Below, in pieces: positions 1-64,000 of a stretch of 64,000 nt of DNA (the stretch's first letter is position 1; each line of letters begins with the position of its first letter). Location: positions 1 through 64,000 of the forward strand of contig JAIGNY010004481.1 in NCBI GenBank assembly GCA_020152595.1, written 5' to 3'. Both the position numbers and the translations under genes were made by a program. A model generated the notes under the pieces. It was not told the DNA's origin, ran no database searches, and was given only the letters and a program-made list of their open reading frames with translations. This DNA is from Chiridota heheva. Lineage: Eukaryota > Echinodermata > Holothuroidea > Apodida > Chiridotidae.

Positions 1-288
1 GTTACAGAAATCCTTTCAAGACTCGAGGGCTTATAGAGCTGGTGCTACTGTATACCCATTTTCCATGGTGCTAAGCGGATGAGAGTACTTGACTCCCCTG
101 GATGGGACACCAGCCCATCGCAGGCTAACTGCCCAGCTGAAACTGGTACTCATTTCAGAGTTCAGTAAGCTGGAACAAATGGGATAAAGTGTCTTGCTCA
201 AGGACACAGCACAGCACCCTGGCTGAGATTCCATCCCAGTACCTTTTGAGTACTGTATGAGACAGACGCCCTAACCACTGGGCTACAG
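1..288 (-). mobile_element. tRNA-derived SINE-like element (3' end may be cut by window edge)
   Basis: Read on the minus strand the element begins near 288 with TGTAGCCCAGTGGTTAGGGC, which matches a tRNA A box. A degenerate B-box-like stretch (GGGATGGAATC) follows about 40 bases later. Further in it contains GTGTCCTTGAGCAAGACACT and CCTGCGATGGGCTGG, a conserved-looking central part of the kind seen in many aquatic-animal SINEs. I infer a SINE from the tRNA-like head plus this core; no target-site duplication can be checked because the other end lies at or beyond base 1. Confidence 0.55.
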
Positions 289-3016
289 TACTGCAGTACT
301 GCACTTTCTGCAGTAAATCTGAATAATATTGCTGTCTATTTATAAGGGGATCCGAACGTCATCCATTCCACACTTGAAAAGATGTAATCTTTCAGGACAT
401 TTTGTCAATGAAAACATGCAACGATTTGTGCACAAGTGAACACCACACTTTAGGCCAGCATGAGAATTAAAGTTCAAGATTTGCGTCCAAACAATTTTCA
501 AAAGGCATGAGGCTTTTTCTTTTCATTTTTAGCTCCACCCATACACAGAGTGTATGAGTGGAGATTATCAAATCGTACGTGACCTCTCATATGTGCCTGT
601 ACTAACTTTTGCTTAAAAATGCATCTCCTCCTAGGTTTTTACAGTTTTGCTCTTGAGATTCTGGCTCAAGCGAGATTTTTGTATCTAAATTTAAGCTTGT
701 ATTTCGTTAAGAGATATTCCATGTATTTTTTTAATTAGAGCTCTCGAAAGGTTTTAACAAAGTATAAGATTTTATGGTAATTTCGCTAAAAATAGCTCTA
801 TCCTATTCGCGTTTCGTACCGGTACCGCTCCGGGCCATGGTATTGGTCAGTTGGTATACACGCGTGTTTATTAGTTCTTTGTATGGACATATATGTTTAA
901 TCATATCGCAGTATTTTCCAATCAGAATTCGGACATTCTGCTATGAATATGCAAATTCTCGTAATCTTATTTAGGTCACGCTGTATCGGATTGGATTACT
1001 GAGTTGTATGATAGGTTATGACATAGCCTAGAAGATAACGTGAAGTTGTTGTTTGATCATTTTCGCTTGTCGTATAGTAAGTCCCAAGTGTCAGTAAGTT
1101 TTGTGCTACATTGCATCGCGGGGCTAGAGTGTTATACTTCAATCCACTAACGTTAAGGATAAAGTTTTGTTGGGTTGGTGAACGCAGCGGCATTGCGTAA
1201 ACCGTAATTTGCCGTATGGGCAGCAGATTGCCAGAAATAAAAGTTTGTTTCAAACCTATAAGTTTTCGTGGACACGTGGAAGAATCATCGCTGGGTACGG
1301 TAGTATTCAATGGGGCATCCCAGGGCTGCTAATAAGGTTGTGACGTTTAACCGTTTAGGAAATCATGCTACGTGTAAACGAATGTTAATTCAATTTTTAT
1401 GTTTGCTTTTTCAAGTTCGCATAAATTCACGAAACCATCTAACCAACCTTATCATTTCAATCTTTACCCGCTATGTCATTGCCTTCACATTTTTCACCCG
1501 GGGCGTTATGCATATCACTAATTATTTTCACGGTACTTCGGATGGGATGCATGGAATGTAGCTAGCTTGTGCTCATGAGGAAGGCGCTAGGCCCAGGCTA
1601 GCACTCATTAACATAACCCGTCAAATACACACAAGAAATTTTCGCCTATATCCCTTAATTATCAAATCACAATACACATCACCCAACCACTGATCGGTGT
1701 AAAAGTAAATTCTACCCCCTAGTAAATTTTGGCCTCCCGGCTCTTATTTCCTAGGAAATGTGGGCCCCCAGACAATTAAGCTGCAGCCATCCAGTAAATT
1801 TGTTCCCCCTCATAGTAAAACAGTACGCTAGGAAATTTGGGCCGCCCTTCTTTCCTATGAAATATGGAGACAACAACTTTAATTCTTTTCCAATCTACCT
1901 ATTCCTAAAGTTGGCCCAGAAGAATTTGCGTTAAAGGTTAGAAACACACAAGTCATGAATCAAACCACGGTAGCGATGCAAAGAAATCAAAATTCATACG
2001 CAACGATGTCCTTTGGCCTATCGTTGAAAGTATCCCAGCTTTTAAGAGTTCTAATGTGCAGTGAAAACATTAAAGAAATTCTCGTTTCACATCAATTGTG
2101 ATAAAATTACAGATTATTTTCGTGTCTTTTATTATTTACTTCAAAGAGTAACAAATATTTCAAAACTAATAATTGTATTTACGGACGGATTAAATGTTTG
2201 CCTGGGTATTGTTATTGTTTTTACGACCGGATTACTAGGGAGTTGTTGCTTGGATTACGAGTCACAAAATCAGCACGTGTTGTCATAAATTAATGCGGTA
2301 ATAGCCTGCTCATGCTCAAAACTCGGTAATATTCTCACGCCGTGTGATCTGTCATCCCCAGTTGCGGAAGTCACACGTGGTCGCTATAGCGTCTCTTAAC
2401 ATGAGTACTTACGGACAACAAACAATCATTCTCGGTTTTGGGGGAAAAAACTTCAAACACTTGAATATTTATTGCTATATAACAGCCCCATTAGTGCTGA
2501 TTTGGGTGAAAATACATTGGCTAAATCATTCAAAAAGCTATGCCAAGTGCACTAAATTATACTGTGCAGCAATTAGACCGCATCACTGCTCTAAACGCAT
2601 TTTGGCAGTGACCCAGATTTTCTCGCAGCAGTAGCGACATCAAAGGGGAATTACGTAATCCTGATGATTATTATTACATTGATAGGATGAATGTTAAGTA
2701 TTATATTTCGAGTGTTTCCTTAAGTTTAAACAAACAGAAAAACGGGGAAGAACCAATTTTAATTTCATATTAAAGTAGCCATGCTAGTTACGCGAAACTT
2801 ACATTATGCGTTCATATCAAGGTTTTTATTTAGGTCCTATCATCAATGATGACTTGAAATCGACAGAGGCGTTGGAGCTGGGAAGGGGATGTGCGGGCTT
2901 CAGCCTAATAATTTTAGGTGAACGTATCACATGTCACCTTATCTCATTAAATCCCCAATATTTTGAACGCTCCGCCACCCTGATAAGACAATTGAATTCT
3001 GAGATGGCATGAGGTG
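289..3016. other. Unassigned DNA, no supported gene
   Basis: No exon with recognisable protein similarity, no RNA gene and no long repeat could be supported. The short open frames here have no family signature. A loose, partly repeated phrase built on AGTAAATTT and CCTAGGAAAT with C-rich stretches occurs around 1700-1870 and may be an old repeat. Confidence 0.5.
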
Positions 3017-3064
3017 GATGAGATCATGGAGCTATAAACTTAGTTTATAGCTCCATGATGAGAT
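3017..3064. mobile_element. 32-bp palindromic insertion with 8-bp target-site duplication (copy 1)
   Basis: Bases 3025-3056 form a near-perfect palindrome with arms CATGGAGCTATAAAC and GTTTATAGCTCCAT around a TTA loop. It is flanked by the identical 8-mer GATGAGAT at 3017-3024 and 3057-3064. An 8-bp duplication is typical of hAT-type cut-and-paste insertion. A second copy with the same ends and its own duplication lies at 10556-10597. I infer a minimal non-autonomous DNA element or its internally deleted remnant. Confidence 0.7.
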
Positions 3065-4576
3065 GCAGCGAAAGCATTTTCATACAATGAATCGTTGACA
3101 CTTCAGGGCCGTAAATTCACATCTTCAACGTGAAGGAGCTTGCTTGGCTTCTTATCCAAACTTGGAGTCACAAGATACGAATTGAAACTCAAACAAATCC
3201 CCCTTTCCCCCCCCCAATTGTGTATTTTTTTTTTTATTTTATTCTATAGGCCTATACCTAAAAAGTAGGGGAATATGTATCCGGGAATCACGGCAGTACG
3301 CTTTTTCCGTAGCGAAACTAAAACTAAACAAATTGGAAGTCCTATGCAGAAAAAATCAAACATGCAAACGTCATAGCCTAACATATTTTTTTAAATACAT
3401 GTAGATGGTTGCTAATGTTCGTAATTTTGTTTTTAAAATGTATTGTTGCAGAATATGCTGCACTCAAAGTGACCTTTGCTCTCCGATAACGTCGGTAATC
3501 GACCGTTACATAGTGGAAACCTCCATTAACTCCTACATTAAAATTACTACAAAACGGCTTACAACTTTTGTTAGAAGCATATTTTTTCAACTGTCACTAT
3601 TCTGAAATAAAAGAGGTAGTATGCTGCATATACCCGGCCCTAAGTTCGCGAATACCGCGCGGGCCATGAAATCAGGTGCGTTATTTTTTTTTAAAGAAGT
3701 ATTAAGTATTTTCTCTCGTTTCTTTCTTTTTAGTGAGATAAGTATATTTTATCCTTGTATTATCTATTTTATTTCTTTACTGTTAAGCATGCAACAGTAG
3801 TTTCTTATTTTTCATTTGCTTTATGTTTATTTTAATAACCTTCTTTTTTTGTTCTGCGCGATTTAAAAAAATTTTAATTCTTGTTTCTCGCATTTCAGAT
3901 ACTGTCATGTCTGGCATAGGAATCAAAAAGATTTTTCTTCTATTCAAATTGTTTACCTAAATCAAAGGAGACATATTCTTGCTTGTATGACCCTGGGATT
4001 ACCATTATCAAACACTAAGGGCCGTAATTATTGGAAAGTCTTTCCTGCCCCCTGGCCACGCACCACTATATACCCAATATTTAAATAAAAATGTGTTTTA
4101 AAAACATGTTAGCCTCAGATGTGTGTTAGGGTGTGGTGCGTTAAGCCTGTCCCCATATGTGAGTAAGAACTCCGACGTAGCATGATAATTTTGAAGTTTA
4201 TGTTGTACGTCCCAGAAAGAAGTTACACAATATCCTACAGCAGCAACTACTACAAACTGACAAAACGATATATGAATACAACATTTATAGGCCTACCCTC
4301 TGTGTTCCCCCAGCCATTATGAGGGAATACTCCCACAATGGGGGTATTCCCCTCTCTACCCTATTTAACAATTTTCTTTGTCTCCTGTTGTATAAATAAA
4401 ATTCGTTCTCCACACGACGACCGTGGCAGTTACACTTGTATTTAGCTATTGATCCCATCCAATATTTTAGTCTATTTGCCTACTGGGGACAAGAAATACC
4501 AATAAAAAAAGATACGTTGGACGAAATTTACCATCCCATTTCCTGTAGCCACAACCGCCTCTGCCCAACGCTGTTT
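3065..4576. other. Unassigned DNA with a short dispersed repeat
   Basis: No gene is supported. Bases 3476-3530 (CTCTCCGATAACG to TCCATTAAC) recur as the reverse complement at 58465-58515, and the adjoining phrase TTTTGTTAGAAGCATA recurs near 8211. This marks a dispersed repeat of unknown class. Confidence 0.5.
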
Positions 4577-7010
4577 CTCCTCCCTTACCCTCCCCTCCAC
4601 CTCCCCTCCACCCTCCACCCCCCCCCCCCCTCCCCTCCCTCCACCCTCCTGCTCCACCCTCCCCTCCACCCTCCCCTCCACCCTCCTCCACCCTCCTCCT
4701 CCACCCTCCCCTCCACCCTCCACTCCACCCTCCCTCCACCCTCCTGGCTCCACCTCCCCTCCACCCTCCTCCACCCTCCTGCTCCACCTCCCTCCACCCT
4801 CCCCTCCACCCTCCTGCTCCACCCTCCTGCTCCACCCTCCTGCTCCACCCTCCTGCTCCACCCTCCCGCCCACCCTCCTGCTCCACCCTCCTGCCCACCC
4901 TCCCCTCCTCCACCCTCCCACTCCACCCTCCCTGCTCCACCCCTCCCGCTCCACCCTCCACCCTGGGCTCCACCCTCCCGCTCCACCTCCCCCTCCACCC
5001 TCCTGCTCCACCTCCCGCCCACCCTCCCCTCCACCCTCCTGCTCCACCCTCCCGCTCCACCCTCCTGCCCACCCTCCTGCCCACCCTCCCGCTCCACCCT
5101 CCCGCTCCACCCTCCCGCTCCACCCTCCCGCTCCACCCTCCCGCTCCACCCTCCTCCACCCCCTGCTCCACCCTCCCTCCACCTCCTCCCGCTCCACCCT
5201 CCTGCTCCACCCCTCCCGCTCCACCCTCCCCGCTCCACCCTCCTGCCCACCCTCCTGCTCCACCCTCCCGCCCCACCCTCCCTGCTCCACCCTCCTGCTC
5301 CACCCTCCCGCTCCACCTCCTGCCCACCCTCCTGCTCCACCTCCTGGCTCCACCCTCCTCCACCTCCCCTCCACCCTCCCGCTCCACCCCGCTCCCTCCA
5401 CCCTCCCTGCTCCACCCTCCCCTCCACCCCCGCTCCACCTCCCCGCTCCACCCTCCTCCACCCTCCTGCTCCACCTCCTGCCCACCTCCTCCTCCACCCT
5501 CCTGCTCCACCCTCCCCTGCCCACCCTCCTGCTCCACCCTCCCGCTCCACCCTCCCGCTCCACCCTCCTGCTCCACCTCCCTGCTCCACCCTCCCGCCCA
5601 CCCTCCCCGCTCCACCCTCCTGCTCCACCCTCCGCTCCACCCTCCTGCTCCACCTCCCACTCCACCCTCCCTGCCCACCTCCCGCTCCACCTCCCACTCC
5701 ACCTCCTGGCTCCACCCTCCACCCTCCTGCTCCACCTCCCGCTCCACCCTCCTGCTCCACCCTCCTCCTCCACCCTCCTGCTCCACCTCCCCTCCACCCT
5801 CCCGCTCCACCTCCCGCTCCACCCCTCCCGCTCCACCCTCCCGCTCCACCCTCCGCTCCACCCTCCCGCTCCACCCTCCCGCTCCACCTCCTGCTCCACC
5901 CTCCGCTCCACCCTCCCGCTCCACCCTCCCGCTCCACCCTCCCGCTCCACCTCCTCCGCTCCACCTCCTGCCCACCTCCTGCTCCACCCTCCCGCTCCAC
6001 CCTCCCTCCCCCTCCCCCTCCCCTCCCCTCCCCTCCCTCCCCTCCCTCCACCCCCTCCTCCACCCTCCTCCACCCTCCCTGATCCACCTCCCCTCCCCTC
6101 CCCTCCACCCCCCCTCCACCCTCCTCCACCCTCCCCTCCACCCCCCTCCACCCTCCTCCACCCTCCCCTTCCCCTCCCCTCCCTTTAACCCTCCCCTTCC
6201 ACCCTCCTCCACCCTCCCCCTCCACCCTCCCTGCTCCACCCTCCCGCTCCACCCTCCCTGATCCACACTCCTGATCCACCCTCCTGATCCACCCTCCCGA
6301 TCCACCCTCCTGATCCACCTCCCCTCCACCTCCCTTCCACCCTCCCCTTCCCCTCCCCTCCACCCTCCTCCCCTCCACCCTCCCCTCCACCTCCCCTCCT
6401 CCCCTCCTCCTCCCCTCTCCCTCCACCCTCCTCCACCCTCCCCTTCCCCCCCTCCCTTCCACCCTCCCCCTCCACCTCCCCTCCACCTCCCCTCCACCCC
6501 TCCCCTCCACCCTCCCCTCCACCCCCTCCACCCTCCCCCTCCACCCTCCCCTCCCCTCCCCCTCCACCCTCCCCTCCACCCCCCCTCCACCTCCCTCCCC
6601 CCGACACCCTCCCCTCCACCCTCCCCTCCACCCTCCCCTCCACCCTCCCCTCCACCCTCCCCTCCACCCCTCCCTCCACCCTCCCGCTCCACCCTCCGCT
6701 CCACTCCTCCCGCTCCACCCTCCCGCTCCACCCTCCCGCTCCACCCTCCCTCCACCTCCCCTCCACCCCTCCCTCCCCTTCACCCTCCCCTTCACCCTCT
6801 CCTCCACCCTCCTGCTCCACTCTTCCCTTCCCTTCCCCTCCCCAACCCCCATCCTCCCCCTCCACCCTCTCCCTTCACCCTCCTGTTTCACCCTCCCTGT
6901 TTCACCCTACCGCTCCACTCCTCCTCCACCCTCCCATTCCACCCTACCGCTCCATTCTCCCCCTCCCCCTCCACCCTCCCCTCCACACTTCCCCTCCACC
7001 CTCCCCTCCA
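4577..7010. repeat. 2.4-kb polypyrimidine minisatellite, CTCCACCCTCC(C/T)G units
   Basis: The plus strand is almost entirely C and T with regular A and occasional G, built from 10-13-bp units such as CTCCACCCTCCTG, CTCCACCCTCCCG and CTCCACCCTCCCC. Long open frames on both strands (Pro/Ser/Leu-rich or Gly/Glu/Trp-rich) are a by-product of the repeat and lack any domain, so I do not call genes. Such strand-asymmetric mirror-like tracts are known to be able to form triplex DNA; that is inference here. Confidence 0.95.
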
Positions 7011-7528
7011 CAGGTAGGTCGTTTTAAATAAATTATTTCCACGTGGATGTTTGGAAATACGAAGATTTTTTGTTAAGTTCAAGGGGGAAAACAGTAATTT
7101 CTTCATCAATTATGGTAAAAAATCAAATGAAACACAATTAGGGGCATAACTTTAAAACGAAATTCCATTATATTTCATATGTATGATGTTTCTTTGAAGT
7201 CACAAACAAATTTGGCAGCATGATTTCTATGTTATGTTTCGTTCCTCATTAAACAAGATTTTTTTAACAGTATTTGACAAAGAAAGTACATGAAATATAT
7301 GATTTTTTATCGGGATAATAATTTATCTATTTAAGAACTAATTATGTAAGAATAAAAACACCAGATATCAATATTTAAGTAACGATCGTACATGTCAACT
7401 TGACTTCACACACACTCATACGAGAAGCAGGAAGTGCATGTTTGCACATTACATAGTGAATATAACGGTAGCGTCTTTCAAGTGGTGGATTAGCATGGGT
7501 TGCTATGGAAGGTCTATTAATAAGAACC
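7011..7528. other. Unassigned AT-rich DNA
   Basis: Nothing recognisable beyond AT-rich single-copy-looking sequence between the minisatellite and the SINE. Confidence 0.5.
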
Positions 7529-7802
7529 GACGACGACGAGTAAACGCACATTTACAATGACGGGGTTGTCACCTGCGTAATCGCTTATGATAGTAACAAT
7601 GCTATCATGAAACGCTTAATACGATCCGGACGAAAACACAGGTACGACGTACGGACAGACATAACATCAACAACCAAGTCAATGTCCACGGCCTTTGATA
7701 ACCAGTTGTGGTGCACTGGCGTGTCTACCCAACCCAGGCTTGAACCCAGGACCGCGTGGTCTGTAGACATGTATGATAACCGCTACACCACAGTAGGTAG
7801 AT
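7529..7802 (-). mobile_element. tRNA-derived SINE, family A, copy 1
   Basis: On the minus strand the element starts near 7802 with ATCTACCTACTGTGGTGTAG. The A box is TGGTGTAGCGG and the B box GGGTTCAAGCC, so it has a pol III promoter of tRNA type. A central block containing AACTGGTTATCAAAGGCC follows, and the 3' end is a CGTCGTCGTC run. Two more copies lie at 37187-37468 (minus) and 40866-41133 (plus). The imperfect AAGAACC repeat on both sides may be the target duplication. Confidence 0.85.
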
Positions 7803-9329
7803 AATTGTTAAGAACCTGGCGAAGATTTCGCTTGATACTTGCGTTAAAAGGGCGTCCACTTATGACAACTGGCTTTACGGTTAAACGGTTATGGACCGTA
7901 ATGGTGACAGCTGTACATTTATGATAAAATGCTAACTGTCACAACCTTAGTTGCTAGTTTGGCCGATTACTGGCTAATTATAACATATTTGGCCGTTTTG
8001 AAACATGTTTGGTTAGTAATCTTTTTTCAGTACCGGCCAAATGAAATTAATCTAACATTTATGGAGATTAATGTGTAAATGTTAAACTTTTTGTTATGTT
8101 TGCAAAATGTATTTTCTAACTATATATTGTGGTGGAATTTACCTATGACCTCGCCAACGTCATTAATCAAGTGAGACATGATGGCACCATGCATTGAATG
8201 TCACATAGCTTTTGTTAGAAGCATAATTTTTCAGACATCGCTATAACATGAACCTCATCGCACCCACCGCAAAACTAAGTCATTACTGAGAACTAATCTG
8301 ACAGTCATTCACAACTAACCTCGTTTGGCACATATGACCTGACTGTTAAGGTGCCATTACACCCAAACAAACAAACTGAATACAACTCATACGGGAAAGT
8401 TGAAACTCTTGAATTTTTAACATGATGAATAATTGCCCACAAATGGAATGCACCTCAAATCAAACTTTAAAAACATTATAAAAGTACATATGACAAAAAA
8501 AAAAATCACTGAAAGCAATCAATTCTTCTTGCATTGTAATGGGTTGAGCTATAACATCATTGATGTCTAGTTTATTATCTATTTCTAGTGTAAAGTGTCT
8601 TCCATGATGTAATGATTTACAATCTAAAGTCAAGAGTGGATGCATGCCAGGGGTTTCGATGTGTGAAGATCAAAGCTGAGTATTGGCGGCAAGTGCATGC
8701 GGGTACTATGTAAATAATGCGCAAGTATACCCTTTATAGCTGTTGGATGATTTAGAACTTGAATTTTTGTAATAGAAAGCCTTTTTTTCTTCATAATAAT
8801 GATTTTTTTTTAATTCGGCAGGAGGTTTTGGAGCATGCAAGCAGTGGATGCAAATCTAAACTTTCATTCTCATGGCCTTAGTCAATTTCACCATATTCGC
8901 AACAATTTCCTGCACAAATATTGCACCAAAGCAAACTAGGAGATTTAGCCTTATAGGCCTCTAAATGTGACCGATCTTATACTGGCTGTAATGGTAAACT
9001 GTTTCAATATCAAATGAACCATACAGAAAACAAGTTTTGCAAATGTTTTAATCGTATCGATTATATTATCATTAATTTTGGACCAAACATTCCCAATTTT
9101 GGACCAAATATCTTGATCTTTCATTTTGGATCCAAAATCTTCAAATTTAGACCTGAATGTACAACATAAAAGCCAAAAGCCTTCAGATAGAGAAGTATAT
9201 GTCTTAATAAATAGGCTATTAGGGCCAAGCCCCAACCCTCTACCCCCACCCCAATAACTTTCAAAGCAATACAAAGATCTTTACCTTTTCATCCGATGGG
9301 CAATTGCCAACACTTAATTGTCTCACAGT
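7803..9329. other. Unassigned DNA
   Basis: No gene supported. It contains a piece near 8205-8235 (TTTTGTTAGAAGCATAA) shared with the repeat at 3560, and local imperfect duplication around 9064-9140 (TTTTGGACCAAA repeated). Confidence 0.45.
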
Positions 9330-9640
9330 GGGGAAAGAACTCTAAAATCTTCCTGGTTATTGAATTTTTGTGAAATCTTGTTTAATTTTCGTGAAATTTT
9401 CTGCAATTTCCAGGATTTATACTTCCATTTCCAGGAAAATTTCTTCAATTTCCAGGAAATTATTGTTTGTTTCGAGAAATTTTCAGCAAATGTTGGCAAT
9501 TTTGTGTTGATAATATGCTAATTTATCTTCCCAACTGGTAAGCTGACAAGCATGCAACCGGGAAGAAGAAAGTATTTGGTGAGAGAGGGTGCCCCCAACT
9601 TCCTACACTTCTTTCCTGGCCCCTAACAATAAATCCTTGT
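9330..9640. repeat. Dispersed repeat rich in TTTCCAGGAAA
   Basis: The segment repeats CAATTTCCAGGAAAATT-type phrases and ends with CATGCAACCGGGAAGAAG and TCCTGGCCCCTAAC. Similar order and wording occur at 20850-21060 and 43265-43760, including AATTTCCAGGAAAATTC and GCATGCAACTGGGAA. This is a dispersed repeat of unknown class; no coding potential is supported. Confidence 0.5.
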
Positions 9641-10243
9641 CAGGGGTCCTGAATATATAAAAGGGCTAAAGCTCCCTACAAATGAAAAGCTAGACAGGCC
9701 CCTGATTATTCACTTCATTTTTTTTTTTTTAGGTACTGGCATGAGTGTTATGCACTTGTTAATTGTGTGACTCACACCTACACCCCAGGACAAAGTGAGT
9801 CATGCACCAAAGTGGGTCTGTGGGTGGACAAAACATGAACTGTACATTGATGCACCTCTATAGTCACTTAGGTGACATTCTTTGTGAAATGACCTGCCCT
9901 AAATCAATCACCTCTGTACAAAGTCAATGGGTCTGAAGTAAATTGACCCACCCTAGAGTCACTCTGGTAACTGAAAATGTGGTGCACTGACGCATAAGCG
10001 AGTCACTATTTCATATATCAATGACTCACCCTAGCCAGACTGATTACTGTTCAGCTATAGCCAAACATTAACTAATGTTACTATAGCCTAGCTGCATAGA
10101 AAAAACTTCAAATCGTTTTTTTTCAATTGCTTGCCTCTTTCTTTTAAAATTCAAACAAAGCTCATAAACATGGCTTGGCTGTCAAAGAAGTTTTACTTAC
10201 GATATAATTTCACCCGATCAACTGAATCACGAACCCGGTTTTG

Positions 10244-10360
10244 CTGTCAGTCTCTCACAGTCTCAGTCGGCGTATGCAGGGACTGTCAGTCTCTCACAGT
10301 CTCAGTCGGTGCATGCAGGGACTGTCAGTCTCTCACAGTCTCAGTCGGTGTTTGCAGGGA
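10244..10360. repeat. 39-bp tandem repeat, 3 copies
   Basis: Three consecutive 39-bp units start CTGTCAGTCTCTCACAGTCT at 10244, 10283 and 10322. They differ at about three positions near GGCGTATG, GGTGCATG and GGTGTTTG. Each unit contains the short hairpin CTGTCAGTCTCTCACAG. Confidence 0.95.
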
Positions 10361-10555
10361 CTGCCCGAGGTACGTTGACGTTGTGTATGTTGACTGCAAT
10401 ATCAAATACGATGCGATTGTATGACTGAATGGTTTCCCCCTACGAGCGATGACGTAATGCAGCGGTTATAGACATGACACGGCAGTCCTCTTACAAACCA
10501 TTATTATGTAAATTACATTGGAGAAGCGTTGCAGGCCATTGGCAAAACTTTTCTC

Positions 10556-10597
10556 GGTTATATCATGGAGCTATTAACTTTAGCTCCATGGTTATAT
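10556..10597. mobile_element. 26-bp palindromic insertion with 8-bp target-site duplication (copy 2)
   Basis: Bases 10564-10589 read CATGGAGCTATTAAC then TTTAGCTCCAT, a shorter version of the palindrome at 3025-3056. The identical 8-mer GGTTATAT flanks it at 10556-10563 and 10590-10597. The flanking duplication differs from that of copy 1, so the two are separate insertion events of the same module. Confidence 0.7.
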
Positions 10598-10777
10598 CCA
10601 AGAGAAAAGGTGTCAAAGTGCGTTGGATCGGATATAACCGAAGAAAATGTGTACGTTACACGCTGAGTTTTGGTGACGTTTGATGACGTGTCAGAATCAG
10701 AACCAATGGAAAGAGTTTAGGCCTGAGTACGTGGAAACAAAATGTGGAGACTGCTGCAGCCAGGCAGCGCAGGCATG

Positions 10778-11399
10778 GGGCCGATTCGATTATGTTTAGG
10801 GCCGATTCGATTATGGTTAGGGCCGATTCGATTATGTTTAGGGCCGATTCGATTATGTTTAGGGCCGATTCGATTATGTTTAGGGCCGATTCGATTATGT
10901 TTAGGGCCGATTCGATTATGTTTAGGGCCGATTCGATTATGTTTAGGGCCGATTCGATTATGTTTAGGGCCGATTCGATTATGTTTAGGCCGATTCGATT
11001 ATGTTTAGGCCGATTCGATTATGTTTAGGCCGATTCGATTATGTTTAGGCCGATTCGATTATGTTTAGGGCCGATTCGATTATGTTTAGGCCGATTCGAT
11101 TATGTTTAGGCCGATTCGATTATGTTTAGGCCGATTCGATTATGTTTAGGGCCGATTCGATTATGTTTAGGCCGATTCGATTATGTTTAGGGCCGATTCG
11201 ATTATGTTTAGGGCCGATTCGATTATGTTTAGGGCCGATTCGATTATGTTTAGGGCCGATTCGATTATGTTTAGGGCCGATTCGATTATGTTTAGGGCCG
11301 ATTCGATTATGTTTAGGGCCGATTCGATTATGTTTAGGGCCGATTCGATTATGTTTAGGGCCGATTCGATTATGTTTAGGGCCGATTCGATTATGTTTA
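10778..11399. repeat. 20/21-bp tandem array, about 30 units
   Basis: The unit is GGGCCGATTCGATTATGTTTA (21 bp) or the same with one G fewer (20 bp). The 20-bp form is clustered in the middle (about 10988-11180) and the 21-bp form at both sides. Open frames through the array encode only 7-residue repeats and shift wherever the 20-bp form occurs, so no gene is called. Confidence 0.97.
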
Positions 11400-12395
11400 T
11401 GTATCCGTCATTATTATCATATCACTGTTCTTCTGTTCTTGTCACAGCATCAGAGCAAGAAGAAGCAATTCCGTACGTACACTGATAGTGATACACTAAC
11501 TGTAATAAGCTCTCGTTTATTTTCAGGCATTGAACTTGAAGCGGCTAAAGTTAATATTGCCATCTGGCCTAGAGCCTATATTGGATTTGGAAGGAGAATC
11601 AATCATAAGGTCAGAATGTTAAGATGAATAAACGTGTCATAGGCCTACTCGTAGGCCTAACGTTAGGCCTAAAATCAGCAAACTTTGTGGAGTGAACGTT
11701 AACGTTAGGCCTAACGTGGGTTTTAAGTTTGTGCACCCCAATATTTCTCCAACTTTGAAAAAAATAACATCAAATTCAAGATTTCACATGTTAATTTTAG
11801 GAATTTGAAATAAAACTGCCTTTACTGTCAATGAAAACGCACTTTTAGAAATTTAATATTTTCAAAACATTTCTAGGGCCTAGGCCTACCTACCCGTGTT
11901 TTCGTTTGAGCCTTGTTTACGCGTTACTGGTACAGCTGCCGGAAAAAAGCTGCCGATGTGTACAAACTATGGGTGTAGGCCATAGGCCCCTATTTGCGAT
12001 TTGCTGAAACAAACGAAACTTCTGTTTACTTTCATGAATATCTTCATAAATAAAACATCGAGCTTTTGTGAATTTATCATAGATATAAACAGGAGAAATC
12101 AAAGAATTGATCTATATTGCTGACATTGACACTAAAAACAATTATTTTTTTCATAAAGAAAAATGAAAATTTAATTCCTTAACCTATTAAGCCTAACGTT
12201 AGGTTATTGGTTCTGAATTTTTGTTTCCAAGGGCTATCATTTCAAAGGCTGCGGGCCAATCGCATGGCAAAACCAGCATCACATGACAAACAAAACCTCT
12301 CAAAACAATCCCTGAATACAAACAAGATGAGAGCGTGCGTTTGATAAGAAGAATGTACGCCAGATCATGTCGGCGGTATATCTGCCTTATCTTAA
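11400..12395. other. Unassigned DNA with a TAGGCCTAACGTTAGGCCTA palindrome
   Basis: A perfect 20-bp palindrome TAGGCCTAACGTTAGGCCTA lies at 11652-11671, and related pieces (AACGTTAGGCCTAACG, GCCTAACGTTAGG) recur near 11700 and 12187. No gene supported. Confidence 0.6.
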
Positions 12396-13275
12396 TCTTC
12401 ATTAATGATATTGATGTTTCTCTTGGCTTCAGGATTTGTCAATTTGTTACTGTAACTAAGCTGTACAGGATTGTTGATGATTCTAGGGATTCTTTACTGT
12501 TGCAAACTGATCTGGACACAGTTTCTTGGTTCCAAATGTGGCAGATGTCATTCAATGTTAATAAATGCAAAGATTTATTTTGGTCAGAGCAATTTGGCTT
12601 TTGATTACTGCATTAATGGTTCAAATCTTGGTTGATCAAGAAAGGGATCTAGGTGTTGTCATTACTAGTAATCTGAAGCCTTCTAAACTGTGCTTTAGCA
12701 GCTGTAAGGGCAAATAGGATGCTTGGTTTGATTAGAAGAAATTGTTGTTTTCTTGGTAGAGAGGTTGTCCTTAATTTGTATAAGCAGTTTGTTAGGCCTC
12801 ACCTTGAGTATGCTATTCATGCTTGGAGTCCCTACCAAGCAGCTACCAGGAATGTTGAACTTAAAATAATCGCAAAGGCTACAGAAAATCCATCTTCCTA
12901 TCTTAGCTTACAGACGTGTTCGTGGTGACATGATTAAACTATTTAAGATTTTAACCAGAAATTATGACCCGGAAGTGTCAAATGAACTCAAAGGGATTCA
13001 TTGACTAGGATTTTAACCAGAAATTATGACCCGGAAGTGTCAAATGAACTCAAAGGGATTCATTGACTAGGGTATATGAGTATAAGATCTTTAAAATCCG
13101 CCCACGGTTTAACATCAGGAAATTCTCTTTTGTGCACCACTCAGTTGACATATGGAATAGTTTACCAAATTCAGTTGTAACATCTAAATTAATACCCACA
13201 TCTGAGGCAAGACTAGACAGACATTGGAAAAACCAGCCCTTTTACTATTATTACAAAGAATGCATCTAGATTAAC
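12396..13275 (+). mobile_element. 5'-truncated LINE, C-terminal half of reverse transcriptase
   Basis: Translated pieces read FINDIDVSLGF, TKLYRIVDDSRDSLLLQTDL, LGREVVLNLYKQFVRPHLEY, then KIFKIRPRFNIRKFSFVHHS and DIWNSLPNSVV. This is the order seen in the back half of CR1-like reverse transcriptases. The frame is broken several times. Where the catalytic FADD should stand the sequence reads FVTV, so the active site is lost. The copy starts just before the FINDID motif, as expected for 5' truncation during insertion. A 62-bp tandem duplication lies inside. It is a dead element. Confidence 0.85.
12947..13070. repeat. 62-bp tandem duplication inside a LINE remnant
   Basis: The unit beginning GATTTTAACCAGAAATTATG occurs at 12947-13008 and again at 13009-13070 with no visible difference, so the duplication is probably recent compared with the decayed LINE around it. 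Confidence 0.95.
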
Positions 13276-14289
13276 ACAATTAAACAAGATAAATTCAGCA
13301 TAAATACAAGCTTTGAGCTGACAGAAGAGGATCCAGGAGAACCCTAAAGTCGGAAGAGGATCTGTGAGTATGAAAGGAAAATGATGAAATGTAAATCTTG
13401 GCTGAATGGAGCTCAAACAATGAATGTTTAGCCTGAATCAAACTGAAAAGTGTTTAGAATGCAAGGTAATTTAGATCAACAGTGAGAAAGAGAATGTTTG
13501 GAGTTATAACTTGGAGGGTCTAGGGTTTTTGAGGTAGATTGTATTCCGAATGGGGAATGAACAGGGCGCAGGTATGCTCTCAACAGAGTGCTATGATTCC
13601 ACTTAATTGTGTAAATTCTGATTTTTGAATGAAAGATTGTTGTCAAATGTCATACCTCAAATCTGTTTTCTTCATTGCAGTTAGAATATCTTACAGGTAG
13701 TAGAATTACACATGTGCGGGTTGTGCAGGTGTGTGGGCACAAAATAGCATTCATGAATCATGACCATTCTCGAATACTCATGAAAATCATGTGAACCCTC
13801 TTAATAAGTATTGCTAAATTTGAAGTGGGTACAGTATACTTCAGTGCTTAAGCTCGAAAGTGTCAGTGAAAATATGATTGCAAAAAGTGATATTCCATTA
13901 TTCTGATTATAATGTGATACTTTATTTTGATATATGTTTATAATATACTAATCTTATGATAAATAATCTTAATACTTTATATTAATTCTTTAATTTGGAA
14001 TGTATTTTTCTTTCAAGTTCATCTGATTTTGACATGCCTTAATAAGCCTATGCGAAACTTGGCTGCAAAACAGTTGCAAGGAAGGTAACCATTGTACACA
14101 AGACAGCTAGGGGTCTGAATCGGTTAAGTCGGCAAAAATCCTTCAAGAAGACATGAACGCCAACCGAGTGTAAAAAGTATGAGTAAAAAAAAAAAGAAAA
14201 AAAAAACTAGTCAGCAATACAAGTCTTAGTAAGTTTAGCTTTGAAACAGTTGAGACTTGGTGCATGTACAATGTCTGACGGTAAAGCAT
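13276..14289. other. Unassigned DNA, including the poorly defined 3' end of the LINE
   Basis: No gene supported. The minus-strand LINE at 14290-17525 probably extends its 3' untranslated part into 14050-14290, where an A-rich run (14188-14209) lies, but no clear terminal repeat marks its end. Confidence 0.4.
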
Positions 14290-14298
14290 TTCAATCCT

Positions 14299-15944
14299 TT
14301 AGTGTGTGAGGGAAGAAAGAGTGTTTATATACATTCTTTTTAGCATAAAAACCTGGAAATTAAGGTCATGATTATTTCTTATATTAGTTCTGACGGTGGG
14401 GATAAGTTCATCTTTATTGATGGCGACAAGATTGTTATTGATTTTATATAGCATATGTAGCCGGGTGTTGTATCTTCTTGTTTTTAGCAGGGGCCAATCC
14501 AATTTATGAAGCATGTTTTTACACTAGATTTATAAAAGTAGTCTGCCATACAGAACCTGGCTGCTCTCCTTTGAATAGATTCAAGTTTATCCACATCGCA
14601 CTGGTGATGGGGGTCCCAGACTGCTGATGCGTACTCAAGTACTGGCCTGACTAGAGCTTTATAAGCAGTGAATTTAACGTCGGTGGGACAGTTTGAGAGG
14701 CTACGTTTTAATAGGCTAAATACAGAGTTAGCTTTCTTGGTTATGTTATGTATATGTTTATCCCATCTAAGTTTGTTATCAATTTCAACACCTAGGTATG
14801 GGTAGGAGTTGACATGTTTTAGTGGCTGGTTGCATAAGGTATAAACAGGTGATTTAAAGCTTTTCTTAGAGGAAATTGACAAGATGTAGCATTTAGATGG
14901 GTTGAAATTCATTTGCCATTGTTCAAGTTTGTTAAGATCATCTTGGAGGATTTGTTGGTCAGAGGGGTTATCAATTGTTCTGTACACAAGGCAATCATCA
15001 GCAAACAGTCTAACTGTGCTGTTTATATTATCAGGGATGTCATTTACATATAAAAGGAAAAGTAATGGACCCAAAACAGTACCTTGTGGTACACCGGTTA
15101 AAACCTGTTTAGAATCGGAGATTTCACCATCACAGACAACACGCTGGATGCGGTTGTTGAATGATGCAAACCAGGCCAGGAGATTTCCATCAATGCCATA
15201 TGCGGAAAGTTTGGATAACAGGCGCTGGTGTAGGACTTTATCAAAGGCTTTTGAGAAGTCAAGAATAGCCATAGAGACGTTACTGTTTTGGCCAATTTGT
15301 TTGGAGATATCATTTATTGTTAAGAGGAGTTGTGTTTCAGTCGATCTTTTTGCACTTGTTAGGTATAGTACCATTATCAACAGAGGTTTGAAAGAGATCA
15401 GTTAGAATTTCATAGAGGTCATCAGCGTGTGTTTTTAGAAACCATGGTGGTATTTGGTCAGGACCTGAGGCTTTGTTGGGGTCTAGGTTATGCAGTTGCT
15501 TTTTGACACCTGGGATAATTATAAGTTGGTTTATTTTGCTGTTGGTGAGTGGTTCAGTTACAGGGATTTGGGAGGTGTTTTCTTCTGTGAAAACACTGAA
15601 AAACTGGTCATTTAGAATGTTAGCTTTAATTCTACTGTCACTGCAGAGTTTACCATTATTTAGTAGATCAGACACACCTACAGAGTTAATCTTTTGATAT
15701 AGGACCAGAATGCCTTTGGGTTTTCGTTAAGTGAGTTTTTAAGTTTATCACAGAAGAAGGTGTTTCTAGCTTCTTTGAGGTTTTTACGGACAGCCTTCCT
15801 AAAGCTTTTATAGGTAGTCCAGTCATTGGCTTGTTGATTAGTCTTTAGCTTTTTTAAACAGTTTATGTTTCTTCTGCAGAGACGGCGTTGGATACAGGTG
15901 AACCAGGGCAGATTTAGTTTAGCTGTGGTGAATTTGTGAGGCAT
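14299..15944 (-). pseudogene. LINE linker and reverse transcriptase domain
   Basis: The linker (15944-15678) precedes the start of RT: LHNLDPNKASGPDQIPPWFL (about 15495-15436). A frameshift and a probable deletion of roughly 70 codons around 15340-15380 remove the NYRPIS-type region. From 15380 a 298-codon open frame holds motif A AILDFSKAFDKV (near 15260), motif B LTGVPQGTVLGPLLFLLYVN, the catalytic FADD (about 15002-14991), LGVEIDNKLRW, and PVLEYASAVW. A last frameshift near 14500 leads to LHKLDWPLLKTRRYNTRL. The core active site is intact although the gene is not. Confidence 0.92.
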
Positions 15945-16059
15945 GTTTTTATCAATAATCAGTTTAATTTCCTGTTCAAAGAAATTCCATTTTTCATCAA
16001 CATCAATGGAGTTATTGAATTAAGTATAATATTGCAGTTTAAATTTGGTCAGGTCTTCT

Positions 16060-16790
16060 TTCATTCGTTTTATGTAAGCTTTTTCTTTAAATAAATTTTA
16101 CGTTTAGGCAACTTTTTACAAGGAGGGGAGATGTTTAGGGTCAGTTCAACAATATCATGGTCACTTATACTGGGAATGACATTAGCTGAGGTAACAGCTG
16201 GTGATTTGTTAGTAAAAACAAGATCAAGGATGTTGTTATCTCTGGTGGGTGACTGCACCATTTGTGTGAGATTGAATGAATTGGTCACTTCAAGAAGAAT
16301 TTTGGCTGCTTCGGAGGAAACGTTAGTTCCTGAAATAATGTTTTGACCCCAGTCAATGTTAGGTTGGTTTAAATCACCAGCAAGAATAACATTGTTTTTG
16401 TCAGCATTTTTACCAAGCTTTGGAGGGATTTTTTCAACTCAAGTAGGCTAGTGAGATCATTGTGACTGGGTCTGTAAAATGTTCCTATATACATGTTCTT
16501 TTCCTTAGGAAATTGGAATTTGGTCCAGATAATTTCACAGTCAGAGTCTAATTTAGTGAGCTCAGTGAAAACCAGGTCATTTCTTATTGCCTGTAATACA
16601 CCACCATAACCATTTAAATTTCTATCTTTGCGAACGACTGTATAGTTGTCCGGGAAAATTTCAGCGCCAAATTTTGGAATTAAGCCAGGTTTTAGTGCCA
16701 ATAATGACATCTGGATCTTTTTCTTTCCATGGAGGCCGTCTTGTTTCGAACACTCTGAAAGTTGATAACAAGAAGTTTTAGAACCTTCCT
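16060..16790 (-). pseudogene. LINE AP-type endonuclease domain, frameshifted and catalytically altered
   Basis: The domain begins KLLVINFQSVRNK (about 16784), continues DVIIGTKTWL (about 16713-16684), then NGYGGVLQAIRNDLVF and IIWTKF, AGDLNQPNIDWG (about 16385-16350) and finally SISDHDIVEL with the catalytic SDH at 16165-16157. At least two frameshifts separate these blocks. The block DVIIGTKTWL has K where the family has the metal-binding E (T-E-T-W), which by itself should abolish nicking. In a working element this enzyme nicks target DNA to prime reverse transcription. Confidence 0.85.
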
Positions 16791-16946
16791 TTTTTCCCTT
16801 TTGGGATTTGTTTTCAATTTGACATCAGAATGGTGGTTGGACCCGGAGTCAAGGCCAGAAGAACAATTTTGAACTGGCTCATATGAGTTAGTACACTTGA
16901 TGGAATTGTTAGTTGAGAAGAAAGAATCAGAGAAGTTCATGAAGTC

Positions 16947-17261
16947 ACAAGTGTCACACACCCAGGTACCGCCAGAATGCATGAGATCGCTGTATTTTGT
17001 GTCATCAATGCTACAGCACGTAGTGTGGATCCATAGATCACAATTGTCACACTGTACTGCTTTTTCGGATCTCCTACACTGGAGTCCACACAGGCCACAA
17101 GGTGCCAAACATTCCGAACAAAACCAATCATCAGATGATGATGCAAGAGTATTGTAAGCTGCATTACTAATGCCTGCACACTTACTATGAACCCACGAGT
17201 CACAATCATCACAACAAATACCTTTCTGGTTATTTTTGACAGATTTGTTGCATTGTGTGCA
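16947..17261 (-). pseudogene. Two tandem PHD-like zinc fingers of the LINE
   Basis: Immediately after the 2A motif the frame stays open and shows two fingers of the same pattern: C-x2-C, then C-C-x2-C, W-x-H-x2-C, and a closing W-x-C-x2-C. The first (17261-17109) includes CCDDCDSWVHSKC and DDWFCSEC; the second (17099-16947) includes QCDNCDLWIHTTC and GTWVCDTC. All zinc ligands appear present. PHD fingers usually bind histone tails, and in CR1-group elements they could guide chromatin contact; that role is inference. This part of the frame is the best preserved portion of the element. Confidence 0.88.
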
Positions 17262-17276
17262 AGGATATTTTGGGGA

Positions 17277-17525
17277 GGGTCCAGGATTGCTTTCAATATC
17301 ACCAGAAAGGGTAAGGAATCAAAGGAGTAATTTTCTCCTGCGTGAGTTGAATTTTGACAATTTCCAACTTGATTTGTATGAATGTATTTGCCCATCGATA
17401 CAAAGATAAGTTGCAAGTGGGTGATTTGAATAATCACCAGAGCCAAACAAGACATGGTAAACAGTTCCTGGGGCGTTTAGAGGCAAAATTGATGCCTGAG
17501 ATGAATGAGGTTGCGACGAATACAA
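17277..17525 (-). pseudogene. LINE leader peptide ending in a 2A-like motif
   Basis: The open frame from 17525 ends with RRRKLLL at an in-frame TGA (17321-17319). The same frame then continues FLTLSGDIESNPGP, with the core GDIESNPGP at 17303-17277. This fits the 2A consensus D-(V/I)-E-x-N-P-G-P, at which ribosomes skip a peptide bond between G and P. 2A-like motifs are reported in CR1-type LINEs of sea urchins and other animals. Upstream leucine-rich residues (KLLL, LTL) also match the usual 2A context. The intact element would thus release its leader from the PHD-EN-RT polyprotein. Skipping is inferred and not possible in this copy unless the TGA is read through. Confidence 0.82.
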
Positions 17526-18780
17526 GAAGTTTAGAGAGTCAAGAGTCTCGGGAGTATCTTAACTAGAACAGTACAGGGAAGACAAGGTTGTGAGTGAGAA
17601 TGAACATGATTGATGGCAAGAAGAATGAATATACTTGACAAACAGGAAATACAGACAGGTAGAGCAATAAACACTGTAATACAGAAAAGAATATGAATGG
17701 AATGACGTATAGAAAACAAACAATAAACTTACTCAAATCTCAGGATTAATAATGTTCCGATCACCAAAAAAAAACGTGGAAATGGTAATAATACAAATAG
17801 TGTATTAGGCTATATAACATTAGGGTCACAACCGTTACACAAAAATAACAAACACAAAAACTGCATTAATGATAACAAAAATAAACAGACAGACAATGAA
17901 TAAGCACGAATAATCTGCAGAAACGTAAAAAACAATATATATCCAAGTGGGGTAAGAAAAATCCACAGTTAAGAGGTAAAATATCCAATAAATAAATCTT
18001 GTTGTGGAAAATACGTCTGCACTCAACTTTGTACGCTCAGAGGGTCGCAAATTTGTTTCCATCAGATGATCAAAGAAGAAAAGAAAAAAAAAGCAGTACC
18101 AGTTCATTCCAAGACGCCTTCAGAATTTATTTTGAGCCATCACACGACCCACCCACATCAAAGTCCAGGCTAACCAAGGAAAACAGACGTACAAACAAAA
18201 GAGAGAACCAGCAAAAAAGGTTGGGCAGCAAAGGGGGAGAACCTTTGTGCAGCTTACACAAATTCCCAGTCAATGCTTCATTCACCTGTAATTTCCTCCA
18301 CTGTTGCAACTTGACAATGAGCAGACAGATTGTGGCCCATTATCTTACTTCTGTGAACAACATGTTGCATCATGGGAAGATGCATGTCCCAGAACTTTGG
18401 AAGGTAGGTACAATGTGAAATTTCAGGGGAAGATGCATGTCCTAGAACTTTGGAAGGTACGGTAGGTACAACATGAAATTGATTTTGTTCTTTGCATACA
18501 GTATTTTGCAATTTACAATTCAGAGGCAGGGGCGTAAATACCAAATTTTGAGACTCTTCTGTAAATTTTGAGATTAGTCGGTAAATCAGGTACCAGGTTG
18601 GTAAAAGTTAAGGTTTGGAATACGAAACAAGACTGTCAGAAAGTTTGCAGCCAAATCGTCAAGTGATAAACCGATTTTAATGATTGACTTTGGAGGCAGT
18701 TTTTTCAAATTGGATGCTAACTAGAGGCTGTCGATAAATCTTATATTTTACACCCCCACAGTCAAAATGGTCTACTAACA
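17526..18780. other. Unassigned DNA, possible LINE 5' region
   Basis: The first few hundred bases may be the 5' part of the LINE, but no motif confirms this. A 35-bp imperfect direct repeat (GGGAAGATGCATGTCC) occurs at 18375 and 18425. No gene supported. Confidence 0.4.
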
Positions 18781-19045
18781 TACCTGCTCAGGAGATGGGT
18801 CGGCTGAGCATACGATTGCAATGCTTAAGGTTCGAGTCCAACTTGACGATTTAACCAATGACTTTTTCACAGATATGCAGAGCGATACGTGACATAAAGA
18901 TGTTTTCTGCATCACACTTTCTCTTCCACTCAAGGGTTTGAGAGTAGTGGCCTATGGTTGGGTGGGGCTCACCATCTAATGAGGACGGTCCTTGCGGCAG
19001 TGTTCCAGGGTGAAGACTGGCATTCATCCACTTCAGGCACGATTA
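18781..19045 (+). mobile_element. Degraded tRNA-derived SINE, family C
   Basis: It shares the ordered phrases GGTCGGCTGAGC, GGTTCGAGTCC, CACAGATATGCAGAGCGATA and TTCTGCATCAC with the better preserved copy at 60083-60340. The A box is damaged and the B box GGTTCGAGTCC is intact. Identity is patchy, so it is an old insertion. Confidence 0.7.
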
Positions 19046-19482
19046 AGATCAATGGGTGTTCTGTCGTACCATTCTAGGTGGTTCTTCAAACACTACATTC
19101 CTAAATCTGGCCACATTCCTAAATCCGACCTTGTTTGAACATGCTAAACCATCTCTCAATCTAAACCTGCGTAATGCATAGCAGCCAGTTTGTTTGTGCT
19201 TAACAGCAATTAAAATGGGTCGCATGTGCCAAAAGAGGTTAATTATGAATGTTTGTTTTTGATGCTGGGGGCTGTTTCGTGAGGGTTAGGGGAATATGTC
19301 CTATAGATCGGACAAATGTCATCTTTACCAGATTTTCTGGGATAACCCCCTCCTCCCCTCCATGTGTCTACAGTGCACATCACCTGTAACATACCTTTCA
19401 CTTTTAACATTTGAAAATGTTTCTCCTACAGGCTGATACTGACAGGTACATTTACCTGCAAGATTCTATTGATAAAAAAAAA

Positions 19483-20742
19483 GTAGGTGGAAGGGTCACG
19501 TCCGTGGCAGGCGGGGAGGGGGGGAACGTCTGTGGGGTGGAAGGGTCACGTCCGTGGAAGGTGTAGGTGGAAGGGCCACGAACGGGGGGGGGGTGGAAGG
19601 GCCAAGTCCGTGGAAGGGCCGGGGGTGGAAGGGTCACGTCTGTGGATGGGGGGGTGGAAGGGTCACGTCCATGGAAGGTGTAGGTGGAAGGGCGGGGTGT
19701 AGGTGGAAACGTCCGGGGTGTAGGTGGAAAGGGGGTGTGGAAGGTGGAAGGGCCACGTCCGGGGTGTGGGTGGAAGGGCCACGTCCGGGGTGGGTGTAGG
19801 TGGAAGGGCCACTTCCAGGAGGGGGTGTAGGTGGAAGGGCCACATCTGGGGAGGGGTGTAGGTGGAAGGGCCACGTGCTGGGGTGTAGGTGGAAGGGCGA
19901 CGTCTGTGGGGTGCAAGTGGAAGGGCCACAGTCCGGGGTGGGGTTGTAGGTGGAAGGGTCACGTCCGTGGGGTGTTGGTGGAAGGGCCACATCCGGGGGT
20001 GTAGGTGGAAGGGCCACATCCGGGGTGTTGGTAGAAGGGCCACATCCGTGGGGTGTAGTCCATGTCCAGAGGGGGTTTAGGTGGAAGGTCATGTTCAGAG
20101 GGGTGTAGGTGGAAGGGCTACGTCCGGGGGTGTAGGTGGAAGGGCCACGTCCGGAGGGGGTTTAGGTGGAAGGGCCACGTTCAGAGGGGGTGGTGGAAGG
20201 GCTACGCCCAAGGGTGTAGGTGGAAGGGCCGAGGGTGTAGGTGGAAGGGCCACGTCTGGGGGGTGTAGGTGGAAGGGCTACTTCGGGGTGTAGGTGGAAG
20301 GGCCACGTCCGGGGGTCAGGTGGAAGGGCTACGTCCGGGGGTCAGGTAAAAGGGCATCCAGGGGAGGGGGTGTAGGTGGAAGGGTGTAGGTGGAAGGGCC
20401 ACATCCAGGGAGGGGTGTAGGTGGAAGGGCCACGTCCAGGGGTGCAAGTGGAAGGCGACGTCCGGGGTGCAGGTGGAAGGGAAGTTCGGGGGTTGTAGGT
20501 GAAAGAGTCACGTCTGGGGGTGTCGGTGGAAGGGCCACGTCCGGGGTGTAGGTGGAAGGGCCACTTCCGGGGTGTAGGTGGAAGGGCCATGTCGGGGCGG
20601 GGGGTAGATGGAAGGGCCATGTCTGGGGGTGTAGATGGAAGGGCCATGTCAAGGGGTGTAGATGGAAGGGCCATGTCGGGGGTGTAGGTTGAAGGGCCAT
20701 GTCGCGGGGAGGGGGTGTAGGTGGAAGGGGTGTAGGGTGGGT
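19483..20742. repeat. G-rich minisatellite, about 27-bp units
   Basis: About 45 imperfect units of the type GTGTAGGTGGAAGGGCCACG followed by TCCGGGG. The plus strand is G-rich, with runs of four to eight G at the unit joins. Open frames on both strands are repeats without domains. Variants at the unit end (TCCGGGG, TCTGTGG, TTCAGAGG) are intermixed. Confidence 0.96.
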
Positions 20743-20749
20743 CATCTAC

Positions 20750-21724
20750 GAGGGGGGTTAGATCCCAAAAATTGTGGGCTGGAAAGTTGCACTATTTTCT
20801 ATCAAACATTGCTGCTATCAGGAAATCAATTTATTCTTAGAAACAAATTGGGGAGGGGGTTTTTGTGGAAAATTCCTTCAATTTTTTTGGGAAATTTCCT
20901 TCCTTTGTTGGGAGTTTTTTTTAATTGTTGGCAGAATTTATCAAAATTCCCTTCACTAACATTTACATTAATTTTACCATTTTTCTTTTCAATTCAATCT
21001 AAATAATTTCCATATTTTACCTTCCAACCGGGAAGAAACATGAATCCCAGAAGGTGAATTCCTTTCATGGGAACAGTTTGCCTAGCAAATATAATTTACA
21101 GAATAATATAAAGAATTATAGAAAATTCTTGAAACTGTTTTGTATCAGCAATGAACTGTTGATTCAAACTCTTTCTAAAAAGCTATTCACCTTCCCACAG
21201 GCAGATGTTTTCCTTGCAAAGTCGATATACCTTTCAAACTCTACTGTTCAATTCTTTTTGAGTCTTGCATCCTTATCAATGTAATAAGAAAAGCACAAGA
21301 GAATAAATACTTGTTTTCATTCTGTATTGACAGTTTCTTTTTGTGTTTGCAAAAAAAAAAAAAAATATTACATAACATTCATAATTCAGAATTGGTACAT
21401 ACCTGGTCATAATAATATCAATTATTATTACTAATCGAAAATAATAACTATTCCTAAATTCAAAGATTCATTTTTATCAAGTTTCATTCTTATAAATAAA
21501 TGTTTGAGAAGACCACAGAATTACACAAATTTATCACTACGAAAAAGTATACGTTAAAACGAAACAAGTATATAAATTCAATTCAATTTGCAAATTTTGA
21601 ATAAAATAAACGTACGAGAAAAAGAAAGTAAAGTCCAAGTCGAGGATGATAAATATTACATTTGAATACTGAATTAACTTGATCAATATACTCTGTTATT
21701 TCACTTAAATTATATAAGTACATC
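20750..21724. other. Unassigned DNA with a copy of the TTTCC-rich dispersed repeat
   Basis: Bases 20850-21060 resemble the repeats at 9330 and 43265 (TTCCTTCAATTTTTTTGGGAAA, then AACCGGGAAGAAAC). The rest is AT-rich with no supported gene. Confidence 0.45.
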
Positions 21725-22305
21725 ATACTGACTCCAAATACTACATACTTGCATACTACATACTTGCATGAAGTATTAAAAACTTGTATCAAGTATTAAA
21801 TACTTAATACTTGCATAAAATACTAAATACTCACAAAAAGTATAACATACTCCTGCAAAGTAATAAATACTCCTTTCAAGTACTACATACTAGAATCAAG
21901 TAGTACTAAATACTTCTAAAAAGTACTAAATACTCATAGGAAGTGCTAAATATTTGTATCAAGTATTAAATACCAAATTCAAGTACTAAAAACTAGAATC
22001 GAGTAACTAAATACTCGTATCAAGTACTAAATACTACTATCAAGTACTAAATACTTCAATAAAGTATGTCTTGAAGTATTTTGTACTAAATACTCTCAAG
22101 TACTAAATACTTAAATCAAGTACATTTTGAAGTATTTTGTATTAAATACTCCTAGGAAGATTTAAATACTAAAATCATGTATGTTTTTAAGTATTTCGCA
22201 CTATATATAAGTACGTCTTTAAGAATTTTGTACTAAATAATCCTATCAAGTACTAACTACTAGATTCAAGTACGTCTTGAAGTATTTCATACTTCAATCA
22301 AGTAA
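21725..22305. repeat. AT-rich short-period repeat of AAGTACTAAATACT
   Basis: The phrase AAGTACTAAATACT and relatives (AAGTATTAAATACT) recur every 20-30 bases with variable spacers such as CGTATC, CTATC and TTCAA. Most copies contain the palindrome AGTACT or AGTATT...AATACT. Spacing is irregular, so it is a degenerate array. Confidence 0.85.
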
Positions 22306-23090
22306 ACTAGCAGCATTATTAGTAAAGCCTATGTGCCAAGTGCATCTACCTGAATGAGTTCCTGAATCTACTGGTGGTGACAACGTATCTATGGACAGGT
22401 AGCAGCGATTTGAACTTGACTGCAAGAAAAAATGAAATCAACCACAAAAATGGGCTAAAAATGACCATTTCACAGCACTGACAATTTAAAGGCCTAATAA
22501 ATTAAGGAAATTTCATTCAAAATCTATGACATCACAAGTAGAAAACCTATGAAATTCCTTATATTTACTTATTGTTTTTCAATCCTTTACCAACATTATT
22601 TGAATGGGAGATGACCAAGAGGTTTTGAATCTCCATCATACCCCCCCCCCCTTTCCCCCGCAATAACCCTCCCCCTTCCCCATTCAAGATTTGGCAGGAG
22701 AAAACTGATAATTTTCATAAATTTAGGACAACAAAATTGCATCAAACATTGTGAGATGTCTTCTCTTTCAAACGCCTTTTTGCATGTGTTAAAAACTATT
22801 AAACTTTGATGAGTCAATAACTCAAAAAATACATGCGCTTTTGACTTTAATTCCTAGATTATTGTGTTCAAAATTAAAAGCTCTACCTGTCCATACACCA
22901 TTTAAATTTCAACTAATCTTTGATGGGAAGATTGGACCTCACCCCCAACCTATCAGTAAACTCCATCCTCAAAGAAGCTTTTAATATTTAGGGTGATAAA
23001 TTCACCAACAGCATCCCATACCTATCAAAACTAACCATTTATCAGAAATCAGATATCACAAAACCAGTTTGTATTTCATGCGTATTCAGA
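22306..23090. other. Unassigned DNA
   Basis: Includes a C-run (about 22641-22652). No gene or repeat family supported. Confidence 0.45.
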
Positions 23091-23340
23091 GAGACATGAA
23101 TATGCATGTAATATTCAGACATGAATATGCATGTCATATTCAGACATGAATATGCATGTCATATTCAGACATGAATATTCATGTCATATTCAGACATGAA
23201 TATGCATGTTGTATTAACAGACATGAATATGCATGTCATTCACAGACCTGCATATGCAAGTCATATTCAGACATGAATATGCATGAAATATTCAGACATG
23301 AATATGCATGAAATATTCAGACATGATTATGCATGTCATC
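23091..23340. repeat. About 24-bp tandem repeat with palindromic ATGCAT core
   Basis: About ten units of ACATGAATATGCATGTCATA plus TTCAG, some ending GAAATATTCAG. Each unit holds ACATGAATATGCATGT, an imperfect inverted repeat. Confidence 0.92.
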
Positions 23341-23438
23341 TAGACTTTACAACAAAAAGGCCAACATTTCTTATTTCAGAAAAGAAGAAAAATATTACTG
23401 ATTGTTTTGAATGCCAAAGTTCCCTTTTATTTCTTAAG

Positions 23439-24142
23439 TTAATGGGGAACTAGACCGAAAAGTGAGGGTGTATTTTTAGGGGATCCCCCTAAAATTTCAG
23501 GCCTGGGAGTTCCTTTTATGAGAAAGATAAGTTTATTTTGGAGCAGGTTCAGCAAAGAACCGCTTGAGTTGAGAAGAGTATGTGGCGATATGAATCAGGT
23601 TTTTAAGTTCCTATCTGGTAGTGATGCTTTGACTTCCTGTTATTTTTTTGCATGTTTTAGCTAATCCTCATCTCATGTGACATGTGGTAACAGTTTGAAG
23701 TTGACCAAAAAGTTCTCACAGATAGATATTCAGCATTTTAGCTTTTCGCAAAGAGTTGGTAATGGTGGAATGGTTTGCTTGAATGGGTGGGTAGTTAGCT
23801 CCAATTCTGTTCACAATTTCAAAGTCAACATTGATAAGTTCTTTACTAACTCTGGGAGTCTTTGGTTTTTTTTTTTTTTTTTTGTGTGGTGGTGGTGTTA
23901 GTTTGGGCTTTTTATGGAGTGACTAACCCTTCTTAGCCTGTAATCTTGTTATGTTATGTTAAACTACCACGTAACAGTATAGCAATGTTCTGTCTGGTTA
24001 ATATGAATATTCAGGTGACCTTTGAACTCACATAGTCTGTGGGCTATGGAGGCATGAAGTTTATTATTCTGTTGTGGATGATATATTTGTAAAATACATG
24101 CAAAAACGAGCACCCACACTTTTTGCTCTAGTGTTCCTTTAA
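23439..24142. mobile_element. TTAA-flanked MITE (family TTAA-1) interrupted by a LINE tail
   Basis: The left end (TTAA then GGGGAACTAGACCGAAAAGTGA) and the right end (CACTTTTTGCTCTAGTG then TTAA) match the terminal inverted repeats of the complete copy at 62495-62755. The inner right part, GTCTGTGGGCTATGGAGGCATG, also matches that copy. The middle is replaced by LINE sequence (23505-23955), so a retrotransposon appears to have inserted into the MITE. Confidence 0.75.
23505..23955 (+). mobile_element. LINE 3' tail fragment
   Basis: The frame NSLKLTKKFSQIDIQHFSF and SSNSVHNFKVNIDKF is the end of a CR1-like reverse transcriptase ORF. The same text appears on the minus strand at 56765-57310 (NSLKLTKEFSRIDIQHFNFS). 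Both copies end with repeated TTATGTTATGTT, a short 3' repeat as CR1-group LINEs often have. A T-run (23863-23883) interrupts it. Confidence 0.8.
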
Positions 24143-25199
24143 TAATTTTCACATGCCCCAGAATATAAACTAAGATTCTTTTTCAAAAAAAATATTTGAA
24201 GGTGAAACCTGATTATAAGCACGAGTTGTCAGTGCAGATATAGGAAGGCTTGCAAAAACATGTTGTAATGTCATTTCAAGAACTTTTCCAAACTTTCAAA
24301 TTCTGGAAAAAATCTGACCAATTATTTCATTATATGCAAATCTAAAATTTGTCTAAAAAAGTTGATTACATGCTTGACATTACATACACTGAATTATAAA
24401 ACAGGTCAAAATCTTGCACAAAGTTGAAATCCCAATAAATTGTTATACAAAAGACACTGTAATGAACATTTCTCATTTATGTGATACAGGACTGTTAAAG
24501 AAAAATATATATGAAAATAACCCAATGTCGGTTTCTTATTTCGAATAGGAGTTATTGCATTTTAAAGATCAGTATGTACAATGTGATGTCGTAATCGCAG
24601 ATGAAGACAACTTCTCTCATAATGAATTACCCCTTTCTAAATCATAGGAAAGAAGTTTGAATGTGCTAAATTATTGAGATGGGGTATAGCATGCACTTTA
24701 CAAGATCATGTTTTGATGTACCTTGTGCTCTGAATGAAAGAAAAACAAATTGTCAGTATATGAAAAATTATTCTTAACAGTATGTGAAAATTGATTGCAG
24801 ATTCTTTTGGTTTCCATAAGGACTTCCTGATCTTGGGGATTACCAATGAGGAAATAAAAAGAAACATTGTTGCTTCAGAAATGATCATATCCTATCATAA
24901 TTTGACAGAGACGACGTACAAAATTAGTCAATCAAGGATACTAACTTGGACAGAAGTGATTATGATATTAGTTGTACAAATAATATCAAATAAAGAAAAT
25001 TAGGTGTGGGACGCTTACTGCTTTCCTTTTTGACAAAAATGATTTGCAAATTCAGCTGCTTCAAGAACATAATATCCTTTAATTCAGGACAAAAATGATG
25101 ACCAAAATCAACAGATTATACTAGCTTAAAACTTGGGAAGAAAAAAATAGTCATTTAGAGAATTATGATCACTTTCCTCAAATATATTACCTCCAGAAC
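24143..25199. other. Unassigned AT-rich DNA
   Basis: No gene, RNA or repeat family supported. Confidence 0.45.
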
Positions 25200-26215
25200 T
25201 TGAGTGTCAATGATGCTCCAGTTCAACCAAGGATTTATTGAGGTCTCAAAATTTGTTTGTAAGTGGAGAAAGATTGATTTAACGATCCAGACTTGTTTGG
25301 TGCAGAGGTGTTCAATTGGTCACCGATAAAAGTACCAGTCACTATATCAATCAACCAACCAATTACCAACCAACCAACCAATTAACCAACAAATTACCAA
25401 TCAACCAAACAATATAGTATCTTTGTAATTAGTGTCAATGATGTAGCTCAAAACAGGTTTTTTGGGGGTCTTACAGAGAAACTTTTTTGATTTAAATACC
25501 TAATTTTCTGATTGGAACAAAGGTGATCAAAAAGTCATTTAGAAATTTACCAATCACTACACAAATCAATCAACCACAAAATATAGTATATCTGTAACTT
25601 GAGTGTCAATTGATGTTGTAGCTTAACCACAATTCATTGGGGTCTCACACATCTTGTAAGTGATAAGACACATCTTATTTGAAGATCTGGATTTCTGATT
25701 GGTGCAAAGTAGATCAAAGCCATTGAGAAAATTACCAATCACTTTCCAAAAAATAATATCTTCACAACTAGAGTGTCAATGATGTTGCAGCTTAACCAGG
25801 TTTATTGGGGTCTCACACAACATCATGTAAGTGACAGGACATCTTATTTAATATCTAGATTTCTGATTGGTGCAAAGGTGATCAAAGTCACTTTGAAAAT
25901 TACCAATCACTTTCCAAAAATATACTATCTTCAAAACTACAGTAGTGTCAATGATGTTGCAGCTTAACTAGGTTTATTGGGGTCTCACACAACATCTTGT
26001 ATGTGAAAAGACATCTTATTTAATTAAGATCTAGATTTCTGATTGGTGCAAAGGTGATCAAAGTCATTCAAGAAATTACCAATCGCTTTCCAAAAGTATA
26101 TCTACAGAACGAGAGTGGTTACTGATATTGAAGCTCAAATCGGTTCTCTGGGGTCTCTCACAACTTTTTGTAAATATAAGTAAAACTTGTTGCTTTTAAG
26201 CAAAGGTGATCAATT
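25200..26215. repeat. Degenerate satellite, about 170-bp period, about 6 units
   Basis: The phrase GAGTGTCAATGATGTTGCAG occurs in related form at about 25203, 25432, 25600, 25770, 25942 and 26110. Each is followed by a GGGGTCTCACAC-type phrase, then GATTTCTGATTGGTGCAAAG, GTGATCAAAGTCA and ATTACCAATCACTTTCC. The two central units are the most alike. Confidence 0.88.
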
Positions 26216-26227
26216 TAGTACAAAAGT

Positions 26228-26311
26228 GGGTGTGGCACAATGATGGTACCAAGATGGGTGTGGCACAATGATGGTACCAAGATGGGCATGGCACAACGAT
26301 ACTATTCAAGA
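26228..26311. repeat. 28-bp tandem repeat, 3 copies
   Basis: GGGTGTGGCACAATGATGGT followed by ACCAAGAT is present twice, with a third diverged copy reading GGGCATGGCACAACGAT. Confidence 0.85.
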
Positions 26312-28425
26312 AGCTGAATAACTATGAGCACAGTAAACAGTTTGAAATAGAAATTGAAACAATACAAAGGCACTCGTTCCATCCATTTGGTGAATCCAGT
26401 AGGTTGGTTGCAACTTACAGTACATTTCAGATATTTCTCCAAAAAAAAAGAGCAAAAACAAGCATTTCAGTTTTGAAAATAACATGGGAGCCTTGTTTTT
26501 ATAATTATTTAGTAATATAAACCCAAAGAAGAATTAATACGACAAAAAAATAGCATTATTTCTTCCATACCAGTAAAGATATAACAGTTGCTTAAGGGCT
26601 GGAACAAGTTAAGAATACAATTGGATGTAAAGAAAGTTGGGGCATAACCAGACCTAAGTACATGGGAATTGTGGAATTGATGTAAGTCGGGTACAATATT
26701 GAAAAAGACAAAAAAAAACATTTTAAGCTTATGAATATATCAGAGTATATATGGATATATTGCTACCAAAGCAGAGAAGAAACTTGAATAAACAAATAAT
26801 TAAAACTTAAACTTAAATTAATTGTGTTAGTTTTGTCAAGCTTTTCACAACAAAAAAAGTTTTATTTTTTAGAAATAAAAATTATAATACAGAGACAGAT
26901 AACATGGAAGACTACATATACATAACACTTACAATTGGCTTCAACATACACAAGAGGAGAGTAGAAATGCTGTTTAACACACACTCAAAGCAGATAAGCT
27001 CTTAGCAATCTAAGGAAAATATAAGGGCTCTCGGTCGAAGAGTGAAGGTGTATCATTCTGGGTGCCTAGACTACTCCAACTAACCAAAGATGCCCCCCCT
27101 CCCTCCCCCTCTGGAGGCACAACAAGTACTATTCATTCCAAAGGACAATTGGGGCATGAAGTGCCCTCTATTCCATTCAACAGGGCATGAAAAGTGGATT
27201 TTTGTACTTTTTCAAAGCATTAAAAAAATATAAAAAAACTCAAACAATCACGCCCCTAATGATAGAAATACATGCTTGTAATGAACAATTAATGTTTTTG
27301 TCATTAAAAGTGACCTTACTCTTCCTTTTCGCCCAGCACCAGATCCGGATGGGGGGGGGGGGGTCAAGATCACCCCACCCTTTTTAGAATTTCACCAATA
27401 CACTTGTAACACTGAAGCCATATATTTTCATGACTTGACTTCGGATTCCAAGGCTTGGACCACCCCCCTTTTGAAAACCCTAGATCTGTTCCAGACATGT
27501 GTGCCTGATTCTTCTCCCATGTTACACCTTTCATGTAGAGATATCCCTGATACCAACATGCAGCCAATTCTAGTAAAATTGTCCCCAAAATATGCCTTCT
27601 CTTTCTGACCGAGTGCTCCATAAAATAAAGACGCTTGCATCTTGTTGTAATCTCAAAGGCAAGTTTATCTTCAGCACTTAACATTCTAACTCAGTTCTAC
27701 AACATTATCACCAACATCTTGCATCGAAGACGACAGATTTCACTTATAACACAGCATCACATAAAGCCGACCGACCACAGCCACCGAACCCACTCAACGT
27801 CTTCCTTGCATTCAACAACACTTTACATCTAACAAACAAATTACACTTACAAAGATTCTCGCTTCATTCCAGAAACCGTCAAAATTGATCAGACAAGCTC
27901 AGTTGTGTCAGTTACGATAATCTGTCAACTGATATGATTTCACACCTATGCTTGTTTTTAATTCCTAATCAGTTTAACGCAATTCTTTTTAAACTCTTCT
28001 TTAAAAGTCCCCCCACCCCGATGAAGTTAACTAGAGAAATAACAGTATTACTAAAATGAAAACAGAGATAACATTATTTTGATGAAAAGGTAATTCTTGG
28101 ATTGGGTTGTGCTATTTGTAAGAAGCTAGGTGTAGCGTTGTGTACTTCATTGTCTTATACTTATCTTTTTAAATATCCAAGTATTCAAGAAAGTAGCATA
28201 AATCCACTACTGGTCACCTGTCATGAAACGCAGTATATGTAATTAACCTGAAAACAAATCAGCTTGTCACAAGTGAAAATTTCACAAACCCATTGGTTGT
28301 TTATGCCTATACATCTAAATGTTATACGTTAAGCCTGTGAGGCAAGTTTACAAATGCAACAACGCTGTGGAATTTTGTATGTTACATGTATGAAAATCTT
28401 TTCTCACGCTACCTAATGATATGGT
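26312..28425. other. Unassigned DNA
   Basis: No gene supported. It contains a G-run at about 27349-27363. A phrase at 27034-27050 (GGTCGAAGAGTGAAGGTG) resembles the inner left end of MITE family TTAA-1 and may be a fragment. Confidence 0.4.
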
Positions 28426-28507
28426 ATTGGTTGTCACTTCTAATGCCCCCTTTAGGGGTCCATGTCATTGGTTGTCACTTCTAATGCCCCCTTTAGGGGT
28501 CCATGTC
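28426..28507. repeat. 41-bp perfect tandem duplication
   Basis: ATTGGTTGTCACTTCTAATG and the following CCCCCTTTAGGGGTCCATGTC occur at 28426-28466 and 28467-28507. Each unit holds the hairpin CCCCTTTAGGGG. Confidence 0.95.
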
Positions 28508-29030
28508 AACAATGTGCCCTTCTGTCATAGTTAATCTGTTTCAGAAGTCTTGTTTACTTCGTAAAACTTACGCACCCTCAAAAATAATGAAAAATATAAA
28601 GAACAAAATTAAAGCCCACAAAAATTCAGATATCAATACCCAAATTTGTAATGCAACTTTGAAGTCAACATTTTCTTACATAATTATAATTTTCTTTCTT
28701 AAATTCATGTACATTTTAGGGGTGTGGCAAATTTCTGCCTAAATGTTGATGTCTAATTACCATATCCTTTATCAAAATCAAGCAAGAATAAATCAATTTC
28801 CAGGAACAGAGACTTAGAAAAGATCTTACGGAATTTTTGATAAAGTTTATCGAGATGAAAAGGCGTCCATCACTTATGTATCCATCACAAATGTACCATG
28901 TATTATATGTTCCTCAAACTTCCATCATATAGATCCTATATTATCATATATTATATCATATAGATCATATATTATCATATAGATCAGATATTTTCTAAAA
29001 GAGCTACATCTGAGACTGTTATATCCAAAA

Positions 29031-29692
29031 TGTAAACCCTTTCTAATTGGCTTAACTATAAAAAAAAAAAATTGAATTTCTTCTTGGCCTTTCCGAGTAA
29101 AAATTGTCTCAAAATGTTGCTTACATTTTGTTACAGACTTATTTTTCCTTGCAGATGACCATTTATACCTTTTGTTTACTCAGTGATAAGAAATGTTACT
29201 AAATTGATCATATTTCCATGAAAACTACAAATCATTATAAAAAAAAATTACGTTAAACTGGTATTACATGACTTCTCTCATAATTCATGTTTCTATGGTG
29301 ATTTGTTGTCACAGTTACCAAATGTTCTATTCATAATGCCTGGAGGTGTTTTGCATATATGTTGGATTTTATCAAGACGCGTCGTGACCTATTTTGTAAA
29401 CCCTTTCTAATTGGCTTAACTATAAAAAAAAAAATGAATTTCTTCTTGGCCCGAGTAAAAATTGTCTCAAAATGTTGCTTACATTTTGTTACAGACTTAT
29501 TTTTCCTTGCAGATGACCATTTATACCTTTTGTTTACTCAGTGATAAGAAATGTTACTAAATTGATCATAGAAACTACAAATCATTATAAAAAAATTACG
29601 TTAAACTGGATGACTTCTCTCATAAATGTTTCTCACAGTTACCAAATGTTCTATTTTTGAGGTGTTTTTGCATATATGTTGATTTTATCAAG
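29031..29692. repeat. About 345-bp direct duplication, second copy with several small deletions
   Basis: Copy 1 (29031-29375) and copy 2 (29395-29692) both run from TGTAAACCCTTTCTAATTGG through TTGCTTACATTTTGTTACAG, TTTGTTTACTCAGTGATAAG and TACGTTAAACTGG to GATTTTATCAAG. They are nearly identical except for five or six losses of about 4-15 bases in copy 2. Confidence 0.93.
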
Positions 29693-30099
29693 GATTTTGA
29701 GCCTATTTTTGGTAATGACAGGATTTGAGCCTGAGTGAAATGAGCGTTTTGAGTTTGTCGTTTCCCGCTTAATGTACCGTGATTAGCAGACACACTCTCT
29801 AGGGGAAAACCTTCCTTATTTCCTTTGTATACAATGTATTTGCATGTTACACAATTTCATCATTTTAACTTCTTATGGGGAAGAATAATCTTAAATTACC
29901 ATACTTCAATCTCGGCTGGGTATATTTCTGGCGTATACTAAAAATAATCTCCATCAGGGAGAAAGTTTTAATTTGGTTCAAGACGAGTTTTAAGACTGCA
30001 CCCACAGTAAGACTACTTGCATCATATATATAAATATATAACACGAATAGAATATAAATAATGCCTTAACCATTAAATCTAAAATATTCAAAATGAAAT

Positions 30100-30290
<191 letters not shown>

Positions 30291-30483
30291 AAATATCATG
30301 AAGTTGCATTATATATGGATATAAAAACAGTGTAACCCATTTTCACATATTCAACCCACACAATGTCCCACCAAAATTCATGGTCCCTGGAAGGTATTTC
30401 ATGGTCCCCAGAAAAATCACTTTTTGACCAATTTTAGTTACTTTTGGAGCATTTTCCATTATTTTTGTTTCATAGTCTCTTGA

Positions 30484-30665
30484 ACAAATGGACCCCTTGG
30501 ACGAACCAGGACCCTATGCAAATGGGCCCTTTGGACATCTGGGACACTATACAAATGGCCCTTTGGACATCAAGGCATTATGCAGATGGGCCCTTTGGAA
30601 GTCTGGGACACTATGCAGATGGGCCCTTTGGACATTTGGGACACTGTGCAAATGGGCCTTTGTCC
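30484..30665. repeat. About 34-bp tandem repeat, about 5 copies
   Basis: Units of the type ATGGGCCCTTTGGACATCTG followed by GGACACTATGCAG, with variable length. It encodes only a repeated peptide; no gene called. Confidence 0.85.
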
Positions 30666-31551
30666 CCAACTCCATTCTTAAAGGGCCTGCCCACATTACA
30701 CCTGAAGTTTCACATTAATCATAATATGAAATTCCAACAAATGAACTGATCTGGAGTTGGATAGGATTAGCAATACCTAAAAGTGGAAATATGTTTGCCA
30801 TTAGTTTCTGAAAAATTGACAAAACTGATAGGTTCTTAAAAGAAAATACTCATATTTTTCTCCCTTTATGACTAAAACCTGAGGACCGACCATGCACAAA
30901 GCAATATAGACCATGGTCTTCAACTCTGTACCACTGTCATGTATCAATAACATTTGAAAAACTTCTATCCCAAAAGTGCACACAACCTATTCACCAATTA
31001 GCATCGCTACGGCAACGAGAAGCAAACTTCCTTAAAATCTGCAAAAAGAACCTTTTAATAATCTTTACTTATCAATTGAGACAAAGGCAGTTTCTATCAA
31101 TTCTTCTTTATCTTTTGTTCAGCTTCAGCAAAGCCTCCATTCTGCAATTAATCCTCCTGCATATACAATGCATTCTATAAGATTACCATCAAAAGGTAAT
31201 CTATTTTTGGGCATGACAGCTTACTTCAGCCCACATAACAACAGAGTTTATTGCTTTTAGGGCAATATCAGATACAATAGCTATGCAAACACTTCAAATC
31301 CAATTCTTTTTCAGTAAGGAAGTGAAATGGCTTTCTTATAGTTTTCTTCATTTCCAAAACATGCAGTGATAGACTGTCAATATGCAAGGTAAAATTATAT
31401 GCCTTAAAGTGGTAAGACTTTTCCTCTTATAAGGAAATGTAAGAAATCAATTACAAGGTGAAAGTAACAATGAGAATTTACAGAACATTGCTGAAGATTT
31501 GGCTGATCAAGTGAAATCAGAGGTATCATTCTTACATGTGGTTGCTGGGAT
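30666..31551. other. Unassigned DNA
   Basis: No gene or repeat supported. Confidence 0.45.
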
Positions 31552-31835
31552 GATGAAGTTTAACGACACCACGACAGCGGTGGTCAAATTGTGCCAGTGT
31601 CAGAAGTGGACTGGACTGGATGTCACGCATAGGCTGGGGCCCAGAGTGAGCACTTGCCCAATGATGGAGCTGTAGCTACAAATTGTGCCAGTGTCAGAAG
31701 TGGACTGGACTGGATGTCACGCATAGGCTGGGGCCCAGAGTGAGCACTTGCCCAATGATGGAGCTGTAGCTACAAATTGTGCCAGTGTCAGAAGTGGACC
31801 ATAGACTGGGGCCCAGAGTAAGCACTTGCCCATTA
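31552..31835 (-). mobile_element. LINE 3'-end fragment with 94-bp tandem duplication
   Basis: Bases 31555-31600 (TTTAACGACACCACGACAGC then GGTGGTCAAATTGTGCC) match the terminal segment shared with 38005, 43810 and 57570, all in the same orientation. From 31588 a unit of about 94 bp (starting AAATTGTGCCAGTGTCAGAA) is repeated twice and partly a third time. Confidence 0.65.
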
Positions 31836-32073
31836 TTTTATCCAGTAGAGATGAAAATACATTACCTAAGATAAGCCCTGGTCAACCACAAAGGAGAACG
31901 ATTTGTAAGGAATATTCCCATAAATTTTGGGTGTAGCCAAGCAAGGCAGGGAAGGGGAAGGGGGGGGGAGGGGGTCATACGATCCCCAAAAGTAAAATGG
32001 CATTGGTAAAAGGTCCAGAAAATATGATAAAAGGTCAAACAGAATCTAGATCTTCAAATATGATGTGTCTTGG

Positions 32074-32520
<447 letters not shown>

Positions 32521-32990
32521 TTAAAGAAACAAAGTGGTGTACAAACCATGTTGATTTCTTATTCTGTTTGAGTAATCACATTTCACAAATTTCATCTACA
32601 TGGACCAAACTGTCATTTTCCCAGATCCAAATGTACAGGGCTTGCATTGTTTTGAAGATTGCATATTAACTGAAGCTTCTTAACAAAAGGTGTCAGTGAT
32701 ATTGCCTCTCAGAAAGTTAGTTAACCTTTTACTTCCTTAAACACTGGTTGTAATTGTTTTGTTAAATTTGACTACAACAAAGCAAAATCTGCCACATCCA
32801 TAATCCGCTACAGAAATTCTCTTTTTTTAATTATTAAAATCAAAGGTTTTAAAACTTCATCCTCCACTTATATTTCCTCAACTTTCATTTTGTATAATAT
32901 CATGATTGACTCAAATAAAAGAAGTTGGAAGTAAATCTTAATACGTAATCTTTCACTGTATTGTCCTAAGAGAATTTTTGAGTATATCGG
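32521..32990. other. Unassigned DNA
   Basis: No feature supported. Confidence 0.45.
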
Positions 32991-32996
32991 CAATCA

Positions 32997-33312
32997 TTTA
33001 TAATCATTATTATTATCATTATAATCATTATTATTATTATAATTATGATAATAATAATAATAATAAAAATAAAAATAATAATATTTATAATTATTATTAT
33101 TGTTGTTATTATTATTATTATGATAATAATAATAATAATACAAATACAAAATAAAAATAAATAATAATAATATTTATAATTATTATTGTTATTATTATTA
33201 TGATAATTATGATAATAATAATAATAATAATACAAATAAAAAAATAAAAATAATAATAATTATAATCATTATTATTGTTGTTGTTATTATTATTATTGTT
33301 GTTATTATTACC
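32997..33312. repeat. Alternating (ATT)n / (AAT)n blocks forming inverted repeats
   Basis: Blocks of ATTATTATT alternate with AATAATAAT around TATGATAAT joins, three times over. Each pair is self-complementary. About 100-bp higher period: TATTATTATTATGATAAT recurs. Confidence 0.93.
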
Positions 33313-33382
33313 AAAGTTAAGTATGTGTATCATAACATGGACACTGACATCCTGATAGCAGAGAATGGAGTGATGATTGACG

Positions 33383-33752
33383 GCTTGTCACAAAAAGTCA
33401 CGTCACACAATTTATAAATTTGTCACATAAATGTCACATAATTTTTGTCACCTTTTGCACAGAATGTCACATCACTTTTGCCTTTGTCACATTTGACTGG
33501 CATAGATTCACGCATCATCACCACTTGACTGAAGATACTCATAGAAAGGATCATTTGGTTGTCTGTTTCATGGAAAATGGAATCCATCACTAAAATGCAA
33601 CATCAAATTACCAATGAGTGTGATTGATGGGGTAAAACATGTCACAAAATGTCAGACAAAATTGAGTACATCTGTTTATGTTCATTTTGTCACAAAATGT
33701 CACAGATTTTTGGACAATTGAAAGTTTGTCACTCAATGTCACGTCACATTCG
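33383..33752. repeat. Degenerate GTCACA-rich repeat
   Basis: GTCACAAAATGTCACA-type phrases recur about 15 times with irregular spacing, in two groups (33383-33495 and 33635-33752). No coding meaning. Confidence 0.75.
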
Positions 33753-33931
33753 CTCCATTCTCTATCACAGGTCAACCATTTTCACATTATTTCAAATTAA
33801 TTATTTTACAAAGTTTACACCTTAATGTGAGCTGTTTCATCAACAACAAAAATTTCAGTAACTATTTTCTGGACGCAAGCAATTGGAGAAAAATAAGACG
33901 TACAGTGCAGAAGAAAATGAAATTTAATTTT

Positions 33932-34018
33932 CATTACAAGATACCAATTAATGGTAGCGGCATTACAAGATACCAATTAATGGTGGCGGCATTACAAGAC
34001 ACCAATTAATGGTGGCAT
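33932..34018. repeat. 29-bp tandem repeat, 3 copies
   Basis: CATTACAAGATACCAATTAA followed by TGGTGGCGG, three adjacent units; the last is slightly shortened. Confidence 0.93.
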
Positions 34019-34865
34019 TACACATGGAGTGACGACACATATGTTGTCATCCCTACCAAGCTTTGCTTTCCAACATTTTTGCAACCTCCTCTTTTTGTCC
34101 CCACTCCTTTATTCTACTTAATGACACCACTGGCAGAAAACAGATCATGTTAGAAAGCACAAGACTTAACAAGAAAGGAGTTTAGAGGTTATTCTAATTA
34201 CTTTTTAGGAATAAATACATGACACTGGGTAAGAAACTTGCTTACAAATTCAAAAAGCGTTTACCTTCATTCATAGAATACCGAAGCAGATAAATGCTAT
34301 CAAAAGAAACTATGTAACTGTGTGATTTTTACCAAATCCAGATTTTGTGCATAATGTGCTTAAAAAAAATCAATTAACATCTCATGTTGCAAACTTCACT
34401 GCAACATTAAAGATAGAAATCAGGGGGGTCGACCCGAACAACACTCGTTTCAAAGCAGCATGTCGTGAAAAATTTACAAAGAGGGTAAAAAGCCTGCATC
34501 TTAAAATCATTGCAAAAAAAGGGTAAGCCTTCCAATAATATTTACTTTAAAAAAATTGATGTGCATTTAAATCAATGCCTGGAACAAACCTAGCCTACTT
34601 TTGTGCATATTATTATTCAATAAAGTTATTTGAGAGAAAGACACAGCCAATTATCCAGAGGGCACAACTTAACATCATCCCACCATATAGCCATGGGTTG
34701 ATCCATTTGAAAAGAAACACACCAAGCTCCAATCAATATGGTAATAGTACCTTTATTAATACACTAGGCAATAACAACAACCTTGGGTTACACTAAATTT
34801 AAGGAAATTTATTCATTCCTTAAAATACAATTCAATTTAACCAATAGAAGGATTTCATCACGTGA
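34019..34865. other. Unassigned DNA
   Basis: No gene supported. Confidence 0.4.
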
Positions 34866-35445
34866 CTCTTAACTCATCTAGAAGCCATTTTGCCGGGAAA
34901 TCGTCGTTGCGTTTCACACATTTTCACACAACTCAGTCACGTCACACGTACAACAAACATACTGCCTGCTAACCTACCTACCAGTTCAGCAAATTTTATT
35001 GTTTTTGTTCGCGGCAGCGATTTTACTTCATATTTTCCTAGCGTTTTAAATATTCACAGGGTATACCAAGAGTAAACTTTCACGTGAACGCCATCTGATT
35101 GTTTGTTATATGCAGACAAAGCCTACATACCTGGCATAAAGTGCTCACTGCAAATCCACTACCGAAAGTTGTCAGACGTTGCGTTGTACAGCGGAAACCC
35201 ACAGCAAACGTCAATCAGGATCAGAGGGAAATCGAGAAAATGTCTTTTTATTTTCCAGCACACATCTATTAGTGCAACCAATGGCACAGCATGACTCCAG
35301 CATAATTATCTTACAAAAATGATCTTATATAACAACATGCAAGCGTTTGTAAGTCTAAATAAGCGTACAGCAGACGATCGTTCTCGCCCAACAAAATGGC
35401 AATGTAAACAAAGTCACGTGACCTCATGACATCAGTTGAAACACC
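34866..35445 (-). mobile_element. THAP-containing element, copy 1
   Basis: The whole segment is related, in opposite orientation, to 55190-55620. Shared phrases run from the upstream flank (GTTTACATTGCCATTTTGTTGG-like, with a TGACGTCA- or TGACATCAG-type site) through the THAP exon to CAGTATGTTTGTTGTACGTG. Both copies therefore carry an upstream region plus a THAP exon. THAP domains occur at the N-terminus of P-element and Kolobok-type transposases and of host THAP proteins; a DNA transposon is the likelier source because the unit is dispersed. Confidence 0.65.
35131..35303 (-). pseudogene. THAP zinc-finger exon, broken
   Basis: From an ATG at 35303 the minus strand reads MLESCCAIGCTNR, then KKTFSRFPSDPD, a TGA stop, RLLWVSAVQRNV, another stop, and in a shifted frame WICSEHFMP. 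This is the THAP layout: C-x3-C-like start, FxxFPxDP, WxxAVxR and CxxHF closing the C2CH finger. A canonical donor GTATGT follows directly at 35130. Two stops and a frameshift make it a pseudogene. I call THAP from this motif order; the transposase catalytic part is not present in the window. Confidence 0.8.
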
Positions 35446-35929
35446 GTAATTGGAAGAAAAGAAATGGTATGTTATCATAAAATTAAAGGCTTTCTGATTA
35501 TGGGCAGTACTTAAATGGTGGTGCAAACCTGTTGCATTTATTTTTTTGATGAAATGAAAACCAGATTTTTGACTCTTGTCAATCTAAGTTGCCAATACAG
35601 ATTTTGACAATAAAGTGAATTGTGTTTCTTAAAATAAATACTGCTGGGAATGTTAGTATAAAATGTTAGTAGTCAGTATCTTGTTACTTTCCAAACCAAT
35701 TACAATCAGTCCTTTTTAACAGGGGGCTTATCTTTCTTGTCTCCTTCAGAAGCATTTACAATCGTCCAATTAAAAGCGGGGTTTATTCTCCTTTTCTCTC
35801 CTTTAAAGGCATTTATAACAAACTAATTTGGATAAACTTTATTTAAAGTAAAGAAAGAAGAACTCAAAACTCTTTTTCTTTATAAATACTGATGGGCAAA
35901 ATTACACCAAGATGAAAAAAAGCCTACTT

Positions 35930-35935
35930 TTTATT
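35930..35935 (-). terminator. Candidate polyadenylation signal of PTP4A
   Basis: AATAAA on the minus strand, about 285 bases past the PTP4A stop codon. A reasonable poly(A) signal by position, but AATAAA is frequent in such AT-rich DNA, so this is weak. Confidence 0.3.
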
Positions 35936-36217
35936 TGACCAAAGAAAAGATACTTTAATTTCCCTTTGGGTGTCAAGTCATACCTTAAATACAAAGAGAA
36001 ACCGCTCCATACAAGTGCTTACAATTCTACGACTTTACAATCTGCATCTACGTCTTAAAGAGGACAAATCTCTTACTTAAGAAACCTTTACACACTACCC
36101 CCTCTCAGACCCTTGAGGTCAGGGGTTACAATACGAAAACAAGGCTTTAAAGATCCCAGTACGATCCGAGCATTCAATCAAAAGGCACCGTACAGTCCAT
36201 CATAAGGTAGAGTTCTT

Positions 36218-36341
36218 TCACTGCAAGGAGCAGGATTTCTCGTCAGCTCCGTTCTTTATCTTCTTGGAGCGTAGTCTCATCTTGGAGCGGTATTTTTCCA
36301 GGAAGGAGAGTTGTTTGGCATTGATGGCCCCGCGTCGTTTC
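36218..36341 (-). CDS. PTP4A: PTP4A/PRL protein tyrosine phosphatase, terminal coding exon
   Basis: The exon starts after the acceptor TTTTCCAG and encodes KRRGAINAKQLSFLEKYRSK, MRLRSKKIKNG and ADEKSCSLQ, then TGA at 36220-36218. This is the PRL C-terminus: the KRRGA-N-KQL block, a basic stretch and a CaaX box (CSLQ). CaaX prenylation anchors PRL proteins to plasma and endosomal membranes; Q at the end favours farnesyl transfer. The first base completes a codon split with the upstream exon (phase 2), giving NIREKRRGA across the join. Vertebrate PRLs usually end CCxQ with two cysteines; here only one cysteine is present and the basic tail is slightly longer. Confidence is high. Confidence 0.95.
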
Positions 36342-36723
36342 CTGGAAAATAACGAAATAAGAGACAATTGATTAGAAGAGTTCACTATAGGAGCTAGAGT
36401 GCATTAAGTTTCTCTTTCCAAAATCTGTATGAAATTCTTTAAAACTTCCTAAATCACGGTCTATTCCTGCTAGATTTTGATGAATTCTCTCAGTACATTC
36501 ATGGTTTTTATAAACAGCGTTTGCTAGCAATTTTGTTTTGCCTCGATATTATCACAAACCTTTGAACCAGTCCTGCAATACTTACTGTGACCATTTAAAA
36601 TGCTGAAATTGTATTCACTTGGTTGGAAATGTGACCTGAGGTCATCAGACCGCATAGCAACCTCCTGCATTCACCCCGCATTGGAGTAAAAACAAAGCAA
36701 TCAGCTGTGTTTGTTTAACATAC

Positions 36724-36905
36724 ATCCGTTGTGTAGTGGTTAATGCTTTGTCCTCTCACCCGCACATCCCGGGTTCAAATCCCCGTGGGTCTGCAACCAG
36801 TGAGTTCACAACTGGTTATCAAAGGCCGTGGCCGTCTTGATATAATGTCCAGCACTGGATGCTTTTGGGACGTTAAACCTTGCTATGCTATGCTACATGC
36901 CATAT
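36724..36905 (+). mobile_element. tRNA-derived SINE, family B
   Basis: Starts CCGTTGTGTAGTGGTTAATG with an A box (TGTGTAGTGGTT) and a perfect B box GGGTTCAAATCC at 36771-36782. The block CACAACTGGTTATCAAAGGC at 36807 is shared with family A SINEs although the tRNA heads differ. A GGGACGTTAAACCTTGC 3' part ends in short TATGC repeats. Confidence 0.85.
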
Positions 36906-37035
36906 GTACCGCACACAGTAAACGCATACGGACTTGCCCACGTGTATCACGCAAAGGTTTGATTACACTCCAGCAAATGACGTCATCTCCCGGATGTGAC
37001 ATGGCACCGACCAAGTGAATATCTTTCTTCATATA

Positions 37036-37960
37036 CATGTCAATCTAAATCTCATTAAGGCACAAGCCCAATAGATAATTTCCTACCAACGCAACACTGC
37101 ACCTAATAAAGCTTCTCAGCGCTTACATCAAAATGCCACTTCCTGTTCGTTGCACCACTTCAGAGACAAACACTAATGGCAAGGACAAGGCGACGACGAC
37201 GACGAGTGAACACACAATTACAATGACGGGGTGGTTGCTGCGTATTGGGTTATGATAGTAACAATGCTATCACGAAACGCTTAATACGACCCGGACAAGA
37301 ACACAGGTACGACGTATGGACAGACATAACATCGACAACCAAGTCAATGTCCACGGCCTTCGATAACCAGTTGTGGCACACTGGCGTGTCTATCCAACCC
37401 AGGCTTGAACCCAGGGCCTCATGGTCTGTAGACAGGTATGATAACCGCTACACCACAGTAGGTAGATGACAAGGACGATGCATGGCTTCACATTTATATC
37501 AAGAAATATTCCTTTGACTTTTCATTGAGGCATTTATATTGATAAAGGGATACTGAAGAAACAAAATGCTGAGAATTCATGTTGATAACTTAATTCAAAG
37601 ATCTCACCAGTGAGTTGAGAAGTGACGCGTGCAGTGTACGGTGTAATGTTGTGATTGCATTTCCAAGACATTTTCAAAAATATATTTCTATGATTTTTGT
37701 TGTCAATTTCCTCAACTTAAAGCTTGTTAGACTATAAGGCACAATTCAATACATACTGTAACTTCCTAGTAACTCAACACTGTACCTAACAAACCTTATT
37801 TGCTTCTCAGTGCTTATTTAGAAATGTCACTTTCTGTTCTTTGAAACATTTCAGACAAACACTAATGGCAAGGATGATGCATGACTTCACAGCTATTTAA
37901 AGGAATATTTCTTTAAATAGAACCTACTGCATGTCTAAATCCTGTTTTAAGATTTTTTTG
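37036..37960. repeat. Diverged tandem duplication; first copy split by a SINE
   Basis: Segment 1 (37050-37186 plus 37470-37690) and segment 2 (37738-37960) share AAGGCACAA, CTTCTCAGCGCTTA-type text, CACTAATGGCAAGGA and GATGCATGGCTTCACA. Segment 2 is uninterrupted, and so records the empty site of the SINE. Confidence 0.8.
37187..37468 (-). mobile_element. tRNA-derived SINE, family A, copy 2
   Basis: Same structure as the copy at 7529-7802: A box TGGTGTAGCGG, B box GGGTTCAAGCC, core AACTGGTTATCGAAGGCC, GTCGTCGTC end, minus orientation. CAAGGAC on both sides (37180-37186 and 37470-37476) is the likely target duplication, supported by the empty paralogue at 37870. Confidence 0.88.
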
Positions 37961-37999
37961 GCAATAAGAAATATTGGATCAGGAAAACTTATATATGGT

Positions 38000-38460
38000 T
38001 GGTTTGGTTTGTTGATGTTTAACAGCACTGCGACAGTCAGAGTCAAATGTGCCAAGAAGGTGTTAATAAATAATGGTGTAAGAGTTAGGATAGTGAGGAG
38101 ATGGAAGGTAGAGTCAAATGTGCCAAGAGGGTGTTAACAAATTATGGTGTAAGAGTTAGTATAGTGAGGAGATAAAAGGTTTGTAAGGGAGAAAAGGGGG
38201 AAAAGCAGAAAGAAAAAAAAGGATGTAAGTAAGGTTAGGTATAGAAAGGGAGGGGGAGGGGGGAGTTAAATGTGGTGGAAGAGGTTGTTGTTTCGAAGGA
38301 AGGTGATGATGTTTGAGGAAGAATTGTTTTCGAAAAGGTCCGAGATTAAGGAGAGTGAGGAGAGAAGAGATCTGGAGTTCTGGTATAAGGGGCAGGTTAC
38401 AAAGATATGCTTGATTCATAAATCATCTCATTTGCACATGCCAATAAATTTCACACACTT
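38000..38460 (-). mobile_element. LINE 3' end with zinc-knuckle-like C-terminus
   Basis: On the minus strand 38445-38270 translates to IKHIFVTCPLYQNSRS, then LFENNSSSNIITFLRNNNLF, the usual H-x-x-x-x-CP-x-Y-x-x-x-R and terminal pattern of several LINE ORF2 proteins. It is followed by a 3' UTR ending GTGCTGTTAAACATCAACAA. An 82-bp segment of the UTR (AGAGTCAAATGTGCCAAG...) is duplicated at 38038 and 38112. Confidence 0.75.
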
Positions 38461-38485
38461 TTGATTTGCTATAATTTAGAAACTA

Positions 38486-38981
38486 TTAAAGGATTAGTTC
38501 GGTGGTCAAGTGTGTCCTTCTTATATGAACAAGGACTTCAAAAGAAACAAAAAGCTAAAGAAAGCGTTCAAAAATCTTATGCCGTTAAGGAGATATTCAA
38601 GTTCAAACCTCTGTCTTGTCTGTGTAGAAATGACTGGTGTAGTAAGTCTACTATGACAAGGTGGCATCTTCATCCTCACATGCTTAACAATTGTTAATGT
38701 AATTTTAAATAAAGTTTTATTTAATTTGTTCACTATTTAAATTATATTTCATAAAACTTTCTTCAGGTGGTATATTATAAATACCCTTCAGATTCAGTTA
38801 AACACCTTTTTTTGACAAATCCATGGTTTTTAGGCCACAAAATCGCAGGACAAAATATGATAGACTACATAAAGACTGAGGATTGTGAGGCTATGACATC
38901 ACAACTAGTCTGATTTCAGTCATTTCTACACAAATGAGATATACAAGATAGGCTTATTTGACCACTGAACTAATCCCTTAA
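38486..38981. mobile_element. TTAA-flanked MITE, family TTAA-2, full copy
   Basis: TTAA at 38486-38489 and 38978-38981 bracket inverted ends AGGATTAGTTCGGTGGTCAA and (reverse) GGGATTAGTTCAGTGGTCAA. Related copies are at 40639-41190, 45880-46225, 51517-51660 and 55630-55810. TTAA target use points to a piggyBac- or Kolobok-type transposase; which one is inference. Confidence 0.85.
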
Positions 38982-39049
38982 CGGAATAGGATTTTTGAAT
39001 GTTTTCTTCAGCATTTTGTTTCTATTGAAGTCCTCTTTCATATACACAG

Positions 39050-39452
39050 TTTTTAGATGTTGAGCCTGAGGGAGGGAGAGGCTTTTTCACAATGGAAATG
39101 CCATTCTATCCATTGGTGATACACAGTTTTTAGATATTAGGGGAGCGGGGAGGGGGAGAATTTGTCCACAATGGAAACGTCATGATATCCACTGGTAATA
39201 CACAGTTTTTAGATATTGGAGGTGGGGGAGAGAATTTGTCCACAATGGAAACGTCATGCTATCCATTGGTGATACACAGTTTTTAGATATTTGGGGTGGG
39301 GTGGGGGGCCCACAATGGAAACGTCATGCTATCCATTGGTGATACACAGTTTTTAGATATTAGGGGTGGAGGGGGAGAATTTGTCCACAATGGAAACTTC
39401 ATGCTATTCATTGGTGATACACAGTTTTTAGATATTGGAGGGGGGGGGACTT
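39050..39452. repeat. About 72-bp minisatellite, about 6 copies, in PTP4A intron
   Basis: Each unit contains GATACACAGTTTTTAGATAT, a G-rich variable part, GAATTTGTCCACAATGGAAA and CGTCATGCTATCCATTGGT. The G-rich part varies in length and one unit lacks GAATTTGT. Confidence 0.93.
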
Positions 39453-39657
39453 TTTTCTTCTTCAAAATTCAATTCAAAGTCTTACTGCCAACAGTGCCAA
39501 GAAAAAACTTGGCAGCTCAAGCCCTACAATTGCTCCAGTATTATCAATCTCAAGTCCACAATTCTTAGTGAAAGTTGTTAGCAATCCAAGAAAAATGTAA
39601 TTATACCAAATATCCTAACCTTTAAACCCAGTCCACCAACCACAAAGTGATACTTAC

Positions 39658-39863
39658 TCTCTGATATTTGATACAGCATCCTCATAGGCCATTCCTGCCT
39701 CCATCAACGCCAGGGCAACCAACAGGGGAGCCCGACCAAGCCCTGCCATGCAATGAACAGCCACGCAACTGTCTGGGGTTTCGTAAAACCTCTTCCTTAA
39801 GAGAGCAATCCACATGTCAATTATTTCCGCTGGAGGCACGCCACCGTCATCAAACACCCAGTC
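39658..39863 (-). CDS. PTP4A: PTP4A/PRL protein tyrosine phosphatase, catalytic exon
   Basis: The 206-bp exon lies between the acceptor TTTCTGCAG and the donor GTAAGTAT. It encodes [11 protein letters not shown] with the general-acid Asp loop (W-x-F-D-D), then a helix, then [20 protein letters not shown], which is the P-loop CX5R of the PRL family with the catalytic Cys, the Arg, and the family-specific A after R instead of S/T. It ends [12 protein letters not shown]. PRLs are small (about 170 residues) dual-specificity-like phosphatases that also bind CNNM magnesium transporters. This exon would supply about residues 70-138. The 5' coding exons (start to VL before DW) were not found on the minus strand upstream; they may lie far off or have been missed. 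Confidence 0.97.
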
Positions 39864-39967
39864 CTGCAGAAAGAAAGAAGAAAAAAAAATCAATATAAAG
39901 TATGTCCTACAACTATGGTCAACAACTAATTTGTGACATACTTAAAGATTAATGTCAAGGCGGAGTA

Positions 39968-40082
39968 TTTATATGCGTATTTAATGCACTGGAAAAGGGA
40001 CACAAGTACAATGGCCCCACTATAGGTAGGTCTTTTGCGAGTGCAAAAGTCCTTTGAATAGTGCATTAAATATGCATAGAAA
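39968..40082. mobile_element. Short foldback element
   Basis: Inverted ends TATGCGTATTTAATGCACT (39974) and AGTGCATTAAATATGCATA (to 40079) with CTTTT/AAAAG pairs inside and a 50-60-bp centre. It resembles the foldback at 58312-58432 in size and layout, not in sequence. Confidence 0.65.
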
Positions 40083-40141
40083 CACAATGCCAAAACATTA
40101 ATCTTTTTATAAAATTTCAGTTTTAGATTGTTTAAGATGCA

Positions 40142-40173
<32 letters not shown>

Positions 40174-40257
40174 TGATGCGAGAAAAGTTTACGTATATAT
40201 ATTTTTGGCTTTATTAAGAAATTCACCTGTTGTAAAACTGGAATAAAGCAAATAATC

Positions 40258-40449
40258 AAGGAAGTGCATTAACGGGAATAAATGCATGGGTCATGCAAGG
40301 AAGTGCATTAACGGGAATTAATGCATGGGTCATGCAAGGAAGTGCATTAACGGGAATTAATGCATGGGTCATGCAAGGAAGTGCATTAACGGGAATTAAT
40401 GCATGGGTCATGCAAGGAAGTGCATTAACGGGAATTAATGCATGGGTCA
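40258..40449. repeat. 39-bp tandem repeat, 5 copies
   Basis: Unit AAGGAAGTGCATTAACGGGA followed by ATTAATGCATGGGTCATGC; copies are almost identical (first has GGGAATAAATG). The part GCATTAACGGGAATTAATGC is an inverted repeat. Confidence 0.96.
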
Positions 40450-40638
40450 AGTCAATGCAAAAACTTCAGAAAGCTTTTATCAAATTGATTCAAGTTCTAC
40501 TATCAATAATTTATTGCAAAAGAGCAAAATCTCTCGTAAGACCTGTAAGCATCTGAAGCGGGCTAGCGGCTATTGCTGATTAGAGCACTGATCTGTATTT
40601 ACTTCAAAAAAGAGAAAATATGCATTGTCATGTCTTCC

Positions 40639-41190
40639 TAAAGGATTAGTTCAGTGGTCAAGCATGTCTATCTTATATGAATAAGGACTTCCAAAGAAAC
40701 AAAATGCTGAAGAACACATTCAAAAATCCTTATCCAAATGGTCAAAGCGTTCAAAAAACTTATTTTGTTAAGGAGATATTAAAGTTTAAAGTTCTGTCTT
40801 ATCTGTGTAGAAATGACTGGAGTAGTAAGTCTACTGTAAAAAGTTAACATCTTCATCCTCACATTTATCTACCTACTGTGGTGTAGCGGTTATAATACAT
40901 GTCTACAGACCACGAGGTCCTGGGTTCAAGCCTGGGTTGGGTAGACACGCTAGTGCACCACAACTGGTTATCAAAGGCCGTGGACATTGACTTGGTTGTC
41001 GATCTTATGTCTGTCCGTACGTCGTACTCGTCCGGGTCATATTGAGCGTTTCGTGATAGCATTGTTACTATCATAAGCGATTACGCAGGTGACAACCCTG
41101 TCATTGTAATTGTGTGTTCACTCGTCGTCGTCCTCCTCACATTCTTAACAATTGTTAATGTATTTCATTTAAAGAAAGCTTATTATCTCA
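40639..41190 (+). mobile_element. MITE family TTAA-2 copy, split by a SINE
   Basis: Left part AAAGGATTAGTTCAGTGGTC to CATCTTCATCCTCACATT (40865), and right part CTTAACAATTGTTAATGTAT from 41144, match 38488-38705 of the uninterrupted copy. The SINE occupies the gap. Confidence 0.85.
40866..41133 (+). mobile_element. tRNA-derived SINE, family A, copy 3, nested in a MITE
   Basis: Plus-strand copy with A box TGGTGTAGCGG, B box GGGTTCAAGCC and core CACAACTGGTTATCAAAGGC (40959). Perfect 10-bp target duplication TCCTCACATT at 40856-40865 and 41134-41143. Confidence 0.93.
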
Positions 41191-43264
41191 TCACCCACAT
41201 ATACATATATGTGGGGGTGGAATATTGTAGTCACTTTGCTGTATAGGCAAATAACTGCCTGTAGTACATCCTACACTACATGGCCACCCCCTTGAAAGTA
41301 GGGGGCTGGTGGGTCTCATATGATGACCTCATATAAGGAAGGCGTTAGGGGTCATAGGTGTTTGGAACGAGACAAAATTTGGTGATTTTTTGGTCAGTCT
41401 GTAAGTCTGTGCATTTGTGTGTGTGTGCATATGCAACAATTTTGTGTTTTTTATAACTCAAAAACTACATTATACACAGAATCAAAATTGGTGGGCTAAG
41501 CTTGCATGGTCTATTGGTTTTGTAAGTAAAACCGGTTTCGCGTAACCGCGGTTTCGGTCTGATTCATGTTTTATATATCAAAAAAACGAAAAACCAAAAG
41601 TACCGGAAACTGGCTAATATTTCCATGACTACAACAACGGTACCTTTATTTCTTTATAATCCCTTGTATCATATTTTCGAAAGTTTTTAAGTTTGAATCT
41701 GGAGAGAACCGTCGCTATAAATAGCATAATTTAGAGGAGAGAAATTGCATGATCGTTATGGAATAACACTGTGCAAAATGAAGATAAATTATCCCGTGCT
41801 ATCAGTATCACACACCTGGAAGCTGGTATATGATTCACAATTAGATCTCAAGAGAAAATGACCATTCATCCCTCAAAAAGTGTTTATTCCTTCACGATCT
41901 TCATGTGTAAAATATACTTTTGAACAAGTTCTGGTCAACTTAAAAAGAACAAAAAAATTCTTGCGTTTTGTTTTCAAAAATGTCTTGTTCCCCTGTAATT
42001 ATGTTTACTCATAACATTATTAGCGATGGAATCTTCCTTTCCAATCATGTGTTGTATGTAATTGACCCAAAGGCACGTCTGATTCGCTTGGGGGTACAAG
42101 CTCAAATGATTTCATTGGTTCGAAGTGGAGCAAGTATATATATATTTTTTGCGGACGCTCTAGGTGATAGCCTGTTGGTATGCATCAATAAATAATACTA
42201 TATCTGCACTCCGCTCTGCATATCGTTGCACAAGTAGAAAGAACAAACAGAATATTAAAATACAAATGTGTTTTGCCGTTGGATACAATTCTGAGTGACC
42301 AAAAATACTGCTTATCATTGTTAACTGTTTCAAATTAATGTAGAACTAAAAAAATTATCTTCAGAGTACCGAAAAATTGATTTTACTTGGGTGCGGAACC
42401 TATGATTACAGGTAATACAGTTTTATTTTTTTCATTTTTGATGAAGAAAATACAAATTTGGTGGGAAGTGGGAAACTACTTTTCATTAGCAGGCATTTTC
42501 TTCTCTGCCTTATTACACTCCCGTTCGCACAATTTCATAACACATTGACGAAGGTGAATACCATATAAGGCTATGGCGGGATCCTTTGGTGGCTCAAGTA
42601 TAATAGAAAATGCCACCGTGACACACAAATGGGGTCAATTTAATGTAAAAGCTTAGCAAGAATGATTATTAAACTTGAAAAATAAGAGAGAGGTATGCAT
42701 AATTAATGTTTTGTTTTGTTTTGGGAGGGAGGGGGGGGGGGGAGGGGGGGTGGGTTGAACTATATATTTTTTTTCAACAGGAGCCATAGCCTGGCCATGG
42801 TTAATGTTTAAAAGAAATGTTCAGTATCAAGTGGGTGGGATCCCAACTGTATTATAACAATTTACTGCCGTAGGCTATATGTGCATATTATATGCAAATC
42901 AAAGAAATATTGAGTATCAAGTGGGTGGAATTTCAATTCCGGTGTCAGATTTTCCCGCCGCAGGCTATATGCAAATCAGCAACAATTGTACTGCATGATC
43001 AAGTATACGATGGCTGGCATCACATCGTAAGATGATGCATTTAGAGGCTTAATTTGTATATGTTTTACAATTATCCGACAAACTTCTTTTCTTTTTACAT
43101 GAAATAAAATTGAAATTATGACTATGAATAGAAATCGTGAGCAAATAAGGGCATATAGATGGCCTGTCGACACAGCCTTTTTCATAACTTTTTTACGTGA
43201 CTGGCTTGGGACATCGGGAACTGTTTAATGCCTTTCAGACCTAGACTGACAAAGGGGTAAAATC
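41191..43264. other. Unassigned DNA
   Basis: No gene supported. A 10-bp-arm hairpin (CCCACATATA / TATATGTGGG) is at 41194-41215, a G-run at 42723-42750, and two related phrases (GAAATATTGAGTATCAAGTGGG-type followed by GCCGYAGGCTATATG) at 42817-42892 and 42903-42975 form a diverged duplication. Confidence 0.45.
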
Positions 43265-43780
43265 GGCAACATTATTCAACTTCTGCCAAATTTTCATGAT
43301 TTTTAAGGAAATCTTTGTCAATTTTGGGGAAATCTTTATTTTTTGGGGAAATTTCCTTCATTTTCATTTAATCAAAGAGCTTGAAGCTCTTTGGTGAAAT
43401 CTTCTTCAATGTCCGGGAACTTTTTTTCAATTTCCAGGAAAATTCTTCACTTTCCAGTTCAGCAAGCTGTTAAATTGAGAAAATGTCAGGAAGTTTTGCA
43501 AAAATCAAACAAAATTTTGAACAATTTTACTCATAAAATTTCGAACAATTTGACTCATTGTCCTCCCAATTTTATGTTAATAATTTTACTTTCATCGAAT
43601 AAAGCATGTATGCAACTGGGAAATAGAACCCCTTTCGAGGAGCCCTAACTCCTACGCCTCTATCCTCCCTAATCTGAAAACAGCATTCAGTATTTGTTTG
43701 TTTTTTTGGGGGGAGGTGCTTAAGCCCCCTAAAAAAAAAAAGCTAGACACACACCCTTAAAGATAAAAAAGTTATGTAGG
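43265..43780. repeat. Dispersed repeat rich in TTTCCAGGAAA, copy 3
   Basis: Contains AATTTCCAGGAAAATTCTTC, then AAGCATGTATGCAACTGGGA and AGCCCCCTAAAAA, as in 9330-9680. See that entry. Confidence 0.5.
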
Positions 43781-43807
43781 TTTTAATTTATTCATTATAA
43801 AATAGTT

Positions 43808-44240
43808 TGTTTGTTTGATGATGGCTCAACGGCACCACAACAGAAAGGGTCGAATTGTGCCCGAGAGGTTAGATTCCAGAGGTAGGAAGAAAAAAAAAAT
43901 AAGTGTGAGATTGAGAAAAACACGAGAACTAAAAAGCCAGAAAGCTGGGATCCAGAGAGGAAGTGCATGGGTGAAAAAAGGGGCAAAAGTAGAGGGAAGG
44001 GGGTTGGAGAGGACTAAATATGGTTGTAGAGGGAACCATGATGAAGGAAGGAAATACAGTAATTTTATCCGGAGGGTTTTTCTGGAAGGGCTGGGCTATT
44101 GAGTTGTGGGGAGTGAGGGAAGCTCTGGGAAAGTTGTACAGGGGCAAGCAAGGAGGACGTGGTGGACTGTGAGGGTGCAATGGCAATTGGTGCAGAGGGT
44201 GAAAGGGGGGAAGCCAATGAGGTATTATAAAATACAATAA
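43808..44240 (-). mobile_element. LINE 3' end with zinc-knuckle-like C-terminus
   Basis: Minus-strand translation from 44210 reads TFTLCTNCHCTLTVHHVLLA followed by CPCTTFPELP: the C-x2-C...LTV-x-H-x-LL-x-C-P signature at the end of many LINE ORF2 proteins. Downstream lies the 3' UTR ending GGTGCCGTTGAGCCATCATC, homologous to those at 31555, 38005 and 57570. Confidence 0.75.
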
Positions 44241-44829
44241 ATACAATAAACATAGACAATCTGCAACTTGGTTCTCCTGAAATAAATTCTACCCACGCCG
44301 AATTTGACAGGTTGCAAGATTACAGTGTACGTGATGGACGCTAAAAATTTCTTAACCTGTTAACTTAGCTCTTTAAGTTTCAAAACCGCATCCGGTGTAG
44401 TCAACATTAGCCACTGCATATACAAGTACTGCAAGTATTGTCTAACATGTAGTGCCTCAGGCTACTGAGTGAGGCATTTATTTTACTACATCCTGTGAGA
44501 CTAGCCTCGTTCATTTCAAATTTCAAATAATATTATTCTCTTTCACTATCTCTTTGACTCTTCAAAAAAAAAATTGTGTAATAAAAAAATTCTATTATGT
44601 TTCTGAAACAGAAAAAATGTCTAAATAATACCATTCTTCATATCACTTTTTAGACCTGGCTATTAAAATATCAAATTTGCAGCGGAAGTTTTCGTCTACA
44701 TTCCTCAAGGTTGCCAATTAACATGATTTTTGCGAGAAAAAAACAACTTCATGAATTTCTTAATTAGCGTTGCTAAAATTGACTGTAGCAAAGTAACCAT
44801 TAAAACACAATCTTCAATAAATAGCACTT

Positions 44830-45060
44830 AATTTAAAATCCATATTCTCTTCATTTGATAAAATTTAGAATTAAACAGCTTCTATTTTCAAAATGGATTT
44901 CTATTGTCAAAAAAAGACCTTTATAAAAATACAAAAAAAAAGGAGTATAATGGTAATGTGAAAGCTTTATTCCAGTCCATTTTGACAATAGAAATCCATT
45001 TTGAAAATGGAAGCAGTTTATACTTCTCAATTAAAAGATGGTGGATTTTGAGCATGGAGT
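44830..45060. mobile_element. Foldback element with perfect 29-bp arms
   Basis: Bases 44884-44912 and 44980-45008 are exact reverse complements (left arm begins ATTTTCAAAATGGATTTCTA). The loop is 67 bases. Outside the perfect part the arms continue with a few mismatches and indels (AAACAGCTTCT versus AAACTGCTTCC, then AAAATCCA), for roughly 65 bases each side. Confidence 0.85.
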
Positions 45061-45815
45061 TTACAATACTAGACCTGTCTCGTCCTGAGACCCACGACAG
45101 AAAAGTACGAGACCTATACCAACTCTATGTAGTACTATGATACCTTGGTACATGAATATGTGTTCCCGTAGACTCTAGGGTCAAAAGGTCAACGAGCTAT
45201 TGACCATTTTATCCTATAGTTAAGGAATGGTAAGTGTGACGTAAGCTTGAATGTGTTATACAGTAGGATACGATAAATGTGACAAATTTCAGTTGTTTCA
45301 GTGATTAGGGTCAAGGGTCAAGTATGTGATCTTAGGAGGGGGTAATTATATACTACTTTGTACATTTTTGTGCCACTTTGAATTCCTAAAGTGCAAGAAC
45401 TATACCAATCCAATGTTTGTATCATGATATTGTGGTACAAGAACTTGTGTCCCATAAACTCTGAGGTCAAAACTTCAAAGGTCACAGACCTATTGACATC
45501 TTTTAACCATTCCCCCCCCCTCTCCCTCCCATAGTGATCTAAGCAAGGGTGGTGTCATATAGTAGGGTAAGATAAATGCCAAAAAATTTCAAATGTTGTT
45601 TTGGTGATTAGGGTCAAAAGGTCAAATGTGCAATTTTAGGGGGTAATCATGTAGTAATTTGTACAATTTATAACCACTTAAGACTCAGAGGGCAAGATCT
45701 GTACCAACCCTGTGTTGTACCATGATACCTTGCTACATGAACTTGTGTCCTGTAAATCTGGGGTCACATGGTCAAAAGTCACAGAGCTACAGTAACCCTG
45801 TTAGCTATTTCACCC
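45061..45815. repeat. Degenerate tandem repeat, about 300-bp period, 2.5 copies
   Basis: CAAGAACTATACCAATCCAAT-like text at about 45105, 45405 and 45695 is followed each time by ATGATACCTTGGTACATGAA, TGTGTCCC, GGTCAAAAGGTCAAAG, and GTAGGGTAAGATAAATG and GATTAGGGTCAAAAGGTCAA. Confidence 0.85.
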
Positions 45816-45879
45816 ACTATGCTGTACGCATAATGGGACGAGATCAGCAACTACGTGGATTGCTTTCTTGTTTGATTTG

Positions 45880-46225
45880 TTCACTATTTAAAACATTTTC
45901 CCTTGAACTTTCTTCAGGTGGTATATTATAAATACCCTTCCTAGATTCAGTTTTACTACTTTTTTGACAAATCCCATGATTAGTAAGCTACAAAATTGCA
46001 GAACAAAATATGATAGAATACATACAGACTTTAAGTAATCTGAAGCTATGACATCACAACCAGTCTGATTTCAGTTGTTTGTACACAAATCATACAAAAC
46101 TTTATTAAAATTAGATATCTCTGTAACAGAATACAAAATTTGAATGCTTTCTTCATTATTTTGTTTCTTTTGAAGTCTTCTTTCATAAAAGATGGGCATG
46201 CTTGACCACTGAACTAAGCCTTTAA
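45880..46225. mobile_element. MITE family TTAA-2, partial copy
   Basis: Shares CTTTCTTCAGGTGGTATATT, GCTATGACATCACAAC and the end TTGACCACTGAACTAAGCC-TTTAA with the copy at 38486-38981. The left end is missing. Confidence 0.8.
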
Positions 46226-46470
46226 TGTACTAGCAACAGTGCTGCTGGCTATGATGTACCTCCTGTGCATTACATGAACATGAACTGCAGGCCGACGGCA
46301 ACATGCGGCTATAATCAGAAGAGTGACTTACACCCACATGTCACAGGCAAGCAAATAAATCTCATCCCCTCTCTGTAACAGCGAGAAAGTTGAACATGTA
46401 GACAGTCATCCTCAAGTAGCAAATACAGGCTAATCAAAGTTCAGGAAATGTCATACGGAGCAAATTTACA

Positions 46471-47915
46471 CAAGAATGGTGGAAGAACAACTAAAGGCAA
46501 TGCTAACTAAGAATGGTGGAAGAGCTAAGGAAAGCTAACTGTAATGCTAACTAAGAATGGTGGAAGAGCTAAGGACAACTAAAGGCAATGCTAACTAAGA
46601 ATGGAGGAAGAGCTAAGGACAACTACAGGCAATGCTAACTAAGAATGGAGGAAGAGCTAAGGAAAACTAAAGGTAATGCTAACTAAGAATGTTGGAAGAG
46701 CTAAGGACAACTAAAGGCAATGCTAACTAAGAATGGTGGAAGAGCTAAGGAAAGCTAAAGGTAATGCTAACTAAGAATGGTGGAAGAGCTAAGGACAGCT
46801 AAAGGTAATGCTAACTAAGAATGGTGGAAGAGCTAAAGACAACTAAAGGCAATGCTAACTAAGAATGGTGGAAGAGCTAAGGAAAACTAAAGGTAATGCT
46901 AATTAAGAATGGTAAAAGAGCTAAGGACAACTAAAGGTAATGCTAACTAAGAATGGTGGAAGAGCTAAGGACAACTAAAGGTAATGCTAAGTAAGAATGG
47001 TGGAAGAGCTAAGGACAACTAAAGGCAATTCTAACTAAGAATGGAGGAAGAGCTAAGGAAACCTAAAGGTAATGCTAACTAAGAATGGTGGAAGAGCTAA
47101 GGACAACTAAAGGCAATGCTAACTAAGAATGGTGGAAGAGCTAAGGAAAGCTAAAGGTAATGCTAACTAAGAATGGTGGAAGAGCTAAGGACAGCTAAAG
47201 GTAATGCTAACTAAGAATGGTGGAAGAGCTAAAGACAACTAAAGGCAATGCTAACTAAGAATGGTGGAAGAGCTAAGGAAAACTAAAGGTAATGCTAACC
47301 AAGAATGGTGAAAGAGCTAAGAACAACTAAAGGTAATGCTAACTAAGAATGGTGGAAGAGCTAAGGACAACTAAAGGTAATGCTAAGTTAGAATGGTGGA
47401 AGAGCTAAGGACAACTAAAGGCAATGCTAACTAAGAATGGTGGAAGAGCTAAGGAAAGCTAAAGGTAATGCTAACTAAGAATGGTGGAAGAGCTAAGGAC
47501 AGCTAAAGGTAATGCTAACTAAGAATGGTGGAAGAGCTAAAGACAACTAAAGGCAATGCTAACTAAGAATGGTGGAAGAGCTAAGGAAAACTAAAGGTAA
47601 TGCCAACTAAGAATGGTGAAAGAGCTAAGAACAACTAAAGGTAATGCTAACTAAGAATGGTGGAAGAGCTAAGGACAACTAAAGGTAATGCTAACTAAGA
47701 ATGGTGGAAGAGCTAAGGACAACTAAAGGCAATTCTAACTAAGAATGGTGGAAGAGCTAAGGAAAGCTAAAGGCAATGCTAACTAAGAATGGTGGAAGAG
47801 CTAAGGACAGCTAAAGGTAATGCTAACTAAGAATGGTGGAAGAGCTAAGGAAAACTAAAGGTAATGCTAAGGATGGTGGAAAAGCTAAGGACAGCTAAAG
47901 ACAATGCTAACTAGA
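46471..47915. repeat. 44-bp minisatellite, about 33 units, with 7-unit higher-order repeat
   Basis: The unit starts GGTGGAAGAGCTAAGG and ends GCTAACTAAGAAT. Diagnostic variants in the middle (GAAAGCT, GACAGCT, AAGACAACT, GAAAACT, GAACAACT, GACAACT...GGT, GACAACT...GGC) appear in a fixed order. That order repeats at 47131-47438 and 47439-47746 (308 bp each), and in a 9-unit form at 46735-47130. It has no long open frame. Confidence 0.97.
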
Positions 47916-48622
47916 CTTTCAAAGTCTGTTGAAAATCATGGCAAGAATCATACATAATCCAATCAAGATTGCAGGTTTCCCTTATTTTCTGATAAAACAT
48001 TCTGCCAGCATGGTAGCTGCTAGTAATAAGAACTTGGCCATGTACTACGATGGCCGTGTGCAGTTGAAGGTATAGGAATTTGCGTAGATTGCCGGGGCAG
48101 TCAGGGGGAAAGAGTGGAGAAGGTGTGTTTAAGACATAGTTACATAAGTATTAGGTATCGTGGCATATAAAAACATTTTTTTTGTAAAGATGTTTCTCAT
48201 TTATTGCTCTAAAAAGCTTGGTTATGACAGCACAGCATGTTGCTAGGTGTCAGGGGGTCTTATCTGGTATTTCAACATTTTCCTGATTGTTCACGAAACT
48301 TGAGATCAAAGGTCACTCTTGAAAGTTTAAATGAACAAAAACTTGGCAGTTTAAATGTTTCAATTGCTAAACGTAAATGCTCAGCCCTAATATTGATGCA
48401 ATTTACAAGATATAAATATAATTAACGATGAGTTTTACTATTTATGTACAAGGAAACTAAAAGGTTTTTTTGGCATCGTCTATGTACACATGGAAATTCC
48501 CTACCAAAATTCTGAAGTTCCCTACCAAAATATTAATAAAAGAGGGAATTACCCTCCCAAAAATCCAAAATTAGTACAAACCCTAAGCAGTTATAAACCG
48601 CTGGAACCTGTTTGCTTCTTAA
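47916..48622. other. Unassigned DNA
   Basis: No gene supported. Confidence 0.45.
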
Positions 48623-48898
48623 CCCTTACAGAAATGTTAGCTTGCAGCACGCTTGCAACAAGCTAACAATTTTCAGCTTGCGCAAGCATGCTGCAAGCTT
48701 GCAGCAAGCTAGTATTTGGAACAAATTAGCTTGCGCAAGCTAACAAAAACTATCTGCAAGCTTGCGGCACAAACGAGCAAATTATTCATTCTAGCTTGCA
48801 CAAGCTAATGTAAGCTTACGCCCATTAGCAAACAATTATTTGTTCCAAATACTAGCAGCATGCTACAAGCGTGCCACAAGCTAAAATTTCTGTAAGGG
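48623..48898. mobile_element. AGCTTGC-rich MITE, copy 1
   Basis: Terminal inverted repeats CCCTTACAGAAATGTTAGCT and (reverse) CCCTTACAGAAATTTTAGCT. The interior consists of many AGCTTGCNNCAAGCT-type small palindromes. A related copy lies at 53698-53928. Confidence 0.88.
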
Positions 48899-49059
48899 AA
48901 ATGCTTAAGTGTTTTCACCTTAAAAACATTAACATTACATTTTAACCAGAACGAAAAGGTTTTGTGATTCAGATACTTTTTTTCTCACAAGCTGATTACT
49001 TTGCAAAATTTGTATTAACTGTAATGTTATTGCATATTATGAAATATTTGTTCCATGAT

Positions 49060-50128
49060 ATTTATTCATAAGCCACACCCACCATGCAAATCAATAAAAA
49101 TGTTGACAACATTAGCATTTGCACAAACATTAACAACATTATCATAGCAAGTATGATGCAAAAATGGTTGCTCATTTATTATATTTCTAGAATTTGTCAG
49201 TAAGCCCTGCCTACTCATTAATATTCATGATATCACTACCACAACATAACATATGTACAGACCATTACCCATTTGTGTACCTGATATAGCATAAATGTGA
49301 TATATTGTTCATGAGATAGTATGGTATTTACATCATTTAGCACTTTCACATTAAGCAACGTCCACCATGCATATTAATGACTTCTGATGATAACATAAGC
49401 ATGAACACAATAGCCAACAAAATTATCATGCCCAATATGATGCAAAACAGATATAGTTGCTCATTTATCACTTGTAACCCCCTCACTTATTAGTATGCAT
49501 GATATCACCACCAGAAGCAATGTGTTTACAAGCTTTTCAGCAAAATCACATTAAGCCCCACCTACTATGCATATTTATAGAATTCAACATTTTCACACTA
49601 TGAACATGTACACACATGCTAACATGATAATGATCCCAAATATGAAACAAAACAGACATGCTATTGTTAAAGTATGAACATTTCAAGATTTTTACATTAA
49701 GCCAGGCATACTCATTTATGTGCAAGATATCACCACCAAAAAACAATAGGGCATATTTACAGACCATAGTACCATATATGAACTGAATCTCATGTACAGT
49801 TCTGGAGATACTGTGTTTACAAGCTCTTTTCAACAAAATCATGTGAAGCCCTGCCCATTGTGCATATTAATTGAATTCAATGTTTTTAAATCATGAACAT
49901 GTACACACCAGCTAACATCATAATTATCCTACATATGAAACAAAACAGACATGCAGTTGTTAAAATATGAACATTTCAAGATTTTTACATTAAGCCCCGC
50001 ATACTCATTAATATGAATGACATCACCATCAAAAACAATAGGGCACATCTACGGGCCATGGGATATGTGTGCCACATGACAGGAATCCAGTTTACTGTTC
50101 TTGAGATATCGCGTTAACGAGCTGGCCG

Positions 50129-50130
<2 letters not shown>
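49060..50130. repeat. Degenerate tandem repeat, about 200-300-bp units, 4 copies
   Basis: AAGCCCCACCTACTATGCAT and variants at 49075, 49354, 49553 and 49846 are each followed by GAACATGTACACAC-, CAAAACAGACATG-, CTCATTAATATTCATGATAT- and CACCACCAAAA-type phrases in constant order. Confidence 0.85.
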
Positions 50131-50167
<37 letters not shown>

Positions 50168-50181
50168 TACATACATACACA
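50131..50181. repeat. (CA)n and (CATA)n microsatellite
   Basis: About 15 CA units then four CATA units. Confidence 0.97.
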
Positions 50182-50449
50182 TGCCATCATGACCGCATAG
50201 GTTCCTGATGCTATTGCATTGGACAAAATATTAAAAACAGTTATTGTTGTGCTCAATACTGCACCTGAACTAAAACTAGCCAACATTTGTCTTTGCAGGG
50301 AAACTGCTACAAGAGCCACCTACCATAGCTCAAGACGTTTTGTCCCACATTCACCCGAATCCATAGATGTACTTAAAACTACTTTCATTGATTCCCCATG
50401 AATACAAATACTACCTCAAACCTGCTGCATGGCTCGTTACCTCGTAAAT

Positions 50450-50592
50450 GCCCAGGTTGCCAGCCTGGGGGTCCTTGGCAACCTGGGGGGTCCTTGACAA
50501 CCTGGGGGTCCTTGGCAACCTGGGGGTCCTTGGCAACCTGGGGGTCCTTGGCACCCTGGGATTGGCACCCTGGGGGTTGGCACCCTGTCCCT
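50450..50592. repeat. 18-bp tandem repeat, about 7 units
   Basis: CCTTGGCAACCTGGGGGT repeated with small changes (GACAACC, GCACCCTGG). Confidence 0.92.
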
Positions 50593-51510
50593 TTTTTACA
50601 CAAGTTTGCTGTACTTCTGGCTTTATAGACTAGAGCTATTGGTGACAGCGGATTATATTCATCAATAACAGCCATATTATGATTTCACAACAACAATAAT
50701 ACCTAGGACCAAAAGAGGAAACCAGAATGCAACTTTGTGTTGAACAATCGAAGCAAAAATGCTAAACATTAAAATTATTTTAAAAAGGAGTATTTGCATC
50801 TTGAATATGTGAAACTGTTATTGTTAGATATGGGACTATTACTGTAAAACATGGGACTGCTAAATATAAACAAAATTTGGGTTTAACTTACTATTTTTAA
50901 GAAAGACTCAGCCAGGAATTGAAAGGAGGGTTCATTTTTCATATAAAAGGGAAACAAATCTTGAAATTCTGGGTGCTTATTATTTTTTTAGATTTCAAAA
51001 GGGCACTTTATAAAAAAAAAAAGGGGGGGGTTTAGGAATTTGGGAGGGGGATTGGTTTTTTGTATAAAAGGGCACCAAACCTTGAAATTTCGGGTACTTA
51101 TTATATTCTTTAATTTCAAAAGGGCAAATTTCCCAACAAAAGGGGGTTTGTTCACTTGGACAAAACGCCCCTCTCCCTCCCCCCCCCCCCCCTTCTAAGG
51201 CCTGCCCAGAATAAAATATTTGCAAAATGAAGGAGAGCTTTATACAGTCTACGTGAGTGAACTTCAAATTCTGGGTGATGGTATGCATGGAATGTAAGGT
51301 ACTGCCAATAAATGTTCCCAACTTTTATCATCCAGTAGGGTAACTCCATCATTACTAGCGTCGTCACAATCACAACAAAGAATTATAGCTTTGACATTTC
51401 ATTATGACTGGAGAAAAATTGACTTGACAATTATGAAAACAAGTTTACAGAGATGCTGACTGCTGAAGGGCTACATCTGAGTGCCTATACAGAAGTTTTG
51501 TTGCATAATC
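50593..51510. other. Unassigned DNA with a diverged ~110-bp duplication
   Basis: 50925-51005 and 51035-51130 share TATAAAAGGG, AAACCTTGAAATTTCGGGT-type text, TACTTATTAT and TTTCAAAAGGGCA. A C-run sits at 51178-51192. No gene supported. Confidence 0.5.
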
Positions 51511-51516
51511 ATGTTC

Positions 51517-51660
51517 AGGGATTAGTTTAGTGGTCAAGCTAGTTCAACTCAAACTAAATGGTAAAGAAACTACTTCAATATCTATTCTGTTAAGGAGATT
51601 TTCAAGTCTTTTAAGCTGTCTCATGTGTGCAGAAATGACTGGTGTAGTAAGTCTGCATAA
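51517..51660 (+). mobile_element. MITE family TTAA-2, fragment
   Basis: GGGATTAGTTTAGTGGTCAA, then CTGTTAAGGAGATTTTCAAG and AGAAATGACTGGTGTAGTAA match the left half of 38488-38660. Confidence 0.75.
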
Positions 51661-52257
51661 GAATGAGGATAGGGACAGGGGATGGGGACCGGGGATGAGG
51701 ACAGGGACAGGGGAGGACAGGTCCAGGCACCTAGTTCTATCAATCCTACTTTCAGGTTTCAAAATGAAGTTTCATATAGTACAATATCATATTTAAAAAG
51801 CTTGGATTTAGGATGAGATTTGCTTAAAATATTGGGGGAGGAGAAAATGCTCCAGCCCAAACTCTCTTTACCAACATCTCTCCCCCTCAAATTTTGGCCA
51901 AGCGCGCCATTAATCTGGAAACTAAAAGGGGTTTTTGTCACAAAGTTTGTTTCAGGGTTCTCCGAGGGAATTCCGGGTCAAGCAATGCACACATTCATAA
52001 ATGGCCCTCAATTTAAGCCAAGGAATTCCCCTAAAACATTTTATTTCAAATATGGCAAGTCACATGCTCAAAGGGGCTACATGGTTAAAATACAACATCT
52101 TGCAGTTCTTCCCACAAACATAAAAGATCGAGTTCTTTTCTTCCCTCTGCTGTTTGTAAAACGTTTGCCAAAGTGCCATTCATTTTTTTTTTTTAAACCT
52201 GACATGTGGGAGACATGCAAAATTGTGACTTGCAAGAAAGGAATATATGAGCGTGTC

Positions 52258-53010
52258 TGACTTGAGAACTGGTTCAAGATCAGACCTACCGCAGGTGATG
52301 AGATCCTGGGCAATTTTTTACTATGAGAACGCTCACCAGATCTGATCGCAGTCGCTTGATTTTGATTTTGATCCGAGGCGGAAACTGACGAGGATCATGA
52401 TCACCTGATCTTGATCCTAGGCGAGGTAAGAAGAGATGACATCCACTGATTTCTGAGAACACGGACTCTCGGATCTGATCCTAGGCGAGGGTAAGATTAG
52501 TCACCTGATCATTGATTTCTAAGAACACTCTCGGATCTGATCGGATATGTTTATCTCGAGGGTAAGCAGCAGGCGATGACATCCACTGATTTCTAAGAAC
52601 ACTCTCCGGATCTGATCGCAGTCACCTGATCTTGATCCTAGGCAAGGGTATGTTTATCTCCGGAGCAGGCGATGACATCCACTGATTTCTAAGAACACTC
52701 TCCGGATCTGATCAGTCACCTGATCTTGATCCTAGGCAAGGGTAGGATCATGATCCGGAGCAGGTGATGAGATCCACTGATTTCTGAGAACACTCTTCGG
52801 ATCTGATCAGTCACTTGATTTTGATCCTAGGTGAAGGTAGGATCGTGATTTGGAGCAGGCGATCAAATTCTCAGAAAAATGTGTGAATGCAAATCAGTAA
52901 CCTTTAAATTATTTAGTACATAATTTTCAGCTTGAGCGTTGGGATCAGATCCCCTGCAGTGGGTCTGATCGCAAACTCGAGCTCAAATGAGAACACATGA
53001 CATTGTTTTA
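52258..53010. mobile_element. GATC-rich repeat family, copy with internal tandem units
   Basis: The interior repeats a unit of about 100-120 bp (ACATCCACTGATTTCTAAGA, CACTCTCCGGATCTGATC, CACCTGATCTTGATCCTAGG) about six times. The right end GCTCAAATGAGAACACATGA matches, inverted, the left ends at 62305 and 63098 (GTTCTCACTTGAGCG). It is a non-coding dispersed element; other pieces are at 58065-58240 and 60890-60950. Confidence 0.75.
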
Positions 53011-53032
53011 TCTACAATTATCAATTAAGGTT

Positions 53033-53112
53033 ATCATCGGGGGATTGTGATCTGAGGGATCGTGATCTGAGGGATCGTGATCTGAGGGATCGTGATCTGA
53101 GGGATCGTGATC
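53033..53112. repeat. 15-bp tandem repeat, 5 copies
   Basis: GGGATCGTGATCTGA repeated five times with the first and last copies altered. Confidence 0.95.
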
Positions 53113-53383
53113 CGTAGACAAAGTAAGAACACACCCTACGTGAACAGTTTCCAATAGCCCTCCTGAATAATAATGTTATTATGTGCCCCTGAAATTACAG
53201 ATTTCCCACAAAACAGGTTTGGGAAAGTGATCTTGTAAGGGACGGAGCTGGAAAAAATCTAGTTCTGGAGGTTATAACATATAACCACGGGAAAACAGGA
53301 TTTTGCACAAGAAATTTTCATATTTCTCAAATTTTCTTTACAAAAATTAAGATTTCTTGAGCAAGTATATATGGTAAATTTAC

Positions 53384-53620
53384 CCCGCTAAGCGTAGCGG
53401 GGATATTTACGAGAGTTATACTTACCTTCCATGCATCCCGCCCGCCTCCCCTCTCGTTCAGGCCTCGGTGGAATGTTGAGTGAGGTGGTACAGAGGTATT
53501 ATGGAGGTCAGGGCTTGGCTGGTTACTGCGTTTTTTAGGTTCGGTTAGAAGTGCGTTAGAATCAGGTCGTGTGACCAGATTGCATATTATAGCATGGAAG
53601 GTAAGGTATAACTTGAAGTA
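53384..53620. mobile_element. Small MITE-like element with terminal inverted repeats
   Basis: Left TTATACTTACCTTCCATGC (53415) and right GCATGGAAGGTAAGGTATAA (53593) are inverted repeats with one extra base. A hairpin CCCCGCTA-AGCG-TAGCGGGG (53384-53403) lies just left. Confidence 0.65.
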
Positions 53621-53697
53621 AATATGTGCTCTAGGAATGTCCTCTTGGTAATTTTACGATGATTAGTTCAATAAATTGCAAAAGATGGGAGCTTACC

Positions 53698-53928
53698 CCC
53701 TTACAGAAATATTAGCTTGCAGCAAACTTGCAGCACACTTCTGACAAGCTAACAATTTTTAGCTTGCGCAAGCTTGCAGCAAGCGTGCTGCAAGCAAGCT
53801 TGCAGCAAGCGTGCTGCAAGCAAGCTAGTGTTCCAAATACTAGCTTGTAGCATGCTTGTAGCATGCTTGCTGCACGCTTGAGCAAGCTAAAAATTATTAT
53901 CTTGTCGCAAGCTCAAATTTCTTTAAGG
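53698..53928. mobile_element. AGCTTGC-rich MITE, copy 2
   Basis: CCCTTACAGAAATATTAGCT at the left, and a weaker right end CAAGCTCAAATTTCTTTAAGG. The interior repeats GCTTGCAGCAAGCGTGCTGC. Same family as 48623-48898. Confidence 0.85.
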
Positions 53929-54451
53929 ATAATAAAAATGTATTTACTACAATAATATTATTTCTGTCACTAATTTTTATAGGAAGATTTTCAACACTTT
54001 TATTCAGAACCGTGGGAAATCTGATAATTAATTTCAACTCCGGCAAGGGACATCCCTTTTATGGATACTTTTTGTTTCATAACTATACAGAATAATGCAA
54101 CAAACATATTATTCTAAGCAACGTTATGTAGTCGGTCATTCACATGACAAACGAAAAACACTCATTTTGGTGCATGGAGATGAAAAAGAAAAGTAAAAAT
54201 TTTGTACACTATAGACACCATTTATATCCCACATTGTTATTGCACATGTAGGAAACTTGTGCTTCAATAATAAGCTTCCGGAAATTACAGAAATACAGTA
54301 GTTGCAAAATTCCTAATCTTTAAGCCTTAGTTGACAGATTACAAAAACTACTTTCTCTCTGTATCCTAACATTATTATCTACCAAGATCTACAATACAAT
54401 CAATCTTTTAATGTTTCTAAATTATACGCTAATAATCCTTTGGGGAAATGA

Positions 54452-54514
54452 ATGAAATGAAAATTAGAAAGCTTGTTTTCAATGAAATGGAAATTAGAAA
54501 GCTTGTTTTCAATG
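54452..54514. repeat. 30-bp direct duplication
   Basis: AATGAAATGAAAATTAGAAA then GCTTGTTTTC occurs twice in a row with one base change. Confidence 0.9.
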
Positions 54515-54532
54515 CATTTCTCCCTACTAATA

Positions 54533-55004
54533 CAGTGTTCACACTAATGGCCAATTTTTTTTTTTTTGAAGGGTGGGGATTAGGGGTGGGGTTGGGGTGG
54601 TGGTTTAGAGTGGGGTGGTTTGGAGTAGGGGTGCTTTGGGGTGGGGTTGGTTTGGGAGTGGAAGGGGAGGGGTGGTGGGGTGGAGGTGATGGGGTGGGGA
54701 TGGGTGAGGTGAAGGTAGTGGGGGGTGGTGGGGGTGGTGGGGGGGGGATTTTCCCCTTTATGTAATTTTTGGTTGGAACTTTGAGAAAAAGAGGCATTTC
54801 TTTTTGGAAAAATAAACAAAAACAAAACAGCCAAAAAAGGCCAAACGACCTAAAATCAAGCTGGAAAATGCCAATTTTTCCATTGTTTGGTATATTTGGC
54901 CTTTTTTTTTTCCCCTTCTTTTTTTGCGGGAATTTCCCCCCTTTAATTATTTTTGAGCGGGAATTTGATATGTGCGAGAATCCCGCACCTTAATGTGAAC
55001 ACTG
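54533..55004. mobile_element. hAT-like non-autonomous element with G-rich interior
   Basis: Ends CAGTGTTCACACTAATG and (reverse) CAGTGTTCACATTAAGG are inverted repeats. The flanks CTACTAATA and CTACCATA are close to an 8-bp duplication. The CAGTG start is typical of hAT elements. The interior holds a G-rich stretch (54570-54750, GGGGTGGGG-type repeats) able in principle to form G-quadruplexes. Confidence 0.7.
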
Positions 55005-55096
55005 CTACCATACACATCAGCGATAACCATTTGCTATCAAAAGTATTGACACCCAGCAATTTCATGTTATTGCAACAAAGCAGTTATAGAATTTCT

Positions 55097-55622
55097 TAAA
55101 GGAGCTCCGGGTCAAAAAGTAAGGGGTCCTTTTCTGCTCATTAAAATGATTTTTTCAGGAGTCAAGCAAGTACATCTTGTAAGGGTGTTTCAGCTGACGT
55201 CATGAATTCACCAGACTCTGTTTACATCGCCATTTTGTGGGCAGGAACACTGTCGTCTGCTGTACACTTTATTAGATTTACATACGTTTGCATATAATTT
55301 TTGTTAAGATAATTATGCCAGAATCTTGCTGTGCCATTGGTTGCATAATCTACGTGGGAATAAAAAGATGATTTCTTGATTTCCATCTAGTCCTGATTGA
55401 CGTTCAAAGTGCGTGGTTTTGCATATAACGAACAATCAGATGGTCTTCACGTAAAAGTGACACATCGTATACCCGGTGAATATGTCAAACGAAGGAAAAT
55501 ATGAAGTAAAATCGGAAGCAAATCAGTAAAATTTGCTCAACTGATAGGTACTGGTAGGTAGGTAAATTTGCTCAACTGATAGGTACTGGTAGATAGGCTA
55601 CCATGCAGTATGTTTGTTGTAT
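55097..55622 (+). mobile_element. THAP-containing element, copy 2
   Basis: TTAAAGGAGCTCCGGGTCAA at 55097 resembles a TTAA-type transposon end. A TGACGTCA-like site follows at about 55195, and an ATG at 55315 opens MPESCCAIGCI, the THAP start, before frameshifts and deletions. Downstream text (CCCGGTGAATATGTC, GCAGTATGTTTGTTGTATGT) matches copy 1 at 34866-35445. The last part has a duplicated AATTTGCTCAACTGATAGGT block (55530 and 55565). Confidence 0.65.
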
Positions 55623-55629
55623 GTGTGAT

Positions 55630-55815
55630 GTGACTAAGATACAAAATGGTGAAGAAATCATTCCAAAATCTTATTCCGTTAAAGAGATATTTCAGTTTTA
55701 AGTTTGGTATTATTTGTGTAGAAACAATTGAAATCAGATTAGTTGTGATGTCACAGCCTCAGATTCTTCAAAATCTTTATGTTTTTTATCATATTTTGTC
55801 CTGCGATTTTGTACG
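55630..55815 (+). mobile_element. MITE family TTAA-2, internal fragment
   Basis: AAAATCTTATTCCGTTAAAG, GAAATCAGATTAGTTGTGAT and CACAGCCTCAGATT match, in rearranged order, pieces of 38560-38940. Confidence 0.6.
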
Positions 55816-56319
55816 GGTGCTACAATGGAAAGATCTACATTTGTATATAATTCGATCTTCGATGTTTGAGTTTATTTCTTCTGTATACATTTCAGACCCC
55901 TAGCTTTGCTGTTTTACAGGGGCAGCCCACCCTGCTCCTACATGGGCCCGCTCTGCCCCCTGAGGGTCCGCCCTGCCCCTGGGTCCGCCCTGCCCCTCAT
56001 GAAAAAAATGTTTATATTATGTTTTCTTTATGTTTCATTTTTTGTAATACTTATTAATCTTAATTAACCTCATAAATGAAAGACCTTACATGGATGCAGA
56101 GCACAGAATGATAGCATAGTAAGCAATTGTCCTGTTTGCCTCATGAATGGTCCTTATCAGTCATAATAGTTTCATTCTGAAGTATGAATATAGCTAAAAT
56201 CCCAGAGCTTCTTCACCATGGGATTGAGCCTTAAGGGGGCCCAGGACTCCATGCCAAAAAGACGCAGCACTTCGCATGCGCATTAATGTGCCTCTCAACA
56301 AGTCTAGCACCCTGCCTCT

Positions 56320-56760
56320 TTTTAAATCAAGCTAGGGGTCTGCACTTGCATCTATAGTATACTGTGCTGTTGTTCTGTTAAGCCTTTCACATATCTCCTT
56401 TGATTTTTGTTGTAAACATTTCCTGGAAGTGACTACTGTTGATTTGAAGTAACATTTCATGAAGTGATTTGAAACAATAAGCATCAATTTGTAAATAATT
56501 CTATACCTAACAGGTAACCAATGTAGTTTATGAAGAATGGGTGTAATATGTGAAGACTTTTTCAATAAGGGAACAAGTCGAGCAGCAGCATTGTGTATGC
56601 AATGGAGACGATTGATCTGTTTTCGAGGAAGATAATACAAAAGGGAATTTCCCATGTCTAACTGAGAAGTAACGAAAGTATGAACAATCCATTCTGTAGA
56701 ATGGGGGTTATGATATTTTCTTATTTTACCAATATTAGGCAAACTTGTGATCTGGTCACA
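56320..56760 (-). mobile_element. LINE reverse transcriptase fragment (CR1/L2-like)
   Basis: Minus-strand frame: GKIRKYHNPHS, IVHTFVTSQLDMGNSLLYYL, RLHCIHNAAARLV, HITPILHKLHWLPVRYRII. This is the thumb region of L2/CR1-group reverse transcriptases. It runs in the same open frame as the adjacent LINE tail (57102-56332, 256 codons). Confidence 0.85.
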
Positions 56761-56764
56761 AGAA

Positions 56765-57400
56765 AACTGACTATAGACATAACATAACATAACAAAATTA
56801 TGGGCAAAGAAGGGTGAGTCACCCCATGAAAAGCCCAAACTAACAACACCACCACCACACACACACAATTTTTTTTTAAAGATGCCCAGAGTTAGTAAAG
56901 AACTTATCAATATTGACTTTAATTTGTGAACAGAATTGGAGCTAACTACCCACTCAGGCAAACTGTTCCACTCATTAACAATTCTTTGCGAAAAGTTAAA
57001 ATGCTGAATATCTATCCGTGAGAACTCTTTGGTCAACTTCAAACTGTTACAACGTGTCACATGAGGATTAGCTGAAACATGCAAGAAATAACAGGAAGTC
57101 AAAGCATCATCACCAGATACGAACTCAAAAACCTAAATCATATCACCACGTACTCTTATAAACTCGAAGCGTGGTCAAACCAAGAATTCACACCCTAGAT
57201 TCATAAGAGAGATTCCTTACTTTGGGAATAAGTCTAGTGGCTCTTCACTGAACCTGCTCCAAAATGAATTTATCCTTCTCATAAAAGAAACTCCAAGCCT
57301 GAATAGCATACTCATTGTGAGGCCTAAGTGCTTATACAAATTAAGAACAACCTCTCTACCAAAATAACAAAATGTCACCACCTTACCTACTAATTGGTCT
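56765..57400 (-). mobile_element. LINE 3' part, same family as 23505-23955
   Basis: From 57365 down: FGREVVLNLYK, then YAIQAWS-like text in broken frames, FILEQVQ, then NSLKLTKEFSRIDIQHFNFS and EWNSLPEWVVSSNSVHKLKS, ending with TTATGTTATG repeats near 56785. It also matches the 12719-12928 RT piece (GREVVLNLYKQF). Confidence 0.85.
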
Positions 57401-57554
57401 CATACTAGCAGTGATTGATTGGCTGGTCAATATTTGTTTAAATATTTCCACCAATCATAAACGTCCAATTTGCATTGTATACTTATCTCTGCATTAACAA
57501 AATAAATGGTCTTACTTAATTCAAACCCATATTGTTTTTGAAACTTGTTTTTGT

Positions 57555-57730
57555 TTCATTGTTGGCTGGTTTGTTGGTTGATGTTTAACAGCACTGCGAC
57601 AGACAGTCACGAGTCAAATGTACCAGGAGGGTGTTCAAACTTAATGGTGCAAGAGTAAAGAGAGGAAGAAGAATATATAAACTTTTAATAGAATAAGGAA
57701 GATAGTGAGAAGGAGAGGGGATAGTTAAGG
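57555..57730 (-). mobile_element. LINE 3' UTR fragment
   Basis: GTTGATGTTTAACAGCACTG and GAGTCAAATGTACCAGGAGG match 38005-38080, same orientation. No coding part recognised. Confidence 0.65.
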
Positions 57731-58064
57731 ATAGACAAAATCAAAATATACAAATTAAAATTACAAAAAGAAATGAAATTGGCATTTTAAAATAGTCAAA
57801 TAAACAAACTATATACCTTAGTTTCATACCTCTAGGTTAAAGAGATATTTTAAGATACAGATTTATTGACCTATTTCGCCCAAGTATCTAAGGGATAAAT
57901 AATTCAACTGAAGAAGTTTTTTATCTTAACTAAGATCACCCAATCTTTGCTTAAATCTGACAATGCCACTTAATTTGAAGTGTTCAATATTGCAGGCATA
58001 TCCACAGTCTGAAGCTCCGAGCAGCCTTGTGAACTTTCTACCCTTCATAAACTCCCAACATAGA

Positions 58065-58240
58065 TCGTGTTCTCACTTGGATACTGCTCACAATCAGATC
58101 CAATGCAGGTGGTCAGATCAGGTGCTTTTTTAATGTAAGAGAATGATCACTGAATCTGATCGCAGTCACTTGATCTTGTAGGATCATCAGCTGGAGCAGG
58201 TAATCCGATTCAAACGTGTGTGAATGCAGCCTAGAAACCT
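58065..58240. mobile_element. GATC-rich repeat family, short copy
   Basis: GTTCTCACTTGGATACTGCT at the left, CTGATCGCAGTCACTTGATC in the middle, and AACGTGTGTGAATGCAGC at the right match 52258-53010 and 62298-62815. Confidence 0.7.
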
Positions 58241-58311
58241 GCGATCATGTTACTCGGGCAATATCCTACTAAAACACAGGTTTTAATTCAAGATTAATGT
58301 TCTGGCGTCGT

Positions 58312-58432
58312 GTTTATATTCTCCTATAAAGCCCTGGTCAAAAGATTTTGGCCAGAGTGGTATGGCCCTTCTTTAGCAGGACCATTCAGAGAGCAAAATC
58401 CTTTGACCAGGGCATTATAGGAGAATATAAAC
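58312..58432. mobile_element. Foldback element with 39-bp arms
   Basis: 58312-58350 (starts GTTTATATTCTCCTATAAAG) and 58394-58432 are reverse complements with two mismatches; the spacer is 43 bases. Confidence 0.88.
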
Positions 58433-60080
58433 ACTTTAAATTTCTTACGACAATTGTTGTACAAGTTAATGGAGGTTTCCACTATGTAACGGTCGACAAT
58501 ACGTTATCCGAGAGCAAATGCAATTTGTTTAGTTTAGTTTAATAGCCGCACGCTGATTCCAATCGAATAAAAAAAAAAATAAAATTTAGATATAGCATGT
58601 GAAATTTTAGTTTGATACCAGAACATAATCTTTTTATAAAATGACTATTAATTTTATGAACAACAAACCCATCGATAAAATGAAGTAATGTAGTGAATAA
58701 TTTATATATTCCATTGACAAAAATGGGTGAGCATAAATCGAACTGCAATTAAAAATGAAATTCAAATGTCACTGACAAGAAATTTGTAATACTGAATTGT
58801 ATAGAACAATTCATTATTAATTTACAAAGTATTAATATTACAATAAAACAAAAGAATTAAACAAATCAGTTTTAGTTACTTCCATACAGGGTTCGCGTTA
58901 AAGATAAAATTTCTATTTTTGAAATTACCATAAAACTTATACTTTGTTTTAAAACCTTCAGGGCTTAAATTTCTTACGACAATTGTTGTACATGCGTCGT
59001 AAAATTTAGATATAGCATGTGAAATTTTACGCCAGAGTTTTTCATTAATTGAAAGTTTTATTTCACACAAAAATTATTTTGAATTACTCATCAATAAAAG
59101 AAAAATGACACAACTACGTGACTAACAGCCGAATGATTCAACATGTTCGTACAAGTACTGTACATAAATATATACAGGATAGTACATAGGCTCTATACAT
59201 GATGTACGTACACTGTACAATGTACATGACAGTTTTGATGTTGTTTTGAATGTAGGCTGTCAATTGTCAACGATATCATTAGCTGGGATTCTACTTTCCT
59301 CTAGTATTGTGTTGTACAGTATGTGTAAGATCGTGTATCTGTGAAGTGATCAGTCTGCTAGTCAAGTTACTATACTGTAAAGACGTACTGTACATTGTAG
59401 GCGTGTTTGAGATCTGAATAGTATATCATCATTGACAATTGGTCAAAGTTCACTAAAACCTCATGAAAGTTTGGATAAGATAAACAAAAGTATTTTTCTA
59501 TTCTATTTTGGATTGTTAACCCAAATTTCATGATTGAACAATCAACATTATACAAGGATTGGTTAAGAACTTTTTCTTAATATTTTTGATGATAGTAATA
59601 GTCTGAACTTTTAATGTTTTTGGTATTCTAAGCGCAATTTTCATTCACTTTAGTGAGGCAGGCCTATACAAAAATGTGTTAATGTTAACAATACTCACAA
59701 GCCTCGCTAGCGCGCAGTTTCCTGTACATTAGTCAGTGCCATGTACATACGACGACAAATTTACAAAATACGCCAAAAATCAAGGGCTTGTCGTAACCAA
59801 ATATGCCAGTCAAAAAATTCTACCGCCACCTCTGCTTCCATATAACTATCATTCTTCTTTGATTCCATTCAAAAATTGTTTATGTCAAATTTCAAATCAA
59901 AATTAGGTTCTAACCCTATTTCCTTTGTTTTTCGACATTTTCAGTGCATTCGTATTAGGATGGATAGACAGACAACCGGAACAAGCAATCGAACGTACGG
60001 TTGTGACGTAAAATCTATTACGTAATGTAACATAAAACGCCGCTCCTAAAATAAAGTGAATCAGCCCGCGCCGAATACAT
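58433..60080. other. Mostly unassigned DNA
   Basis: The phrase AATTTCTTACGACAATTGTT occurs at 58440 and 58968, and AAATTTAGATATAGCATGTG at 58582 and 59001, so part is a diverged duplication. The segment 58465-58515 is the reverse of 3476-3530. No gene supported. Confidence 0.5.
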
Positions 60081-60082
60081 TA

Positions 60083-60340
60083 GCGAGGCAGGTAGCTCAG
60101 TCGGCTGAGCTTACGACTGAGATGCTGGAGGTTCCAGGTTCAAGTCCATAGGCAATTTAAGCAGCAATTTTTCCACAGATATGCAGAACGATATACGCTG
60201 ACATCAAGCACGGAGGTTTGTCTTCTGCATCACGTCTTCTCCCCCACCTGACCTTAGTGAAAAGTGGCCAATGCTTAATGCTTGGGAGACGCTCACTGTC
60301 CTTCGGAGGGGACGTAAAGACGCCAGTCCCGACGGTTATT
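60083..60340 (+). mobile_element. tRNA-derived SINE, family C
   Basis: A box TAGCTCAGTCGG (60093-60104) and B box GGTTCAAGTCC (60138-60148) are both well kept. The body contains CACAGATATGCAGAACGATA, TCTGCATCACGTCTTC and CTTCGGAGGGGACGTAAAGA. A damaged relative is at 18781-19045. Confidence 0.88.
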
Positions 60341-60368
60341 AAATGGTTAAAAACAATAACGTCCTAGA

Positions 60369-60454
60369 TGTAAATATACATACATATATATACATACATA
60401 CATACATACATACATACATACATACATACATACATACATACATACATACATACA

Positions 60455-60486
<32 letters not shown>
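60369..60486. repeat. (CATA)n microsatellite
   Basis: About 28 tetranucleotide units. Confidence 0.98.
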
Positions 60487-60487
<1 letters not shown>

Positions 60488-62010
60488 GAGTAGGACTTAA
60501 AATACAAAAACAAAAACTCTTAGACTGCTTTGAAGTTGAACAAGGAAATAGAATTGGGTACAAATGAAAACCTGAATCTATTATTCTTGGACCGTGGCAT
60601 ACAAAGTCTTTTCCGTGAACGGCAGAAAACATATAGTGGGAAAAGTGTTTGTGACTCATTTAATATTTTAGTTATTTTTTAGTGCATCATGTTATTGTAG
60701 AGATCATAGATGGACTTCAAACATATGTCAGTTTACTAGTTGAATCTTTTGTAAGCAGCCCGAATATACAGATAATACTAAAAGTCAACACACTTTATAT
60801 TACTGACTGGTAAAAGAGCTTAAGAATAATATTGTCAAATTTGAAGTATTTCACTTTTCGTAAAAAACACCAAGTTGAACTGCAGTGGGTCCAATCACTA
60901 GGCTCCGCTTAAGGGAGAACACACAGCATTGTTTTTCCTACAATCACTGAGTAAGGTTATGCTTCAAAGGACTATGGGCATCTAGCAGATTTTAGATATG
61001 TGAAAGAGCAGGGAATTCTGAGTAGAAAAGTTTTTAAAATTTGTAAGAAGTGTTTTATTTAGTTTTCAAGTTATGACTAAACAAAGTTTCAATGTTTGTC
61101 CAAAATTTGTTTTAATACTAAGAGGAACACATCTCAAATCTTGATATAATTCTTCAAATTGTGTTCTTCAAATTCAGCTACTTGTGAATTTCAGAATGTC
61201 TTTTCCAGATACAGGATTGGAGTGTGATAAAGTTCCACCAAATTTTGCCCAAAGTCCAACTCTATTTTTCAGACAACACTGACAGAGGAATAAAAAAATA
61301 AAAAAAAGTTTTACAAAAGGAAATAGAGGACCCTTCCCCCATTGATGTCACACATTATTGTGCAATAACAGCTAAAAATTAAAAATGCTGTAAATTGGTC
61401 AATTTTTGACCAATTTTAATGAAATATTTTGCTGCTTTAATGGTTTAGATCATATTTTACACCAATTATGCCCCCGTTGCCCATGTCCACAGTCCTATAA
61501 AAACAAAAAGTTTGTAAAAAAACAAAAATCACTTCATTTTTAGGTTGTTGGTTCCTTTTACTTTGCTCAGTTTTTACACTGTATCTCACTTGTGCTTTAT
61601 GTGTGATTTGGGATTTTCTTTCCCTTGGCTGACGCACTCGTTACAAACAGGCAAGACAACTTTGTATTCTCAAGCTCTTGTGGGTGGTGGGGCTTCATTT
61701 TCTCTGCAGTAACAGCAACAGGCAAAACTAGTTGCCACGTACCACCATTTTGTGGGGATTTATAGTGATTTCTACGAAACAGAAATTTTTGAAATAAATA
61801 AATAAACGCTGTCCCGATTTTTCGGTGAGTTATAGGGCGGAGGAGGGAAAAAATTGGCTACCTGAGTGACTCTGAGGTGAGTCATTTACATAAGTCACTT
61901 TTGACATTTTACCCATTTTGGGGCTCACCTTCATGCAATGCCAGGAAGCGAGGGTGATTCATTCTAAGTTTCACAGCTGCAACTGAAAAATATGTATGGT
62001 CTTTAAATCT
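60487..62010. other. Mostly unassigned DNA
   Basis: Near 60893-60950, CTGCAGTGGGTCCAATCACT and GGGAGAACACACAGCATTGT are an end of the GATC-rich family. Otherwise nothing supported. Confidence 0.5.
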
Positions 62011-62494
62011 ATGTACACAGCTTGAAGAAAATCCCACAAACTACATTTTAATGCAAGTTATATACCCTGTACTCACAGTGATGTTCATCAACACAAAAAT
62101 GCAATTTACAGCCCTGCCTGTAGAGTTCCAATTACCATAGATTCAACTTTAATTAACCTTCACAATGAACTTATGATTTTGGACCCATGCCCATTATCTG
62201 AGCATACAACTACTGAGCTTTGTTCCCATTAATAATGGAATTCAAGATCATGATCCCCCAACCGATATACCAGTTCAATGACTGCCGAAAATAACAATGT
62301 CATTGTGTTCTCACTTGAGCGCAAGCTTGCAGTCTGACCCCCTGCAGGCAATCTGATCGTGAACCGCATGTTGTTATACGTCGTGGGTCATTGAAAAAGC
62401 TGAAATGTAACCAAGCAAGCTTACTGTTCAGTGAAATAATTAAGATATAACAGGATATTGTGTAACTAACATGATCGCAGGTCACTGATCTGCG

Positions 62495-62755
62495 TTAAAG
62501 GAGCACTAGACTAAAAAGTGATTGCATATTTTTAGGGGTCCCCCCCACCCCCCCCAAAAAAAGAAAAACATCAAATGCTTATTCAGCATGCAACGGCATA
62601 ACAAATTTCTTATTAATAAGAATATTCTAGTAACTGCAGCCCTTACGTCATCTGTGGGCTATGGAGGCATGGAGTTCATCATTCTTTTGTAGATGATATA
62701 TCTATGAAATTCGCAAAAACAAGCACCCTCACTTTTTGGTCTAGTGCTCCTTTAA
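62495..62755. mobile_element. MITE family TTAA-1, complete copy
   Basis: TTAA at 62495-62498 and 62752-62755 flank inverted repeats AGGAGCACTAGACTAAAAAG and (reverse) AGGAGCACTAGACCAAAAAG, 23 bp with one mismatch. The element is 253 bp and inside copy 1 of the duplication. Confidence 0.93.
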
Positions 62756-63303
62756 CACACATTTTTGAGAATCTCATTGGTGGATCTGATCCCTGATCCA
62801 GATCATGACCACCCTTGAAGAAAACCCCACGAACTACAATTTCATGCAAGTTATATATCTTTTACTCCCAGTGATGTTCATCAACACAAAAATTCAATTT
62901 ACATCCCTGCATATAGAATTCATATTAGATTCAACTTTACCTTCAACATGAACTTATGATCATTTTGGACTCATGCCCATTATCTATGCAAACAAGTACT
63001 AAGCAGTGTTCTCATTTAAACTGGAATTCCAGATCATGATCCCCCCAACGATATTTAAGTTCAATGATTGCAGAAGAAATAAAAAAATGTCATTGCGTTC
63101 TCACTTGAGCGTAAGCTTGCAGTCGGACCCACTGCAGACAATCTGATCGCGAGACATGAGTACACCACACGTTGAAATGTGGGTCATTGAAAAACCTGTG
63201 TGATGTAACCGAACAGGCTTACTGCTCACGTGAAATAATTAGGTTTTAACAGGATATTGCATAACTTACATGTATAATCGCAGGTCATTAATCTGCGTCA
63301 CAC

Positions 63304-63913
63304 TGGTGCTGTAATGACATGTCCATTATCGCAATATCTATTTTACCATGACATAGAATATGCCTCTTAAGACATATCGCGGTACCAAAATCAAATACAG
63401 AACTAAGAAATTTTTATGCAACTAGGCTAGGCTAGTTCACTAACGTTGAGTTACTAAATCCAAATTGCAAGTTTAGGCCATGATCGTTTCTAAATTAACT
63501 TTAAAAACGTGCAAAAATATAGTGAAACAGGAAAATATTAAAAAAGCTATTTCTAAATCGTGCTTATTCACCACACACTACCACGCTATGATGTAAGTTA
63601 AAAAAAAGAAAGAAAAATTGGTCCAGAAAATGCCTCTCACTTCGATTCATGGTAACATTGGCTGAATTACCAAACATGTGCATGCGATGCGTGATGAAAT
63701 CTAGAATGTAATAGTCACGCGATCATGTCGTCTGCTAGATAGAAATCTTTGTTTCTTGTGTTCATATGCATACATAAGTATAGAAGAACTACCGATATTA
63801 ACAATTTGTGTTGTGAGTCGGTTATCTTGAAAAATACCGCGATAAACCAATATATCGCGATACTTTGCTCCAAGATGGTCAATACCTAATACAGGCATAT
63901 CGTGACAGCACTA
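63304..63913. mobile_element. hAT-like MITE, about 610 bp
   Basis: Ends TGGTGCTGTAATGACAT and (reverse) TAGTGCTGTCACGATAT are inverted repeats. The flanks CGTCACAC (63296-63303) and GTTCACAC (63914-63921) agree at 6 of 8 bases, as expected of an aged 8-bp duplication. The ends contain ATATCGCGATA-type palindromes. No transposase frame is present. Confidence 0.82.
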
Positions 63914-64000
63914 GTTCACACACGTTTTCTGAGAATCTCATCGGTGGCCTGCTACGCATCGTGATCTTTTCCTTCACTAGGATCAAGATCAAGTGACTGC

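Follow-up and report, generated by a model that had tools for sequence, protein, structure and literature searches.

The Drosophila P transposase makes a staggered cut, in which one strand is broken at the 3' end of the element and its complement 17 bp further in, so that 17-nt 3' extensions are left; the enzyme also binds internal sites adjoining the 31-bp terminal repeats (available portions of PMC7776569). Junctions left by P excision in flies have been given in the form duplication, CATGATGAAATAACAT, filler or microhomology, ATGTTATTTCATCATG, duplication (Chan et al., 2010; available portions of PMC2895639). The palindromes described here are like these junctions, as far as that text covers them, in having a duplication, an end of up to 17 nt that begins CATG, microhomology or filler, an inverted CATG end and a second duplication. 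The junction classes also overlap, with microhomology, blunt joins, short and long insertions and loss into the flank found in both. The Drosophila junctions, however, were produced in the laboratory at a single locus and have an 8-bp duplication, whereas those reported here are natural, lie at many sites in one assembly and carry a 7-bp duplication.

Two other members of the P superfamily are relevant. Galileo of Drosophila also makes 7-bp duplications, GTAGTAC in comparison with GTnnnAC here, but it is described as having long terminal inverted repeats and here short ends alone were found (PMC2775673, in the parts covered). Zebrafish Pdre2/THAP9 places the superfamily beyond insects and has a 13-bp end, CATACCTGTCAAC, that also begins CAT; in contrast with the present family it has 8-bp duplications and a known full-length element, and the parts of PMC10983969 covered hold no scar catalogue. 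Among the titles and abstract openings that our literature search listed, with subscription papers and Repbase outside its scope, there was no catalogue of naturally occurring P-type excision scars across a genome.

Here we describe two short palindromes in a 64,000-nucleotide stretch of Chiridota heheva DNA (contig JAIGNY010004481.1, positions 1 to 64,000; referred to as the window) and their relatives in the rest of the genome. They are very probably scars, formed where a cut-and-paste transposon from the P superfamily was excised and the break repaired; the short form itself would then be no element. The mechanism is already known; the number of scars is unusual.

Two palindromic insertions in the window

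There are two palindromes with flanking direct repeats in the window, both where the initial annotation had placed them. Positions 3017 to 3064 read GATGAGAT, CATGGAGCTATAAACTTAGTTTATAGCTCCAT, GATGAGAT, and positions 10556 to 10597 read GGTTATAT, CATGGAGCTATTAACTTTAGCTCCAT, GGTTATAT. The annotation described the first as a 32-bp insert with a perfect 8-bp duplication and the second as a copy at 10564 to 10589 with a different duplication of its own. The flanks are indeed duplicated and the second repeat (GTTATAT) is indeed different, but the lengths need correction. The inserts are taken to be 33 and 27 bp and the duplications 7 bp because only a CATG...CATG frame with a 7-bp duplication fits the 35 loci sampled below; the eighth repeat base is a chance G at both sites.

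The first insert, CATGGAG…CTCCATG, lies at 3025 to 3057 and is read as a scar of two inverted 16-nt transposon ends (CATGGAGCTATAAACT) with 1 base between them. It has ATGAGAT on either side, at 3018 to 3024 and 3058 to 3064 on the plus strand. The second, at 10564 to 10590, is read as 16 nt of one end (CATGGAGCTATTAACT), 1 nt, and 10 nt of the other, with GTTATAT at 10557 to 10563 and 10591 to 10597, again on the plus strand. When the window was scanned for palindromes in which the 9-bp arms and a flanking repeat of 7-9 bp are both exact, these two sites came up and otherwise only overlapping matches at 23143 to 23185 within a 25-bp tandem array. With one mismatch allowed, ATGGAGCTAT is little above chance in the window alone (8 occurrences compared with a mean of 4.25). 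A search of the window against Rfam at gathering thresholds gave no matches.

The inserts at both sites are true insertions. The first sits in a dispersed host repeat, the core of whose alignable part is 2874 to 3204; similarity to the empty paralogues (L091-L094) extends on both sides, over at least 2851 to 3235. In the four empty copies aligned the gap is exactly 40 bp, that is, the 33-bp insert plus one 7-bp repeat, and ATGAGAT is present once. The second lies in another dispersed repeat, at 10510 to 10724, and exactly 34 bp (27 plus 7) are missing from the four empty paralogues fetched (L109-L112), in which GTTATAT is likewise single. Matches at C603 and C2142 cover positions 70-284 of the query (215 bases) over 181 bp.

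Both scarred and empty forms of the site 1 repeat are numerous. Of 582 candidates (window included), the 40 with the highest scores each have a second match over the palindrome and, the window itself apart, are 96-99% identical; with a query of the joined flanks, the 40 best of 563 match at the scar-free length with 96-98% identity. In an alignment of four empty copies, three scarred copies and the window, the scarred copies have substitutions in common, so one scar was multiplied passively with its host repeat. The annotation had named flanking sequence shared beyond 8 bp as evidence against mobility. Such sharing is found for the copy at 3025 to 3057, by way of the dispersed repeat, and is absent from most of the sampled loci. 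The identical 33-bp core recurs at L039, a single site unrelated to this repeat, where the duplication is a different one, GTATCAT. Separately, a scar-like palindrome of about 42 bp is seemingly carried in a second, more diverged dispersed repeat at L055, L066 and L079, where the flanks are in register.

Lengths, cores and junctions across the genome

The genome searched comprises 1.1 Gb in 3744 contigs. The pattern ATGGAGCTA-N(0-30)-TAGCTCCAT has 1013 matches in comparison with 1 for the reversed control, and ATGGAGCTATAAAC occurs 406 times in comparison with 13. When the gap is extended to N(31-60) there are 84 matches, and among the 50 of these listed, 27 fall into five clusters of repeated scars. 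The length distribution is a cliff between gaps of 0-30 and 31-60 with no smear towards MITEs over the gaps of up to 60 covered. The count of 1013 takes in copies multiplied with larger repeats and in tandem arrays. Six of 50 listed palindromes belong to the site 1 host repeat and others may be related; by extrapolation there are perhaps 700-900 independent palindromic scars. The annotation predicted a peak at short lengths if the short form were mobile. Short lengths do dominate, but they are differing repair junctions of 20-45 bp and not copies of one unit.

Forty of the first 41 listed palindromes were taken with 150 bp on each side, C49:54490 being omitted as a near-copy lying 428 bp from another. 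Five with site 1 flanks were set aside and the two window sites were also left out, giving 35 loci for the statistics. Mean flank identity in these loci reaches 0.82 for a 7-bp repeat, compared with 0.23-0.32 for the remaining lengths between 4 and 11 bp. hAT elements make an 8-bp duplication, and at 8 bp the flank identity of the 35 loci is 0.25. The 7-bp duplication is exact in 15 of the 35 (shuffled mean 0.5, maximum 5) and matches at six or more of the seven positions in 25 (shuffled mean 1.6), with 10 loci below that level. Its consensus is GTnnnAC.

Copies of a MITE have one internal sequence in common. Among the 35 loci there are instead 30 distinct cores of 20-45 bp; four cores recur, the commonest, CATGGAGCTATTAATAGCTCCATG, three times. 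L055, L066 and L079 may descend from one scar-bearing repeat, and when L055 and L066 are dropped there are 15 exact duplications and 25 with at least six of seven among 33 loci, with 28 cores. The two ends are trimmed unequally and one is sometimes lost: at L072, L073, L084, L088 and L089 one end, or most of it, is missing, and at L088 and L089 the second end is wholly absent while the 7-bp duplication is exact. The diversity of the cores and the unequal trimming with duplications kept support one suggestion of the annotation, a remnant of imprecise excision that kept both ends. They, and the loss of an end at L088 and L089, speak against the other, that this is one of the smallest mobilised inserts known.

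The junctions of 49 scars were parsed (the 35 loci, the two window sites and 12 single-end loci), with ends matched to CATGGAGCTATTAACTGA or to an ATAAACT variant. Microhomology was found in 10, a blunt join in 1, an insert of 1-3 nt in 16 and an insert of more than 3 nt in 22; the parse of L075 and L083 is unreliable since the script chose a repeat other than the likely one. The commonest core joins at a TTAA microhomology. Templated filler is unconvincing for the 14 inserts as a set, the combined p of 0.047 being carried by L073 and the mis-parsed L083. Copies of the end sequence do lie within L073 and within some cores with a gap of 31-60 (for example at C1277 and C958).

We also took 20 loci that have a single 18-nt end, lie outside arrays and are not among the listed palindromes. 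Most of these, too, are scars: twelve of them have a duplication of at least six of seven within 17-74 bp, in comparison with two of 20 in a control window. An element interior behind the 18-nt end was shown at none of the 20, with L076, L085, L086 and L090 ambiguous. The ends of the window family are recognisable for up to 18 nt and fade over positions 19-21, with no stop at 17: position 19 is A in 13, G in 12, T in 4 and C in 1 of 30, and position 20 is A in 18 of 30.

P-transposase loci and a second family of probable scars

There are 46 matches in the genome to PF21787, the RNase H domain of P-type transposases, with a best E of 5.3e-28, and 20 of these places were examined at 9.9 kb each. 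No intact donor with CATGGAGCTATTAACTGA ends was found among the 20; the only ends of this type lie at L017 and are scar-like. L017, in which a P transposase is located between scar-like sites, was considered as a donor and rejected, as its paralogues at C793 and C3111 have no element border. Scans for inverted ends with exact duplications around the P transposases gave nothing convincing.

The 18-mer CATGGAGCTATTAACTGA itself occurs at 1019 places. Among the first 100 listed there is one convergent pair within 10 kb, at C14, and this 7.1-kb pair (L071), tried as a full-length element, proved to be two separate scars. L074 and L087, tried as the two ends of a 200-bp MITE, are instead copies of a different dispersed repeat that acquired the end sequence by insertion: the fetched copies L095-L098 of that repeat are without the end sequence and, by eye, the duplication at L087 is eroded and the right duplication at L074 lost. 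CATTGAGCTGTAAACAGA in L019, L020 and L028 was rejected as a related terminal repeat and reads as a 3' splice site in a duplicated gene.

One P-transposase locus, L018, carries the sequence GTGAATG, CATGGAAGTAGAAGTAGACTTCTACTTCCATG, GTGAATG, which is a scar of a second family. Palindromes with the ends of this family (CATGGARGTARAA) number 24 in the genome and none in the reversed control. Of 16 that were fetched, 12 have at least six of seven bases of a 7-bp duplication and 8 are exact (shuffled means 1.1 and 0.6). In the 15 of the 24 that start CATGGAAGTAGAAG, the 30 ends retain at most 17 nt of the sequence that stands at L018:8617, with 10 of them retaining exactly 17.

The 17-mer of that end, CATGGAAGTAGAAGAGA, is exact at L018:8617 and has 1 mismatch at L018:3339. 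At L013 it flanks the transposase on either side, each time with 3 mismatches, and at L024 a copy with 2 mismatches lies on one side. The control for these matches is weak: there are 7 at up to 3 mismatches, two of which are the L018 scar, and 100 shuffles gave a mean of 1.1 and a maximum of 8. The 17-mer is A/G-rich and the shuffles were unconstrained; a stricter count had given a mean of 0.1. Beyond the match count, the ends at L013 and L024 are supported by the stretch common to both loci, which starts exactly at CATGGA, and by an inverted partner of the end beyond the transposase, 4887 bp away at L013 and 5594 bp away at L024. For this second end type no matching 7- or 8-bp duplication flanks L013 (4887 bp) or L024 (5594 bp), and at L018 the opposite end was looked for and not found, so all three are weaker as clean insertions. 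As no intact donor was found, we infer the transposase of the window family on three grounds, namely the second family, the start of the ends with CATGGA and the 7-bp duplication.

Several other observations were made near P transposases. At L016:8030-8064 there is a palindrome, ATGGAGGTACCACTTT-CT-AAAGTGGTACCTCCATG, that is close to two 17-nt ends plus 2 bases. At L026:2639-2800 there are tandem copies of CATGGAGATACTATTG followed by GTCAAAC; these look like one more family of scars that lacks one end and was amplified in tandem. L017:7001-7083 is an 83-bp insert with CATGGAGCTAG ends and, by eye, six of seven bases of a duplication; it is found at the same place in L104 and L106, and it sits in a P-transposase region common to two paralogues. 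It may represent a short non-autonomous element or a scar that took up long filler.

Probable excision scars and the rival explanations

The scars most likely arose as follows. An element would insert with a 7-bp target duplication of consensus GTnnnAC, and its transposase would later excise it. Like the Drosophila P transposase, this enzyme would cut one strand where the element meets the flank and the opposite strand about 17 nt further in, at both ends. The donor site would then keep both duplications, and each would carry a protruding 3' strand made up of about 17 nt of the inverted end (CATGGAGCTATTAACTG...). These tails would be trimmed and sealed by end joining, through a few bases of microhomology (for example TTAA giving CATGGAGCTATTAATAGCTCCATG) or with short filler. 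Since the two tails are identical when read inward, joining them would give a near-palindrome of about 20-45 bp. The scar at 3025 to 3057 was subsequently multiplied passively with its host repeat. Both the cutting of the CATGGAGCTATTAACTGA family by a P-superfamily transposase and the repair pathway are inferred.

The annotation preferred an ultra-short palindromic element of 26-33 bp moved as a unit by a transposase acting in trans. The many short palindromes with 7-bp duplications of their own would fit such an element, as would the presence of one 33-bp core in both the host repeat and the unrelated L039 and the recurrence of four cores among the 35 loci, CATGGAGCTATTAATAGCTCCATG three times. 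However, a single mobile unit is difficult to reconcile with 30 different cores in 35 loci or with a commonest core that joins at a TTAA microhomology. The five loci that are without one end or most of it (L072, L073, L084, L088 and L089) make movement as a unit hardly possible, and 33 bp cannot hold the internal sites that the Drosophila P transposase binds (PMC7776569, in the portions available). We regard this explanation as very unlikely. Slightly less likely again is that MITEs or longer elements collapsed at both sites through internal deletions in which transposase cutting had no part. Retention of both ends is what such deletion would produce, but the smear of lengths that the annotation expected of larger elements later collapsed is replaced by 1013 matches at gaps of 0-30 against 84 at 31-60, with 27 of the 50 listed in the longer class in five clusters. 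Further against it, no element interior was demonstrated beyond any of the 20 sampled 18-nt ends (four are ambiguous), and the ends retained in the second family stop at 17 nt.

It is also improbable, if less so than either of these, that the scars are those of another superfamily that makes 7-bp duplications and cuts inside its ends. The link from CATGGAGCTATTAACTGA to a P transposase passes through the second family, and the control for the presence of that family's end at P-transposase loci is weak, which leaves some room for such a source. The second family nevertheless shares the CATGGA start, the 7-bp duplications and the scar anatomy, and has its end sequence at P-transposase loci. The parts of PMC7776569 covered treat the 17-nt internal cut as an unusual feature of P, and 7-bp GTAGTAC duplications are known in Galileo, a member of the P superfamily (PMC2775673, in part). 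Excision by a P-type transposase remains our preferred explanation.

We would more tentatively propose, with rather less than even confidence, a "ghost" family of which little but the excision scars is left. Many hundreds of natural P-type junctions, with few or no intact donors in the genome, would then preserve a history of how double-strand breaks are repaired in the germ line, and would have seeded minisatellites in which the scar and its 7-bp duplication are repeated in tandem. In the laboratory, end joining is studied through the junctions that excised P elements leave, and many hundreds of natural junctions with recognisable borders would show germ-line microhomology, trimming and filler without an experiment. 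Natural scars would also test whether the 17-nt internal cut of P is conserved outside flies, and the second family suggests that it is. They serve as a warning, too, that a perfect target duplication around a short palindrome does not by itself make it a mobile element.

Minisatellites of a scar plus its duplication are present at L099 (40-bp unit), L100 (about 35 bp) and L102 (about 79 bp), with further scar tandems at C2698:415157-415680 and C3161:1755882-1756645. By eye the period is often the scar length plus 7, and this arrangement suggests that excision scars seed satellites.

Finally, the window contains two open reading frames on the minus strand, a reverse transcriptase at 14484 to 15401 and a PHD finger at 16692 to 17318, which look like parts of a LINE. 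The start of the PHD-finger frame, FLTLSGDIESNPGP, resembles a 2A ribosome-skipping motif. A long C-rich array (CCCTCC-like) at 4587 to 7011 is open in several frames on both strands, and GC skew over 4001 to 8000 is -0.67.
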